Of a stretch of DNA of 44,707 nucleotides, positions 1-44,707 are shown piece after piece. The DNA is from a virus, in the IMG/VR virus record IMGVR_UViG_3300045282_000208, positions 1 through 44,707 of that record. The stretch is one strand, 5' to 3'. The translations under genes and the position numbers were made by a program. How positions within the stretch are numbered: the first letter of the stretch is position 1; each line of letters starts with the position of its first letter. The notes beneath the pieces were generated by a model. It was not told the origin of the DNA and did no database searches. It worked only from the letters and a program-made list of their open reading frames with translations.

Positions 1-127
1 GGCGGCGGCATCCCGCCCATCATCGGCGGGGGCGGCCCCTGCGGCGGCCCCGGTGGCCCTTGGGGCGGCGGCGGCCCCGGGGGTGGGGCACCCGGCCCTC
101 CCGGCGGCGGCGGCGCGCCAGCGCCCA
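1..127. repeat. Direct terminal repeat (assembly overlap of a circular genome)
   Basis: Bases 1-127 are identical to 44581-44707. The portal reading frame continues across the join: 2117 bases here plus 112 bases on the far side give 743 codons. The likeliest reading is a circular assembly with a 127-base overlap, meaning a circularly permuted or circular 44,580-bp genome. A true 127-bp terminal repeat splitting the portal gene is unlikely. Confidence 0.95.
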
Positions 128-2117
128 CTGGAGCGCCTGCAGGGGCACCCGGCTGCGGCGGGGGCGGCGGCGGCATCATCGCCTGCTGCGCCAGCTGGAC
201 CTGCCACTGCCGCAGCGCCCGCATCAGCTGCCCCTTATTCGGCGAGTCGTAGAGCGACAGCGCCTGCTCAAACAGCGGCACGATCACGTCCGGCGACGAG
301 AAGACCTGCTGCAGCGACGGGTTCATCTGCGCGAACCCGCCCATGACCTGCATGAACCCGTTGTAGTTGCTCCGCTGCTTGCTCTTGTCCGCGCTCTCGA
401 CGCTGCCGTGCGGCTTCCCGTGGAACGTCCCGGCCAGCGCCTGCCCGTCGATCCCGCCGTCCTTCAGGTCGATCTGCCGGAACTGCAGCTGCTGCATGAA
501 CCGCTCGCTCGGCTCCAGCGGCGCTTCGTCGGCCGCGCGCCGCCACAGTTCGTGCCGGATCTTGAACAGATCCTCCATCGTCTCCTGAATGTTGCGGACC
601 TGCTCCTCGATGCGGACGAAGCTCTGCTCGGTCACCATCTGCACTTCGCCGAGCGTGCGGCTCTCCTGCGGCGCGCTGCCGAGCGTCACGTCGTTCAACC
701 CGCTCAGGCGTTCGGCGGCGTCGATGACGGCCTGCTCGCGCCCGGCCATCGACCCGGGCACGTCGGGCAGCGCCACCGGCTGCACGTCGTTCATGTCCTG
801 CACGGTGATGACCGCGCCGACGCCCCACGGCTCCTCGTCCATGTCCCAGCCGCTGTTCCGCAGGCGCTTGATCGGCGCGTTGTTGACGAGGTTGCTGCGG
901 TCGGCGATCGCGTTGCGCGTCCCCATGTGCTCTTCGCCGATCGACGCGAGCTTATCGACGTGGCTGTCGCCGTAGACGTTCAGCGGGTTCGGGGCGGGCC
1001 GGAACAGCAGGTAGCGCGGCAAGCCGAGGTCGTCCAGCTGCACGCGCAGGATCTGCCGGTGGATGCTCGACAGCGTGATGATGTACCACTCCTCGCTGCC
1101 GTCGTTGTCAAGGTCGAGCAGGACGTGCAGTTCCCAGAGTTCCTTCTCGATCGTCGTCGGCGTGCTCTGCGCGGCCACGTCGATGCCCGCGGCCTGCACG
1201 CTCTGCGGCAACTCGGTGCGTGTCCGGTCGCTCGTCGCGGCCAGCGCCTCCACCGCGTCCTTGTCGTAGAGGCCGCTGGTCGCGCGGCTCTGCAGTTCCT
1301 TCAGCCGCCGCCAGAACCGCTTCGCGTAGCACCAGACCTCGGAGTCGTCCTGCGCGTGCGCCGGGAGGATCAGGAAGTCGCGCAGCGACACGTTGCGGTA
1401 GCTCGGGCCGCGCCGCACCGGCACGAACTCATCGACCGGCGTCGTGATCGCCCCGGTCGTCTCCGGGTCGTCGGCCTCCATGTATGCGCCCTGATCATCG
1501 AGCGCCGGGGCCACGACGCCCCGGTCGTCGGCGACCACCATGTCCGGGTCGCCCGGCTGCTCGCCGGGATGTAGTTCGGGTTGCAGCTGGCGCACTTTGC
1601 GCTGCTTGATCATGTCGGCGCGCTCACTGCACTCCAGCACGCCCGTGCCCTCGATGAGCGCCAGCTGCAGCGTGCGCTGCAGCCACCCCTGCAGCCGCTC
1701 CTCTTCCTGCTTCCACTGGTGGAACTCTTCGACCAGCGACGCGCGCGGGGCCGCGCTGCCCCACCCGTCCACGACCCACACCGGCTCCACGAAGATCGTC
1801 TTGCAGAACCGCGCCCGCATCGCGTCGATCTTCTCGGCGATGATCCACGTCGAGAGGTCGGCCGCGCCGGGGAAGGGCAGGTCTTTGACGTTGCGCTTCC
1901 CCTGCTTGTAGAGCCAGTGCCAGTAGTCGAGGTCGCCGCCCGGCTGGATGATCGGCCCGCGCGCCGCCAGCGCCCGGTCGATCTCCTCCGACAGCATCGC
2001 GACCAGATCGCTCTTCTGCGTCGCGGTCAGCGTGACATCGAAGGGCGACGCGCCGAGCTTCGGGGGCTTCAGCTTGCGCCGGGTCGGCCGCGGGTAGACC
2101 GTGGACGGGGGCGGCAC
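1..2117 (-). CDS. Portal protein (N-terminal part; continues across the circle join)
   Basis: Forms the DNA-entry ring at one capsid vertex and is the docking site for terminase and the neck. The frame opens at a GTG at 2117, two codons after the stop of the 28-residue gene, and stays open to base 1. It finishes at a TAG at 44469-44471 on the other side of the join, giving about 742 residues. Portal-like stretches include 'KDLPFPGAADLSTWIIAEKI' near residue 80 and 'FVPVRRGPSYRNVSLRDFLI' further on, typical of large podovirus portals. The last ~70 residues are Pro/Gly/Met/Gln-rich. The start is uncertain because the ribosome site is weak. Position after the terminase supports the call. Confidence 0.85.
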   Translation of the reverse strand, partial: MPPPSTVYPRPTRRKLKPPKLGASPFDVTLTATQKSDLVAMLSEEIDRALAARGPIIQPGGDLDYWHWLYKQGKRNVKDLPFPGAADLSTWIIAEKIDAMRARFCKTIFVEPVWVVDGWGSAAPRASLVEEFHQWKQEEERLQGWLQRTLQLALIEGTGVLECSERADMIKQRKVRQLQPELHPGEQPGDPDMVVADDRGVVAPALDDQGAYMEADDPETTGAITTPVDEFVPVRRGPSYRNVSLRDFLILPAHAQDDSEVWCYAKRFWRRLKELQSRATSGLYDKDAVEALAATSDRTRTELPQSVQAAGIDVAAQSTPTTIEKELWELHVLLDLDNDGSEEWYIITLSSIHRQILRVQLDDLGLPRYLLFRPAPNPLNVYGDSHVDKLASIGEEHMGTRNAIADRSNLVNNAPIKRLRNSGWDMDEEPWGVGAVITVQDMNDVQPVALPDVPGSMAGREQAVIDAAERLSGLNDVTLGSAPQESRTLGEVQMVTEQSFVRIEEQVRNIQETMEDLFKIRHELWRRAADEAPLEPSERFMQQLQFRQIDLKDGGIDGQALAGTFHGKPHGSVESADKSKQRSNYNGFMQVMGGFAQMNPSLQQVFSSPDVIVPLFEQALSLYDSPNKGQLMRALRQWQVQLAQQAMMPPPPPPQPGAPAGAPVGAGAPPPPGGPGAPPPGPPPPQGPPGPPQGPPPPMMGGMPP

Positions 2118-2120
2118 CGG

Positions 2121-2207
2121 TTACTTCTTCGGCGGCTTCGGGGGCTTGGGACGCCGCGTGGGCTTGCGCGGCTCACTGAGCGCGGGGAAGGTGCCGGTGG
2201 TTTGCAT
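2121..2207 (-). CDS. 28-residue basic proline/lysine peptide
   Basis: A short frame starts at ATG 2207 behind a GAGG ribosome site six bases upstream and ends at TAA 2121-2123, just before the portal start. The product begins MQTTGTFPALSEPRK and ends in a run of PKPPK-type motifs. It overlaps the zinc-knuckle gene upstream by 35 bp. It may be a real microprotein or a leader that couples portal translation. No function is recognised. Confidence 0.45.
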   Translation of the reverse strand: MQTTGTFPALSEPRKPTRRPKPPKPPKK

Positions 2208-2361
2208 GACGGTCCTCGCAGCGCCAGCAGGCGCGTATCAGCGTCCAGAGCAGGCCGGGCACGGGGTGCACCGGGTAACACCGGCCGCAGACCCGACATT
2301 GCACCCATGTCTCGTTGTCGTCAATGGGCGCGGTGATCTTGTCTACCGGTGGCGGTGCCAT
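2173..2361 (-). CDS. Zinc-knuckle microprotein (62 aa)
   Basis: Starts at ATG 2361, overlapping the end of the upstream PEP-CTERM gene by 19 bp. The product has two cysteine pairs, CRVC near residue 21 and CWRC near residue 45, separated by a hydrophobic stretch (PVPGLLWTLIRA). This layout would bind one zinc ion. It is the second small Cys-pair protein in the cassette and lies directly downstream of a secreted PEP-CTERM protein. The function is unknown. Confidence 0.6.
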   Translation of the reverse strand: MAPPPVDKITAPIDDNETWVQCRVCGRCYPVHPVPGLLWTLIRACWRCEDRHANHRHLPRAQ

Positions 2362-3077
2362 CGGAGCGCCCCAACCAGCCCCGACCCGAGCAGCAGCAGC
2401 GAGGTTGGCTCCGGCACCGGAGACGGCGGCGGCGGGGGCGGCGGAGGCGGCGGCGGCGGGGGCGGCGGATTCGCGCCGAACCCCGAGGCAAAGCCCGTCG
2501 CCAGCGCCCCGGCCGACTGCAGACAGCCCGCGCTCCCGGTGTCCACACACGCGAAGCCGTGGATGGCGGCCTCGTTCCCCAGCGCGTTGTTCGTCAGCAC
2601 GGCCGCGGCGCTCGCCCACGTCCCGCTGGTGTTCGTCAGCGTGAACCCGATCTCCGACCACGAATGGCTGTAGCCATCAAAGCTCGACACGATCAGGTTG
2701 AACACCCCGAACCCGTCCATGGTGCCGCCGCCCGTGTCGAAGCTCAGGTCGCCGGAATTGGTCGAGAACCCGGTGCCGTCGATGCCCCCCGTGAACCCGG
2801 CCTCGGTGAACGACGCGGCGTTGACGTTCACGCCCGCCCCATTGTTCCCGCCCATCAGGAACTCGATCCCGCCCGTGGTCAGGCTGTCGAACGTGATCGA
2901 GGCCGTGGTCGGACTCGTCCGGTTGACGGTCACATCGGCGTAGGGGCCGGAGAACAGCCCCAGCCCGCCACCGTTGCCGGTGGTCAGCGCAAAGGTCAGC
3001 GTGTCCGCGCGGGACGGGGTCGGCGTCGCAAGGCCGATCACGACGAGGGCGAGAAGGCACGCAAGCAGTCGTCGCAT
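2343..3077 (-). CDS. PEP-CTERM sorting-domain protein with 15-proline linker (244 aa)
   Basis: A predicted exported, exosortase-processed protein. Residues 1-25 form a Sec signal (MRR, then a leucine/valine-rich helix, cleavage near SRA). The middle is a Ser/Thr/Gly-rich, beta-type secreted domain with one possible disulfide (CVDTGSAGC). Then come 15 consecutive prolines, the motif VPEP, a hydrophobic helix (TSLLLLGSGLVGAL) and a basic tail RWHRHR. This is the classic PEP-CTERM C-terminus recognised by host exosortase/EpsH. The ATG at 3077 is preferred because the signal peptide begins there. Known PEP-CTERM proteins are bacterial exopolysaccharide-associated surface proteins. Finding one between phage packaging genes suggests a host-surface-modifying accessory gene. 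Confidence 0.88.
   Translation of the reverse strand: MRRLLACLLALVVIGLATPTPSRADTLTFALTTGNGGGLGLFSGPYADVTVNRTSPTTASITFDSLTTGGIEFLMGGNNGAGVNVNAASFTEAGFTGGIDGTGFSTNSGDLSFDTGGGTMDGFGVFNLIVSSFDGYSHSWSEIGFTLTNTSGTWASAAAVLTNNALGNEAAIHGFACVDTGSAGCLQSAGALATGFASGFGANPPPPPPPPPPPPPPPSPVPEPTSLLLLGSGLVGALRWHRHR
2424..2468 (-). repeat. 45-bp proline-codon tract (CCG/CCC/CCT x15)
   Basis: Fifteen consecutive proline codons just before the PEP-CTERM motif. It forms a spacer between the secreted domain and the sorting helix. Translation would need EF-P, and the tract could change length by slippage. Confidence 0.9.
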
Positions 3078-3084
3078 AGGGCAC

Positions 3085-3261
3085 CTACTGGGGAGACGAG
3101 GATGGATGAACCGACCCGACCGCACTACCCTGCTGCGCCGCGGCCGAGACACGACGGGCGGTGACCGTCGCCAGCACCAGCGGCACCAGCGCAACCACCG
3201 CCCGGCGCGTCGGGCACTTACACACCGGCAGATACTGCCCGCACGTCGGACAGCGCAACAT
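3085..3261 (-). CDS. Small zinc-knuckle/membrane protein (58 aa)
   Basis: An ATG at 3261 lies three bases past the TAG of the upstream PEP-CTERM gene, and the frame ends at TAG 3085-3087, seven bases before the next PEP-CTERM start. The N-terminus has CPTC then CKC (residues 4-16), a four-cysteine knuckle. A hydrophobic segment (VVALVPLVLATVTA, about residues 22-35) follows, with a Ser/Pro-rich tail. It could be a membrane-anchored zinc protein. Its position exactly between two PEP-CTERM genes suggests a shared role, but no family is recognised. Confidence 0.6.
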   Translation of the reverse strand: MLRCPTCGQYLPVCKCPTRRAVVALVPLVLATVTARRVSAAAQQGSAVGSVHPSSSPQ

Positions 3262-3263
3262 CA

Positions 3264-3941
3264 CTACGCCGCGCGCCGCACCCTGCGCCGCACCGCGCCT
3301 GCCACGCCGACCAGCCCGCTGCCGAGCAGCATCAGGCTCGCCGGTTCCGGCACCGCCGCCGGGAACGCCGCATCCGCCGTCCCCGTGAACGAGGCCGTGA
3401 ACGACCCGATGGTCGTGTGCGGAACACCACCAACCAGATAGGTGTCCGTGTGGAACGGCGGCGTTACGTTACTCAGCGACAGTGAGAAGCTCTCCGGGTT
3501 GGTCAGCGCCGCCAGATCGCTTGTGAGAACGAGCGGTCCAAGCAGCCCGTTGTTGCTCGTCAGGACCGAGTTGGTCCCGCCGATGGTCCCCAGCTGCAGC
3601 GAGCCACCGAACGTCCCATCGAGATAGTCGAAGGTATCCGCGGCGTTGTGCAGCGAGAACGTCCCCGCGAACGGCTGCGCGATCAGTGGGCCAAACGCCT
3701 GCGCATCGCCCGTGCTCGTCGCGTTGAGCGTCAGCACCGCGTTGGCGTCGAGCGCCCCCATGAAGATCTGGGTGATGTTGACGCCCGTGTTGATGCTGAT
3801 GGCGGTCGTCCCGTTGCCGAGGTCGGTCGCCACGAACTGGTTCGTGGTGGTGTTCCCGAACGAGGTGATCGTAGACGCTCGCGCCACCACGGGGAGCAGC
3901 AGCAGAGCCAGAACCACCAACGCGAGCGCAGCACGACGCAT
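3264..3941 (-). CDS. PEP-CTERM sorting-domain protein (225 aa)
   Basis: A second exported, exosortase-dependent protein. The start at ATG 3941 follows an excellent ribosome site (AGGAGG, six bases upstream). Residues 1-22 are a signal peptide (MRRAALALVVLALLLLPVVA, then RAS). The mature part is Thr/Asn/Leu-rich with repeated beta-type segments. The C-terminus has VPEPASLMLLGSGLVGVAG (from about residue 197) followed by RRRVRRAA, a textbook PEP motif, helix and basic tail. It resembles host PEP-CTERM surface proteins. It shares its sorting tail with the downstream copy, but I see no clear similarity in the mature domains. Confidence 0.9.
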   Translation of the reverse strand: MRRAALALVVLALLLLPVVARASTITSFGNTTTNQFVATDLGNGTTAISINTGVNITQIFMGALDANAVLTLNATSTGDAQAFGPLIAQPFAGTFSLHNAADTFDYLDGTFGGSLQLGTIGGTNSVLTSNNGLLGPLVLTSDLAALTNPESFSLSLSNVTPPFHTDTYLVGGVPHTTIGSFTASFTGTADAAFPAAVPEPASLMLLGSGLVGVAGAVRRRVRRAA

Positions 3942-3951
3942 AAGCGACCTC

Positions 3952-4140
3952 CTATTGGTCATCGAGACGTTCCACTTCGACGTACACCCACGCGCCGTCG
4001 GCGTAGATGAGGACATCGTCGCCCGCCTCGTTCCGAAAGACGAGCGACCCGTTGTGGACGAGCACCTCAGCGGCCGTGACATCGCGTTCGTTGATGCCGA
4101 CGACGACGCCTGCGGTGAGGACGACGTGGAACTTCCTCAC
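3952..4140 (-). CDS. Small hypothetical protein (62 aa)
   Basis: A GTG at 4140 overlaps the stop of the proline-repeat gene as GTGA. The product alternates hydrophobic and polar residues (VVLTAGVVVGINERDV, VLIYADGAWVYVEVE), suggesting a compact beta-fold of the SH3-barrel type. No signal, cysteine or membrane segment is present. It ends ten bases before the strong ribosome site of the first PEP-CTERM gene. The family is not recognised. Confidence 0.7.
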   Translation of the reverse strand: MRKFHVVLTAGVVVGINERDVTAAEVLVHNGSLVFRNEAGDDVLIYADGAWVYVEVERLDDQ

Positions 4141-4601
4141 AGAGGGTTCACTTCCGGGGCTTCCCCCGTCGGCGGCTCCGGCGTCGGCAGCGTGTGGTCG
4201 GGACGCCCGGGGTTCGGGTTCGGCAGCCACGACCAGCCCCACCCGTAGCCCGGGATGAAGCCCCACACCCACCCGCCGTCCGACGGGTCGAAGCTGGGCA
4301 GCTGCACCGGGTAGCCCGGCGTGGAGCCGCTCGACGGCGGCTGGCCCGGCGGGATCACGATCGGGTGCGCCGGGTGGCCCGGGGACGGCCAGATGCCCAC
4401 GGGCGGGCCACCGGGGGCAATCGGATGCGCCGGGTGCCCGGGCGACGGCCAGATGCCGACCGGAGGCCCGCCGGGCGCGATCGGGTGCGCCGGGTAGGGC
4501 GGCAGCCCCTGATCGGGATACGGCGGCTGGCCCGGCAGCGAATTGTCGGGACGGTTCCCGCTGTCATCGAGGAACGTGATCAGCGCGAGACGTGAGGTCA
4601 T
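4137..4601 (-). CDS. Proline-rich repeat protein (154 aa)
   Basis: Starts at ATG 4601, with GACTGGAG sixteen bases upstream matching this genome's start-site motif. The middle holds two near-identical 20-residue repeats of the type APGGPPVGIWPSPGHPAHPI and a partial third. Before them is a 'PDNSLPGQPPYPDQGLPP' segment, and after them a glycine/tryptophan segment (WVWGFIPGYGWGWSWLP) and 'PDHTLPTPEPPTGE'. Such Pro/Gly/Trp repeat proteins with 'DNSLP' turns occur in phages of soil bacteria. The role is unknown; a structural or surface role is a guess. Confidence 0.8.
   Translation of the reverse strand: MTSRLALITFLDDSGNRPDNSLPGQPPYPDQGLPPYPAHPIAPGGPPVGIWPSPGHPAHPIAPGGPPVGIWPSPGHPAHPIVIPPGQPPSSGSTPGYPVQLPSFDPSDGGWVWGFIPGYGWGWSWLPNPNPGRPDHTLPTPEPPTGEAPEVNPL
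4360..4498 (-). repeat. 60-bp tandem repeat inside the proline-rich gene
   Basis: Two 60-bp units (4360-4419 and 4420-4479) and a partial third encode a 20-residue repeat. Copy number could vary by recombination. Confidence 0.85.
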
Positions 4602-4627
4602 CAGGAGTACTCCAGTCGCAACGAGGG

Positions 4628-4783
4628 TTAGCGTTTGCTGCGCGGCGGCGGTGGCGCGCCGCCACTCCGTCGGGCCGTGTTGAGCGCGATGGCGACCGCC
4701 TGCTTCTGCGGTTTCCCCGCGGCCATCTCGGTTTTGATGTTGGCGCTGACGGTTTTCGGTGAGGCTCCAGCCTTCAGGGGCAT
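4628..4783 (-). CDS. Small conserved phage protein (51 aa, MPLKxGxS type)
   Basis: Starts at ATG 4783 and ends at TAA 4628-4630. The product begins MPLKAGASPKTVSANI and contains 'TEMAAGKPQKQAVAIALNTA', then a Pro/Arg/Lys tail. This is the signature of a widespread short phage protein (MPL...G.S...NI..EM.AGKP.KQAVAIAL), usually near structural genes and of unknown function. The AVAIAL segment should be helical. It lies just downstream of the large terminase. Confidence 0.8.
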   Translation of the reverse strand: MPLKAGASPKTVSANIKTEMAAGKPQKQAVAIALNTARRSGGAPPPPRSKR

Positions 4784-4807
4784 AACGGGTCGTGAGGATA
4801 GCACGAC

Positions 4808-6337
4808 TCAGCGTCGCCGCCGCGTCACCCCGCCCCACCGGCTCCCGCTGCGCGCCCCCACCCGCAGGTCGGCCTCGTCGTAGTCGATCGTCGCCCGCTG
4901 CCGCATCCGCGCCTGCTCCTTGTCGTGATCCACTTTCGTCGGCTGCGCCGGGCCATACGCCAGCACGATGTACTCGATCGCGTTCATCGCGTGGTCGTAG
5001 TAGCCGTCCTTGCGCGCGCGCCGCGTGTTCGGGTTCCCCGTGTGCTGCAGCGCCCGCTCGTCCCACACATACCCCGCCTCCAGCGCGTCGATGAAGTGCG
5101 TGCTCCCGATCACGCCCTCCGGCGCGACCGTCAGCCACCGCGTCGGGTCCACGGTGAACGCTGGCCCCTGCTTGGTCAGCCGCTGCATGTAGCCCGCGAG
5201 GTGCTGGATGCACCGGTCGCGCGCGTCCGGGTGGTTCGCCCCCGCGATCGTCCCCAGCGCCACGCCATACTCGCGCAGCACGTCGGCGGCGCTCACGCGC
5301 GTGCCCTGCGAATTGTTCTGGTCCCCCGCCGGGTCGCCCGTGCTCCACACCTCGCACGGCAGCACCCGCAGCCCGTCCGCATCCGGCGCGCCCCCGAACC
5401 AGAGGTGCCGCTGCGCCACCGCCATCGGCGCGAAGTCCTCGATGAACTGGTCCGTCCCGAGGATCCCCCCCAGCACGCGCAGTTCGCCCCACGGCAAGAC
5501 CTGCGCCCACACGACCGCCGGGTGCGAGTGCCCGAAGTCCCAGCCCTCCAGCAGCGGCACGTCCGGGTTCAGGCGCAGCGGCTGCACATGGATCCGCGCC
5601 TGAAACACGCCCGCGTAGACCGGCTTGCCCACGATCGGCAGCCCGCGCTTCCCCTCGATGAAGCGCCGCCGCAGCGCGTGCCCCTCGGGATACGCCTGCT
5701 CCAGCGTGTCGATGTAGCGGTCGCCCAGATTGTGCCGGTTGTCGTAGACGCTGGTCCGCAGGTAGAGGTAGCCGGGCTTGCCGTTGCGCTCGGGAAAGTC
5801 CTGCGCGATCCAGTGCGTCAGCCCCGGCGGGTTCGGCGTCAGCAGCACCTGATGCGGATACCCCGGCTGCGACAGCCGCGACGGGATGTAGTGCCGATAC
5901 ACGTCCTCCGGCACCTCCTCGGGCTGGTCAATCCCGAGCACCGCCAGCGTCAGCCCGGCCAGCTTGCCGTAGCGGCTCGTCTCTTCCGCCGCCTTCAGCG
6001 CCCGCAGGTAGACGCGCGAGCCTTTCCCGACGACCTCGTCATACTCCTCGTCGGCGTGCCACTGCAGCCGGATGCCGTGCAACGCGCACCAGTCGCGCCA
6101 CCGCGGCTTCAACTGCGCGTCGAGCGCGTCCTGCGTCCACCGGCAGAGCGCGCACTGGATCCCGGGGTAGTCCATGCAGTAGGCCGCGATCTTCGCGACC
6201 AGCGGCGTCGTCTTGCCCGCCCGCACGGCCCCTTCCAGATCGACGTAGGGCCACGTCTCGGCCGACGCCAGCAGGAACGCGCTTTGAACGGGGTTCCAGT
6301 AGTCGCGCACCTCCGCGCGCCTCACGGCACCAGCCAT
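4808..6337 (-). CDS. terL: Terminase large subunit
   Basis: The DNA-packaging motor: an N-terminal ATPase drives DNA into the prohead and a C-terminal RNase H-like nuclease cuts the concatemer. In the 509-residue product the Walker A is GAVRAGKT (36-43) and a Walker B-like strand is LAVLGIDQPEEV (131-142). The nuclease core begins at GWDFGH (Asp267), and a late acidic motif YYDHAMNAIEY lies near residue 455. The ATG at 6337 is preferred: AGGGG lies six bases upstream and the frame overlaps the stop of the tiny membrane gene. A GTG at 6325 is an alternative. The downstream accessory cassette separates it from the portal, which is normally adjacent. Confidence 0.93.
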   Translation of the reverse strand: MAGAVRRAEVRDYWNPVQSAFLLASAETWPYVDLEGAVRAGKTTPLVAKIAAYCMDYPGIQCALCRWTQDALDAQLKPRWRDWCALHGIRLQWHADEEYDEVVGKGSRVYLRALKAAEETSRYGKLAGLTLAVLGIDQPEEVPEDVYRHYIPSRLSQPGYPHQVLLTPNPPGLTHWIAQDFPERNGKPGYLYLRTSVYDNRHNLGDRYIDTLEQAYPEGHALRRRFIEGKRGLPIVGKPVYAGVFQARIHVQPLRLNPDVPLLEGWDFGHSHPAVVWAQVLPWGELRVLGGILGTDQFIEDFAPMAVAQRHLWFGGAPDADGLRVLPCEVWSTGDPAGDQNNSQGTRVSAADVLREYGVALGTIAGANHPDARDRCIQHLAGYMQRLTKQGPAFTVDPTRWLTVAPEGVIGSTHFIDALEAGYVWDERALQHTGNPNTRRARKDGYYDHAMNAIEYIVLAYGPAQPTKVDHDKEQARMRQRATIDYDEADLRVGARSGSRWGGVTRRRR

Positions 6338-6444
6338 TGCAGCCCCTGCTTCACCAGCCACGCCAGCCCGACACTCGCGCCGATGATGACGCCCGACGCC
6401 GTCAGCACACGCCGCCACGACGCGCGCCGCCGCCTCACGGCCAT
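6322..6444 (-). CDS. Tiny single-pass membrane protein (40 aa)
   Basis: ATG 6444 to TGA 6322-6324. The N-terminus is strongly basic (MAVRRRRASWRRV), followed by one hydrophobic helix (LTASGVIIGASVGLAWLV) and a short tail. The charge pattern predicts the basic end in the cytoplasm. It overlaps the next tiny gene by 10 bp and the terminase start by 16 bp, so it is embedded in a coupled operon. It could be a holin, pinholin or spanin-like component, but no family is recognised. Confidence 0.6.
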   Translation of the reverse strand: MAVRRRRASWRRVLTASGVIIGASVGLAWLVKQGLQWLVP

Positions 6445-6515
6445 CGGTGCTCCAGCAGCCACGCGATGGCCCCGACGAACACCAGCACCAGCAGCACCCA
6501 GTAGACCGTCGTCAC
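6435..6515 (-). CDS. Tiny membrane peptide (26 aa)
   Basis: A GTG at 6515 overlaps the upstream stop as GTGA; the stop is TGA at 6435-6437. The product is almost entirely one membrane helix (VYWVLLVLVFVGAIAWLL) ending in EHRWP. Its position between two packaging-region genes and the tight overlaps support translation. It may act with the 40-residue protein downstream in lysis or membrane remodelling; this is inference only. Confidence 0.5.
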   Translation of the reverse strand: MTTVYWVLLVLVFVGAIAWLLEHRWP

Positions 6516-6832
6516 GTCAGGCGGCCCCCGAGCAGGTCGCGTATCTCCCGCACCAAGGCGCTGCTGTTCGCCGTCACCCCGTGGTCGCACAACTGCAGCA
6601 TCGCGCAGTGCAGCAGCTGGGCATACCGCTCGTTGCGCCGCAGCACCGTCCGCGTGTTCTCCGACAGCGCAAACGCCAGCACCGCCTCCGCGGCCTGCTC
6701 CGGGTCGAGCGCGTAGTCGTGCTGCGTCACCAAGTCGCCCCGATACACCTCGCCGCGCACGCGCTCCACCAGCGTCCGCACCGCCAGCCGCGTCGGGTCG
6801 TGGTCCGCGCCCGTCAGGGCACTGTCGCTCAT
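6512..6832 (-). CDS. Hypothetical protein (106 aa)
   Basis: ATG 6832 overlaps the upstream stop as ATGA. CACTGGAG lies fifteen bases upstream, inside the previous gene. The product is mainly helical, soluble, with no cysteine-pair motif (C-terminal half ALLHCAMLQLCDHG and REIRDLLGG). It sits between the putative small terminase and the large terminase. It is not assigned to a family. Confidence 0.75.
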   Translation of the reverse strand: MSDSALTGADHDPTRLAVRTLVERVRGEVYRGDLVTQHDYALDPEQAAEAVLAFALSENTRTVLRRNERYAQLLHCAMLQLCDHGVTANSSALVREIRDLLGGRLT

Positions 6833-7287
6833 CGCTTGTCTCCAGTGAGGGGCACCGGCAACGTCCGCTGATTCGGCACCGCCAGTGGTTCAGCCTGCGT
6901 GACGAACGCGAACTCCTCGCTCGTCGCGAACACGTTCACGATCGTCGTCGGCGGGTGCTCACTCACCGACTGGTCGATCTGCGGCACCTTCCCGAAGCGC
7001 CGCTGCTCCAGTACCTCCAGCGCCGCCTGCCGGTCCCGCGGCCGCATCCGCATCGACCACCCGAAGAACTTCGCGATCTCCTCGGGCTTGCCCATCGCCA
7101 GCACCGCCAGCGCCTGCAGGATGCGCTCGCCATCCGGCAGCCCCGTGTGCTTGTCAATGAGTGCGGCGGTCGGGCTTGCCAGCAGCGCCTCCGTCGCGGC
7201 GACGACGGCGCGCCCGCGCGGCTTGCGGGGCTTCCGCGGTTTCCGGTGCGAGGGGTTCAGCCGCATCTTGCTCCGTCCCACGAACAT
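6829..7287 (-). CDS. Putative small terminase subunit or packaging-region protein (152 aa)
   Basis: ATG 7287 follows a strong ribosome site (GGAGGG, four bases upstream). The N-terminus is very basic (RKPRKPRKPRGR). A helical region follows ending 'MRPRDRQAALEVLEQRRFGKVPQ', a phrase typical of small proteins encoded just before large terminases, where it follows a DNA-binding helical domain. The gene is two ahead of terL. No clear helix-turn-helix is visible, so this is a positional guess. Its first 134 bp overlap the end of the upstream gene. Confidence 0.6.
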   Translation of the reverse strand: MFVGRSKMRLNPSHRKPRKPRKPRGRAVVAATEALLASPTAALIDKHTGLPDGERILQALAVLAMGKPEEIAKFFGWSMRMRPRDRQAALEVLEQRRFGKVPQIDQSVSEHPPTTIVNVFATSEEFAFVTQAEPLAVPNQRTLPVPLTGDKR

Positions 7288-7519
7288 CGCGCCCTCCCTT
7301 CGGCTTCGCGACCAGCGCCACGTAGAACGTCCGCTGCCGCAGCGCCTGCAGGATCTCCGTCAGCCCGCCCGTCGCCGTCGGGTCCAGCGTCAGCCGCAGG
7401 ATCGCTTCCCCGTCGCCGTTGATCGCGAACGCGATGCCCGTGTCCGGCAGCGACGCCAGCGCGCAGAACACCAGCTGCCCCTCCGGCGTCAGCGGCAGCG
7501 CGGGCAGCGGCCCCCTCAC
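7154..7519 (-). CDS. Hypothetical protein overlapping the next gene by 134 bp (121 aa)
   Basis: A GTG at 7519 overlaps the lipoprotein stop as GTGA, with GTGGAG upstream. The first ~75 residues look like an ordinary globular domain (LTPEGQLVFCALASLP, GIAFAINGDGEAILRLTLDP). The last ~45 residues are low-complexity, basic and Ala/Arg-rich, and lie opposite-frame within the start of the next gene. The tail may be a by-product of the overlap. The function is unknown. Confidence 0.65.
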   Translation of the reverse strand: MRGPLPALPLTPEGQLVFCALASLPDTGIAFAINGDGEAILRLTLDPTATGGLTEILQALRQRTFYVALVAKPKGGRDVRGTEQDAAEPLAPETAEAPQAARARRRRRDGGAAGKPDRRTH

Positions 7520-7929
7520 GGCGCGCTCCACTGCCCGCTGATCTCGGCCGTCGGCGCGAACCCGTTTACGCTGCTCTCGCGGAACAGCTGCCCGTCCACG
7601 AAGATCTGCACCGTCACCGTCCCCACGAAGAACCCCACGTCCTTCGCCTGCAGCGCGAGGAACTGCGACGACCGCGTCGAACGGAACGACGCGAACCACG
7701 GCAGGTTCGTCCGCAAGGTCGTCGTCCCCTCCTGCGTCGAGGTCAGCGAGATCTCGATGACCCCCGGGTCCGTCCCCGTCACCCGGAACTCCACCTCATG
7801 GACGACCGGCGCAGGCGGCACCACCACCGTCGGCGCAGTGGGCGACCGGTCCTTCTCGTCGCTGCACCCGCAGAGCGTCGAACACCCCGACACCAGCAGC
7901 AACGGCAGCAGCAGCGGCACCACGCGCAT
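7516..7929 (-). CDS. MmpS-like lipoprotein (137 aa)
   Basis: ATG 7929 follows GAGG at a good distance; a TTG at 7941 is possible. Residues 1-16 are a lipoprotein signal (MRVVPLLLPLLLVSGC) with lipobox LVSGC and lipidated Cys16. The mature part has a beta pattern: 'EFRVTGTDPGVIEISLTS', 'TLRTNLPWFASF', 'LALQAKDVG', 'VTVQIFVDGQLFRESSVNGF'. This resembles the small MmpS/transport-accessory beta-sandwich family (VTGT...LPW...AQ...VDG...S...G). It is probably anchored to a host membrane. Superinfection exclusion or a role in lysis are possible, unproven roles. Confidence 0.75.
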   Translation of the reverse strand: MRVVPLLLPLLLVSGCSTLCGCSDEKDRSPTAPTVVVPPAPVVHEVEFRVTGTDPGVIEISLTSTQEGTTTLRTNLPWFASFRSTRSSQFLALQAKDVGFFVGTVTVQIFVDGQLFRESSVNGFAPTAEISGQWSAP

Positions 7930-7937
7930 GGCGGTCC

Positions 7938-8462
7938 TCAACGGCGCAGCGTCACGTCGATGAGCGCGAGCACCGTGTCACGCCCCTCCTGATCGACCAG
8001 CGCCTGCCGCGCCAGCGTCAGCGCCGACCGCAGCCGCTCGACCTCCGTCGCGCCCTCGCTGTCGAACGACGGCGGCGGCTCATTGTAGGCGCTGCTGCTG
8101 ATCGTCACCAGCCCCTCGCCCGGCAGCAGCACCTGCAGCAGGTTCGGCAACCCGTGCGGGTCGTGCCTGACGTGCAGCGGCACCGTCGAGGCCAGCACCG
8201 TGTCCGCGAACGGCACCGCCAGCGCCTCGACGTGCGTGCTCTGCATCAGCACGATGAGCACCCGCCGCAGCAGCAGCAGCTGCTGGACGAGGTCCAGCGC
8301 CTGCGTCATCGCATCGTGCAGGTCGGCCGCATTGACCATGGCCCGCTCGCGAGGGCCAGCCAGCGCCGAGGCCAGCGCCAGCGCCTGCAGCCGGTCGCGC
8401 AAGGGTTCGCTCGCCGCGTCCGGCTCGGAGATCAGGTCGAAGGGTTCCGTCGAGTGCGTCAT
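7938..8462 (-). CDS. Hypothetical protein (174 aa)
   Basis: ATG 8462 overlaps the upstream stop as ATGA. The product is helical with a leucine-rich stretch (ALDLVQQLLLLRRVLIVLMQS, about residues 54-74) that could be a coiled coil or amphipathic helix. A central 'HDPHGLPNLLQVLLPGEGLVTI' segment follows, then a C-terminal helix. No known motif was recognised. It lies between the nuclease and the lipoprotein genes. Confidence 0.75.
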   Translation of the reverse strand: MTHSTEPFDLISEPDAASEPLRDRLQALALASALAGPRERAMVNAADLHDAMTQALDLVQQLLLLRRVLIVLMQSTHVEALAVPFADTVLASTVPLHVRHDPHGLPNLLQVLLPGEGLVTISSSAYNEPPPSFDSEGATEVERLRSALTLARQALVDQEGRDTVLALIDVTLRR

Positions 8463-8956
8463 GGCGTGGCCGTGTCTCCTGCCGGGGGAATGAGGCGCGC
8501 CCGCAGCGGCGGGAGCAGCGTGAACCGCGCCAGCGGCACGTCGTAGCAGAGGTCACCCACGTCGTTCTCGTCGCGCGGGTTCCGCAGCGTCATCCGGCTC
8601 TGCGAGCACCACTCGACCTCGGAGCCGTGCGCGTAGCCGACCACGCCGTCGCTCCACGCCACGCCCAGCAGCCGCACCCAGTGCTTCGGGTGGTCGAACG
8701 GCGCAGCGGCGAGGCCAAGGTGCGCGACCTTGCCGACCTCGATGGGGCACGTCGGGTAGCGGTCGTGGGGCACGGTGCGGCGCTTCACCTCGATGACGCC
8801 GACGACGTGCTCGCGGTCGTCGCTCAGGAGGTAGGCGTCGAAGGGCGCGAAGCGCGGCATGTGCAGCACGCGGAAGCCGAACGCCTGCGCGACGCGCTCG
8901 ACCAGCGCCTGCTGCTGCAGGCGGTCCATGGGTGTCTCCGGGCGCAGCACGCTCAT
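8459..8956 (-). CDS. PD-(D/E)XK-type nuclease-like protein (165 aa)
   Basis: ATG 8956 overlaps the RusA stop as ATGA. A compact restriction-endonuclease-like core is visible: FDAYLL with Asp40 on the first strand, and GVIEVKRR with Glu56 and Lys58 (E-x-K). A later 'YPTCPIEVGKVAHL' segment places a conserved lysine on a helix. This arrangement is seen in short phage PD-(D/E)XK proteins that process or protect DNA. The substrate is unknown. It sits next to RusA and downstream of the recombination genes, suggesting a role in DNA processing. Confidence 0.7.
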   Translation of the reverse strand: MSVLRPETPMDRLQQQALVERVAQAFGFRVLHMPRFAPFDAYLLSDDREHVVGVIEVKRRTVPHDRYPTCPIEVGKVAHLGLAAAPFDHPKHWVRLLGVAWSDGVVGYAHGSEVEWCSQSRMTLRNPRDENDVGDLCYDVPLARFTLLPPLRARLIPPAGDTATP

Positions 8957-9399
8957 ACGACCTCGACCACGATGCGGACGCCCTCGGCGTCCTCCGCGGC
9001 GTTTGGGGGCAGCAGGGCGCGCTGGGCGTGAAGCACGGCGACCTGCTTATCGTCCCGATACGCGATGGCGGATAGGGCATCGAGCACCGCCCGGGCCAGC
9101 TTGTCGAGGTCCGGGGCGTCGCCCTGCCGCCGGGGCCGCACCGCGAAGTGGAGCGTGACCCGCACGTCCACCGGGGTCGGCTCGCCGCCGGGGCACCCAG
9201 CCCGGGCGGCCCAGCCGATCGCCTGCCGCCAGTGGCGAAGGTGGGCGTTGTCGTGGGTCATCCGGCCCTTGCCGAGCGACCGCATCGACCCCTGCCCGAC
9301 CGGGCGTCCCGTCACGAAACACGCCAGAATCAGCGTGTTTTCGGGATAGGGCAGATGACCCTTACCCGTAAGGCGTTTATCGGCAGTCACTTCCAGCAC
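8953..9399 (-). CDS. rusA: RusA-family Holliday-junction resolvase
   Basis: Cuts four-way DNA junctions made during replication and recombination. The core reads LILACFVTGRPVGQGSMR near residue 23 and PDLDKLARAVLDALSAIAY with Asp97/Asp99, followed by DDKQV (Asp116-117), which are the catalytic acids of RusA. The listed start is a GTG at 9399 without a clear ribosome site. The family usually begins close to LILACF, so the true start may be internal. It works with the ERF and nuclease proteins encoded upstream and may trim branched DNA before packaging. Confidence 0.88.
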   Translation of the reverse strand: MLEVTADKRLTGKGHLPYPENTLILACFVTGRPVGQGSMRSLGKGRMTHDNAHLRHWRQAIGWAARAGCPGGEPTPVDVRVTLHFAVRPRRQGDAPDLDKLARAVLDALSAIAYRDDKQVAVLHAQRALLPPNAAEDAEGVRIVVEVV

Positions 9400-9411
9400 C
9401 TAACATCTTTC

Positions 9412-9437
9412 GTGCCATGCGTGTCTCAGAATGGCAC
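9412..9437. promoter_or_regulatory. Inverted repeat before rusA
   Basis: GTGCCAT (9412-9418) and ATGGCAC (9431-9437) form a perfect 7-bp inverted repeat with a 12-base spacer. It lies just upstream of the rusA start and next to the leftward TTGACA. It could be an operator or an mRNA hairpin. Confidence 0.5.
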
Positions 9438-9523
9438 ATGTCAAAACATTGTCGTCGGCTGTAAGTTGTTGATAATCCCACAATTGAACATGCCTCTAGA
9501 ACCGCTCAGGTTGCCCGTGGTTG

Positions 9524-9534
9524 AACGCTAGGTT
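9524..9534. promoter_or_regulatory. Fourth copy of the AACGCTAGGTT element
   Basis: AACGCTAGGTT equals the reverse of the element inside the promoter at 18354 and overlaps that in the promoter at 15786. A related AACCGCTCAGGTT lies at 9500-9512. It is a likely binding site of the same regulator. Confidence 0.55.
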
Positions 9535-9606
9535 GCCCCCCGCACCTTCCCCCTTGCCGGGGATCCGATCGTTGAATGGCGGGGGCGCTTCGCTTTTTCG
9601 GCGAAA

Positions 9607-9637
9607 GGGGGGTGTCGGAAAACCGACATGGCCCCCC
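9607..9637 (-). terminator. Candidate leftward terminator hairpin
   Basis: GGGGGG-TGTCGG, an AAAA loop, and CCGACA-TGG-CCCCCC form a 12-bp stem with a small bulge. On the leftward strand it lies 21 bases after the stop of the 70-residue gene and is followed by only three T residues, so it may pause or process the transcript. Confidence 0.5.
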
Positions 9638-9657
9638 ACCCCTACCCCTCCCCCGGT

Positions 9658-9870
9658 TCACTGCGGACTGAAGTAGGCGGCGACGGGCTGCTCGTCGTCG
9701 TCCAGTTCCAGTAGCACCGCGCCTTGGTCGTAGAAGACGTGGTGGAGGGTTGTCCACTGGCCGACCGAGAGCGTGACGGCGATGCACGGCCGCCCTGACG
9801 GGAGCTTGCAGGCGGCCAGCCACGCGAGGGCGGTGTCGAGCGGCAGGGGGCGCAGGACGGGTCGGGTCAT
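9658..9870 (-). CDS. Hypothetical protein (70 aa)
   Basis: Starts at ATG 9870 behind CACTGGAG, the genome's start-site motif, at a distance of 13 bases. A longer frame from 9927 would add low-complexity Pro/Thr residues and is not preferred. The product looks like a small globular domain with alternating strands (PCIAVTLSVGQWTTLHHVFYD, GAVLLELDDDEQPVAAYF). It lies at the end of the helicase block before a hairpin. The function is unknown. Confidence 0.7.
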   Translation of the reverse strand: MTRPVLRPLPLDTALAWLAACKLPSGRPCIAVTLSVGQWTTLHHVFYDQGAVLLELDDDEQPVAAYFSPQ

Positions 9871-9923
9871 GGGTTCTCCAGTGGACGGCGGCGTTGACGA
9901 GGGGGGTGTCCCGGGCGGCGGGG

Positions 9924-11432
9924 TCATTCCTTCCAGCCTTTGGGGTTGAAGAGCGGCGTAGCCGCAGAGGAACGAAGTTCCTCTGTACGTACTGAAGTAC
10001 GTACGTACGTACTACCACCAGCAATTTCATCAGGTTCTTGCAGGTTCCCAGATTCCTCTCTTGGTCCTCTTGTTCCGGCCGGAACCTCTGGGAACAAGTG
10101 GGAACCTTCAGGAACCAGTTCAGGTACGGTGTAGGTGTAGGGGTGGTGTCGGCCGCCGGAGCCGAGGCGCACGACCCAGCCCATGCCGAGCAGCTTGCGC
10201 AGGACGCGGACCTTGTCCTGCTTGCGCCCCTCGACCTGACTGTGGAGGGTCGCCTCGCCGAGCGGCGCGCCCGCGTCGCGCAGGGCGTCGCGCAGGCGGT
10301 CGCCGAGGGCGTGGTCGTCGCGCTGCTGCTTGGTGCCGAGCGTCTCAAACCACCCGGTCGTCTTGTTCAGTTCGATGATGGTGGCCGGGAGGTCGTCCCC
10401 GATCCGCTGCGTCGAGGTGAGCACCCGCTGGGTGTCCTGCCGTTTCATCAGGAACACGTTGTCCACCGAGCCGGGGATCGCGGTCGATCCCATCACGGCG
10501 TGCAGCCCCTCGCGCTCCTCGTGGGTGCTGGCGTGGAAGTTCAGCACCAGCGTGACCCCACTGTCGCGCGCGACGGCGAGGATGGGCGCGAAGGCGGCGG
10601 TGACCTGCGCGTAGTCGTTGAAGTCTTTCGCGCGCAGGATGTGGCCGAGGTGGTCGATCACCACCATGAGCGGGCGGTCGGCCTCGGGCAGGGCCAGCAG
10701 TTGCGCGCGGAGGTCGCGCAGGAAGTGCTCCGGCACGGTCTGCGTGAAGAACTGCACCGGGTCGGCGTGCGACGCCCCCATCTGCCGGAGATGCTGCTTC
10801 ACCTCCCGGGCTTGATCCTCAAACGTGAAGACCCAGACCCGGCCCTGCGTCGTGCGCCACCCCAGCCACGGGATGCCGCGCCCGACCGCCAGCGCGAGCG
10901 TGCGCGTCAGCGTGCCTTTGCCGGTCTTCGGCGGCGCGCAGACGAGGCAGACGCTGCCCGTCGGGATGCGCCCCTCGACCACGTAGGCGATCGCCTCGTC
11001 CGGCGTGTCGAGCAGGTCACCGACGCTGGTCAGGACCAGTGGGGGCGGCTGCGTCACGGGCCGGTGGGGGTCATGCAGTGGTGCCTCGCGCACGACCTGC
11101 AGGAGCGCGGCCTTCGTGTGCGTCGCGAAGTAGTCGCGCAGGTCGCCCGTGGGCACCAGCTTGACGGCCAGCCCGGCGCGCGCGCAGGCGTCGGCGATCT
11201 GCCGCCCCTGCGTCGCCCCGGCCGGACTGCGCTCCGGCAGCACGACGAGGGTCCGCACCCCGGCGGTCTGCAACTGCGTGACGTAGTCCGGCCGCCAGCG
11301 CCCCAGCGCCACGAAGGTCGCGGGCATCTGGCGCGCCCAGAGCGCCTCGGCCCCCACCTCGCGCTGAACGAGGTAGACGGTTTTCTCGTCGGTGAGGTCG
11401 GCGAGGCGGAACAGCGGCGGCGCGGGCGTCAC
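9924..11432 (-). CDS. RepA-type replicative helicase with degenerate TOPRIM domain (502 aa)
   Basis: A likely DNA-replication helicase/initiation protein. Residues 17-105 resemble a TOPRIM fold (VYLVQREVGAEALW ... TLVVLPERSPAG), but the usual DxD pair reads ExS (Glu67, Ser69), so primase catalysis is doubtful. Residues 160-330 form a RecA-like ATPase with Walker A APPKTGKG (166-173), Walker B LMVVIDHLG (255-263) and 'MGSTAIPGSVDNVFLMK', typical of RepA/AAA_25 hexameric helicases. The C-terminus has a winged-helix-like segment and a low-complexity tail encoded by repeats. The GTG start overlaps the upstream stop as GTGA. No zinc-binding primase domain is present. Confidence 0.85.
   Translation of the reverse strand: MTPAPPLFRLADLTDEKTVYLVQREVGAEALWARQMPATFVALGRWRPDYVTQLQTAGVRTLVVLPERSPAGATQGRQIADACARAGLAVKLVPTGDLRDYFATHTKAALLQVVREAPLHDPHRPVTQPPPLVLTSVGDLLDTPDEAIAYVVEGRIPTGSVCLVCAPPKTGKGTLTRTLALAVGRGIPWLGWRTTQGRVWVFTFEDQAREVKQHLRQMGASHADPVQFFTQTVPEHFLRDLRAQLLALPEADRPLMVVIDHLGHILRAKDFNDYAQVTAAFAPILAVARDSGVTLVLNFHASTHEEREGLHAVMGSTAIPGSVDNVFLMKRQDTQRVLTSTQRIGDDLPATIIELNKTTGWFETLGTKQQRDDHALGDRLRDALRDAGAPLGEATLHSQVEGRKQDKVRVLRKLLGMGWVVRLGSGGRHHPYTYTVPELVPEGSHLFPEVPAGTRGPREESGNLQEPDEIAGGSTYVRTSVRTEELRSSAATPLFNPKGWKE
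9965..10012. repeat. Inverted repeat plus GTAC repeat in the 3' end of the helicase gene
   Basis: CAGAGGAAC, GAA, GTTCCTCTG (9965-9985) is a perfect 9-bp hairpin. It is followed by GTACGTAC (9985-9992), TGAA, and a 16-base GTAC tandem (9997-10012). Such palindromic density is unlike the rest of the gene. Confidence 0.8.
10031..10118. repeat. Iteron-like GGTTCC/GGAACC cluster
   Basis: Within 88 bases: CAGGTTCTTG (10031), CAGGTTCCCAG (10041), the 14-bp palindrome GTTCCGGCCGGAAC (10072-10085), GGGAACAAG (10090), GGGAACCTTC (10100) and AGGAACCAG (10110). Similar elements recur at 11673-11684 and 11704-11714. Iterons inside or next to a rep gene are a known layout for replication origins; this is a candidate only. 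Confidence 0.55.
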
Positions 11433-11659
11433 CAGCCCTGCCCCGCGCGCAGTGCCCGGTGGTCGTCCAGCAGGCGCTCGTAGCGGCCCTGCAGGGTCGC
11501 CAGCGCCGTCCGGGCCTCATGGAGGCGGTCCAGCGCGGCGTAGAGGGTCGTGCGGTAAAGGGCGACCTCCCGTCGGAGGTCATACTCGGCGAGGGCGAAG
11601 TGCTCGCGCGCGAGCGCCTCAGCCGTGGGGGTCGATGTCGTGTAGACTGACGCGGTCAC
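11429..11659 (-). CDS. Small coiled-coil protein (76 aa)
   Basis: Starts at GTG 11659 behind GGGAGG five bases upstream. The product is almost all helix with heptad-like leucines (REVALYRTTLYAALDRLHEARTAL, LQGRYERLLDDHRAL), predicting a coiled coil. It overlaps the helicase start as GTGA, so it may be a helicase loader or partner, but this rests on position only. Confidence 0.7.
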   Translation of the reverse strand: MTASVYTTSTPTAEALAREHFALAEYDLRREVALYRTTLYAALDRLHEARTALATLQGRYERLLDDHRALRAGQGW

Positions 11660-11672
11660 TTGAGCCTCCCAA

Positions 11673-11728
11673 GCAGGTTCCTGCGACGGTTACCGGCGCG
11701 CTTGGGGTTCCCAGCCCCCAGCGCGCCG
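11673..11728. promoter_or_regulatory. Two hairpins upstream of the helicase pair
   Basis: GCAGG-TT-CCTGC (11673-11684) is a perfect palindrome. CGGCGCGCT (11694-11702) pairs with AGCGCGCCG (11720-11728), with further GGGG/CCCC pairing around a GTTCCCA loop. There is no T-run, so a simple terminator is unlikely. The loop carries the same GGTTCC core as the cluster in the helicase gene. Confidence 0.6.
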
Positions 11729-11769
11729 TCATTCTCTGCGGTCGGCCCGGCCGACACCAGCCACAGAAT

Positions 11770-12465
11770 CTAGCGGCGTCGGGTCGAGCGGACCACTGCC
11801 GGTGCCGCCACGCGCCGCACCCCGGGCACCGCGAACCCCTCGCCCATCTGGTCAGCCAGCAGCTGCAGCCCCTTCTCGTTGGCGAGCACCAGCAGGTTCC
11901 GCAGGGCGACGGGCACCTCGGGACCGCTCGCGTAGGCCAGCAGCGCGGCGAAGTCGAACACCTCGGGCACGTAGCGCACGCTGACCGCCACGCCCGGCGT
12001 GGGCGTGCTCACCGGCACCACCACCGGGGCCATGAACTCCTCGACCGGCGCGGCCTCGATGTCGCGCGCGAGCGCCTCCTGCCCCTTCGCGCGCTGCGCC
12101 GCGGCGTCGGCCGCCCGGTCGGCCTCGGCCTGCGCCCGGGCCGCGGCTTCGGCGTCGCGCCGGGCCTGCTCCTCGGCCTGCTTCCGGGTCCACTCGTAGC
12201 CCCCGATCGCCCGGTTCAGCGCGTCGAGCGCCACGGTCGCGGGCAGTAGGCGCTGCCGCAGTTCCTCGCAGAGCGCCTTGTGCGCGGCGTGCGCCCGGGC
12301 GACGTGCGGCTTGTAGCCCGCCTCGATCTCCGCGATCAGCGCCTTCACGCCCTCGCGATACTCCACGGCGAGCGCGGCCGTCTCCGGCCCGTCCACCACC
12401 CACGTAGCGACCTCGGCGAGGTCGATCGCCGTCGCGGGTTCAAAGCGCACCAACTCAGTCGGCAT
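11770..12465 (-). CDS. Coiled-coil protein of the phage recombination cassette (231 aa)
   Basis: Starts at ATG 12465 with AACTGGAG fifteen bases upstream, overlapping the nuclease end by 11 bp. The first half is helical ('AGYKPHVARAHAAHKALCEE', then 'ALDALNRAIGGYEWTRKQ'). A charged Ala/Glu/Arg coiled coil occupies about residues 90-140. The C-terminal part holds 'VSVRYVPEVFDFAALLAYAS' and 'MGEGFAVPGVRRVA'. This architecture (helix, Ala-Glu coil, PGVR-type end) recurs next to phage annealing proteins and exonucleases; its biochemical role is not known. Confidence 0.7.
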   Translation of the reverse strand: MPTELVRFEPATAIDLAEVATWVVDGPETAALAVEYREGVKALIAEIEAGYKPHVARAHAAHKALCEELRQRLLPATVALDALNRAIGGYEWTRKQAEEQARRDAEAAARAQAEADRAADAAAQRAKGQEALARDIEAAPVEEFMAPVVVPVSTPTPGVAVSVRYVPEVFDFAALLAYASGPEVPVALRNLLVLANEKGLQLLADQMGEGFAVPGVRRVAAPAVVRSTRRR

Positions 12466-13036
12466 CGGGAATCTCCAGTTGCAGTTGCAGCTGCGCCACC
12501 GTGACGCAGGCATGGAAGTGGCGCAGGTCGCCGCGCGTCTCGCGGCAGAGCGTGAGCTTCGGTGCCCCGCTCGGCAGCAGTTCGATGATGGCGCGGGCGT
12601 GCGGCTCGGGCTGCGGCGCGGCGTAGGCCGCCAGCTGCAGCGGCGTCCACGGGGCCGCCCGCCCGCTCTTGAAGTCGATCACGACCGGCAGATCCTGCCC
12701 GCGCAGGCGGCACCGCAGGTCGAGCCACCCGGCGTAGGTCGTCCCGTCCACCAGTTCCTCGGCCCCGAGCACCTCGATGCCGAAGGTGGTGAGCGCCGTG
12801 CGCCCCGCCTCGTAGTAGCGCAGGTCGCTGCCCCGCAGCCCCGCCTGCGCCGCCGCGTCCCCCTCGCGGGTCAGCACGGCCAGCGCCTGATGCACCCGCG
12901 TGCCCCGGGCGCGGGCCTCGGCCGTCCACCACGGCGAGGTGAACCGGCACCGCTGCAGGATCTGGGTGACGGACAGCACGCGCTGCCCGTCCCGCCAGAA
13001 CGTGTGCGTGTCGTGGTCGAACCGCAGGGGCGGCAT
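12455..13036 (-). CDS. RecB-like PD-(D/E)XK nuclease (193 aa)
   Basis: Likely the exonuclease partner of the ERF annealing protein. Motifs in order are TRVHQAL with His49, YAGWLDL with Asp106, VIDFKSG with Asp121 and Lys123, and LQLAAYA from residue 133. This is the full RecB/Cas4-type set (H...D...DxK...QxxxY). ATG 13036 shares a base with the upstream stop (TGATG). The gene order ERF, small proteins, RecB-like nuclease fits a two-component recombination system. Confidence 0.87.
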   Translation of the reverse strand: MPPLRFDHDTHTFWRDGQRVLSVTQILQRCRFTSPWWTAEARARGTRVHQALAVLTREGDAAAQAGLRGSDLRYYEAGRTALTTFGIEVLGAEELVDGTTYAGWLDLRCRLRGQDLPVVIDFKSGRAAPWTPLQLAAYAAPQPEPHARAIIELLPSGAPKLTLCRETRGDLRHFHACVTVAQLQLQLEIPDAD

Positions 13037-13413
13037 CAGACGAACGCCCTCGGAGGCGTCGGGATGGTCACCCCCGGCGTCGTCGGCCGCCAGAGGTGCA
13101 GGACATGCGGGTGGCAGTCCACGTAGTCGGCCCGGCGCGGGTGCAACTGCATCACGACATCGTCGTCGTCCCAGCACACCCCCTTCAGAAAGACCATCTC
13201 GCGCCACGTCGGGATGCGCGACTTGGACGGGTCGCCCGTCCGCTGCGCCCGGGCGCTGACGTGGTCCCACCCCTCGCCGTCTGAGGCGAGGAAGACCAGT
13301 TCCCACCCCGCCTCGACGCTCGGCACGACGAACGCGCCGTTGTGGCCGTCGCGGCGGTCGCTGGCGACCGGCCCCTCCGTGATGCGTGCCCCCTCGGGCA
13401 CATGGAAGGCCAT
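13036..13413 (-). CDS. Conserved phage protein of the DUF7694 type (125 aa)
   Basis: Starts at ATG 13413, sharing a base with the upstream stop. The product contains 'SDGEGWDHVSARAQ', 'RIPTWREMVFLKGVCWDDDD' and 'QLHPRRADYVDCHPHVLHLW'. That matches a recurrent phage family with the pattern 'GWDHVSV...PTWEEM...K...F...E..V.Q.HP....Y.N.HP..LHLW'. The function is unknown. It is commonly found among early or DNA-metabolism genes, as here. Confidence 0.8.
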   Translation of the reverse strand: MAFHVPEGARITEGPVASDRRDGHNGAFVVPSVEAGWELVFLASDGEGWDHVSARAQRTGDPSKSRIPTWREMVFLKGVCWDDDDVVMQLHPRRADYVDCHPHVLHLWRPTTPGVTIPTPPRAFV

Positions 13414-13667
13414 CACCAGTTCTGGTAGAGCAGCACGGGGATCCCGCGCATCTCGTCGTAGCCCTCGCGCAGCAGGGCGTGCTTCGGCGCGCACCAGAGG
13501 TAGTCGCTGCGCGTCTCGACCCGCCACCCGGCCGCCTCGGCCATCGCCAGCACCTCAGGCCACGCCAGCTGCGCCGTTTCGAGCAGCGTCGCCTGCGGCA
13601 CCTCGACCAGCGGCACGGCCTTGAAGTCCTTGGGGGGCTTGTGCTCGCGCGACGTGCGGGCGCTCAT
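13413..13667 (-). CDS. Hypothetical protein (84 aa)
   Basis: ATG 13667 overlaps the upstream stop as ATGA. A compact domain with 'AWPEVLAMAEAAGWRVETRS' and 'YDEMRGIPVLLY'. One central Trp-Cys (YLWCAPK) is present but no metal motif. It belongs to the run of coupled small genes between the ERF and nuclease genes. The family is not recognised. Confidence 0.75.
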   Translation of the reverse strand: MSARTSREHKPPKDFKAVPLVEVPQATLLETAQLAWPEVLAMAEAAGWRVETRSDYLWCAPKHALLREGYDEMRGIPVLLYQNW

Positions 13668-13873
13668 TCGCTCGTCCCCTTCGGGCGCAGGGCGCGCCGG
13701 GCGGCACTGACCAGCCCGCCCTTCCGCCCGGCCTCCCGCGCCGCCGCGCTGTCCCATTCATGCGCGGTCCCGCGGCGGTGCGCCGCCAGCCCGCCCCGGC
13801 TCGCCAACACGCGCTGGCGCTCCGGGGTCATCGTCGCAAAGCCCTGCCGCCGTTTCGGGCGTGCCTCCTCCAT
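13664..13873 (-). CDS. KGG-motif small protein (69 aa)
   Basis: ATG 13873 follows GGAGG six bases upstream, just after the ERF stop. The product has 'GFATMTPERQRVLASRGGLAAHRRGTAHEW' features and then 'AAREAGRKGG', the paired RGG/KGG glycine motif of small KGG-type proteins. Phage versions with the pattern 'F..MP.E..R.IASKGG.AAH..GTAHEW' are common and uncharacterised. The high Arg/Lys content suggests nucleic-acid binding. Confidence 0.8.
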   Translation of the reverse strand: MEEARPKRRQGFATMTPERQRVLASRGGLAAHRRGTAHEWDSAAAREAGRKGGLVSAARRALRPKGTSE

Positions 13874-14727
13874 CACAGACCTCCGAGATCGTCACTGGCG
13901 TTGGCATCCGCCTCGCGCGTGTAGACCAGCCCGCCGTCGGCGTCGATGCTGACGCCGTGGTCGCCGGGGTTCTCCATCGCCGACAGCACCTTGCCCAGCT
14001 GCGCGCCGGGCGCGATCTGGCTGGTCGAGGCGTAGCCGAAGAGCGCGAAGATCAGCTGCTTGACCTGCGCCTCGGTGTAGCCGTTGGTCTTCGCCACCTT
14101 GAACAGCAGGCCGCGGTCCTTCGCCGTGATGCCCGCGACGGGGTCTTTGATGACCCGCTGCTCGTCGGGCGTCGGCCCGGTGGCGTTCACCGGCTTGCTG
14201 ACCGGCTTGGCCGTGGGCGGCTCCTTCTTCGGCGCGGGGGCCGGGCGCGCGGGCTTGGGCGACGCGGCGTCCTGCGCCTGCTTGCCGTCGTCGTCCTCGC
14301 TCGCCACCCCGGCCATCGCCAGCAGGCCATACCGGCGCAGGTAGGTCACCAGCGACCCGACCTTCTGCGGGGCGACCTCGCCCGAGGGGAGCTTCAGCGT
14401 CGTGGCGATCCACTGCCCGGACTGGTGCAGCAGCCGCGTCTCCACGGCCACCACCAGCCCGCTGCTGCCCGGCGGGCGCTGCATCGAGACGCCCTGCAGG
14501 ATGGCGATGCCCTGCCCCGCCAGCGCGGGCTGGATGGCCGCCAGCACCGCCGCGAGGTCGGCGTAGCGGTAGGAGTACTTCTCGGCGTCGGCCGTCTGGG
14601 TCGTCTTCAGCGGCTCGTATTTCAACTGCGCCTGCGCGAGCGCGGCGGCCAGCTTCTCGATGCTGGCACTGTGGGTGAACACCTCGCCGACGGGCGGCGG
14701 GGCGGGAGTCTGCTCGGTCGGGTCCAT
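13873..14727 (-). CDS. erf: ERF-family single-strand annealing protein
   Basis: Anneals complementary single strands during phage recombination and genome circularisation. The ERF domain covers roughly residues 20-150, with 'YSYRYADLAAVLAAIQPALAG' and 'VGSLVTYLRRYGLLAMAGV' followed by the acidic 'SEDDDG' hallmark. An Ala/Pro/Lys linker follows, then a C-terminal helical domain. ATG 14727 is chosen because CACTGGAGG lies fifteen bases upstream and the codon shares a base with the upstream stop; GTG 14730 is the alternative. It probably works with the RecB-like nuclease downstream. Confidence 0.92.
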   Translation of the reverse strand: MDPTEQTPAPPPVGEVFTHSASIEKLAAALAQAQLKYEPLKTTQTADAEKYSYRYADLAAVLAAIQPALAGQGIAILQGVSMQRPPGSSGLVVAVETRLLHQSGQWIATTLKLPSGEVAPQKVGSLVTYLRRYGLLAMAGVASEDDDGKQAQDAASPKPARPAPAPKKEPPTAKPVSKPVNATGPTPDEQRVIKDPVAGITAKDRGLLFKVAKTNGYTEAQVKQLIFALFGYASTSQIAPGAQLGKVLSAMENPGDHGVSIDADGGLVYTREADANASDDLGGL

Positions 14728-14969
14728 CACTTGCCTCCAGTGGGCTTCTGCGGGGTCACGATCTTCACATGCGGCGAGAGGATGTCCACGAAGATCAGGT
14801 GGTCCCCATGCGCGACGACGACGCCGCTGGTCGTGCGGCTGCGCGGGCGCTCGTTCGGGTAGGCGGCGAGCCGGGCGGCGACCGCCCGGAAGCAGCCCTC
14901 CAGCGCCCGCGCCATGGGCACGGTCAGGTGGAGGTTGTCAGCCTCCTCGATGCGGACGTGGATCTTCAC
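14727..14969 (-). CDS. Small hypothetical protein (80 aa)
   Basis: GTG 14969 overlaps the upstream zinc-protein stop and has CACTGGAG exactly sixteen bases upstream. The product has a mixed alpha/beta pattern (VKIHVRIEEADNLHLTVPMA, GDHLIFVDILSPHVKIV). The family is not recognised. It is the gene immediately before erf. Confidence 0.75.
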   Translation of the reverse strand: MKIHVRIEEADNLHLTVPMARALEGCFRAVAARLAAYPNERPRSRTTSGVVVAHGDHLIFVDILSPHVKIVTPQKPTGGK

Positions 14970-15124
14970 TTGGTTCGCTCCAGTGTCTGCGCGTCCTGCG
15001 CGGTCAACTGCTCGACGGTGACGGTGCGCCCGCACCACATCGCCATGCACTGCCAGCGGGCGTAGTAGGCGTCGTACCGCATAAAGCGCCCGCACGCCGG
15101 GCACTTGATCCAGCCCGGGTTCAC
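14966..15124 (-). CDS. Zinc-finger microprotein (52 aa)
   Basis: A GTG at 15124 overlaps the upstream stop as GTGA, and the TGA at 14966-14968 overlaps the next start. The product begins VNPGWIKCPACGRFMRYDAY and carries Cys8, Cys11, Cys26 and Cys31 (CPAC ... CMAMWC), a four-cysteine zinc site, then a helical tail. Precise four-base overlaps on both sides strongly support translation. A DNA- or RNA-binding or regulatory adaptor role is possible. Confidence 0.75.
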   Translation of the reverse strand: MNPGWIKCPACGRFMRYDAYYARWQCMAMWCGRTVTVEQLTAQDAQTLERTK

Positions 15125-15429
15125 AGTGTCCCCGGCCGGACCAGCGTGATCGGGTGCTCGCTGACCGGCAGCACCGCCGGGACCAGCAGCAGCCCCTGCT
15201 GCACGGCCGACTCCAGCGCCAGCCGCACGATGTCCTCGCTCACGCCCAGCCCCGCGACCACGTCCTCGGTGATGCGGTCGGCCCGGACGTAGGTCTGCCC
15301 GTCGAGCGCCCGGTTGTCCACGTCCACCATGCCCTCGGTCAGCCGCAACTGCACGGCGTTGATCAAGGCGGTGACCACGCGCTGGCGCTCCAGCGTCAGG
15401 TTCGTGCCCGGGTTCTCCTGCTTTGTCAT
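15121..15429 (-). CDS. Hypothetical early protein (102 aa)
   Basis: ATG 15429 follows GGAGAG and overlaps the HTH gene stop as ATGA. The product is helical with 'ITEDVVAGLGVSEDIVRLALESAVQQGLLL', which could be a winged-helix DNA-binding segment. It is the second gene of the leftward early operon, so a regulatory role is possible but unproven. Confidence 0.75.
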   Translation of the reverse strand: MTKQENPGTNLTLERQRVVTALINAVQLRLTEGMVDVDNRALDGQTYVRADRITEDVVAGLGVSEDIVRLALESAVQQGLLLVPAVLPVSEHPITLVRPGTL

Positions 15430-15695
15430 CGCTTCTCTCCTCGAAAGCCGTAGAGCAGTTCGAACGCCAGCGTCTGCAACTCCGGCCAGATGATCGACGC
15501 GGGCACCCGGACCACCCGGGCCACCCGCAGCTTCGTGGGCAACGACATCGTCGCCTCGCGGTAGAGCGTCGCCCGGCTGATCCCCGCCCGCCGGGCGATG
15601 ACCGCCCCGGGCTGCGGGACCAACTTCAGCAGCAGCGTCAGCCGGTGCCCCCGCGGGGCCGCTGACAGCGCCGCGATCAGGTCGTCTCTCGTCAT
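15426..15695 (-). CDS. Small helix-turn-helix regulator (89 aa)
   Basis: First gene left of the divergent control region, starting at ATG 15695. Residues 30-47 (GAVIARRAGISRATLYRE) are a clear helix-turn-helix with the ISRATLYR recognition-helix phrase, followed by a helical dimerisation-like segment. It is the best candidate for the protein that binds the AAACCTAGCGTT elements in the rightward promoters. The ribosome site is weak, which would fit low-level regulator synthesis. It could be a repressor, a Cro-like protein or an activator. Confidence 0.75.
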   Translation of the reverse strand: MTRDDLIAALSAAPRGHRLTLLLKLVPQPGAVIARRAGISRATLYREATMSLPTKLRVARVVRVPASIIWPELQTLAFELLYGFRGEKR

Positions 15696-15785
15696 GGGCG
15701 GTAGGATCGCACGCCGCGAGCGCCGCGCACCAAGTATCTCGCAGGCCAGCCAAAATACGCGAAAAGCCTAATGTTTACTGGGGGG

Positions 15786-15816
15786 TTGACAGCTACGCTA
15801 GGTTTCGACGTATACT
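15786..15816 (+). promoter_or_regulatory. Rightward promoter P1
   Basis: TTGACA (15786-15791) and TATACT (15811-15816) are near-consensus sigma70 boxes with a long 19-base spacer. The element ACGCTAGGTTT lies at 15795-15805 between them, reversed relative to the other two promoters. A G-run precedes the -35. It drives the DUF932 operon. Confidence 0.8.
15795..15805. promoter_or_regulatory. Operator-like element in P1
   Basis: ACGCTAGGTTT matches the reverse complement of the AAACCTAGCGT element in P2 at all 11 positions. The CTAG centre makes it a partial palindrome. Placement between -35 and -10 suggests repression. Confidence 0.65.
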
Positions 15817-15880
15817 CCATCTCACGTCGGCGCTGCGGCGCGGCGGTCCTGCCAGTCGGCGGGGCACTGGAGACGAGACA

Positions 15881-16879
15881 ATGAGTGCAAACATCGCGAC
15901 CATCAACGGACAGAACGCCATCGCCTACATCGGCAGCACCCCGTGGCACGGCCTCGGCACGCGCCTGCGCGGCGACGTGCGCTACTCGGTCGAGCAAGTG
16001 CTCGCCGCCGCCCACCTCGACTGGACCGTGGCGGTCGAGCCAATCTTCAACGCCGACGGCACGCGCCTGCACAAGGGGCAGGTCGTGCGCCGCACCTCCG
16101 ACAGCCGCGAACTGGCGATCGTCGGCCCGGCCTACACCGCGGTCCAGAACCGCGAGGCGGCGTCGATCTTCGACATCGCGATCAGCGAGTACGGCGCGTC
16201 CATCGAGGTCGCAGGCGCGCTGGGCGACGGCGAGGTCTGCTGGGCGCTGGCGCGGCTGGCGGGCGGCGACGTGGACGTGACCGGGCAGGGCGACAGCGTC
16301 AACGGCTACGCGCTCCTGAAGTGGGGCCACGACGGCTCGACGGGCGTGAACGGCTCCGCGACGGCCATCCGCGTGGTCTGCCAGAACACGCTGGCGCTCG
16401 CGGCGTCGAGCGACAAGGCGACCTTCGCGAAGATCCGCCACACGGCGAGCGCGCAGGACCGCATCAAGCAGGCGCGCTCGCTCTTCACGGGCCTGACCAA
16501 GACGCTGGTCGCCACGGGCGACACCTTCGCGCAGCTGGCGTCCAAGCGCCTCACGTCGGCGCAGATCATCGCCTACGTCGAGGCGGTGTTCCCGGGCGAG
16601 GCGGGCGTCGTGAGCGACACGCTGAAGGCGCGCCGGGCGACGGTGTCGCAGCTGGTCTTCAACGGCGTCGGCGTGCAGCAGGCCACGGCGCTGACGGGCG
16701 GCGACCCGAACGCATGGTCGGTCTACAACGCGGTCACCGAGTACTTCGACCACGTCCGTCCGGCCGAGGCCCAGTCGGTCAACGGCCGCGACAACGCGAA
16801 CGTCTCGGCCCTCTTCGGCGGCAACGCCGACATCAAGGCGCGGGCGCTGGTGCAGGCGCGCCAGCTGGTCGCCGCCTAG
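15881..16879 (+). CDS. DUF932 family protein (332 aa)
   Basis: The first rightward gene. ATG 15881 lies sixteen bases after CACTGGAGA. The N-terminal 'TPWHGLGTRL' and the following pattern ('PIFNADGTRLHKGQVVRRTS', 'IVGPAYTAVQNREA', 'WGHDGSTGVNGSATAIRVVCQNTL') are diagnostic of the phage/plasmid DUF932 (TIGR03299) family. The biochemical function is unknown. Members are abundant early proteins in phages and plasmids. Strong promoter and ribosome signals suggest high expression. Confidence 0.92.
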   Translation: MSANIATINGQNAIAYIGSTPWHGLGTRLRGDVRYSVEQVLAAAHLDWTVAVEPIFNADGTRLHKGQVVRRTSDSRELAIVGPAYTAVQNREAASIFDIAISEYGASIEVAGALGDGEVCWALARLAGGDVDVTGQGDSVNGYALLKWGHDGSTGVNGSATAIRVVCQNTLALAASSDKATFAKIRHTASAQDRIKQARSLFTGLTKTLVATGDTFAQLASKRLTSAQIIAYVEAVFPGEAGVVSDTLKARRATVSQLVFNGVGVQQATALTGGDPNAWSVYNAVTEYFDHVRPAEAQSVNGRDNANVSALFGGNADIKARALVQARQLVAA

Positions 16880-16888
16880 TCACCCACC

Positions 16889-16923
16889 GCCGGGGGCTGC
16901 GGCCCCCGGCCCTTCACTGGAGA
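16889..16923 (+). promoter_or_regulatory. Hairpin plus CACTGGAGA start-site cassette
   Basis: A perfect 9-bp GC stem with TGCG loop (16889-16910) is followed four bases later by CACTGGAGA (16915-16923), fifteen bases before the GTG start at 16930. Confidence 0.75.
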
Positions 16924-16929
16924 ACGACC

Positions 16930-17412
16930 GTGAACAGCTACCCCCGCATCCCGACCCTCGACGCGCAGCGCGCCGGGGAACCCGCCGAGGCGTTCGGCCT
17001 CCGCGCCTTCAGCTACCTCGTCGCCGAGCGCGTGCCGGTCGGCCTGCTCACCCGCGAGCAGCAGGCCGCCGCCCTGCACTTCAGCCTGCTGCTGGTGACC
17101 GCCCCCGACGTGGCCGCGAGCGTGCTCGCGCGCTGGGCCGACGTGCGCCACCAGCTGGCCGTGGCCCTCGCGCAGCCGGTCGTCGCCGAGACGGCCTCTG
17201 TGGCGGCCCCCACGGCCCCCCAGAGCGCGCCAAAGGCCGGGGGTGCCCGTGTGGCCCGCCCGGTGCCCCCGACGCGCCCGACGCCCCCCAGCGCCGCCGT
17301 CAGCCCCCTCAGCGGGAACCCGCTGCCGGAGCCGCTCGCCATCACCGCCCGGCTCGCCGCGGCGCGCCGCCGGTCCCTCGCCACCCCGCTGCCGGAAGGA
17401 GACGCACTGTGA
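16930..17412 (+). CDS. Hypothetical protein with Pro/Ala-rich tail (160 aa)
   Basis: A GTG at 16930 follows the hairpin-CACTGGAGA cassette. Residues 1-80 form a helical domain ('FGLRAFSYLVAERVPVGLLT', 'FSLLLVTAPDVAASVLARWA'). The rest is Ala/Pro/Arg-rich low complexity. The stop overlaps the next GTG as GTGA, so the two genes are translationally coupled. The function is unknown. Confidence 0.8.
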   Translation: MNSYPRIPTLDAQRAGEPAEAFGLRAFSYLVAERVPVGLLTREQQAAALHFSLLLVTAPDVAASVLARWADVRHQLAVALAQPVVAETASVAAPTAPQSAPKAGGARVARPVPPTRPTPPSAAVSPLSGNPLPEPLAITARLAAARRRSLATPLPEGDAL

Positions 17413-18344
17413 GCACCCCCTTACGCGACCTACTCCACCCGAGCGAACTCCTCGCCAACGCGCTCGCCGACTGCTTCGCCAAGCAGCGCCGCGTCCTGAT
17501 CGTCGGCACCCGCGCGGGGAACCTCCCGCAGTGGGTGGCCGAGCACCCGCAGGTCGTCCAGTGGTCCTCGGAGGGACCGGAATCACAGAGGGCAAAGGCG
17601 TTCCCCGAGGGGGTCGCCGTCGTGCTGTTCTTCAAGTGGATCGGCCACCGCAACCACAAGCGCATCGTGGACCTCGCCCGGGAGACGGGCGTCTTTGCCC
17701 ACCCGCAGCTGCTGGGCACGGGCGAGGTCCGACGGCTCCTGCAACCGCTCCAGCCGGTGGAGACACCGACGCCGGAGGCGGTCCCTCCGGCGCGGCCGAC
17801 GTGGGAGGGGTCGCTCTTCGGGTTCGTGGAGGCGAACTACCAGTACGCCACCGAGCGCGGGCACCAGAAGACCGAGGGCGAGCGCCTGCTGCGCCTCGCC
17901 TACCAGCACGGCCTGACGACCACGCTGGCCTCGGTCACCAACACCGTCGGCACTGTCCACCGCGGCATCGAGCGGACGCGCGAGGAGGAGCGCCTGCAAC
18001 GCACGCCGACCCCGCCGGACGTGGCCGAGCTTCTCGCGAAGCCGCTCGACGCGGCCAAGGTGGCGCACCTGACGCTGGCCGGGCAGACACCCCTGCCGAC
18101 GGTGCCGACGGTGCCGACGGTCGCGCAGAAGCCCTCGGTGGCCGCACTGGTGGCCGCGGGGGCGACGACCGAGGCCGCGGTCGATACCTCGCTCTCGGAA
18201 CTGCTGCGGATGCTGGACGACGCCGTGGCGGTCCTCGGGCTGGCCCGGGAGCAGCTGGTCGGCCTGAGCGCCCAGAACAAGGCGCTGCGGGGCAGCCGGG
18301 AGGCGCTGCGCGACAAGATGTTGGCCCTTTTCGAAGGGATTTAG
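17409..18344 (+). CDS. Hypothetical early protein (311 aa)
   Basis: A GTG at 17409 has AAGGAGA six bases upstream. The N-terminal ~100 residues look like a Rossmann-like or receiver fold: 'RRVLIVGTRAGNLPQWV', 'VVLFFKWIGHRNHKRIVDLA', 'GTGEVRRLLQPL'. The order recalls DUF2325-like domains, though the match is weak. A helical central region and a C-terminal coiled coil (DDAVAVLGLAREQLVGLSAQ) follow. It ends just before promoter P2. Confidence 0.75.
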   Translation: MSTPLRDLLHPSELLANALADCFAKQRRVLIVGTRAGNLPQWVAEHPQVVQWSSEGPESQRAKAFPEGVAVVLFFKWIGHRNHKRIVDLARETGVFAHPQLLGTGEVRRLLQPLQPVETPTPEAVPPARPTWEGSLFGFVEANYQYATERGHQKTEGERLLRLAYQHGLTTTLASVTNTVGTVHRGIERTREEERLQRTPTPPDVAELLAKPLDAAKVAHLTLAGQTPLPTVPTVPTVAQKPSVAALVAAGATTEAAVDTSLSELLRMLDDAVAVLGLAREQLVGLSAQNKALRGSREALRDKMLALFEGI

Positions 18345-18353
18345 TGGGGGGGG

Positions 18354-18382
18354 TTGACAGAAACCTAGCGTTCGGCGATACT
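18354..18382 (+). promoter_or_regulatory. Rightward promoter P2
   Basis: TTGACA (18354-18359) and GATACT (18377-18382) with a 17-base spacer that contains AAACCTAGCGTT. The predicted transcript start (about 18389) coincides with the base of a hairpin. Confidence 0.82.
18361..18372. promoter_or_regulatory. Operator-like element in P2
   Basis: AAACCTAGCGTT, the fullest copy of the shared element, centred between -35 and -10. Confidence 0.65.
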
Positions 18383-18389
18383 GATGTCT

Positions 18390-18424
18390 CGGGGCGGCGC
18401 TGGGCCGCCCCGGGACACTGGAGA
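18390..18424 (+). promoter_or_regulatory. 5'-terminal hairpin plus CACTGGAGA cassette
   Basis: A perfect 9-bp stem (CGGGGCGGC with GCCGCCCCG, 18390-18412) begins at the predicted transcript start. CACTGGAGA follows at 18416-18424, sixteen bases before ATG 18432. Confidence 0.75.
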
Positions 18425-18431
18425 CAGACCG

Positions 18432-18887
18432 ATGGCAAAGACCAAGCTCACCGTGACCACCGACGCGGGCACCTTCACCCGCACGACCACCCGGACCTAC
18501 TCGCACATCGTCGTCGTCAAGGGCGAGCGCCACGAACTACTGCAGGCCGAGCGCCTCGCGGGCATCGCGCAGTGCCTGAAGTACGCCGCCGAGTACGAGA
18601 AAACCGTCGCCACCGGAGTCAGCCGCGACGACCGCACCGACTGGCACCGCGAGCAGACGGCGAAGAACATCGCCGACGGCAGCTACGCGAAGTGGATCGC
18701 GTCGTATCGCGCCGAGGCCGCCGAACTGGCCGCCCGCGCCCCGATCACCGCTGACGCGGGCGACACGTTCGGCATCCTCGGCTGGTGCGGGCGGCTCGAC
18801 CTCGCGGGCAAGCTCGCGGCGACCGATCAGGCCAGCCGCTACCGCGAGGTTCGCATCTACGCGCTGGACGGCACGCGCGTCCGCTGA
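18432..18887 (+). CDS. Hypothetical early protein (151 aa)
   Basis: ATG 18432 is sixteen bases after CACTGGAGA; a longer frame from 18384 is rejected because it would start inside the hairpin. The N-terminus is a Thr-rich beta segment (KLTVTTDAGTFTRTTTRTYS). The middle has a charged helix and the end 'FGILGWCGRLDLAGKLAA'. The family is not recognised. It is the first gene under P2. Confidence 0.8.
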   Translation: MAKTKLTVTTDAGTFTRTTTRTYSHIVVVKGERHELLQAERLAGIAQCLKYAAEYEKTVATGVSRDDRTDWHREQTAKNIADGSYAKWIASYRAEAAELAARAPITADAGDTFGILGWCGRLDLAGKLAATDQASRYREVRIYALDGTRVR

Positions 18888-18896
18888 GAGACACCC

Positions 18897-18928
18897 GGCG
18901 GGGCTTCGGCCCCGCCCTTCACTGGAGA
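18897..18928 (+). promoter_or_regulatory. UUCG hairpin plus CACTGGAGA cassette
   Basis: GGCGGGGC-TTCG-GCCCCGCC (18897-18916) is an 8-bp stem with a very stable UUCG tetraloop. CACTGGAGA is at 18920-18928, sixteen bases before ATG 18936. Confidence 0.8.
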
Positions 18929-18935
18929 CACGACG

Positions 18936-19382
18936 ATGATCACGACCACGATTGAAAACGCCGACCTGCTGACCCCCGATGAGTTCCGCGCCCTGCGCGC
19001 CATCGCCAACAACCGCACCGCCAGCCTTGACGAGCAGGAGGGCTTCCTCCGGGTGGCCTTCCGCGGCTGGTTCGTCTACCGCGGCGGGCACCACGTCGCG
19101 CTGCACAAGCCCACGGGCGCGGCCGGAGCCGGTGGCCCGCGCGTGCTGTTCCTCGCGGAGGCCAGCGCGCTGGACGAGTTCGACCTTTCGGTGACGGGCC
19201 TCGGCGAGTCGGTCGTCCGCATCGAGCCGTTGACCGCCGCCGCCCGCGGCTGGCTGAACGAGTACGCCGCCAGCGCGCCGTGGCAGTGGCTCGGCCCGGC
19301 GCTCTGCGTTGAGCACCGCTACGTCGCCCCACTGCTCGGCGGCGCGCACGAAGCCGGGCTTCGCATCACCGCGCAGCAGTAA
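18936..19382 (+). CDS. Hypothetical early protein (148 aa)
   Basis: ATG 18936 follows the cassette. A helix 'TPDEFRALRAIANNRTASLD' leads into a beta-rich region ('RGWFVYRGGHHVALHKP', 'RVLFLAEASALDEFDLSVTG') and an aromatic C-terminal part. It looks globular with no membrane or metal motif. The function is unknown. Confidence 0.78.
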   Translation: MITTTIENADLLTPDEFRALRAIANNRTASLDEQEGFLRVAFRGWFVYRGGHHVALHKPTGAAGAGGPRVLFLAEASALDEFDLSVTGLGESVVRIEPLTAAARGWLNEYAASAPWQWLGPALCVEHRYVAPLLGGAHEAGLRITAQQ

Positions 19383-19407
19383 CCCTCAGACCACTGGAGA
19401 CACGACC

Positions 19408-19527
19408 ATGGACCGACAGACCGCCGCCCGCCACATCGCCAAGGTGTTTGCCTTCCTCGCCTGCGGGCAGCCCGAGCAGGCCCGCGTCCACGCCCAGCAG
19501 CTGGTCCGCTGGCTGCAGAGCATCTAA
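19408..19527 (+). CDS. Small helical protein (39 aa)
   Basis: ATG 19408 is sixteen bases after CACTGGAGA (19392-19400). The product (MDRQTAARHIAKVFAFLACG...QLVRWLQSI) is a single or double amphipathic helix. The conserved ribosome motif is the main argument that it is translated. Confidence 0.7.
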   Translation: MDRQTAARHIAKVFAFLACGQPEQARVHAQQLVRWLQSI

Positions 19528-19553
19528 CCCCGACCGACACTGGAGACACGCCC

Positions 19554-19904
19554 GTGACCAAAACCAACGAAGTCGCCGCCCTCGACCGGTTCATCGCCGA
19601 GCTAGGCCCGCACTCCTACCTCGGCCCGTGGCTCGCCGACCAGCGCGACGCCATCGTGGCCGACATCGCCAAGGACTGGCCCGTCACGCCGCTGCTGCCG
19701 AGCGCGGCCTACCGCAAGGCCAACCAGATCATCGCCGACGCGCACGTCTCGGCGACGGTCATCACCGACCTCGCCCGGGACAAGGCCGAGACGCTGCGCC
19801 GCGAGACGCAGAAGGCGTGCGACGAGCAGCGCGGCTACGTCGCGACCCTCATCGAGCGCGCGGCCAGCGACGCCGTGCGCGTCCTCAGCGGGAGGGGCCG
19901 ATGA
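19554..19904 (+). CDS. Hypothetical early protein (116 aa)
   Basis: GTG 19554 is sixteen bases after CACTGGAGA (19538-19546). The product is a mostly helical, charged protein ('RDAIVADIAKDWPVTPLLPS', 'DKAETLRRETQKACDEQRG'). No domain was recognised. The stop overlaps the next ATG as ATGA. Confidence 0.78.
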   Translation: MTKTNEVAALDRFIAELGPHSYLGPWLADQRDAIVADIAKDWPVTPLLPSAAYRKANQIIADAHVSATVITDLARDKAETLRRETQKACDEQRGYVATLIERAASDAVRVLSGRGR

Positions 19905-20188
19905 GCGCCGACAAGCGCCAGCGCGGCAACGCCCACTGGACCCGCCGTCGGCTGGCGGCGGGCCTCCCGGCGGGCAACCTGCGGACGGGCACGCCGCCGC
20001 CCCGTGCCCCCCGCTACGAGGTCCGGGTGACGCGCGACGGCGTCATCCGCGCGACCATCCTCGACGCCGAGGGCGCTCGCCAGACGGTCCACGACGCCGT
20101 CCACCTCGGCCTCCCGGTCAGTTGCCGCCTGCTCGCCTACGACGAGCCGGGCTTCCCCGGGATTCGCGAGCAAAAGGTGGGGGCTTGA
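19901..20188 (+). CDS. Hypothetical early protein (95 aa)
   Basis: ATG 19901 follows GGAGGGG and overlaps the previous stop. A basic N-terminus (KRQRGNAHWTRRRLAAG) precedes a small alpha/beta domain ('YEVRVTRDGVIRATILDAEG'). The stop codon overlaps the -35 of promoter P3. Nucleic-acid binding is possible; the family is unknown. Confidence 0.75.
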   Translation: MSADKRQRGNAHWTRRRLAAGLPAGNLRTGTPPPRAPRYEVRVTRDGVIRATILDAEGARQTVHDAVHLGLPVSCRLLAYDEPGFPGIREQKVGA

Positions 20189-20214
20189 CAGAAACCTACC
20201 GCTGGGAGTAATCT
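20185..20214 (+). promoter_or_regulatory. Rightward promoter P3
   Basis: TTGACA (20185-20190) and TAATCT (20209-20214) with an 18-base spacer carrying AAACCTACCGC, a two-mismatch variant of the shared element. It is weaker by -10 match than P1 and P2. Confidence 0.72.
20192..20202. promoter_or_regulatory. Operator-like element in P3 (variant)
   Basis: AAACCTACCGC matches the shared element except at two positions, which would make it a weaker site. Confidence 0.5.
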
Positions 20215-20219
20215 TGTCT

Positions 20220-20256
20220 GGTGGTTCGGCGTTGGGCCGGGCCACCTCACTGGAGA
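20220..20256 (+). promoter_or_regulatory. 5'-terminal hairpin plus CACTGGAGA cassette
   Basis: An 11-bp stem with two G-U pairs (20220-20246) begins at the predicted P3 transcript start. CACTGGAGA is at 20248-20256, sixteen bases before ATG 20264. Confidence 0.72.
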
Positions 20257-20263
20257 CACGACA

Positions 20264-21016
20264 ATGACCATCACCGCCAAGTTCGCCGGAACCTGCACCG
20301 CCTGCCGCGCCGCCATCGCCCCCGGCCAGAGCATCCTCTGGGCGCGCGGCGCTGGCTCGCGCCACGCCAACCTCTCGGACTGCCAAGCCGCGCAGGCGCT
20401 CGCCGCCGTGCAGGTCGCCGCGCAGGCCGTCGCCCCGGCCCCCCAGCCGGTCGTCAGCCTGAGCGCGCTGGTGGCCTTCCTGAAGGCGGCGCGCGAGCGC
20501 GGCCTGAAGTTCCCGAAGACGCGCTTCGCCGCCCCCGGCAACGGCGAGCTTCTGCTCTCGCTCGCGGGCGACACATCGAAGAACCCCGGCGCGGTCTACG
20601 TGAAGCTCAACGGCGAGTACGCGGGCAAGGTGACGGCGCAGGGCGCGGCCTACGGCCTCGACGCGCTGCTGCCGACGCTGCGGGCCATCGAGGCCGACCC
20701 GGCCGCGGCGGGGGCGTCCTACGGCGCGCTGACGGGCCGCTGCAGCTTCTGCGACAAGGCGCTGACCGACGAGGGCAGCGTCGAGGTGGGCTACGGCCCG
20801 GTGTGCGCCCGCCGCTACGGCCTGCCGCACGCGCCCAAGGGCAGCGCCACGGTCGTGCCGGTCGTCCACGCGACGCCGGACCCGGCCAAGGTCGCTGCGT
20901 GGGTGACGGTGGCCGAGGCCGCCTACGACGCGCAGGACGGCTTCAGGGGCGACTGCGACGGCACCGAGGACTGGAACGCGCTGGCGGCCCGCGAGGCCAG
21001 CTACGAGCCTCTGTAG
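20264..21016 (+). CDS. Two-zinc-site protein with DUF6011-like domain (250 aa)
   Basis: ATG 20264 follows the P3 cassette. The N-terminal CTAC ... SDC (residues 11-40) looks like a metal site. About residues 155-185 read 'GRCSFCDKALTDEGSVEVGYGPVCARRYG', the pattern of the DUF6011 zinc domain (CxxC ... GYGPxC). The region between has a KFPKTRFAAPGNGE beta domain. Such proteins are common in phages of GC-rich hosts; binding of nucleic acid is likely but untested. Confidence 0.8.
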   Translation: MTITAKFAGTCTACRAAIAPGQSILWARGAGSRHANLSDCQAAQALAAVQVAAQAVAPAPQPVVSLSALVAFLKAARERGLKFPKTRFAAPGNGELLLSLAGDTSKNPGAVYVKLNGEYAGKVTAQGAAYGLDALLPTLRAIEADPAAAGASYGALTGRCSFCDKALTDEGSVEVGYGPVCARRYGLPHAPKGSATVVPVVHATPDPAKVAAWVTVAEAAYDAQDGFRGDCDGTEDWNALAAREASYEPL

Positions 21017-21030
21017 GAGGCGTTCGACTG

Positions 21031-21066
21031 GGGCGCGGGCATGGGGTCCGCGCCCTTCACTGGAGA
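21031..21066 (+). promoter_or_regulatory. Hairpin plus CACTGGAGA cassette
   Basis: GGGCGCGG pairs with CCGCGCCC (21031-21055, 9-base loop). CACTGGAGA is at 21058-21066, sixteen bases before ATG 21074. Confidence 0.7.
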
Positions 21067-21073
21067 GACGACC

Positions 21074-21496
21074 ATGAGCACTGTTCACGCCACCATCGAC
21101 AAGTTCGACCGCACGCTCGGCAACCTCGACGGGCTGCCCGATGTCGTGCAGACCCGCCCGGCCACCATCCGGGTGACCGACATCGTCAGCACCGAGACGT
21201 TCATCGTGCAGACGGTGCGCCACATTGGCGACCTCGTCTTCATCGAGCACGTCCGCGACGGGGTCACCGTCCGACTGGTGCTGCCGCCCGCCGTCACCGA
21301 ACTGATCGCCCGGCAGCGCGACGCGGTGGCCTACCTCGCGAAGCGCAAGCAGGGCCAGCGGCTCGCCGCGGCCCAGCAGGACGCGCCGCCTCGGCGCAAC
21401 CCGCTGCTCGACCCCAAGGTCCGCGCGAAGGCGCTGGCCGCCCGGAAGGCCAAGGCCGCGAAGCGCAAGGCGCGCCGCGAGGCCCGCAGCAAGTAG
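21074..21496 (+). CDS. Hypothetical protein with basic tail (140 aa)
   Basis: ATG 21074 follows the cassette. The first ~75 residues form a beta domain ('ATIRVTDIVSTETFIVQTVR', 'LVFIEHVRDGVTVRLVLPPA'). The rest is highly basic (KAKAAKRKARREARSK). It probably binds nucleic acid through the tail. The family is not recognised. Confidence 0.78.
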   Translation: MSTVHATIDKFDRTLGNLDGLPDVVQTRPATIRVTDIVSTETFIVQTVRHIGDLVFIEHVRDGVTVRLVLPPAVTELIARQRDAVAYLAKRKQGQRLAAAQQDAPPRRNPLLDPKVRAKALAARKAKAAKRKARREARSK

Positions 21497-21503
21497 TTCA
21501 CTC

Positions 21504-21540
21504 GGCCGGGGGCTTCGGCTCCCGGCCACTTCACTGGAGA
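21504..21540 (+). promoter_or_regulatory. UUCG hairpin plus CACTGGAGA cassette
   Basis: A 10-bp stem with one G-U pair and UUCG loop (21504-21527), then CACTGGAGA at 21532-21540. The ATG follows nineteen bases from the motif start, the only long spacing in the set. Confidence 0.78.
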
Positions 21541-21550
21541 CAAACGGCCC

Positions 21551-21787
21551 ATGATCGAACTGTTCGGCGCACTCCTCGCGCTCGTCGCCCTCCTCGTCGT
21601 GCTGGGCTGCGGCGTCTTCGTCCTCGGCATGATCTGGGTGGCGGTGACGGACGGCGCGACGCACCGCGCGCGGCAGGAACGCGAGCAAGCCGAGCGCGAG
21701 AGGATGGTCTGGATCGCCGAAGACCCCGAGCGCGCCAAGCGCGCCGACGCCGCGAATCAGCACTTCCACATGCGCGGCTACAACTAA
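21551..21787 (+). CDS. Small membrane protein (78 aa)
   Basis: ATG 21551. One long hydrophobic segment (about residues 5-32, LFGALLALVALLVVLG then FVLGMIWVAVT) makes one or two membrane passes. A charged helical cytoplasmic tail (RARQEREQAERERMVWIAED) follows. In an early operon it could alter the host membrane or exclude other phages, but it has no recognised family. Confidence 0.75.
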   Translation: MIELFGALLALVALLVVLGCGVFVLGMIWVAVTDGATHRARQEREQAERERMVWIAEDPERAKRADAANQHFHMRGYN

Positions 21788-21810
21788 CCCGTTTCACTGG
21801 AGACACGACC

Positions 21811-22101
21811 ATGCGAGATCCGAAAAGCGTCGCGCGCGTGAGCGGCTACAGCTTCGCGCAGGAATACCACCTCGACTGGGAGACGCGCACCGCGATGTTC
21901 TGCCAGCAGGTCGTCGCCGAGGCCCGGAGCCTCTCGATGCCGACCACCAACGCCATGCGCCACGACCGCACGCTGACGCTGCTGGGCGACCCGCCCGAGC
22001 GCGGCGTGACCTTCACCATCGTCGGCCCCGTCGGCCCGCCTGAGCGCCACGCGCTCGCGTCCGGCTGGGTCCAGAAAGGCAAGGCACCCCATGTTGATTG
22101 A
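21811..22101 (+). CDS. Hypothetical early protein (96 aa)
   Basis: ATG 21811 is sixteen bases after CACTGGAGA (21795-21803). The product is small and globular ('HLDWETRTAMFCQQVVAEA', 'RHDRTLTLLGDPPERGVTFT'). It overlaps the next gene by 11 bp. The function is unknown. Confidence 0.75.
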   Translation: MRDPKSVARVSGYSFAQEYHLDWETRTAMFCQQVVAEARSLSMPTTNAMRHDRTLTLLGDPPERGVTFTIVGPVGPPERHALASGWVQKGKAPHVD

Positions 22102-22555
22102 CGTGACGATTCAGACCACCGGGACCGACTACCGCGAGGCGGGGGGCGTCGTGCGCCTCCCGCCCGAGGCGCAGATGGTCCGCTACAACCCGCGCGACTC
22201 CACGCGCGCCGCCGAGGTGATCGGCGACCGCCGCAAGCTCGCGCGCACGCTGCGCGAGGCGGGTTACACCGTCGAATGGGCCGACCCCAACCCGGCGGTG
22301 GCGCTCGGCTCGCGCACGTCCCCGGCGCGGGCGGTGGCGTCGGCGGCCAACGGCAGGCTCTCGCACGGGCGGCCGCGCAGCGAGGCGCTGCTCTGCCCGG
22401 AGCCGCTCCTGACGACGCTGCTGCGCCTCGACAAGGGCACGCTCGCGGATCTGGTGTGGGTCGCCCTCGGCAGCACGGATCCGAAGGACGCGACGCGGGT
22501 GTTGCAGGCGACAGACCATCGTCGGTCGCTCGTCACGCAGGCGGTGTCGCCATGA
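22091..22555 (+). CDS. Hypothetical early protein (154 aa)
   Basis: ATG 22091 lies inside the end of the previous gene. It has an alpha/beta N-terminal half ('MLIDVTIQTTGTDYREAGGV', 'AAEVIGDRRKLARTLREAGY') and a helical C-terminal half ('PLLTTLLRLDKGTLADLVWV'). No motif was identified. The stop overlaps the next ATG (ATGA). Confidence 0.72.
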   Translation: MLIDVTIQTTGTDYREAGGVVRLPPEAQMVRYNPRDSTRAAEVIGDRRKLARTLREAGYTVEWADPNPAVALGSRTSPARAVASAANGRLSHGRPRSEALLCPEPLLTTLLRLDKGTLADLVWVALGSTDPKDATRVLQATDHRRSLVTQAVSP

Positions 22556-23019
22556 TCGCCGCCACCGTCTGTCGCGGCTGCGGGCGGGTGCAGCCCGGCT
22601 GGGAACTGTCGCATGACGCCGACGGCGTGTCGTGGCACCCGGACTGCTGGGAACGCGCGCAGGGGCAGCGGTGGTCCCCGCCGCCGGTCCCGCTGACGGA
22701 CCTCGCACAGTTGATCGCCGCGAAGCCCGCGCCGGGCGACTATCACCAGTGGCGCGGCTGGTACTCGTCGGTGTTGGCGCTGATCCTGCGCCTCTCGCTC
22801 GATGAGCACCGCGCCGACGATGCGCGGCTGACCGAGCGCCAGCGCGCGGTGCGCTACGGCGTCTGGCGTCGCCGGGTGAAGCCGCGCCCGCGGCAGCTGG
22901 AGGCCGCGGGGATGCCGGACTATCTCGTCAGCTACTGGCGGCGCTACTGGCAGCGTCGGGCCGCGCGCCGCCGCGCCGCCGCTCGGCGGGCGTCTGGTCG
23001 TTCTGCTGCCACCGCGTGA
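22552..23019 (+). CDS. Last rightward gene; Cys-rich N-terminus, basic C-terminus (155 aa)
   Basis: ATG 22552 overlaps the previous stop. The N-terminus has CRGCG and HPDC (residues 8-32), a possible zinc site. The C-terminal ~70 residues are very basic and aromatic ('GVWRRRVKPRPRQLEA', 'SYWRRYWQRRAARRRAAAR'). The last 92 bp overlap, tail to tail, the end of the 1509-residue virion gene on the other strand. The extreme basic end may partly reflect that overlap. Confidence 0.65.
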   Translation: MIAATVCRGCGRVQPGWELSHDADGVSWHPDCWERAQGQRWSPPPVPLTDLAQLIAAKPAPGDYHQWRGWYSSVLALILRLSLDEHRADDARLTERQRAVRYGVWRRRVKPRPRQLEAAGMPDYLVSYWRRYWQRRAARRRAAARRASGRSAATA

Positions 23020-26000
23020 ACGCCTGATAGAGCACGGGGCTGGTGGCGAGCATCGCGCTCAGGAGGTTCGCCTCGCCCCGGCCCAGTCGCGCCATCAACT
23101 CTTCGACCGAGATGCCGAGGTGCGCGGCTTTCTCCGGCACGTACTTCGCGAAGTAGTCCGCGAAGCCGTAGTGCTCGCCCGCTGACCGCTTGCCATACTT
23201 CGTCCCGAACAGCGACCCCGTCTTCGACAGCATCTGCCGGATCCCGGTCCACGCGCGGGCCGCGTAGTTGTTCTTGTCGATGCCGCGCGCCGCCGCGAGG
23301 TCGGCCAGCCGCCCGTGGATCACGTCTTTCGCCGGGTCGGGCACCACGCCGAACGTCGGCCCCGTGTAGACGCCGCGCTGCGGGTCTTCCGCGATCTTCG
23401 CCCAGTGCGTGTCGAGCGCCGCCGAGTCGGGGTGCCCCAGCATCGCGCGCATCATCGGGCCGACCTTCGTGCCGCTGATCTCTTCCCCGCGCGACACGCG
23501 CTGCAGGTTCGGCGCGTAGCCGCGCTCCATGGGCACGGCCTTCCCCCGGAACTTCTTGGAGACAGCCGTCTGCGCGTAGGGGCTGCTGCCGAAGTCCGGC
23601 TGCAGGACCGGCTCGCCCGCGAGGTCGCGCCGCATGTATTCCGAGGCCGCGCGCAGGTTATCGCTCAGGTTGGTCGTCGGCGACGAGGCGGCGAGGTAGC
23701 CCGCGAACTTCTTGATCGCGTCCGGGTTCGTGCCGTCGGGGTTGTACGCCTTCTCGATGTCGGTGCCGTAGAGCCGATACCAGTCGCCCGTGCCGTGCTT
23801 CTCGATGTACTGCTGCCCGATCTCTTCCATCAGCGCCGTCCGCATGTCGAACAGCGTCATCGACGGCGAGGGCGGCGTCTCGGCGATCCGCGACTTGTCG
23901 GCGACCGACGCGGGGATCTCGTCGCGGAACGACTTCCACATCGCCGCCGTGGTCGGCTCCGGCATCGGCTTGTCCATGAACTCGCGCCACTGCCCCACGG
24001 GCGCTTCGCCGACCGCCTCGCCCTTCACCGGGTCGAGCGTGTAGATCGCTTTCTGCGGCGCAGGGTCACGCAACGGGTCGCCGAGCGGCGCGTAGCGGTC
24101 GAACCCCTCGCCCGCCTCGCCGCGCACCGTCGCCTGCCGCACTTGCTTGGCGATCGCCGCCGACTGCGCGGCCCGGCCCGGCACGTTCCCCGCCTTCTCC
24201 GCGACCGTGTCGGCCTTGTAGCGCCGCGACGAGTCGAGCACGACCGAGGGCACGCCGTCGATGTCGGTGCGCCACCCGCCGAAGTAGCGCCCCTTTTTCG
24301 AGAGCACGTCGCGGTTGGCCTGCACGAAGTCCACGACGTGCTGCTGCGTGAAGTCCGCGAGCGGCACGGTCACGACGCGGTCGGACGGCGCGTTCGAATA
24401 CACGCTGACCATCGAGCCAGTGCTTGGCTCCCGCCCGTTCTTCAGGTCGATCGTGATCCCGAAGCTCTCCGGGTCCACCAGCCGGTTGTAGATGGCCTTC
24501 GCCGTCGAGGCTTTCGACACGCCGAACCGCACCTCGCGCGGCTTGATCGACCCCGCCTCCTCCAGCCCCTTCATGCCGCGCCCGGCCGCCATCCCGAGGC
24601 CCGCCACGCCCGCGCCCATGCCCGCCGCTTCGAACACGGCGTGCCGCGTCTCGTCGTCAGGGATCAGGCTCTTCGCGAGGTCGGTGTCGGCGAGCGCCTG
24701 CGACGACAGCCCGATGGCCGGGCCGATGAGCGCCTGCTTGCCCGCGCCCGCCAGCCCCCGGCCCAGCCGGGAACCGAACGACCCGAGCGCCTCCGCGCCC
24801 GCGCCGACCGCCGCGCCTGCTTCCTCCCCCGCCCGCGCCAGCCCCCCGCCACGCAGTCCGAGTGCCCCGAGGCCCGTCTGCACGCCCCCGCTGATGATCT
24901 TGCCGGGACGGCCCTCCTGCACGCCCTCAAGGCCCGTCTGGAGGCCCGCGGCCGCCATCGCCGCCGCCAGACCCTTCCCGACCATCTCGACCGGGCGCGC
25001 AAGCCGGGTCGCCGCCGCCAGCGGCCGGAGCGCCTCCTCGCCGAGGAACGCGGCGTTGAGGGGCGAGGTCTGGTCCGCGATCAGGTTCGCCAGCTTCTGG
25101 AGGTGCGGGTGGGTCGCGCCGAGGTCGGGCGCGCCCAGCATCGGCGTCTGCAGCCACTCCGGCACCGCCCCGAGGCCCGCGGTCGCGACCGGCGTCTTCG
25201 CGAGCGCGTCGTAGGCGCGGCTCTCGGTCTGCGGGTCGAGCGGCTGGCCCTCGTCCAGCGTCGAGTCGATCTGGTCCTGCTGCTGCAGCAGGCGCTGGTT
25301 GAAGCGCAGGTCGTCATCGACGCTGCCGTCGTGCCCGTAGACCGTGTCGGGCGCAGGCGCGTCGAGCACGCCCGGCGTCGGGCCGCGTCCTTGCGTGATG
25401 TTGAAGTGCTCGGCCTTGGCCTCGGTGTTGGTCAAGTCCTGATGCCCGAGCGCGGCCAGCCCGCCGTGGTCGAGCAGCGACAGTTCCAAGATCGCGCGGC
25501 GCATCACGGTCGCCATGCCCGGCACGGTGCCCTTCCGCAGCGCGTCTGCCATCGCGAGCTTCGTCTTCGCCGACATCAGGTTGTAGAGCGGCGAGCGCAT
25601 CACGCGCACCGTCACGGCCGCCGCCGGGGCCGCGAGCGCGCCTGCGCCCACCGTGCCGAGCAGGCTCGCGCCGCCCGCGTGCGCGGCATACCCGGCCCCG
25701 CCCGTGAACCCGGCCAGCGTCGCCATCGACCCGAACAGCCCGCCGCCGACGTGCCCCACGCGCCGCTCGGTGGTCGAGGCCGCCGCGTCGCTGAGGCGCT
25801 TCCAGAACGACAACTCGTTGCTCTGGTCGGCGACCTGCTGGCCCATCAGCGCGTCGCGCGTCGTCTCGACCTCGCCGCGCGCCGACCGCATCGCGCCCTT
25901 CATCGACTCGTCGGCCATGGACGAGAGGAACCCGGTGCCCTTCGCCCCGGCGACGATCTGGCCCCAGTCGGCCGCGAGGCCGCGCAACTGCTGCGCGTTC

Positions 26001-27457
26001 ATCTCCGGCCCGTAGGCGCGCACGGTGTCGGCGAGCTTCGCGATGTTGTTCGTGAACGCCGGGTCGCTCGACACGAACTCGCCCGCCGCGTTGAGGTCGC
26101 CGAACTTCATCCGCAGCGCGTCGATGCGCCGCGCGAGCGGCCCCGTCGCCATGCGCGTGCCGACGAGGTCGGTGTTGATCACGTCCCCGATCTCACCCAT
26201 GGCCTGCGCGATGCCCTGCTCGGCGGTGCTCTGCGCGCCGCCGCCGATAGCGCGCTGGATCATCTGGCCCGGGAACCCGCGCGGGCTGGCGAGGCCGGTC
26301 TGCTGGATCTCCGACCCGAGGCCCGACACCACGTCCTGCAGGCGGCTGGCTGCGTCCTGCAGCGCCGAGATGTTCGTGTCCGACGGGTTCAGCCCGCCGC
26401 GCCCGGTGGCGAGCGACGCGCGGATCTCCTGCAGCGCCTGCGTAGATTCGGGCGCGAGGTTGATGACGGCCTTGCCGTGCGCGGTAAGCAGCCCGTCGGC
26501 GGTCGCGCGGATCCGGTCGCGGATGCTCTTCAGTTTCGGCGCGATGTCCGGCTGCAGGCGCGCGGCGTAAGCGGCGTCAAGGCTGGTGCCGATCGCGTCG
26601 GCCTGCGACTGCGCGTAGTCCACGATGCCCTGCAGCCCGCCGCCCTCGCGCCACGGCGCGGCCGCGGACAGCGGCACCTCGCGGATGATCTCCTGCGCGT
26701 TGCGCCCGACGAACTTCTTCCACGCCTCCTTGCCCGGCGCGATGACCCGCCCGAGGCTCTTCTCCGCGGCGCTCTCCAGAAACGGCGCAAGCCGCTTCAG
26801 GACCGGCGCGGTCGCATCAATCGCTGCGCCCCCGATGCCCCCGTAGACCGCCCCGGTTTCAGCGTCGTTGTCGAGCAGCTGTCCGTAGAGCGCGCCCTTC
26901 CCGACGTTCTGCAACGCCCAGTTGGTGGCCCCGGTCGCGCCCGCCTCCGGCAGCGCCGCATCCGCCGCCAACATGGCCCCGATGTCGCCGACGGCCCCGC
27001 CGAACTTCTCCCCGGCGTTCTTCAGGCCGAGCGGCCCCGTCGGACTACTCAGCGCCTCAAACTGCCCCACGGCCGACGCGGGATCCTCCCCGCTGAGATA
27101 CTGCTCCGCGTTGGGGTCCGGCGAGAACCGCGCCGCGAACCGGGCGGCGTTGAGCGGCGCTGTGATCACGTCCGTGGTGAGCCGCTTCCCCTCGCCGATG
27201 AGCGCCGTGAACGGATTGATCTGGCGGATGTAGTCGTTGTAGAACCGCGTCAGCGGCGTGTCCCCGTAGTCCTCCGGCGTCGGCGGCGGCATCAGCCGCT
27301 GCTGCAACGTGTCCAGCCACGTCGCGGTCGGGTCGCCCGCCTCCGGGGGGACATCGACCGTGCCCGGGAACGCGGCGAGGCCGCCGCTCGCGCGCACGTT
27401 CGCCGGGGTGATCGAGAGCGCCGAGGGGCCGACGACGGAGATGTCGCCCTTCGCCAT
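22928..27457 (-). CDS. Giant internal/ejected virion protein, polyvalent-protein-like (1509 aa)
   Basis: The largest gene. The N-terminal ~500 residues are helical. Alanine/glycine-rich amphipathic or membrane-active stretches follow at roughly 550-600 and 850-950. Residues ~1010-1080 contain 'YFGGWRTDIDGVPSVVLDSS', a phrase of polyvalent phage proteins. The final ~330 residues include 'FAGYLAASSPTTNLSDNLRA', 'SGTKVGPMMRAMLGHPDSAALDTHW' and 'NYAARAWTGIRQML', resembling DUF7178-like domains. Proteins of this size at the end of a podovirus structural block usually enter the host with the DNA. The domain calls are by eye. Confidence 0.75.
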   Translation of the reverse strand: MAKGDISVVGPSALSITPANVRASGGLAAFPGTVDVPPEAGDPTATWLDTLQQRLMPPPTPEDYGDTPLTRFYNDYIRQINPFTALIGEGKRLTTDVITAPLNAARFAARFSPDPNAEQYLSGEDPASAVGQFEALSSPTGPLGLKNAGEKFGGAVGDIGAMLAADAALPEAGATGATNWALQNVGKGALYGQLLDNDAETGAVYGGIGGAAIDATAPVLKRLAPFLESAAEKSLGRVIAPGKEAWKKFVGRNAQEIIREVPLSAAAPWREGGGLQGIVDYAQSQADAIGTSLDAAYAARLQPDIAPKLKSIRDRIRATADGLLTAHGKAVINLAPESTQALQEIRASLATGRGGLNPSDTNISALQDAASRLQDVVSGLGSEIQQTGLASPRGFPGQMIQRAIGGGAQSTAEQGIAQAMGEIGDVINTDLVGTRMATGPLARRIDALRMKFGDLNAAGEFVSSDPAFTNNIAKLADTVRAYGPEMNAQQLRGLAADWGQIVAGAKGTGFLSSMADESMKGAMRSARGEVETTRDALMGQQVADQSNELSFWKRLSDAAASTTERRVGHVGGGLFGSMATLAGFTGGAGYAAHAGGASLLGTVGAGALAAPAAAVTVRVMRSPLYNLMSAKTKLAMADALRKGTVPGMATVMRRAILELSLLDHGGLAALGHQDLTNTEAKAEHFNITQGRGPTPGVLDAPAPDTVYGHDGSVDDDLRFNQRLLQQQDQIDSTLDEGQPLDPQTESRAYDALAKTPVATAGLGAVPEWLQTPMLGAPDLGATHPHLQKLANLIADQTSPLNAAFLGEEALRPLAAATRLARPVEMVGKGLAAAMAAAGLQTGLEGVQEGRPGKIISGGVQTGLGALGLRGGGLARAGEEAGAAVGAGAEALGSFGSRLGRGLAGAGKQALIGPAIGLSSQALADTDLAKSLIPDDETRHAVFEAAGMGAGVAGLGMAAGRGMKGLEEAGSIKPREVRFGVSKASTAKAIYNRLVDPESFGITIDLKNGREPSTGSMVSVYSNAPSDRVVTVPLADFTQQHVVDFVQANRDVLSKKGRYFGGWRTDIDGVPSVVLDSSRRYKADTVAEKAGNVPGRAAQSAAIAKQVRQATVRGEAGEGFDRYAPLGDPLRDPAPQKAIYTLDPVKGEAVGEAPVGQWREFMDKPMPEPTTAAMWKSFRDEIPASVADKSRIAETPPSPSMTLFDMRTALMEEIGQQYIEKHGTGDWYRLYGTDIEKAYNPDGTNPDAIKKFAGYLAASSPTTNLSDNLRAASEYMRRDLAGEPVLQPDFGSSPYAQTAVSKKFRGKAVPMERGYAPNLQRVSRGEEISGTKVGPMMRAMLGHPDSAALDTHWAKIAEDPQRGVYTGPTFGVVPDPAKDVIHGRLADLAAARGIDKNNYAARAWTGIRQMLSKTGSLFGTKYGKRSAGEHYGFADYFAKYVPEKAAHLGISVEELMARLGRGEANLLSAMLATSPVLYQAFTRWQQNDQTPAERRRGGARPDAASSAASS

Positions 27458-29521
27458 CTACTGCTCCTGCCGCACGATCTGGCCCGCCGCGTTCTTCCCG
27501 AGGATCTTGTAGCGTTTGCCGTCGCCCGGGTCGGTGTAGACCAGCCCCGCGCCCTCGGTGTCCACCACGCCCTGCGCGGCCCCCGCCGCCTTCTGCGTGG
27601 GCGTCGCGGCCTGCGCTTCGGCGGCCCCGGGGATCAGGCGACGCCCGCCGCTCCCGCGGATCTGCGCGGGCGTCTGCGTCACGCCGGGCGCGACCCCGCC
27701 GCCGCCCCGGAACTTGGTGGCCTGCTCCTGCGCGGCCTGCTCGTCCGCGATCTGCTTCTCCGCGTCGCGGACCCAGTAGCCCCGGATCGGGTTGGTCTTC
27801 GACCCGCCCTCGGGCATGATGAACATCCCCTCGGGGATCCCGCGCGCCTTCAACATCTGGCCGTAGCCGTCCACCAGCATCTCGGCCCCGGCCTTCCCTG
27901 ACTCGTAGGACCGCCGGAGCACATCCGCCATCTGCTCGCGCTGCTCGGGCAGCAGCGCCTGCCCGTTCCAGACGCGGTTCGCCATCGCGCGCGGGTTCGA
28001 CACGCCCGCCCGCGCCAACTCGATCCGCAGGCTCTCTTCATCGCCCACGCGCGACGACCCGGGATGCTTCGCGCGGATGAACTCCGCGATCAGCGTCTGG
28101 TCCGAGACGCCGTTCGGGTGCGGGTCGTTCATCGTGCCGAGGAACTGGTCGTAGAGCGCCCCCATCTGCTGCGCCTGCTGGTAGACCTTGTTCTGCGCCA
28201 ACTTGGTCGCGATGGCGCGCCCGGCCAGTTCCTGCTGCGGCGTGAGCACCGCCGTGCCGTGCTGCTTCGCGCTCGCCCGCAGGTTCGCGGCCTGCGCGTC
28301 GAGCAGCGCGTTGGCCTTGCGCGCGTGCTCCAGCGCGAGCTTCTTCATCTCCTCCGACTGCGACTCGTCGGTCGCGACCTTGTTCCACTCGTCCTTCGTC
28401 AACTGCAGGACCACGTCGGGCGTCGGCTCCTGCCCCGTGCGCGCCTTGATCATCGCGATGTGGTCCTGCACCTCGCTGTTGACCTTCTGCTCGATGGCCG
28501 AGGTCGTCGCGCCCGCCGACGCCGACGGCGGCAGCGCGTTCGTCAGTTCGCGCCACGACCGCAGCGACCGCGTCTCGCCGTCGATGCGGATCGCCATGCT
28601 GTCATCGAGCTTCGACTCATCGAACAGCCGCCCGGCGTCCTTCGCCCGCTGCCGCATCACGTCGATGACCTTTTCCAGCTTGCCCGCGAGGTACTCCTGC
28701 CGCCGCGTGTCCGCGCCGACCTGCGCGCCCTGCCACGCATCCATCACGTCGATGCCCTGCTTGGCGTAGAGCGGCGCTTGCGCCTTCAGCCACGCGAGGC
28801 CGTCGGCGGGGTTTGCAAACGACTTCGCCTTCTCGGCGAGCGCGGCGATGATGCTGGTGTTGTGCTCCAGCCGCTGCTGCTGGTCCTGCCACAACTGGTG
28901 GTCGCGCGCGTAGGCGTCCTGCGCCTGCTTGTATTTGAAGAGGCCGCGCTCCTTCAGGTCGGCGTTGTAGCCCTCGTTCCCGGCGTTCGCGCCCTGCAGC
29001 AGCGCCGCTGCGCCGACCTTCCCGCCGCCCGCCAGCCCAGTGATGAGCGCCGCGATGCCGGGCACGACGCCCTGCAGGATGGCGCGCTTCGGCGACGGGT
29101 AGAGTGTGTCCTCATCGAGCAGTCGCGGCGGCGTCGGGGGCGGCGTGTAGCCGCCGCCGAACATCGGCGACCCACTGGTGCCCGCCCCGCCCGTGCTGCC
29201 GCCTGCGTCCCCGCTGAACGGATCCGCGTTGAACGGGTCGCTGGTCGCCGGGCTGCGCGCAGGCGCGCCGCCGCCGAGCGCCGCCGCCAGCGCGTCGAGT
29301 GACCCGGACGCACCCGGCCCGGCCAACGCCTGCAGCCCCGTGTCGTCGCCGACGGTCGCGTTCGGGATCGGCACGATACTGGTGTCGTCGCCGGGGCGCA
29401 CGACGAGGTCGTCGTACGGGCCACCCGTGCCGCCAAACGGGTTCTGCAGCGCCTGCTGCTGGAGCAGGGACTGCAGCGGGTTCGCCGCGCCGCCGAGCAT
29501 CTGCGAGAGGTAGGAGGCCAT
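27458..29521 (-). CDS. Internal virion protein (687 aa)
   Basis: ATG 29521 (or GTG 29524) to the base before the giant gene. The N-terminal ~150 residues are Gly/Pro/Asp-rich and disordered. Then comes a glycine-rich hydrophobic helix ('VVPGIAALITGLAGGGKVGAAALL'), followed by a long helical domain with Gln/Lys/Glu coiled coils through about residue 480, and a C-terminal Gly-rich tail. It lies between the other internal proteins. A role in DNA ejection is inferred from position and architecture. Confidence 0.75.
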   Translation of the reverse strand: MASYLSQMLGGAANPLQSLLQQQALQNPFGGTGGPYDDLVVRPGDDTSIVPIPNATVGDDTGLQALAGPGASGSLDALAAALGGGAPARSPATSDPFNADPFSGDAGGSTGGAGTSGSPMFGGGYTPPPTPPRLLDEDTLYPSPKRAILQGVVPGIAALITGLAGGGKVGAAALLQGANAGNEGYNADLKERGLFKYKQAQDAYARDHQLWQDQQQRLEHNTSIIAALAEKAKSFANPADGLAWLKAQAPLYAKQGIDVMDAWQGAQVGADTRRQEYLAGKLEKVIDVMRQRAKDAGRLFDESKLDDSMAIRIDGETRSLRSWRELTNALPPSASAGATTSAIEQKVNSEVQDHIAMIKARTGQEPTPDVVLQLTKDEWNKVATDESQSEEMKKLALEHARKANALLDAQAANLRASAKQHGTAVLTPQQELAGRAIATKLAQNKVYQQAQQMGALYDQFLGTMNDPHPNGVSDQTLIAEFIRAKHPGSSRVGDEESLRIELARAGVSNPRAMANRVWNGQALLPEQREQMADVLRRSYESGKAGAEMLVDGYGQMLKARGIPEGMFIMPEGGSKTNPIRGYWVRDAEKQIADEQAAQEQATKFRGGGGVAPGVTQTPAQIRGSGGRRLIPGAAEAQAATPTQKAAGAAQGVVDTEGAGLVYTDPGDGKRYKILGKNAAGQIVRQEQ

Positions 29522-29527
29522 CACCGA

Positions 29528-30823
29528 TCACCACGACATGCCGATACCGCCGCTCATGTCCGTGCCCGCGTTGCTGCTGCTCATCCCGCCGAGCCACTTA
29601 TCCCACGGCAGCTTGTTCACGACGCCCGCGCCGATCTGCCCGGCCGCCCCGATGAGCGCGCCCGTGCGCTGCGCGCCGATCTGGTCCTGCTGGTTCTGCA
29701 TCTGCTGCAGCTGCATCATCTGGTTGAACGGGTCGGTGCCCGACAGCACGCTTTGCATGGCGGCCATGCGCTGCGTCGCCAGCGCGTTCGGGAGCGCCGA
29801 GGTCTGCAGCAGCGCGTCACCGCGCGACTGGTCGTCCAGATACTGCTGGCGGCGCAGCGAGGCCATCGTGGTCGCCGCGTTCATGCCCTGATTCTTCTCG
29901 GCCATCAGCGCCTGCACGACGTTGCCGAGGATCCCCGCGCGCGTCGCCTGCCACTGCTGCGCGAGCGCCGCGTCGTCGCCCCCGCGCGCCGCCAGCCCGC
30001 TCGACATCTGCACGGCCTCGTCGCGCCGCCGGTTGCGCTCGTCGGTGACGTACTGCAGCAGCGCCTGCTGCTGCCCGGCGCGGGCCTTCTGATACCCCGC
30101 GCTCGTCTCCGCGCCGAGCGCCTGCGCGACGCCGCTGGTGGGCGCGAGGCCGCGCGACGCCATCTGCTGCGCGTTCTGCTGGTAGGCGTCGTCCCGCTGC
30201 AGCGCGAGCGAGTCGAAGAAGCGCGCCTTCAGCGCCGCCTCGTCGGACGCCGAGAACGGCTCCGCGTTCAACTCGCCCATCCGCTGCTTGGTCGCCGCCG
30301 CGTACTGGTCGGTGTAGGCGTTCTTCGCCCCGCCGCCGCTGGCCGCCGCCTGCAGCGTCCCCAGTGCGGCGTTGAACCGCGGGTCGGGCGCGAGATAGCC
30401 CTGCAGGATGTTGTTGATGTCCCCGTAGTCGGGCGCGGCCTGATTCAGCTGCGTCATCCGCTGGTTCCACGCGGTGTTGATCGGCTGCGTGGTCGGGTCA
30501 TCGAAGAAGTTGCCGAACGGGCTGCTGCCGCCCGGCGCGGCCCCGTAGCTCGGCGCGCTGTAGCCCCCGCCGTAGGGCGCGTTGGGATTCGTCATCTGGT
30601 AGCCTGCTGGCCGCGGCGCGTTGCCGCCGAACGACCCGATCGCGCTTGCGCCCGCGCCGACGAGGCCGCCCGTCATCGACCCCCGCACTGCGCCCGTCAC
30701 CGCGTTATCGAACGTGTCCCAGCCCGACTGCTTCATCGGCTGGCCGTTCGCGTCCCACACCCAGCCCTTCGGCGCGGGGCCGTTGATCGCCGTCCAGAGG
30801 CTACCGCCCTGCGGGGTTGCCAT
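29528..30823 (-). CDS. Internal virion protein, Gln/Ala-rich (431 aa)
   Basis: ATG 30823. Residues ~30-130 are Gly/Ser/Tyr-rich with a hydrophobic Gly zipper ('GGLVGAGASAIGSFGG'). A long alpha-helical region rich in Gln and Ala follows ('MTQLNQAAPDYGDINNILQG', 'QWQATRAGILGNVVQALMAE'). Such helical proteins line podovirus capsid cores or form ejection channels. It is assigned by position; no family was recognised. Confidence 0.72.
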   Translation of the reverse strand: MATPQGGSLWTAINGPAPKGWVWDANGQPMKQSGWDTFDNAVTGAVRGSMTGGLVGAGASAIGSFGGNAPRPAGYQMTNPNAPYGGGYSAPSYGAAPGGSSPFGNFFDDPTTQPINTAWNQRMTQLNQAAPDYGDINNILQGYLAPDPRFNAALGTLQAAASGGGAKNAYTDQYAAATKQRMGELNAEPFSASDEAALKARFFDSLALQRDDAYQQNAQQMASRGLAPTSGVAQALGAETSAGYQKARAGQQQALLQYVTDERNRRRDEAVQMSSGLAARGGDDAALAQQWQATRAGILGNVVQALMAEKNQGMNAATTMASLRRQQYLDDQSRGDALLQTSALPNALATQRMAAMQSVLSGTDPFNQMMQLQQMQNQQDQIGAQRTGALIGAAGQIGAGVVNKLPWDKWLGGMSSSNAGTDMSGGIGMSW

Positions 30824-30827
30824 CGGC

Positions 30828-31211
30828 CTACATGCTGCTGAACGGGTTGCGCGACTGCGCGTACTGCGTCATCGCCTGCTGCGCGCCCGGCGCGCTGCCC
30901 TGCAGCCACTGCGCGTAGCCGGGATCCTGCTGCTTCATGTAGGTCGGCAGCATCCCGGCGTACTGCCGCAGCAGCATGTCCCGCAGCGGCTGCTGCTGCG
31001 CGTACTGGGCCTGCTTCTGCGCGAGGATCGCGTTCATCGCGTCCATGTTGCCGCCCCCGCTCCCGCTGCTCCCGCTGCTGCTGCTCTTCTTCTTGTTCCC
31101 GAAGAGCGCGCCGAGGCCGCTGGCGATGAGCGGGATCGCGAACTGCCAGAACCCGAGGCCACCTACCGCGAGGCGCAGCGCCCGGCCACCGAGAAGATCG
31201 AACGGCTTCAT
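30828..31211 (-). CDS. Small virion-region protein with membrane segment (127 aa)
   Basis: ATG 31211 follows GAGGTG. A hydrophobic segment lies near the N-terminus (WQFAIPLIASGLGALFG), followed by KKKSSSSGSSGSGGG and a Gln/Ala-rich helical C-terminus like that of the next gene. It may be a small ejection protein or a membrane-active virion factor. Confidence 0.7.
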   Translation of the reverse strand: MKPFDLLGGRALRLAVGGLGFWQFAIPLIASGLGALFGNKKKSSSSGSSGSGGGNMDAMNAILAQKQAQYAQQQPLRDMLLRQYAGMLPTYMKQQDPGYAQWLQGSAPGAQQAMTQYAQSRNPFSSM

Positions 31212-31213
31212 CG

Positions 31214-31579
31214 TTACACCTCAAGCGCGATCATGAACGGCGCGTTGATCACCGACGACGAGAGATAGATCCGGTTCGCGTCGCAGCGCCGCGTCACCCG
31301 CAGCGGCACGATCTGCGCGCCGACGATCCGCAGCGGCAGCACTTGAATCATGTTGTACGGCACCGCCGCCAGCCCATGCACGATCGTGAACTCCGTGTTG
31401 GCCGTCGCCGCCGTGACGCCGTCGAAATAATACAGCTGCAGGTTCTCCGCGCGGCTGCTGGGGTCCGGCTGCCCGAGGCGCAGGTTCGTCAGCACGTACT
31501 CAAACGCCAGCTGCAGCGCCTTCCGCTGGTCGGTCGGGAACCCCGCCAGCACCTGATTGACGTAGCTGATTTGCGCCAT
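31214..31579 (-). CDS. Tail-fibre-associated protein (121 aa)
   Basis: ATG 31579 directly follows the stop of the third fibre gene. A short N-terminal helix precedes a beta domain with 'TEFTIVHGLAAVPYNMIQVLP' and 'VPLRVTRRCDANRIYLSSSV'. This pattern (T.F...HGL...P..., R..D...IYL.SS) occurs in small proteins next to podovirus fibre genes. It may cap or decorate a fibre; the exact role is unknown. Confidence 0.7.
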   Translation of the reverse strand: MAQISYVNQVLAGFPTDQRKALQLAFEYVLTNLRLGQPDPSSRAENLQLYYFDGVTAATANTEFTIVHGLAAVPYNMIQVLPLRIVGAQIVPLRVTRRCDANRIYLSSSVINAPFMIALEV

Positions 31580-32386
31580 TCAGACCCAGTAGGTGAACGC
31601 CGCGTAGAGGTAGAAGCCGTTGGCCGAAATCGGGAACGTGCCGGTCGCGGCCGCGGTCGGGTAGAAGGTCACTTGGTTCCCGCTGATCACGGCGTGCGCC
31701 ACCACCCAGCTGCCCACGTTGCAGATGTAGGGCACCTCCTCGTTGATCGCGGGCACGGCCGGAAGCTGGACCTTCACGGACGCCGTCACGGCGCTCAGAG
31801 ACGACGGGCCAATCGCGATCAGCACATACATCGTGCGACCGATGAGTGCCCACCGATAGACGACGTTGGCCTGCGGCACGGTCCATGTGCCGGTCGCCGC
31901 CGTGTAGAGCGCCGGGTTGTAGCCCGGGTCGTTCCACTCCCCCATGCCGTAGGGCCGGGCGCGCTCGCGCAGCGTGCCGTCGGTCTGCGCCGAGAACATC
32001 TCGGTCATCGCCGCCGGGTTCGCGCCCGCCCCCGCATAGCCCCAGCGGGACAGCCCGTCCACCAGCGTGATCTGCGACGCCCCCAGCGCGGTGTCGTCGC
32101 GCAGGTTACTGAAGCCGTCGTAGCGCACGTTGCAGCCCAGCACCATCCCGGTCGGCAGCCCCTGCTGCACGTAGCCCTTCGCGAGCACACCCGTCCCGTC
32201 GAGGGTCAGCTGGGGGCGCGTCCCCCGGATGGTCTGCGGGTAGGGCAGCCCCCCGCCGTTCACCGGGTTGACGAGCGAGGTTTCCAGCGCGACGACCTCC
32301 GTCTGCAGCGCGTTGAGGTGCGCGGCAAAGATCGTCTGCCCGTCGCTGCGGGCCGGAAACGCCACGGGACTGGTAGGGTAGGCCAT
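31580..32386 (-). CDS. Tail fibre/receptor-binding paralogue C (268 aa)
   Basis: ATG 32386. The N-terminus 'YPTSPVAFPARSDGQTIFAA' and 'LNALQTEVVALETSL' match the two genes upstream. The C-terminal half has 'YGMGEWNDPGYNP', 'GTWTVPQANVVYRWALIGRT' and 'YLYAAFTYWV', closest to paralogue A. The shared start probably docks on the tail. The variable end likely meets the receptor. Confidence 0.8.
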   Translation of the reverse strand: MAYPTSPVAFPARSDGQTIFAAHLNALQTEVVALETSLVNPVNGGGLPYPQTIRGTRPQLTLDGTGVLAKGYVQQGLPTGMVLGCNVRYDGFSNLRDDTALGASQITLVDGLSRWGYAGAGANPAAMTEMFSAQTDGTLRERARPYGMGEWNDPGYNPALYTAATGTWTVPQANVVYRWALIGRTMYVLIAIGPSSLSAVTASVKVQLPAVPAINEEVPYICNVGSWVVAHAVISGNQVTFYPTAAATGTFPISANGFYLYAAFTYWV

Positions 32387-32391
32387 GGCCG

Positions 32392-33180
32392 TCAGAAGGC
32401 GAAGTGCAGGTTTAGCGCGACAATCAGCGACGCGACCGCCGGGAACGCCCCGGCCGCCGCGGTGGCATAGAGCGTCGCCTGCGTCGCCCCGGGCGTGATC
32501 CCCCACAACGCTTGGGTCCACGTCCCGTTGACGTAGACGAGGTAGGTGCCCTGCTGTTGCACGCTCGCCGCCGGGAACGGCAACGTGAGCAGCAAGCCCG
32601 CAGTGGCCGAGCACGACCCGATGCCAATGACCGCGTTGACAAAGCACGTCCGGCCGACCAGCGAGTAGTAATACGCGATGGTTCCCGGGGTCCATGTGCC
32701 CGACGAGGCGCTGAACCACGCGCTCGTGGTCGGGGCCGTGATGAAATCGCCCAGCGGCTGCTGGCGCGCCCGTTCGAAGATCCCCCCCGCGCCGACGCCG
32801 AGAATCTGCACGGGGGACCGCGGGTTGGCCCCCGCGGGCAGGATGTAGCCATTGACCCCGGTCGTGAGCATCTGCAGCAGCGTCCCGCCCCGCGACGTGT
32901 CATCGAGGTTCCAATTGGCCCCGTCGTAGCGCGCGTTGAACAGCAGATCGAACTCTGCGGGGGACGCCTTCATCAGGTGCCCCTGATCGGGGAAGGTGAA
33001 GTCCACCCGCACTTCAGGGAGCGCGCCCGCGACCCGCTGCGGTGAGGGCAGCGCCCCGCCCACCAGCGCGGCCTCGATGGCCTGCACTTCATCCTGCAGC
33101 GCGTTGATGTGCTGCGCGAAGATCGACTGGCCGTCCACGCGAGCCGGAAACGCGACGGGCGACGCGGGGAAGTTCGCCAT
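32392..33180 (-). CDS. Tail fibre/receptor-binding paralogue B (262 aa)
   Basis: ATG 33180. The N-terminus 'FPASPVAFPARVDGQSIFAQ' and 'INALQDEVQAIEAALVGGAL' form the same module as its neighbours. The C-terminal region keeps 'SASSGTWTPGTIAYYYSLVG' but otherwise differs strongly from A and C. It is the most divergent tip of the three. Confidence 0.8.
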   Translation of the reverse strand: MANFPASPVAFPARVDGQSIFAQHINALQDEVQAIEAALVGGALPSPQRVAGALPEVRVDFTFPDQGHLMKASPAEFDLLFNARYDGANWNLDDTSRGGTLLQMLTTGVNGYILPAGANPRSPVQILGVGAGGIFERARQQPLGDFITAPTTSAWFSASSGTWTPGTIAYYYSLVGRTCFVNAVIGIGSCSATAGLLLTLPFPAASVQQQGTYLVYVNGTWTQALWGITPGATQATLYATAAAGAFPAVASLIVALNLHFAF

Positions 33181-33183
33181 GGG

Positions 33184-33981
33184 TCAGGGGATCGGATAGA
33201 ACGTCTGCAGCGTCACGTAGGTGTTCGCCCCGGCCGCCCACGGGACCGAGGCCGACACGGTCGCATAGATCGTTAGCACGTTGCCCGAGATCACGGCCTG
33301 CCCCGACTGCCACCCGCCCTGATAGCAGTTACATGGCACTTGCTGCGCGTAGAGGTTGCCGAAGGGGAGCGTGACCCGAATCCACGCCGGGGTGGTGCTC
33401 AGGGTCGATGGCCCGACACAGAACGAAAAAAAGCAGACCCGGCCCACCACCATGTAGCTGTACTTGATGTTCGCGGGCGACACGGTCCACGTTCCCGAGG
33501 CCGCCGACAGCTGCGCGCTGGCGCTGACATCCTGCCACTCTCCCATGCCGAAGCTCCGGCCCTTCTCGCGGATGCCCCCGGTCGCCCCATCGAAGTAGAC
33601 CAGTGAGGTCAGCCCGCGCGTCGGCAGCCGGTCGTTGATCGCAATGCCGCTGCTATCGAGCACTAGATGCACGCCGGGCGAGGCCGGGTCATCGAGCACC
33701 CAGTCGGTCGAGGCGGCGTTGCTTTCGAGGTTCTGGCTGACCCGCAGCTGGTGGCTCGCCGCGAGGATCCGTCCCAGCCCTTGCGTGGTGCCTCCGTCGA
33801 AGATCACGCCGCCCAGCGGACTGCCCGAGAGCCGCAGCGGCGACGGCAGCGCGCCGCCGATGAACGAGGCTTCCAGCGCCGCGACCTCGTCTTGCAGCGC
33901 GTTGATGTAACTCGCCACGAAGGGCGCGCCGTCGCTGCGGGCGGGCAGGGACGCAATCGCGGTCGGGTAGCTCGCCGCCAT
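33184..33981 (-). CDS. Tail fibre/receptor-binding paralogue A (265 aa)
   Basis: ATG 33981 shares a base with the stop of the nozzle-like gene. The N-terminus has 'LPARSDGAPFVASYINALQD' and 'EVAALEASFIGGALPSPLRL', the module shared by B and C. The distal part includes 'SFGMGEWQDVSASAQ', 'SAASGTWTVSPANIKYSYM' and a beta-rich end. It is first of a tandem triplicate. Confidence 0.82.
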   Translation of the reverse strand: MAASYPTAIASLPARSDGAPFVASYINALQDEVAALEASFIGGALPSPLRLSGSPLGGVIFDGGTTQGLGRILAASHQLRVSQNLESNAASTDWVLDDPASPGVHLVLDSSGIAINDRLPTRGLTSLVYFDGATGGIREKGRSFGMGEWQDVSASAQLSAASGTWTVSPANIKYSYMVVGRVCFFSFCVGPSTLSTTPAWIRVTLPFGNLYAQQVPCNCYQGGWQSGQAVISGNVLTIYATVSASVPWAAGANTYVTLQTFYPIP

Positions 33982-35870
33982 CAGTTGAACCCGCGCAGCT
34001 GCGGCTCGGGCCGCACGCCCAGCGCATAGGTGAAGAGCTTGAACAGCCCCAGCCCCACGTAGGTGCAGCGCACCGTGCAGGCCATGCCCTCGGCCTTCAG
34101 CGGGAGCATCGACGTGAAGTAGCGCCGCTGCTTGCCGCTGTAGACATCCGTCCCGAGGATCGCGAGGCTGTAGAGCGACAAGCCGCCACTGGTGATGTCG
34201 ATCGGCAGCGTCGCAACCAGTGAGTCGTCCACCAGCACCTCGACGGTGAACGTGCCCGCGGTCGGCCGATACTCGCCGAAGACCTCGATGAAGCGCGACC
34301 ACCGCCGCGCCGCGGGCAGCAGCGCCGGGCCTTCGTAGTAGCTCGTCATCGGCGCGCCGTCCTCGCCCGCGCCCGGGAGCGACTCCTCGGCCAGCATCCC
34401 CACGTCGTACTTCCACGACCAGAGGCGCTGCTGGTCCCCGAGCGACACCTCGCGCCCGTCCCACGGGATGTAGCCGCCGATCGCGCGCGTGGTCGAGGTC
34501 CACGCTGAGGTGCCTTCCGCGATCTTCGTGCGCGAGAGGTCGAGCACCCACTCGCCCGGCGTCGAGATGTCGTAGAGGCGCGGCACCGCGATCCGCACCT
34601 CCTTGCGCGTGGGGTGGTAGACGACCGGGATCTTCTGAATTTCCGCGGGCGTCGTGTGCTGCATCATGTCCGACCACGCCGTCCAGATGTCGTCGCTCAG
34701 GAGCGAGTCGGTGGCCCCGTCGAACAAGTACAGCCCGCCGTCGCTGCAGTGCAGCACGCCCGCTTCAATCTGATAGACCGCGCGCGGCCCGAGCGCCCCG
34801 GCCACCGCGCCCGCACTGGGGCGCACCTCAAAGTCGAGCGAGGTCTGCCCGATGATCAGGTAGACCCCGGTGTTGCCGAAGACGATCAGCGTGTCGCCGA
34901 GCGCGATGAGCGCCGTGATGCGGTCGCCGCGGTCGAACGGGATGTCGAGGTAGTAGAGGCCCGGCCACGCCTGCGGCAGGAAGATCTCGCTGAACCAGAT
35001 CCGGTTCGTGACCGTCGCGTCGCGCGCCCACCACCGGTTGCGCCAGACGACCCCGAAGCTGAACGCGCCCGGGGGCGTGTTCTTCGTCGGCAGTTCGACG
35101 CCGTCAGGGAAGAACGACCCGGGCGTCGTGATGTCGAACGTCGTCGTCGCGTTCGGCACGCTGCCCGCACGGCGCAGCACCGACTCGCCCGCGGTCACGT
35201 TGCGGCAGTAGATGTACTTCGTCGTGACCTGCGTGTCGGCGCTGACCGCCATGGTCACGCGGATCGTCAGGTTGCCTGCGGACGGCGCGATGCTCGCGAC
35301 CGTGGCCCCGCTGCTCTCAAAGTTCAGCGTGCTGTCGCCGTAGGTGTAGGCGACCTCGTAGGTGTTGCCCGCGACGAGCGTGCCGCCCGCGACGAGCGCC
35401 AGCGTCGGGGGCGCGGCGGGCGCGACGATCCCCATGACCGTCCACGTCGTGCCGTCCTTGCTCTTGATCGGCGCGGCCTGCCCGTCGAACAGCGCGACGA
35501 GCGTGCGGTCGTAGACGTAGAAGTGCTCGTTCGTGGTCGAGCGGCCCCCGATGATCGCCGCCCCCCAGACGCCCGTGTCGGCGGGCTTGAAGACGACCCC
35601 GTTCACGCTCGCCAGCATGAACGTGCCGGTGACGAGGTAGATGCGCCGCGCGCCTTGGATCCGCCCCGCCCAGATCGAACCGTTGCTGCGGGTCTGCCAC
35701 CCGGGGAACGGTTGCCACGCGCCCGGCTCCTGCAGCGAGACGTTCCGCAGGAACCGCGACCGCTCCGGCTGGATCAGCGTCGGCGAGTGACGGAGATCGA
35801 CCCCGCCGGTCAGGTCGTTGATCGGGACTAGCTGATAGGGCTTCTCCCCGAGTGCGGTCGTCGTTGCCAT
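33981..35870 (-). CDS. Tail nozzle/hub-like protein (629 aa)
   Basis: ATG 35870 follows GAGGTG. The N-terminus 'NDLTGGVDLRHSPTLIQPER' and 'FLRNVSLQEPGAWQPFPGW' is the typical opening of podovirus tail-tube proteins (GG...sp..I...E...L.N......R.G). The bulk is beta-propeller-like with an inserted Ig-like region (about 155-250: 'AGNTYEVAYTYGDSTLNFES'). 'IWFSEIFLPQAWPGLYYLDIP' and 'GDTLIVFGNTGVYLI' are recurring nozzle features. It likely closes the short tail and carries the fibres encoded next. Confidence 0.8.
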   Translation of the reverse strand: MATTTALGEKPYQLVPINDLTGGVDLRHSPTLIQPERSRFLRNVSLQEPGAWQPFPGWQTRSNGSIWAGRIQGARRIYLVTGTFMLASVNGVVFKPADTGVWGAAIIGGRSTTNEHFYVYDRTLVALFDGQAAPIKSKDGTTWTVMGIVAPAAPPTLALVAGGTLVAGNTYEVAYTYGDSTLNFESSGATVASIAPSAGNLTIRVTMAVSADTQVTTKYIYCRNVTAGESVLRRAGSVPNATTTFDITTPGSFFPDGVELPTKNTPPGAFSFGVVWRNRWWARDATVTNRIWFSEIFLPQAWPGLYYLDIPFDRGDRITALIALGDTLIVFGNTGVYLIIGQTSLDFEVRPSAGAVAGALGPRAVYQIEAGVLHCSDGGLYLFDGATDSLLSDDIWTAWSDMMQHTTPAEIQKIPVVYHPTRKEVRIAVPRLYDISTPGEWVLDLSRTKIAEGTSAWTSTTRAIGGYIPWDGREVSLGDQQRLWSWKYDVGMLAEESLPGAGEDGAPMTSYYEGPALLPAARRWSRFIEVFGEYRPTAGTFTVEVLVDDSLVATLPIDITSGGLSLYSLAILGTDVYSGKQRRYFTSMLPLKAEGMACTVRCTYVGLGLFKLFTYALGVRPEPQLRGFN

Positions 35871-35876
35871 GCCACC

Positions 35877-36734
35877 TCAGTACGTCCCGTAGGGGTTGAA
35901 CGAGGTCGGGTAGCGGAAGTTCCCGCCCCCGTACTGCGACGGGTTCGTGCTGGTGTACTGCGGCGGCGCGCCCTGCATGTAGCCGGACGGCGGCCCGGAC
36001 GGGGGCGGGGGCGGCGGCGGTTGCGCGATCGGCGCTTGCGGCACTTGCGCGATGGGCGTGTTGAAGCGCGGGTCGTTGCTCCGGTCAAACGACACGGGCG
36101 GGGCCACGGGCTGCGGAGCCGCGGGCAGCCGATCGACCAGTCCCCCGCCGGGGATGTTCGGGTTGATCGGCGGCGGCTTGATAATCGGCTTGACCGGCGG
36201 CTTGAGCGACGGCGGCAGGGGCGGCACCCCCGGCGGCTTCGCGCCCATGCCGGGCTTGGTCGTCGGCAGGCCGGGGAGGTTGGGCAGTCCCCCGCCCCCG
36301 GGCAGCTTGCTGATGAGATCCGCCAGCCCGCCCCCCATGCTCCCGCCCGCGCCACCGACCGGCATCTCCGCGGACGGCGGCTTGGCCTTCCCGAAGTCGC
36401 CGAACCCGCCGCCACTGAAGCCCCCGCCGCGCGCGAGTGCCCCCTGCGTTCCGACGCCGCCGCTCATCATCGCGTTGAGCAGCGCCTGCGCCCGGGGCTG
36501 GCTGGCCGTCTGGCGCGCCACGCTGCCCGAGCGCCCCGACAGCAGGTCGGCCGCGACCGCGTTCGGTCCCACGCCCGGCCCGGCCGCGGCCCCCGCGTAG
36601 GACGACGTGGGCAACTGGAGGTTGAGCGTCTGCAGCGCCTGCTGGACGGGCGTGCGCCGACGGCGCGCCGCGTTGGGCGCAGCGGCGTCAGCCGCGTTGG
36701 CCGCCGGAGAGAACGACTGGCCGAGGTCAGGCAT
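35877..36734 (-). CDS. Low-complexity Gly/Pro-rich virion-region protein (285 aa)
   Basis: ATG 36734 follows GAGGAG. An Ala-rich basic start is followed by Gly/Ser and then Pro/Gly-rich sequence ('PPLPPSLKPPVKPIIKPPPI') and a Tyr/Asn/Ser end ('YGGGNFRYPTSFNPYGTY'). Most of it is predicted disordered. It sits between another disordered protein and the nozzle gene, suggesting a virion linker or internal protein. The family is not recognised. Confidence 0.7.
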   Translation of the reverse strand: MPDLGQSFSPAANAADAAAPNAARRRRTPVQQALQTLNLQLPTSSYAGAAAGPGVGPNAVAADLLSGRSGSVARQTASQPRAQALLNAMMSGGVGTQGALARGGGFSGGGFGDFGKAKPPSAEMPVGGAGGSMGGGLADLISKLPGGGGLPNLPGLPTTKPGMGAKPPGVPPLPPSLKPPVKPIIKPPPINPNIPGGGLVDRLPAAPQPVAPPVSFDRSNDPRFNTPIAQVPQAPIAQPPPPPPPSGPPSGYMQGAPPQYTSTNPSQYGGGNFRYPTSFNPYGTY

Positions 36735-36744
36735 CGGAAGCTCC

Positions 36745-37890
36745 TCAGTAGTACGCGAACGACGGATTGTTCGGGCTGCGCCCGCGCGCGGCCGCGGCCT
36801 GCTCGGTCTGCCACGTCTGCTGCTGCGTCTGCAGCGCGGCCAGCTGCGCGGCCAGCTGCTGATACTTCGGGTCTTGCGTGATGTCGTAGGCCGCCTGCGG
36901 CGCGGGCGCAGCCGCCTTCGGCGGGGCCAGCAGGGTCTGGATCAGCGAGGCGTAGTCCGTCGCCGGAGTCGCCGACGCTTGTGGTGTGGCGGGCGCACTG
37001 CTGCCCCCACCCGCCCCCCACCACCAGCCCGAGCCGCCCGTGCCCGCCTTCATCAGGATGTCGATGGTGCCGACCCCGGGGATGTTGATGTCGCCGTTGC
37101 CGACCCGCGTCGTGCCGGGATAGGCCGCCGCGACGCGCGCGGTCGCGATGTCCATCTGGTCGGTGCGCCCCGGGATGCCCGAGAGGATGCGCCCCACGAC
37201 GTACTTGGGGTCTTGGTTGTTCGGGTCGTTCCACTTCGCGTTGTCCCAGCCCGGCATCGCGTAGCGGCTCGCGGGCGGCGCGACGAGGCGCGGCATCTGG
37301 TAGCCGTTCGTGTCCGCGGTCGGCGGCGGCGGCTGGCCGTCGGGGAAGCGCGGGTCCACCCCCTGCGGCGCGTAGCCACCACCGTAGCCCGGCGGCACGA
37401 CCCCCGTGTTCTGGTTCGTCTGCTGGTAGCCGGTCTGCGCGTACTGCTGCGTCTGGAACGGCGCGTAGGCTTGCTGCGCCTGCTGCTGCTGCTGCGCGGC
37501 GTAGGGCGCAACGAACGCCTGCTGCTGCTGGGGCGAGGAATTGTATTGCGCGGGCGCGCCCGGCCGCGGCTGCGTCGCGTAGAGGCCCGCCTGATACAGC
37601 GCCTCCTGCGACGGCGGCTGCCCGTAGGTGTAGGTCGCATAGGGGTAGTTCGGGTTCGCTCCCGCGGGCGCGCGGTAGCCCTGCACGGCCGTCTGCTGCG
37701 TCTGCTTCTGCTGCGCGTACGACGGCGTGGGGGCCGCGTAGGTGGGCGCAGGCGTGCCCTGCGACCCGGCCTGCGCGCCGCCGCTGCTGCCGTAGCTCGA
37801 CGCCGGGTTCCCCGCCGACGACGACGCCATGTAAGGCGACGGCTGCTGCGACTGCTTCTGCTGCCCGTAGTAGTCGTACGACGAGGCCAT
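36745..37890 (-). CDS. Gln/Tyr-rich prion-like virion-region protein (381 aa)
   Basis: ATG 37890. The first ~190 residues are extremely rich in Gln, Tyr, Ala and Pro ('AAQQQQQAQQAYAPFQTQQY'). A folded core follows (about residues 205-290, 'PKYVVGRILSGIPGRTDQMD', 'VGNGDINIPGVGTIDILMKA', then WWWGAGGG). A Gln/Ala coiled coil ends it. The core recurs in phages of GC-rich hosts and is of unknown function. Disorder plus Gln suggests phase-separating or flexible packing behaviour inside the virion. Confidence 0.72.
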   Translation of the reverse strand: MASSYDYYGQQKQSQQPSPYMASSSAGNPASSYGSSGGAQAGSQGTPAPTYAAPTPSYAQQKQTQQTAVQGYRAPAGANPNYPYATYTYGQPPSQEALYQAGLYATQPRPGAPAQYNSSPQQQQAFVAPYAAQQQQQAQQAYAPFQTQQYAQTGYQQTNQNTGVVPPGYGGGYAPQGVDPRFPDGQPPPPTADTNGYQMPRLVAPPASRYAMPGWDNAKWNDPNNQDPKYVVGRILSGIPGRTDQMDIATARVAAAYPGTTRVGNGDINIPGVGTIDILMKAGTGGSGWWWGAGGGSSAPATPQASATPATDYASLIQTLLAPPKAAAPAPQAAYDITQDPKYQQLAAQLAALQTQQQTWQTEQAAAARGRSPNNPSFAYY

Positions 37891-37894
37891 CGGC

Positions 37895-38230
37895 CTACTT
37901 CTTGGCGGCGGGAGCCGCCGCCTTCTTCCCGTTGCCGTTCTTCTCAGCAACGTGCTCGACCGGCACGTCCGGCAGCGTGACCGGCGGCACCTTGATGACG
38001 CGCACGACTTCGCGGTTGTCGTGGACCGCGCAGTGCGCGCCCTCGGCATCGTAGGTCGCCGCGTCCATGATGATGCGGCACCCGCACCCCATGATCGCTT
38101 CGCGCGTCTCGTAGGGCGTCGCCTTGGCCTTCGGCCCCTCGGGGGGCTTCGGAGCCTCGGGGGGCTTGGGGGCCGCCGGGGCCACCGGATGGGCCGGGGC
38201 CGCCATCTTCGGATCGGTCGGCGTCGTCAT
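37895..38230 (-). CDS. CGC...HCxVHD protein, long paralogue (111 aa)
   Basis: ATG 38230 follows GAGGAG. An Ala/Pro/Lys-rich N-terminal ~45 residues leads to 'IMGCGCRII' and 'HCAVHDNREVVRVI', a Cys/His motif shared with the gene just upstream. A disordered Lys/Ala tail ends it. The CGC...HCxVHD set could bind one metal ion. The function is unknown. Confidence 0.7.
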   Translation of the reverse strand: MTTPTDPKMAAPAHPVAPAAPKPPEAPKPPEGPKAKATPYETREAIMGCGCRIIMDAATYDAEGAHCAVHDNREVVRVIKVPPVTLPDVPVEHVAEKNGNGKKAAAPAAKK

Positions 38231-38415
38231 GGCTTCTGCTCCTCTACGAGCGGGCCGGTGACTCCACCGACCCCGCGGAACCGGGGCGCGGGCGCGTTCA
38301 CGCGCGACACCACCCAACAATCATGCACCGTGCAGTGCGGCTCGGCCGTCGCCGCCTCCCCGGCCTCCAGCGTCTGCTGGCAGCCGCACGCGAACGTCAG
38401 CGTGATCTTAGACAC
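38227..38415 (-). CDS. CGC...HCxVHD protein, short paralogue (62 aa)
   Basis: ATG 38415 lies 8 bases inside the end of the adaptor gene. 'FACGCQQTLEAGEAATAEPH' then 'CTVHDCWVVSRVNAP' gives Cys, Cys, His, Cys, His, Asp, aligned with the next gene's motif. Likely a small metal-binding protein, with a tandem duplicate downstream. Confidence 0.7.
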   Translation of the reverse strand: MSKITLTFACGCQQTLEAGEAATAEPHCTVHDCWVVSRVNAPAPRFRGVGGVTGPLVEEQKP

Positions 38416-39178
38416 GCGGGTCGCCCTGCACCGTGATCCCAGCGCGGACGCGGCTCGACTCGCCGATGTAGTCGCGCTGCATCAGCACGCGCTTGTGCGC
38501 GCCCGGCGGCCGGATGCTCTTCGCGTTCCAGTCCTCGATGTAGGCTCCGAACTTCGCGATCTGGTTCTTCTCGGCGTCGGGGTCTTTTCGGAGCCGCTCC
38601 AGCTGCGCCGCGGCGAAGTGCGCCAGCGCCCAGTGGAACGGCTCGGTGTCCGGCCGCCCATCGAAGGGCAGGTCGGTGTCGCCGACCATGTCGGCGGCGT
38701 TGGCCGCGTAGGGCACGTTCAGCCCCCACGTCTCAGTCGCCGGGATGACCGGGAACGGGATCACGAAGAGGTAATTGATGCCGTCGATCGGCTCGTACAC
38801 GACGGTGTCGGGATGCCCGAGGTTCGTGGCGCTGCGCCACCCCGCCTGCGCCTCGTCCATGTAGGCGCTCGACCGCAAGGTGAGCGTCTCGTTGTGGCCC
38901 TTCCCCGTGGCGATGGTCGTGACCACCAGCCGCAGCGGCGCGCGGCCGAAGGCGACAAACCGATTCGCGCTCGCGGTGTCGAGGTTGTAGGTATTGACCA
39001 CCCCGCTGATCAGCGGGATCACGAGGTCGCGCGCGAGTGACACCTTCCCCAGCCGCGCGAACTCTTTGTGCGCGCGGTTGATGGCGTACTTGCGGCGCAC
39101 CGTCGTGAACAGCTGCGTCGTGTCGGCGCTGCCCAGTTCGTGGTTGAGCGCCTCGCCGTAGAGGTCGGCGAACGTCAT
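38408..39178 (-). CDS. Head-tail adaptor/connector-like protein (256 aa)
   Basis: ATG 39178. The N-terminus 'TFADLYGEALNHELGSADTT' and 'KYAINRAHKEFARLGKV' is a helical opening common in podovirus adaptor proteins of the SU10 type. A beta domain follows ('DLVIPLISGVVNTYNLDTA', 'VVYEPIDGINYLFVIPFPVI') and helices end it ('FHWALAHFAAAQLERLRKDP'). It probably sits between the portal and the tail nozzle. The order capsid, small virion proteins, adaptor, nozzle supports this. Confidence 0.7.
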   Translation of the reverse strand: MTFADLYGEALNHELGSADTTQLFTTVRRKYAINRAHKEFARLGKVSLARDLVIPLISGVVNTYNLDTASANRFVAFGRAPLRLVVTTIATGKGHNETLTLRSSAYMDEAQAGWRSATNLGHPDTVVYEPIDGINYLFVIPFPVIPATETWGLNVPYAANAADMVGDTDLPFDGRPDTEPFHWALAHFAAAQLERLRKDPDAEKNQIAKFGAYIEDWNAKSIRPPGAHKRVLMQRDYIGESSRVRAGITVQGDPRV

Positions 39179-39181
39179 CGC

Positions 39182-39526
39182 CTACCGCCCGGTCAGGACG
39201 ACGCTGACGCTGCCGCCCGTGACGGCGGTCGAGATGCGCGCCCGCACGGCCTTCGCGGTGTTGTTGTATTTCATCACTACGACGCCGTTGCCGACCACCG
39301 TGATCGGCGTCGAGGGCGTCCCCAGTGCGGCCCACGTCCCGGCGAAGTTCACGTCGTGCGACTCCTCCAGCTGCACCGCGCCCGCGCTCACCGCGCCGTT
39401 GCCGACGATCGCGAAGCTCAGGTTCGCGCACCCCGCCACGTCCACCGCGCCCACGCCCACGTCGTTCAGCGCGGTCTTCGCCGCCAGCAGCGGCTTGTCG
39501 ATGAGGGGCACGGTCAGCCCGGCCAT
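39182..39526 (-). CDS. Small beta-rich virion protein (114 aa)
   Basis: ATG 39526 shares a base with the upstream stop. The product is strand-rich ('NLSFAIVGNGAVSAGAVQLE', 'TPITVVGNGVVVMKYNN', 'GGSVSVVLTGR'). A decoration-protein or tail-tube-like sandwich is possible. Position downstream of the capsid gene suggests a structural role. Confidence 0.7.
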   Translation of the reverse strand: MAGLTVPLIDKPLLAAKTALNDVGVGAVDVAGCANLSFAIVGNGAVSAGAVQLEESHDVNFAGTWAALGTPSTPITVVGNGVVVMKYNNTAKAVRARISTAVTGGSVSVVLTGR

Positions 39527-39960
39527 TAGAACGCCCCGCCCGCCAGCGAGTAGATGGTGACCGCCGGAACGCTCACGGCGTTGACGACGACCAGAAAGGC
39601 CCGCGCGTTGCTCTGCGTGACCGTGATCGCGCCCGGCGAGAGCGTCACCCCCGTGCCCGCGACGAGCGTGATCGCGAACGCGCCGCCCGTGCTGTTACGG
39701 AGGATGAACTCAAACGAGTGCCCGGGGACCGGGGGCCGCCCCATCACCGTCAGCGCGTCGATGATCTGCTGCGCGGTGGGCGTCACGTCCGAGCGCGCCG
39801 CGCCGTTGCAGTCGCGCAGGATGAGGCGCTGCAGCAGGTCACTCGCGAGGTAGGTGACCGGCCCGGCGGTGTTGTAGTTCGGCAGGCCCGCCTGATCGAG
39901 GGGACGGAAGACGTAGTCCACGATCTTCCGGCCCATGGCGAAGACGCCCGTAAAGTGCAT
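39526..39960 (-). CDS. Virion-region protein (144 aa)
   Basis: ATG 39960 follows AGGAG. A short helical start is followed by 'LLQRLILRDCNGAARSDVTP' and a beta domain ('HSFEFILRNSTGGAFAITLV', 'GAITVTQSNARAFLVVVNAV'). It looks like a capsid-decoration-type domain. It is separated from the capsid gene by two hairpins. Confidence 0.7.
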   Translation of the reverse strand: MHFTGVFAMGRKIVDYVFRPLDQAGLPNYNTAGPVTYLASDLLQRLILRDCNGAARSDVTPTAQQIIDALTVMGRPPVPGHSFEFILRNSTGGAFAITLVAGTGVTLSPGAITVTQSNARAFLVVVNAVSVPAVTIYSLAGGAF

Positions 39961-39986
39961 GGCTGGCTCCTAGTCTGAACTGCGAC

Positions 39987-40006
39987 AGTGTTCCATGTGG
40001 AACACT
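39987..40006. promoter_or_regulatory. Palindrome resembling a ParB-binding parS site
   Basis: GTGTTCC-ATGT-GGAACAC (39988-40005) is a perfect 7-bp inverted repeat, extended by an A-T pair. Its core TGTTCCATGTGGAACA (39989-40004) differs from a canonical parS (TGTTCCACGTGGAACA) at one central position. It follows the capsid gene, so a plain mRNA hairpin is the main alternative. Confidence 0.5.
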
Positions 40007-40017
40007 ACGGGCCGGGC

Positions 40018-40043
40018 GCGCGGGGCTGGCTTGTACCCCGCGC
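40018..40043 (-). terminator. GC-rich hairpin after the capsid gene
   Basis: GCGCGGGG pairs with CCCCGCGC (8 bp, 10-base loop), 24 bases past the capsid stop on the leftward strand. No T-run follows. Together with the palindrome at 39987 it could reduce read-through or protect the capsid mRNA. Confidence 0.5.
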
Positions 40044-40066
40044 ACCCGGCGGTCCACGGCGGGCGC

Positions 40067-40984
40067 TTACGCGCCTGCCGTCCCGTAGATGTTCTGCCAG
40101 AGGAACGCATCCCACGCCTGCCGGAAGCGCACCTTGTAGATGCGGTTCCCGGTGCGGGCGTCCTGCATGGCAGGCGCGGCCGTGATGCCCACGCGATCGA
40201 CACAGACCAGCCCATGGGTTTCCTTCGCATCGGCGACGAGGAACCATGCGTCCTGATCCGTCAGGTAGGGGTTGGTGACGATGCGGATGTTGCGGCGCTG
40301 CTTGATCGGGTTGATGTCGTTGTCCACCGACCCCGGCAGCAGCGTGCTGTTCAGCAGGCGCGCGGCGAGCATCTCCAGCTGCGGCGGCACGTAGAGGATC
40401 CACGACATCACCGGGGCGACCAGCTGGCCGCTCTCCAGCTTCGTGTCCGTCTGCACGTCCACGATGGCCTGATTCAGCGAGTCGTAGCTGAGGTCGGCAT
40501 CGGTGGCCGGACGGTTGCGCGCGGTGCCGCCCCCGGCGAGCACATGCGCCGTGTTGAACAGCGACACGCCGTCCGGGGCCAGCTGCGTCGAGAACCCGAG
40601 GTTGAACGGGATCGCCGCGTACTTCTCCTGCACGACGCGCGCGGAGAAGGCCAGCCACGACGCCTGCCGCTGCAGCACGTCGAACTGGTCGTCTTCCATC
40701 GCCGTCTCGGTGACCTCAAAGCCGAGGCCGAACTCGACCGGCGTCACGTCCTTGCTGTAGCCGGGCCGGATCAGGTCGAAGGCGTAGACGCTGCCCTCGG
40801 GCTTCTCGGGCACGTCGCCGAACGGGGTGACCGTCTGGAACCGTTCGAACTTGCGCGAGGAACTCTTGCGCGAGTAGATGTCGGTCCAGATGGGGGGCAG
40901 TTCCTTCAGCTGCTTGCCGAGCAGCGCGTAGACCGTCTTATCGACGTTGTCGTAGAGCGCCGCAAAAGTGCCGCGTACTTGCAT
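40067..40984 (-). CDS. Major capsid protein
   Basis: ATG 40984 follows GGGAGA. The 305-residue product begins 'MQVRGTFAALYDNVDKTVYA' and has the pattern of Mu-type (gpT-like) HK97-fold capsid proteins: 'GVSLFNTAHVL', 'SYDSLNQAIVDVQTDTKL', 'WILYVPPQLEMLAARLLNST', 'NIRIVTNPYLTDQDAWFLVA', and a C-terminal 'RIYKVRFRQAWDAFLWQN'. It has its own upstream promoter with the decoration-like gene and is followed by hairpins, both consistent with high expression. Confidence 0.88.
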   Translation of the reverse strand: MQVRGTFAALYDNVDKTVYALLGKQLKELPPIWTDIYSRKSSSRKFERFQTVTPFGDVPEKPEGSVYAFDLIRPGYSKDVTPVEFGLGFEVTETAMEDDQFDVLQRQASWLAFSARVVQEKYAAIPFNLGFSTQLAPDGVSLFNTAHVLAGGGTARNRPATDADLSYDSLNQAIVDVQTDTKLESGQLVAPVMSWILYVPPQLEMLAARLLNSTLLPGSVDNDINPIKQRRNIRIVTNPYLTDQDAWFLVADAKETHGLVCVDRVGITAAPAMQDARTGNRIYKVRFRQAWDAFLWQNIYGTAGA

Positions 40985-41021
40985 GGTCGGTTCTCCCTGA
41001 TGGCCCTGATGGCGGCGATGA

Positions 41022-41492
41022 CTACGACGCCTGCACCGCGCGTGCGGCGTTGACCCACTTGAACACGACCCGCCCGTTCACGTCGCCGACCGCATCGATC
41101 AGTTCGGTGACGATGACGTTCTTGTTCGTGGTGTCGCTGAGGTCCACCCGGAAGATATCGTTGGTGCCATCGAGCACGATGGAGTACTGCTTGCCGACGT
41201 TGGTCAGCGCCAGCACGCCCGTGTCCTGCACGCGGCCCTGAAATTCGATGTTCTCGTCGGCGACGTAGACGCCGATCTTGGTGCCCAGCACCCCCGACGC
41301 CTTCTCCGATGCGACGCCGACGACCGTGGCCGCCGCCGGGTCCGTGACGCCCTTGATGATGCGACCCGCCGCGTCGAGCGTGACCACATGGCCCGCCTTG
41401 AAGCTCTGCCCAGCGGCCTCAAGGAAGAACATGTGCCGCGACAACCGGTACGGGCGGAAGTGATCATTCGCCCCGGCAGTAAAAGTGACCAT
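41022..41492 (-). CDS. Capsid decoration/stabilising-like protein (156 aa)
   Basis: ATG 41492 follows GAGGG; a longer frame from 41582 lacks signals. The product is beta-rich: 'QSFKAGHVVTLDAAGRIIKG', 'VVGVASEKASGVLGTKIGVY', 'ALTNVGKQYSIVLDGTNDIF'. It is first in the capsid operon, where decoration or head-fibre proteins are commonly encoded. It is assigned from fold pattern and position. Confidence 0.75.
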   Translation of the reverse strand: MVTFTAGANDHFRPYRLSRHMFFLEAAGQSFKAGHVVTLDAAGRIIKGVTDPAAATVVGVASEKASGVLGTKIGVYVADENIEFQGRVQDTGVLALTNVGKQYSIVLDGTNDIFRVDLSDTTNKNVIVTELIDAVGDVNGRVVFKWVNAARAVQAS

Positions 41493-41743
41493 GAAAACCC
41501 TCGCCCTGAAAGTCCGCGCGGGCGCGCAGACGCCTATCGTTCGGGGTTGCGGGTTGGCCTCGACGCAGTCGCTCCCGGCCAACCGGGGGAACGAGCAGCA
41601 GCACGCACTGGAGTCACACCGTGTGCCCCGGCGCGCGTGACACCGGGGAGGCGAAAAACTGGCGGGGCGGGCCGGACACGCGCGTGCAGGCCACTGGAGT
41701 AACCCGACGACGAATGGGAAACCCGCCCCAGCCGGTCGCGACG
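41493..41743 (-). promoter_or_regulatory. Long leader of the capsid operon
   Basis: About 250 bases between the promoter and the first capsid-operon gene. It includes a CCCCGG/CCGGGG hairpin (41627-41649) and short inverted repeats. On the opposite strand it carries two CACTGGAGT motifs. Confidence 0.5.
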
Positions 41744-41812
41744 AGAGTACGAGCGCGTCGCCCCGCTGTCAAGCGTCAGCGTCGCAGGGCGGGCATCGGC
41801 GCGCCGACGTAG
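41621..41812 (+). CDS. Possible antisense basic microprotein (63 aa)
   Basis: A rightward frame inside the leftward structural block. GTG 41621 lies fifteen bases after CACTGGAGT (41606-41614), the exact arrangement seen at real starts. A second CACTGGAGT (41692) precedes an in-frame ATG (41714). The product is Arg/Pro-rich (VTRRRMGNPPQPVATRVRAR). Against it: odd composition, no promoter seen, and an overlap with the capsid-operon promoter. The start signal is the only real support. Confidence 0.25.
   Translation: MCPGARDTGEAKNWRGGPDTRVQATGVTRRRMGNPPQPVATRVRARRPAVKRQRRRAGIGAPT
41744..41772 (-). promoter_or_regulatory. Leftward promoter of the capsid operon
   Basis: On the leftward strand TTGACA (41767-41772) and TACTCT (41744-41749) are separated by 17 bases. 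It lacks the AAACCTAGCGTT element, so it should be regulated differently from P1-P3. It drives the decoration-like and capsid genes. Confidence 0.75.
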
Positions 41813-41964
41813 CCCAGCACGATCAGCACCGCGAGGATCACGACCACGACCCAGATCACGGTCTTCAGCGGGTCGCCGATGCCGAACGCGGTCAGGAGCG
41901 CCTGCGCGGCCCAGATGATCAGGCACAGCAGGATGAGCGCGACGAGCAGGCCGATGATCGACAT
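41776..41964 (-). CDS. Two-helix membrane protein (62 aa)
   Basis: ATG 41964 follows GGAG. Two membrane helices (IIGLLVALILLCLIIWAAQA and TVIWVVVVILAVLIVLGYVG) are joined by a short GIGDPLK loop. The layout matches the small Thivi_2564-type membrane proteins often seen in phages. It is the most holin-like protein in the genome, although no endolysin is next to it. Confidence 0.78.
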   Translation of the reverse strand: MSIIGLLVALILLCLIIWAAQALLTAFGIGDPLKTVIWVVVVILAVLIVLGYVGAPMPALRR

Positions 41965-41973
41965 GGGGATCTC

Positions 41974-42642
41974 CTACGGCTGGGGGTCGCCGGGGTCCGG
42001 GGCATCGAGCGGCGCATCGTCGGGATTGACGAGCCGATCCCGCCCGACCTTAATGGAGCCGACCACCTCGCCGACGCTCTCACTGTCCTCCGGGGACAGC
42101 CCGCGGGCGACCGCCGCCGCGATGGCCGACTCCTTCAGCGCGCGGCCCGTCATCGTGCGCGCGTGCTGCTCGTGCTGCTTGGCCTTGATGCGCCGGTAGA
42201 GCGCCATGGGCATCTTCATCAGCGCCTCTTTCCCGCCCTCCGAGCGCCGCACGAACTCGTCGCCCTTGAACGGGTTGCTGATGACCTCGGCCGTCTGCAG
42301 TTCCTCCCACCGCACGGGCGCGTAGCCGAGGCTCTGCTGCGCGATGTGGTGGCGGTTCGGCATCGCGAGATTGATCCACCGCAGGTACCACTTCCGCCGC
42401 GTGCCGCGCCGGTCTTCGTGCTCCTGCGGCTCGTCCTTCAGCCGGATCGGCAGCGCGTTGGGTAGGTTCGGGTCCGTCAGGCGGCGCTCGGCGACCGTGA
42501 TGTTTTCGAACTCCTTGAACGCCTCGACCAGATCCGCGTCGCTGACCTTGCGCTGCTGCGCGACGGTTTCCTTCAGCCGTGCCTTCACGCCTTTCTGCAG
42601 GCGCTCGGTTTCAATTTCGAGGCGGCTCTTCACACGGGCCAT
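41974..42642 (-). CDS. Structural-region protein (222 aa)
   Basis: ATG 42642 follows CTGGAG. It has a helical, charged N-terminus ('VKSRLEIETERLQKGVKARL'), a central 'GTRRKWYLRWINLAMPNRHH' and 'SLGYAPVRWEELQTAEVISN', then helices and an acidic Pro-rich tail. A similar central block occurs in phage proteins between scaffold and capsid genes. The function is unknown. Confidence 0.75.
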   Translation of the reverse strand: MARVKSRLEIETERLQKGVKARLKETVAQQRKVSDADLVEAFKEFENITVAERRLTDPNLPNALPIRLKDEPQEHEDRRGTRRKWYLRWINLAMPNRHHIAQQSLGYAPVRWEELQTAEVISNPFKGDEFVRRSEGGKEALMKMPMALYRRIKAKQHEQHARTMTGRALKESAIAAAVARGLSPEDSESVGEVVGSIKVGRDRLVNPDDAPLDAPDPGDPQP

Positions 42643-42645
42643 GGG

Positions 42646-43644
42646 TTACTCCAGCCGGTTCGGTGCCCCGGGCACGAACCGCTCCAGCGAGGCGTTGATG
42701 GTTTCGTCCTTCATCCCGGTCGAGCGCAGCCGCTCGCGGAACACCTCGTCCAGCTGCGCCGTCGCGCGCGGCCGCCCGCCGGGCGCTTCGGTGAACAGCG
42801 GCGGGCGTGCGCCCATGCGCTGCATCGGCGTACCGCGCGGCAGCGGCTGCCGCTGCCCGTTCGGCTGCTGCTGGGGCTGCTGCCCGCTGCCGAGCATCGT
42901 CTGCGTGCCGAGCGCCATCATCAGGACCGCCTGCTGCACTTCCGGGTTACCGAGGTGCTCGGGCGGCGTCGCCTGCAGCCCCTGCCACACAAGGTTGCGG
43001 TCGATGCCGAACTGGTCGGCGACCGCCAGCACGCGCTGGATCACCGGCTGCGCGGCCAGCGACATCGTCGTCTGCTGCAGCGGCCCGAGCGCCTGCTTGA
43101 CCATCGTCTCGGTGCGCTTGCGGTCCCGAAGCACGATGCGCGCCGCGGTCTTCAGGTCGGGCTTCCCCTGCGCGTCGTAGAGGCCCAGATCCTGCGCGAC
43201 CTCCTGCGCCTCCTGCACCAGCGCCTGATCCTCGGCCGAGAGTTCGCCGGGCCGCGTCGGGCGCTCCGGCGGCGGCTGGCCGGTGGCCGCGGCCTGCAGC
43301 AGTTCCATCCCGCCCGGCAGCGACATGACCTGCCGGATCAAGTCCTGCGACTGCGTCAGGTTCTGCTCGATGATCTGGCGGCGCTCGCGCTCGCGCACCA
43401 GATCGCCGACGACACTGCGGCGCTGGCCGGGCTGCGGCGCGTCCGGGTCGCCCTCGTTCTCCGGCTCGGTCGGCGGCTCCTCCTCCGTCGGCGGTGCCTC
43501 GTCGGGGTCCACCAGCGGCTGCGAGAGGTCCGGCGGCGGCACGGGCGCAGGCGGGGGCTGCGGCGGTTGCGGGAGGGTCTGCGCGGTGGCCGGGGGCATC
43601 CCGCCCATCGCATCTTCCAGTATCACGTCGTCAGGCATTACCAC
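42646..43644 (-). CDS. Scaffold-like protein (332 aa)
   Basis: GTG 43644 or ATG 43638. The first ~80 residues are acidic and Pro-rich ('PDEAPPTEEEPPTEPENEGD'). A helical, Gln-rich middle follows ('ERERRQIIEQNLTQSQDLIR', 'DQALVQEAQEVAQDLGLYDA', 'ALGPLQQTTMSLAAQPVIQR') with a short basic end. This disordered-helical, Gln/Glu-rich character ahead of the capsid gene fits a scaffolding protein. No specific family match can be claimed. Confidence 0.6.
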   Translation of the reverse strand: MVMPDDVILEDAMGGMPPATAQTLPQPPQPPPAPVPPPDLSQPLVDPDEAPPTEEEPPTEPENEGDPDAPQPGQRRSVVGDLVRERERRQIIEQNLTQSQDLIRQVMSLPGGMELLQAAATGQPPPERPTRPGELSAEDQALVQEAQEVAQDLGLYDAQGKPDLKTAARIVLRDRKRTETMVKQALGPLQQTTMSLAAQPVIQRVLAVADQFGIDRNLVWQGLQATPPEHLGNPEVQQAVLMMALGTQTMLGSGQQPQQQPNGQRQPLPRGTPMQRMGARPPLFTEAPGGRPRATAQLDEVFRERLRSTGMKDETINASLERFVPGAPNRLE

Positions 43645-43645
43645 G

Positions 43646-43903
43646 TCACTCCACGATCGCGTCGAGCGCCGACTCCGGCACCAGCACGGCCCGCACGCCG
43701 TTGATGCTCACGTCCTCGGCCTCGTAGGCGTCGAATATCACTTTGTCCATCTCGGCGACTTGGGTCACCGCCGCGCCGACCTGCAGCACAAGGCCCGCCC
43801 GGTCATTGTCGCTGCGCGGCGGCAGAAGGATGCGCCCGTCGCGCCGCTGCAGTATCGGCCACGGCGGGAGGGCGATGAGCACCAGATCGGGACGTAGCCT
43901 CAT
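43646..43903 (-). CDS. GroES-like co-chaperonin (85 aa)
   Basis: ATG 43903 overlaps the upstream stop (ATGA). The sequence aligns by eye to Hsp10: an N-terminal 'MRLRPDLVLIAL' strand, 'GRILLPPRSDNDRAGLVLQV' with the mobile-loop position, 'VTQVAEMDKVIFDAYEAE' for 'GD.V.F', and a C-terminal 'AVLVPESALDAIVE' ending (compare SESDILAIVE). It would cap host GroEL during capsid-protein folding, as T4 gp31 does. It lies just before the scaffold and capsid genes. Confidence 0.7.
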   Translation of the reverse strand: MRLRPDLVLIALPPWPILQRRDGRILLPPRSDNDRAGLVLQVGAAVTQVAEMDKVIFDAYEAEDVSINGVRAVLVPESALDAIVE

Positions 43904-44247
43904 CCGCTGTACTCCACGTTCGGGCCAAGCGTCGGGCGCTCCGGTGGCTCCCGCTGCGTCGCGACCTTCCGCTGCAACTCCGCGAGCCGCTGCCGCGGCA
44001 ACTCCAGCACCTCGCCCACGGCCTGATGCGCGGCGACGATGGCGATCGCGTGCTCGCCAATCTGCTGCGCCGTGCCCTGCTTGGTCAGCTGGCCCATCGT
44101 CTCGATGAACGCCCGCGGCCCGTAGCGGGTGCTGATCTCGGTCAGCACATACGCCCAGCCCGGCGACGTGAGCAGCGCCTCCAGATCGGCGATGCGCTGC
44201 AGGACGGCGTCGGGATCCGCCTCGGGCGGGGGCGGCCGTCGCGGCAT
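43900..44247 (-). CDS. Conserved phage protein (115 aa)
   Basis: ATG 44247 shares a base with the upstream stop. A Pro-rich start leads to a helical body: 'ADLEALLTSPGWAYVLTEIS', 'GQLTKQGTAQQIGEHAIAIV', 'EVLELPRQRLAELQRKV'. The 'SPGWAYV...' start of the helical domain recurs in a family usually found between portal and capsid genes. The function is unknown. Confidence 0.75.
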   Translation of the reverse strand: MPRRPPPPEADPDAVLQRIADLEALLTSPGWAYVLTEISTRYGPRAFIETMGQLTKQGTAQQIGEHAIAIVAAHQAVGEVLELPRQRLAELQRKVATQREPPERPTLGPNVEYSG

Positions 44248-44468
44248 CAGACGCGCCCGCCCAGCGCCACGCTGGCGTTGGCGGTCATCAGCGCCTCGCG
44301 CACATGCCGCAGCGCGGCCTGCTGGTCGCCGCACGTCGGCGTCTCCTCAAGGATGACCGCCGCGAAGGCTTTCGCCGCCTCCCGCAGCCGCGCGTACTGC
44401 TCGGGCTGCCGCCCCTCGGGGGCGTGATACGTGAACACGTCGTTCAAATCGCGCGCGTGAATCGGCAT
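44247..44468 (-). CDS. Acb2/Tad1-hairpin-like protein (73 aa), candidate anti-CBASS
   Basis: ATG 44468 follows the portal TAG with no gap. The product has two helices around a short turn: 'VFTYHAPEGRQPEQYARLRE', 'AAKAFAAVILEETPTCGDQQ' and 'ALRHVREALMTANASVALGG'. The pattern F.YH.P...Q...Y..LR..AK.FA..I....P......A...VREA.M.ANA..AL is that of the short family named for the Acb2/Tad1 hairpin. The founding Acb2 soaks up cyclic nucleotide signals of CBASS defence. Whether this copy binds nucleotides is untested; members may also be virion proteins. Confidence 0.65.
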   Translation of the reverse strand: MPIHARDLNDVFTYHAPEGRQPEQYARLREAAKAFAAVILEETPTCGDQQAALRHVREALMTANASVALGGRV

Positions 44469-44707
44469 CTACTGCACCCCACCCGGTGCGGACATCGCCA
44501 GCGACATCTGCGCGAGCAGGTCCGGCGGCACTTGCGGCATCGACCCCATCCCCGGCACCACGTCCGGCGGCGGCTCCTGCGGCGGCGGCATCCCGCCCAT
44601 CATCGGCGGGGGCGGCCCCTGCGGCGGCCCCGGTGGCCCTTGGGGCGGCGGCGGCCCCGGGGGTGGGGCACCCGGCCCTCCCGGCGGCGGCGGCGCGCCA
44701 GCGCCCA
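44469..44707 (-). CDS. Portal protein C-terminus (continues from base 2117 across the join)
   Basis: The frame enters from the duplicated segment and ends at TAG 44469-44471 with 'PDLLAQMSLAMSAPGGVQ'. Bases 44581-44707 repeat positions 1-127. The tail is Pro/Met/Gln-rich and probably disordered. Confidence 0.85.
   Translation of the reverse strand, partial: GAGAPPPPGGPGAPPPGPPPPQGPPGPPQGPPPPMMGGMPPPQEPPPDVVPGMGSMPQVPPDLLAQMSLAMSAPGGVQ
44581..44707. repeat. Second copy of the 127-bp terminal repeat
   Basis: Exact copy of bases 1-127. It lies inside the proline/glycine-rich C-terminal part of the portal gene and should be counted once in the 44,580-bp circle. Confidence 0.95.

Follow-up and report, generated by a model that had tools for sequence, protein, structure and literature searches.

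The DNA analysed here, called the window in the following, comprises the 44,707 bases of the viral record IMGVR_UViG_3300045282_000208. Its bases 1–127 are repeated exactly at its end (44581..44707; a 127-bp direct repeat, to which no strand is assigned), and the portal ORF runs on over the circular joint, reaching its stop codon at 742 aa. The terminal repeat, together with the read-through of the portal frame, indicates that the phage genome, of ∼44.58 kb, is complete in the window. The recognisable genes are all located on the minus strand and encode the large subunit of the terminase (terL), a RusA-like resolvase, a helicase/primase, exonucleases, an Erf-like annealing protein, a head scaffold, and an internal virion protein. 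Two very large ORFs (22928–27457 and 27458–29524; 1509 and 688 aa, respectively), which had neither a Pfam match nor an informative PHROG match, probably encode virion or tail proteins. Profiles for tyrosine and serine integrases matched nothing in nine long records (the window and eight related ones), which suggests that the phage is probably lytic; integrase-based lysogenic conversion was dropped as the leading model.

The terL gene (4808..6418, minus strand; phrog_2, 1.7e-17; TIGR01547, 1.7e-10) is followed by a gene for a small phrog_2423 protein (4628–4804) and by that for Pro (4137..4601, minus strand), a proline-rich protein of 154 aa built of PDNSLPG / HPIAPGGPPVGIWPSPG units. Just upstream of P0001, a conserved micro-protein of 59–63 aa is encoded (3952..4140, minus strand; 67–73% identity to sister phages). 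Then come, again all on the minus strand, P0001 (PEP1; 225 aa; 3264..3941), the partner micro-protein ZnA (3085..3264; 58 aa from the ATG at 3261, a GTG at 3264 being a possible alternative; supported by an alignment of 13 homologues), P0002 (PEP2; 244 aa; 2343..3077), ZnB (2173..2361; 62 aa with two CxxC pairs, followed by tblastn over more than 30 related loci), and the portal protein (3..2117; 83–92% identity in sister phages, and a distant match annotated ‘portal protein’). Both zinc micro-ORFs, like the ORF with the proline repeats, thus sit where the first-pass annotation had put them; the small, conserved gene at 3952–4140, between Pro and P0001, was absent from it.

PEP-CTERM signatures of P0001 and P0002 and the partner micro-protein

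P0001, the gene of which is preceded by a GGAGG ribosome site, is composed of a signal peptide (residues 1–22), an all-beta mature domain (residues ∼23–191), and a VPEP sorting tail (residues 197–225). The N-terminal signal-like sequences of P0001 (MRRAALALVVLALLLLPVVARA|S) and P0002 (MRRLLACLLALVVIGLATPTPSRA|D) both have a charged start, a hydrophobic core, and an A-x-A-like end, as predicted from sequence and hydropathy (peak over 17 residues of 3.0 and 2.4, respectively). At the C-terminal ends (VPEPASLMLLGSGLVGVAGAVRRRVRRAA for P0001 and VPEPTSLLLLGSGLVGALRWHRHR for P0002; both frames are open), the PEP-CTERM profiles PF07589 (27.9 and 27.2 bits, respectively; cut-off 20.7) and TIGR02595 (21.6 and 19.7 bits; cut-off 16) scored above the Pfam and NCBIfam thresholds. 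The proposal that these two genes encode PEP-CTERM proteins is therefore borne out by the very family of models by which it was to be judged. A six-frame PEP-CTERM search of the record hit exactly two places, P0001 and P0002 (E ∼1e-8), and the same search had no match in 14 control genomes. Signal, VPEP motif, hydrophobic helix, and basic end were kept in all 14 of the aligned PEP1 homologues. In P0002, a linker of 15 prolines precedes SPVPEP; a run of 16 prolines was observed before the sorting motif in L059 (L059:6442–7158), and its presence in both proteins points to conservation of a stalk-like linker.

Signal peptide, VPEP motif, hydrophobic helix, and basic C-terminus are the features that P0001 and P0002 share with the PEP-CTERM/exosortase–EpsH system. 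Unlike the usual PEP-CTERM proteins (PF07589, TIGR02595), however, they are phage-encoded without a phage exosortase, and their mature domains do not reach the cut-off of any curated family.

In most contigs, the frame following PEP1 encodes a micro-protein of 51–79 aa, which often overlaps the PEP1 stop codon; in the window, the first base(s) of ZnA overlap the stop of P0001. The 13 homologues, which stem from several phage backbones, share the core R(R)..L..P.VL.TV..R.V.A and, after it, S...(C)..(C).PS, an arrangement that resembles a signal peptide, or a signal anchor, to which a short tail for export is attached. ZnA carries an N-terminal zinc ribbon (CPTC..CKC) ahead of this hydrophobic signal/anchor segment (RR..P.VL.TV..R.V.A), and the ribbon (CPxCG..CxC) is an N-terminal extension seen only in the window lineage. 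Of the ‘two zinc-knuckle microproteins’ reported initially, the two zinc micro-ORFs are indeed present; as a pair defining the cassette, they were rejected, because ZnA and ZnB are different things: the former is a membrane or exported micro-protein with a lineage-only ribbon, the latter belongs to the ordinary gene set. The partner is absent from L007 and L048, which nevertheless carry PEP1, and is thus not essential.

Loss, retention, and exchange of PEP1

For comparison with sister phages, 33 related loci obtained from a terL scan were compared with the genes of the window. PEP1 was present in the terL–portal slot of ∼14 contigs and absent from that of ∼12. In the sister phages, the slot was always occupied by small genes, even where a PEP-CTERM gene was lacking; the terminase–portal pair is thus not ‘usually contiguous’ in this group, and the cassette does not break it up, as had been assumed. 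The gene at 3952–4140 was found irrespective of whether a PEP-CTERM gene accompanied it and, like ZnB, persisted in most of the loci devoid of PEP1 (L014–L018, L024, L025, L027, L030, and L034 among them). As both ZnB and the proline-rich gene remain in sister phages without a PEP-CTERM gene, they are not specific to the cassette, of which the first-pass annotation had made them a part, and are, as judged by their distribution, ordinary neighbours in the terL–portal slot. Pro recurs in this neighbourhood, and does so in unrelated PEP1-carrying phages as well. A proline-rich protein beginning with M.SRLALITFLDG and containing PDNTLP/PDQGLP repeats was observed beside PEP-CTERM genes in unrelated phages; besides the window (4137–4601), loci of this type are L003:5302–5901 and, beside PEP-CTERM genes, L159 and L084.

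Close relatives differ in whether PEP1 itself occupies this fixed site, which agrees with its having been called accessory. The DNA of L014 is 98% identical to that of L005 up to the PEP1 start codon; L014 retains the PEP1 leader with the ribosome-site region and resumes inside ZnB. In L016, the break lies just before the PEP1 start and the last part (3′ end) of the partner gene is retained, and in L007 PEP1 was kept and the partner lost. Judged from these scars, PEP1 was removed from sister phages by at least two different deletions. Their differing extent indicates that the ancestor of the lineage already had the cassette and that more than one loss occurred, which suggests repeated loss rather than fresh insertion and makes PEP1, on this evidence, a dispensable but maintained gene and not a recent intrusion. 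The search of related phage contigs for the same cassette thus returned PEP1 in the same slot of many independently assembled contigs, and L039 contains the P0002–ZnB–portal junction.

When 169 codons of the mature domain were compared, the proteins of the window and of L045 (the contig of L003) were 96% identical at the amino acid level, with a dN of 0.02 and a dS of 0.82, and 68 of the 75 differences fell on third positions, which indicates strong purifying selection on this domain. Across the PEP-CTERM genes compared, dN/dS was ∼0.02–0.3. Outside the mature domain, identity between the same two proteins was only 48% (signal) and 47% (tail). Compared with the sister L006, by contrast, mature domain and tail were equally similar (73% each), and at the DNA level the tail of the window was 81% (77–89%) identical to that of L006 and 37–64% to that of L045. 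P0001 is thus a mosaic gene: its mature domain is 96% identical to the one encoded by a phage whose terminase differs, and its tail matches that of the sisters. The simplest reading is that the mature domain was exchanged between phages and the sorting end stayed in the lineage. The mature domain would then be an exchangeable payload, useful to many phages; signal and sorting tail would stay with each lineage because they are fitted to the export and exosortase enzymes of the local host.

A scan with the PEP1 alignment retrieved the P0001 family from 20 viral contigs of 43–71% GC, which represent several unrelated backbones. L003/L004 and L054/L055 have another terL (phrog_979; E 2.6e-46 for L003), upstream of which PEP1 is located; L048, at 43% GC, carries PEP1 together with its own terL; and in L056 and L059, PEP1 lies among other neighbours. 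A position upstream of terL was instead observed for PEP1 in L040, which is the start of the L037 record. L059 repeats the order PEP1–partner–PEP2–ZnB, and its PEP2 is 70% identical to P0002 over the full length (dN 0.26, dS 1.05). In place of P0002, L003 encodes a third, unrelated PEP-CTERM protein (PEP3; L003:6810–7595), which only two contigs carry; scans with PEP2 and PEP3 as single proteins found few relatives. The GC content of PEP1 tracks that of its contig (0.48 where the contig has 0.43, and 0.66 where the genome has 0.71), which argues that the gene is an old resident there. Horizontal exchange between unrelated phages was thus observed for PEP1, and the notion of phage-borne, mobile genes gains from both its presence on unrelated backbones and the exchange of its mature domain.

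Possible role at the surface of the infected cell

The AlphaFold2 model of P0001 consists of a beta-rich domain between two helices, with a confident core (mean pLDDT 78); Foldseek comparison of the model with the PDB and with viral models yielded no match below an E of 0.001. The sole curated family that aligned along the mature region was NF033554 (PepA of floc-forming bacteria; 38.7 bits, residues 40–220). This is the best curated full-length likeness of P0001, yet it stays below the equivalog cut-off of 80 bits, as does that of the best viral relative tested (46.6 bits); other viral members of the superfamily scored 24–47 bits. PepA is chromosomal and RpoN-regulated in bacteria, whereas P0001 is encoded in a phage head-gene region. 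When PepA was overexpressed in Aquincola, soluble exopolysaccharide decreased, bound exopolysaccharide increased, and flocs were restored (PMC9850573). By analogy with PepA, P0001 is most likely a matrix-binding surface protein.

The exosortase profile PF09721 had no match in 45 related viral records. A phage-borne exosortase was therefore rejected and sorting, if it happens, must use the host enzyme, just as the first-pass annotation had it. Profile searches of genome contigs with the terL and PEP1 alignments returned no relative, and phage and plasmid collections contained only distant matches to terL or portal and none to PEP1, also when a member of the broader family was used.

On balance, we lean toward the reading that the cassette lets the phage place a protein of its own on the surface of the infected cell via the host sorting machine, and thereby changes the surface or the exopolysaccharide. 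P0001 (and, in the window, also P0002) would be made with a Sec-type signal peptide and cross the inner membrane, in which the C-terminal helix would hold it; host exosortase would cut at the VPEP motif and hand the protein on. The sorted protein would finally be located on the outer surface of the cell or within the matrix of exopolysaccharide, and its beta-rich domain may alter this matrix. The most likely way is binding of exopolysaccharide, which PepA, to which it is distantly similar, also appears to perform. Adsorption of competing phages to the infected cell or to its neighbours might then decrease, or these cells might hold the matrix in another way, to the presumable benefit of the phage. 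The translationally coupled partner probably assists or regulates PEP1 at the inner membrane. Host sorting of P0001 and P0002 appears more certain than the effect on surface or exopolysaccharide. Since the P0001 family recurs in many unrelated phages, which swap, keep, or lose the gene, P0001 is probably a working tool for altering the surface or slime of infected cells.

The same surface destination would also suit superinfection exclusion proper, in which the receptor used by the same phage and its close kin would be masked or blocked by the sorted protein; reinfection of infected cells and the loss of progeny on debris would thereby be avoided. The accessory, swappable distribution of PEP1 is typical of such genes, and the gene, lying in the head-gene region, would be expressed during infection. 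However, the 96% identical mature domain serves two phages that share no detected tail genes, which makes a receptor-specific block the less favoured reading, if weakly so, as L003 and L004 are incomplete fragments; the shared domain favours a general surface or matrix target somewhat more than a phage-specific receptor. We consider exclusion of this kind rather unlikely. An abundant phage substrate might alternatively act as a decoy that occupies the host exosortase and thereby depletes the PEP-CTERM or exopolysaccharide proteins that the host itself makes, with which the conservation of the sorting signals in every member and the lack of a phage exosortase are consistent. For this, however, the signals alone would suffice, yet the strongest conservation, and the exchange, concern the mature domain, and a decoy is very unlikely. 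That the PEP-CTERM genes are mere passengers, picked up from a host by chance and without a role for the phage, is highly improbable: some bacteria do encode many PEP-CTERM proteins (>60 in one strain; PMC9850573), and many sister phages can dispense with the gene, but the low dN/dS, the recurrence on many backbones with the GC content adapted to each, and the conserved partner largely refute this view. A chimeric assembly or contamination with host DNA, which the first-pass annotation had named as fatal to its proposal and which does occur in metagenomic contigs in general, is excluded for practical purposes by the terminal repeat with portal read-through, by the same gene in the same slot of many separate contigs, and by L039 as a second record with the P0002–ZnB–portal junction.

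Phages are known to alter host surfaces. Their ‘moron’ genes, which encode superinfection-exclusion lipoproteins and membrane proteins, are likewise non-essential, exchangeable among structural genes, and aimed at the envelope. Moron products are, however, anchored as lipoproteins or simply in the membrane, whereas P0001 and P0002 are predicted to take the exosortase route; moreover, the P0001 cassette appears to be ancestral, with repeated losses in its lineage, and no integrase was found.

PEP-CTERM proteins in the wider viral collection

A motif scan of the viral collection detected at least 118 viral stretches with a PEP-CTERM motif, some of them on contigs already found. When a profile of the PEP1 mature domain, signal and tail excluded, was applied (E 1e-5 or better), 53 of 118 belonged, among the matches listed, to the PEP1 superfamily by this domain alone. 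A proper tail was present in 68 open frames (79 motif loci among the matches listed, plus L061–L064). A phrog_2 terminase was encoded by 23 of 48 records picked from the motif set and the PEP1 contigs, which indicates that many of the motif records are real phages; the remaining ones are short, or may hold host DNA.

These proteins may well form a large, hitherto undescribed superfamily of phage PEP-CTERM surface proteins, in which a conserved matrix-active domain is traded, host-fitted export and sorting ends are kept, a dedicated, coupled micro-protein is provided, and the exosortase pathway is taken over to control the extracellular matrix of the host; we put this forward tentatively, at slightly less than even chances. 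In the open-access papers searched, no phage cassette on the exosortase route was found described; the one passing mention of a viral exosortase-type domain is a single sentence that lists TIGR03118-family proteins with an exosortase-interaction domain among the transferred genes of hot-spring viruses (PMC11003980). Like P0001 and P0002, these are viral genes with an exosortase-type tail, but TIGR03118 is another family, not among the NCBIfam matches of P0001 and P0002, and neither a cassette nor a function is given there.

Flocs and biofilms are shaped by exosortases and PEP-CTERM proteins. Should phages make use of this route, the matrix of communities of the soil and rhizosphere type would be a direct target of viral infection, the sequences of sorting tails would hint at the hosts of phages, and the conserved domain that phages trade would mark the part of the PEP-CTERM world that is relevant to phage–host encounters.

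Two further observations were made in these records. Outside the window lineage, tandem pairs (two PEP-CTERM matches within ∼1 kb) occurred in the L080, L110, L114, and L160 records. The terL-like frame of L147 (9915–11474 of its record, minus strand) contains four internal TGA codons, possibly owing to stop recoding or to decay of the gene; single ones were seen in L076 and L108.
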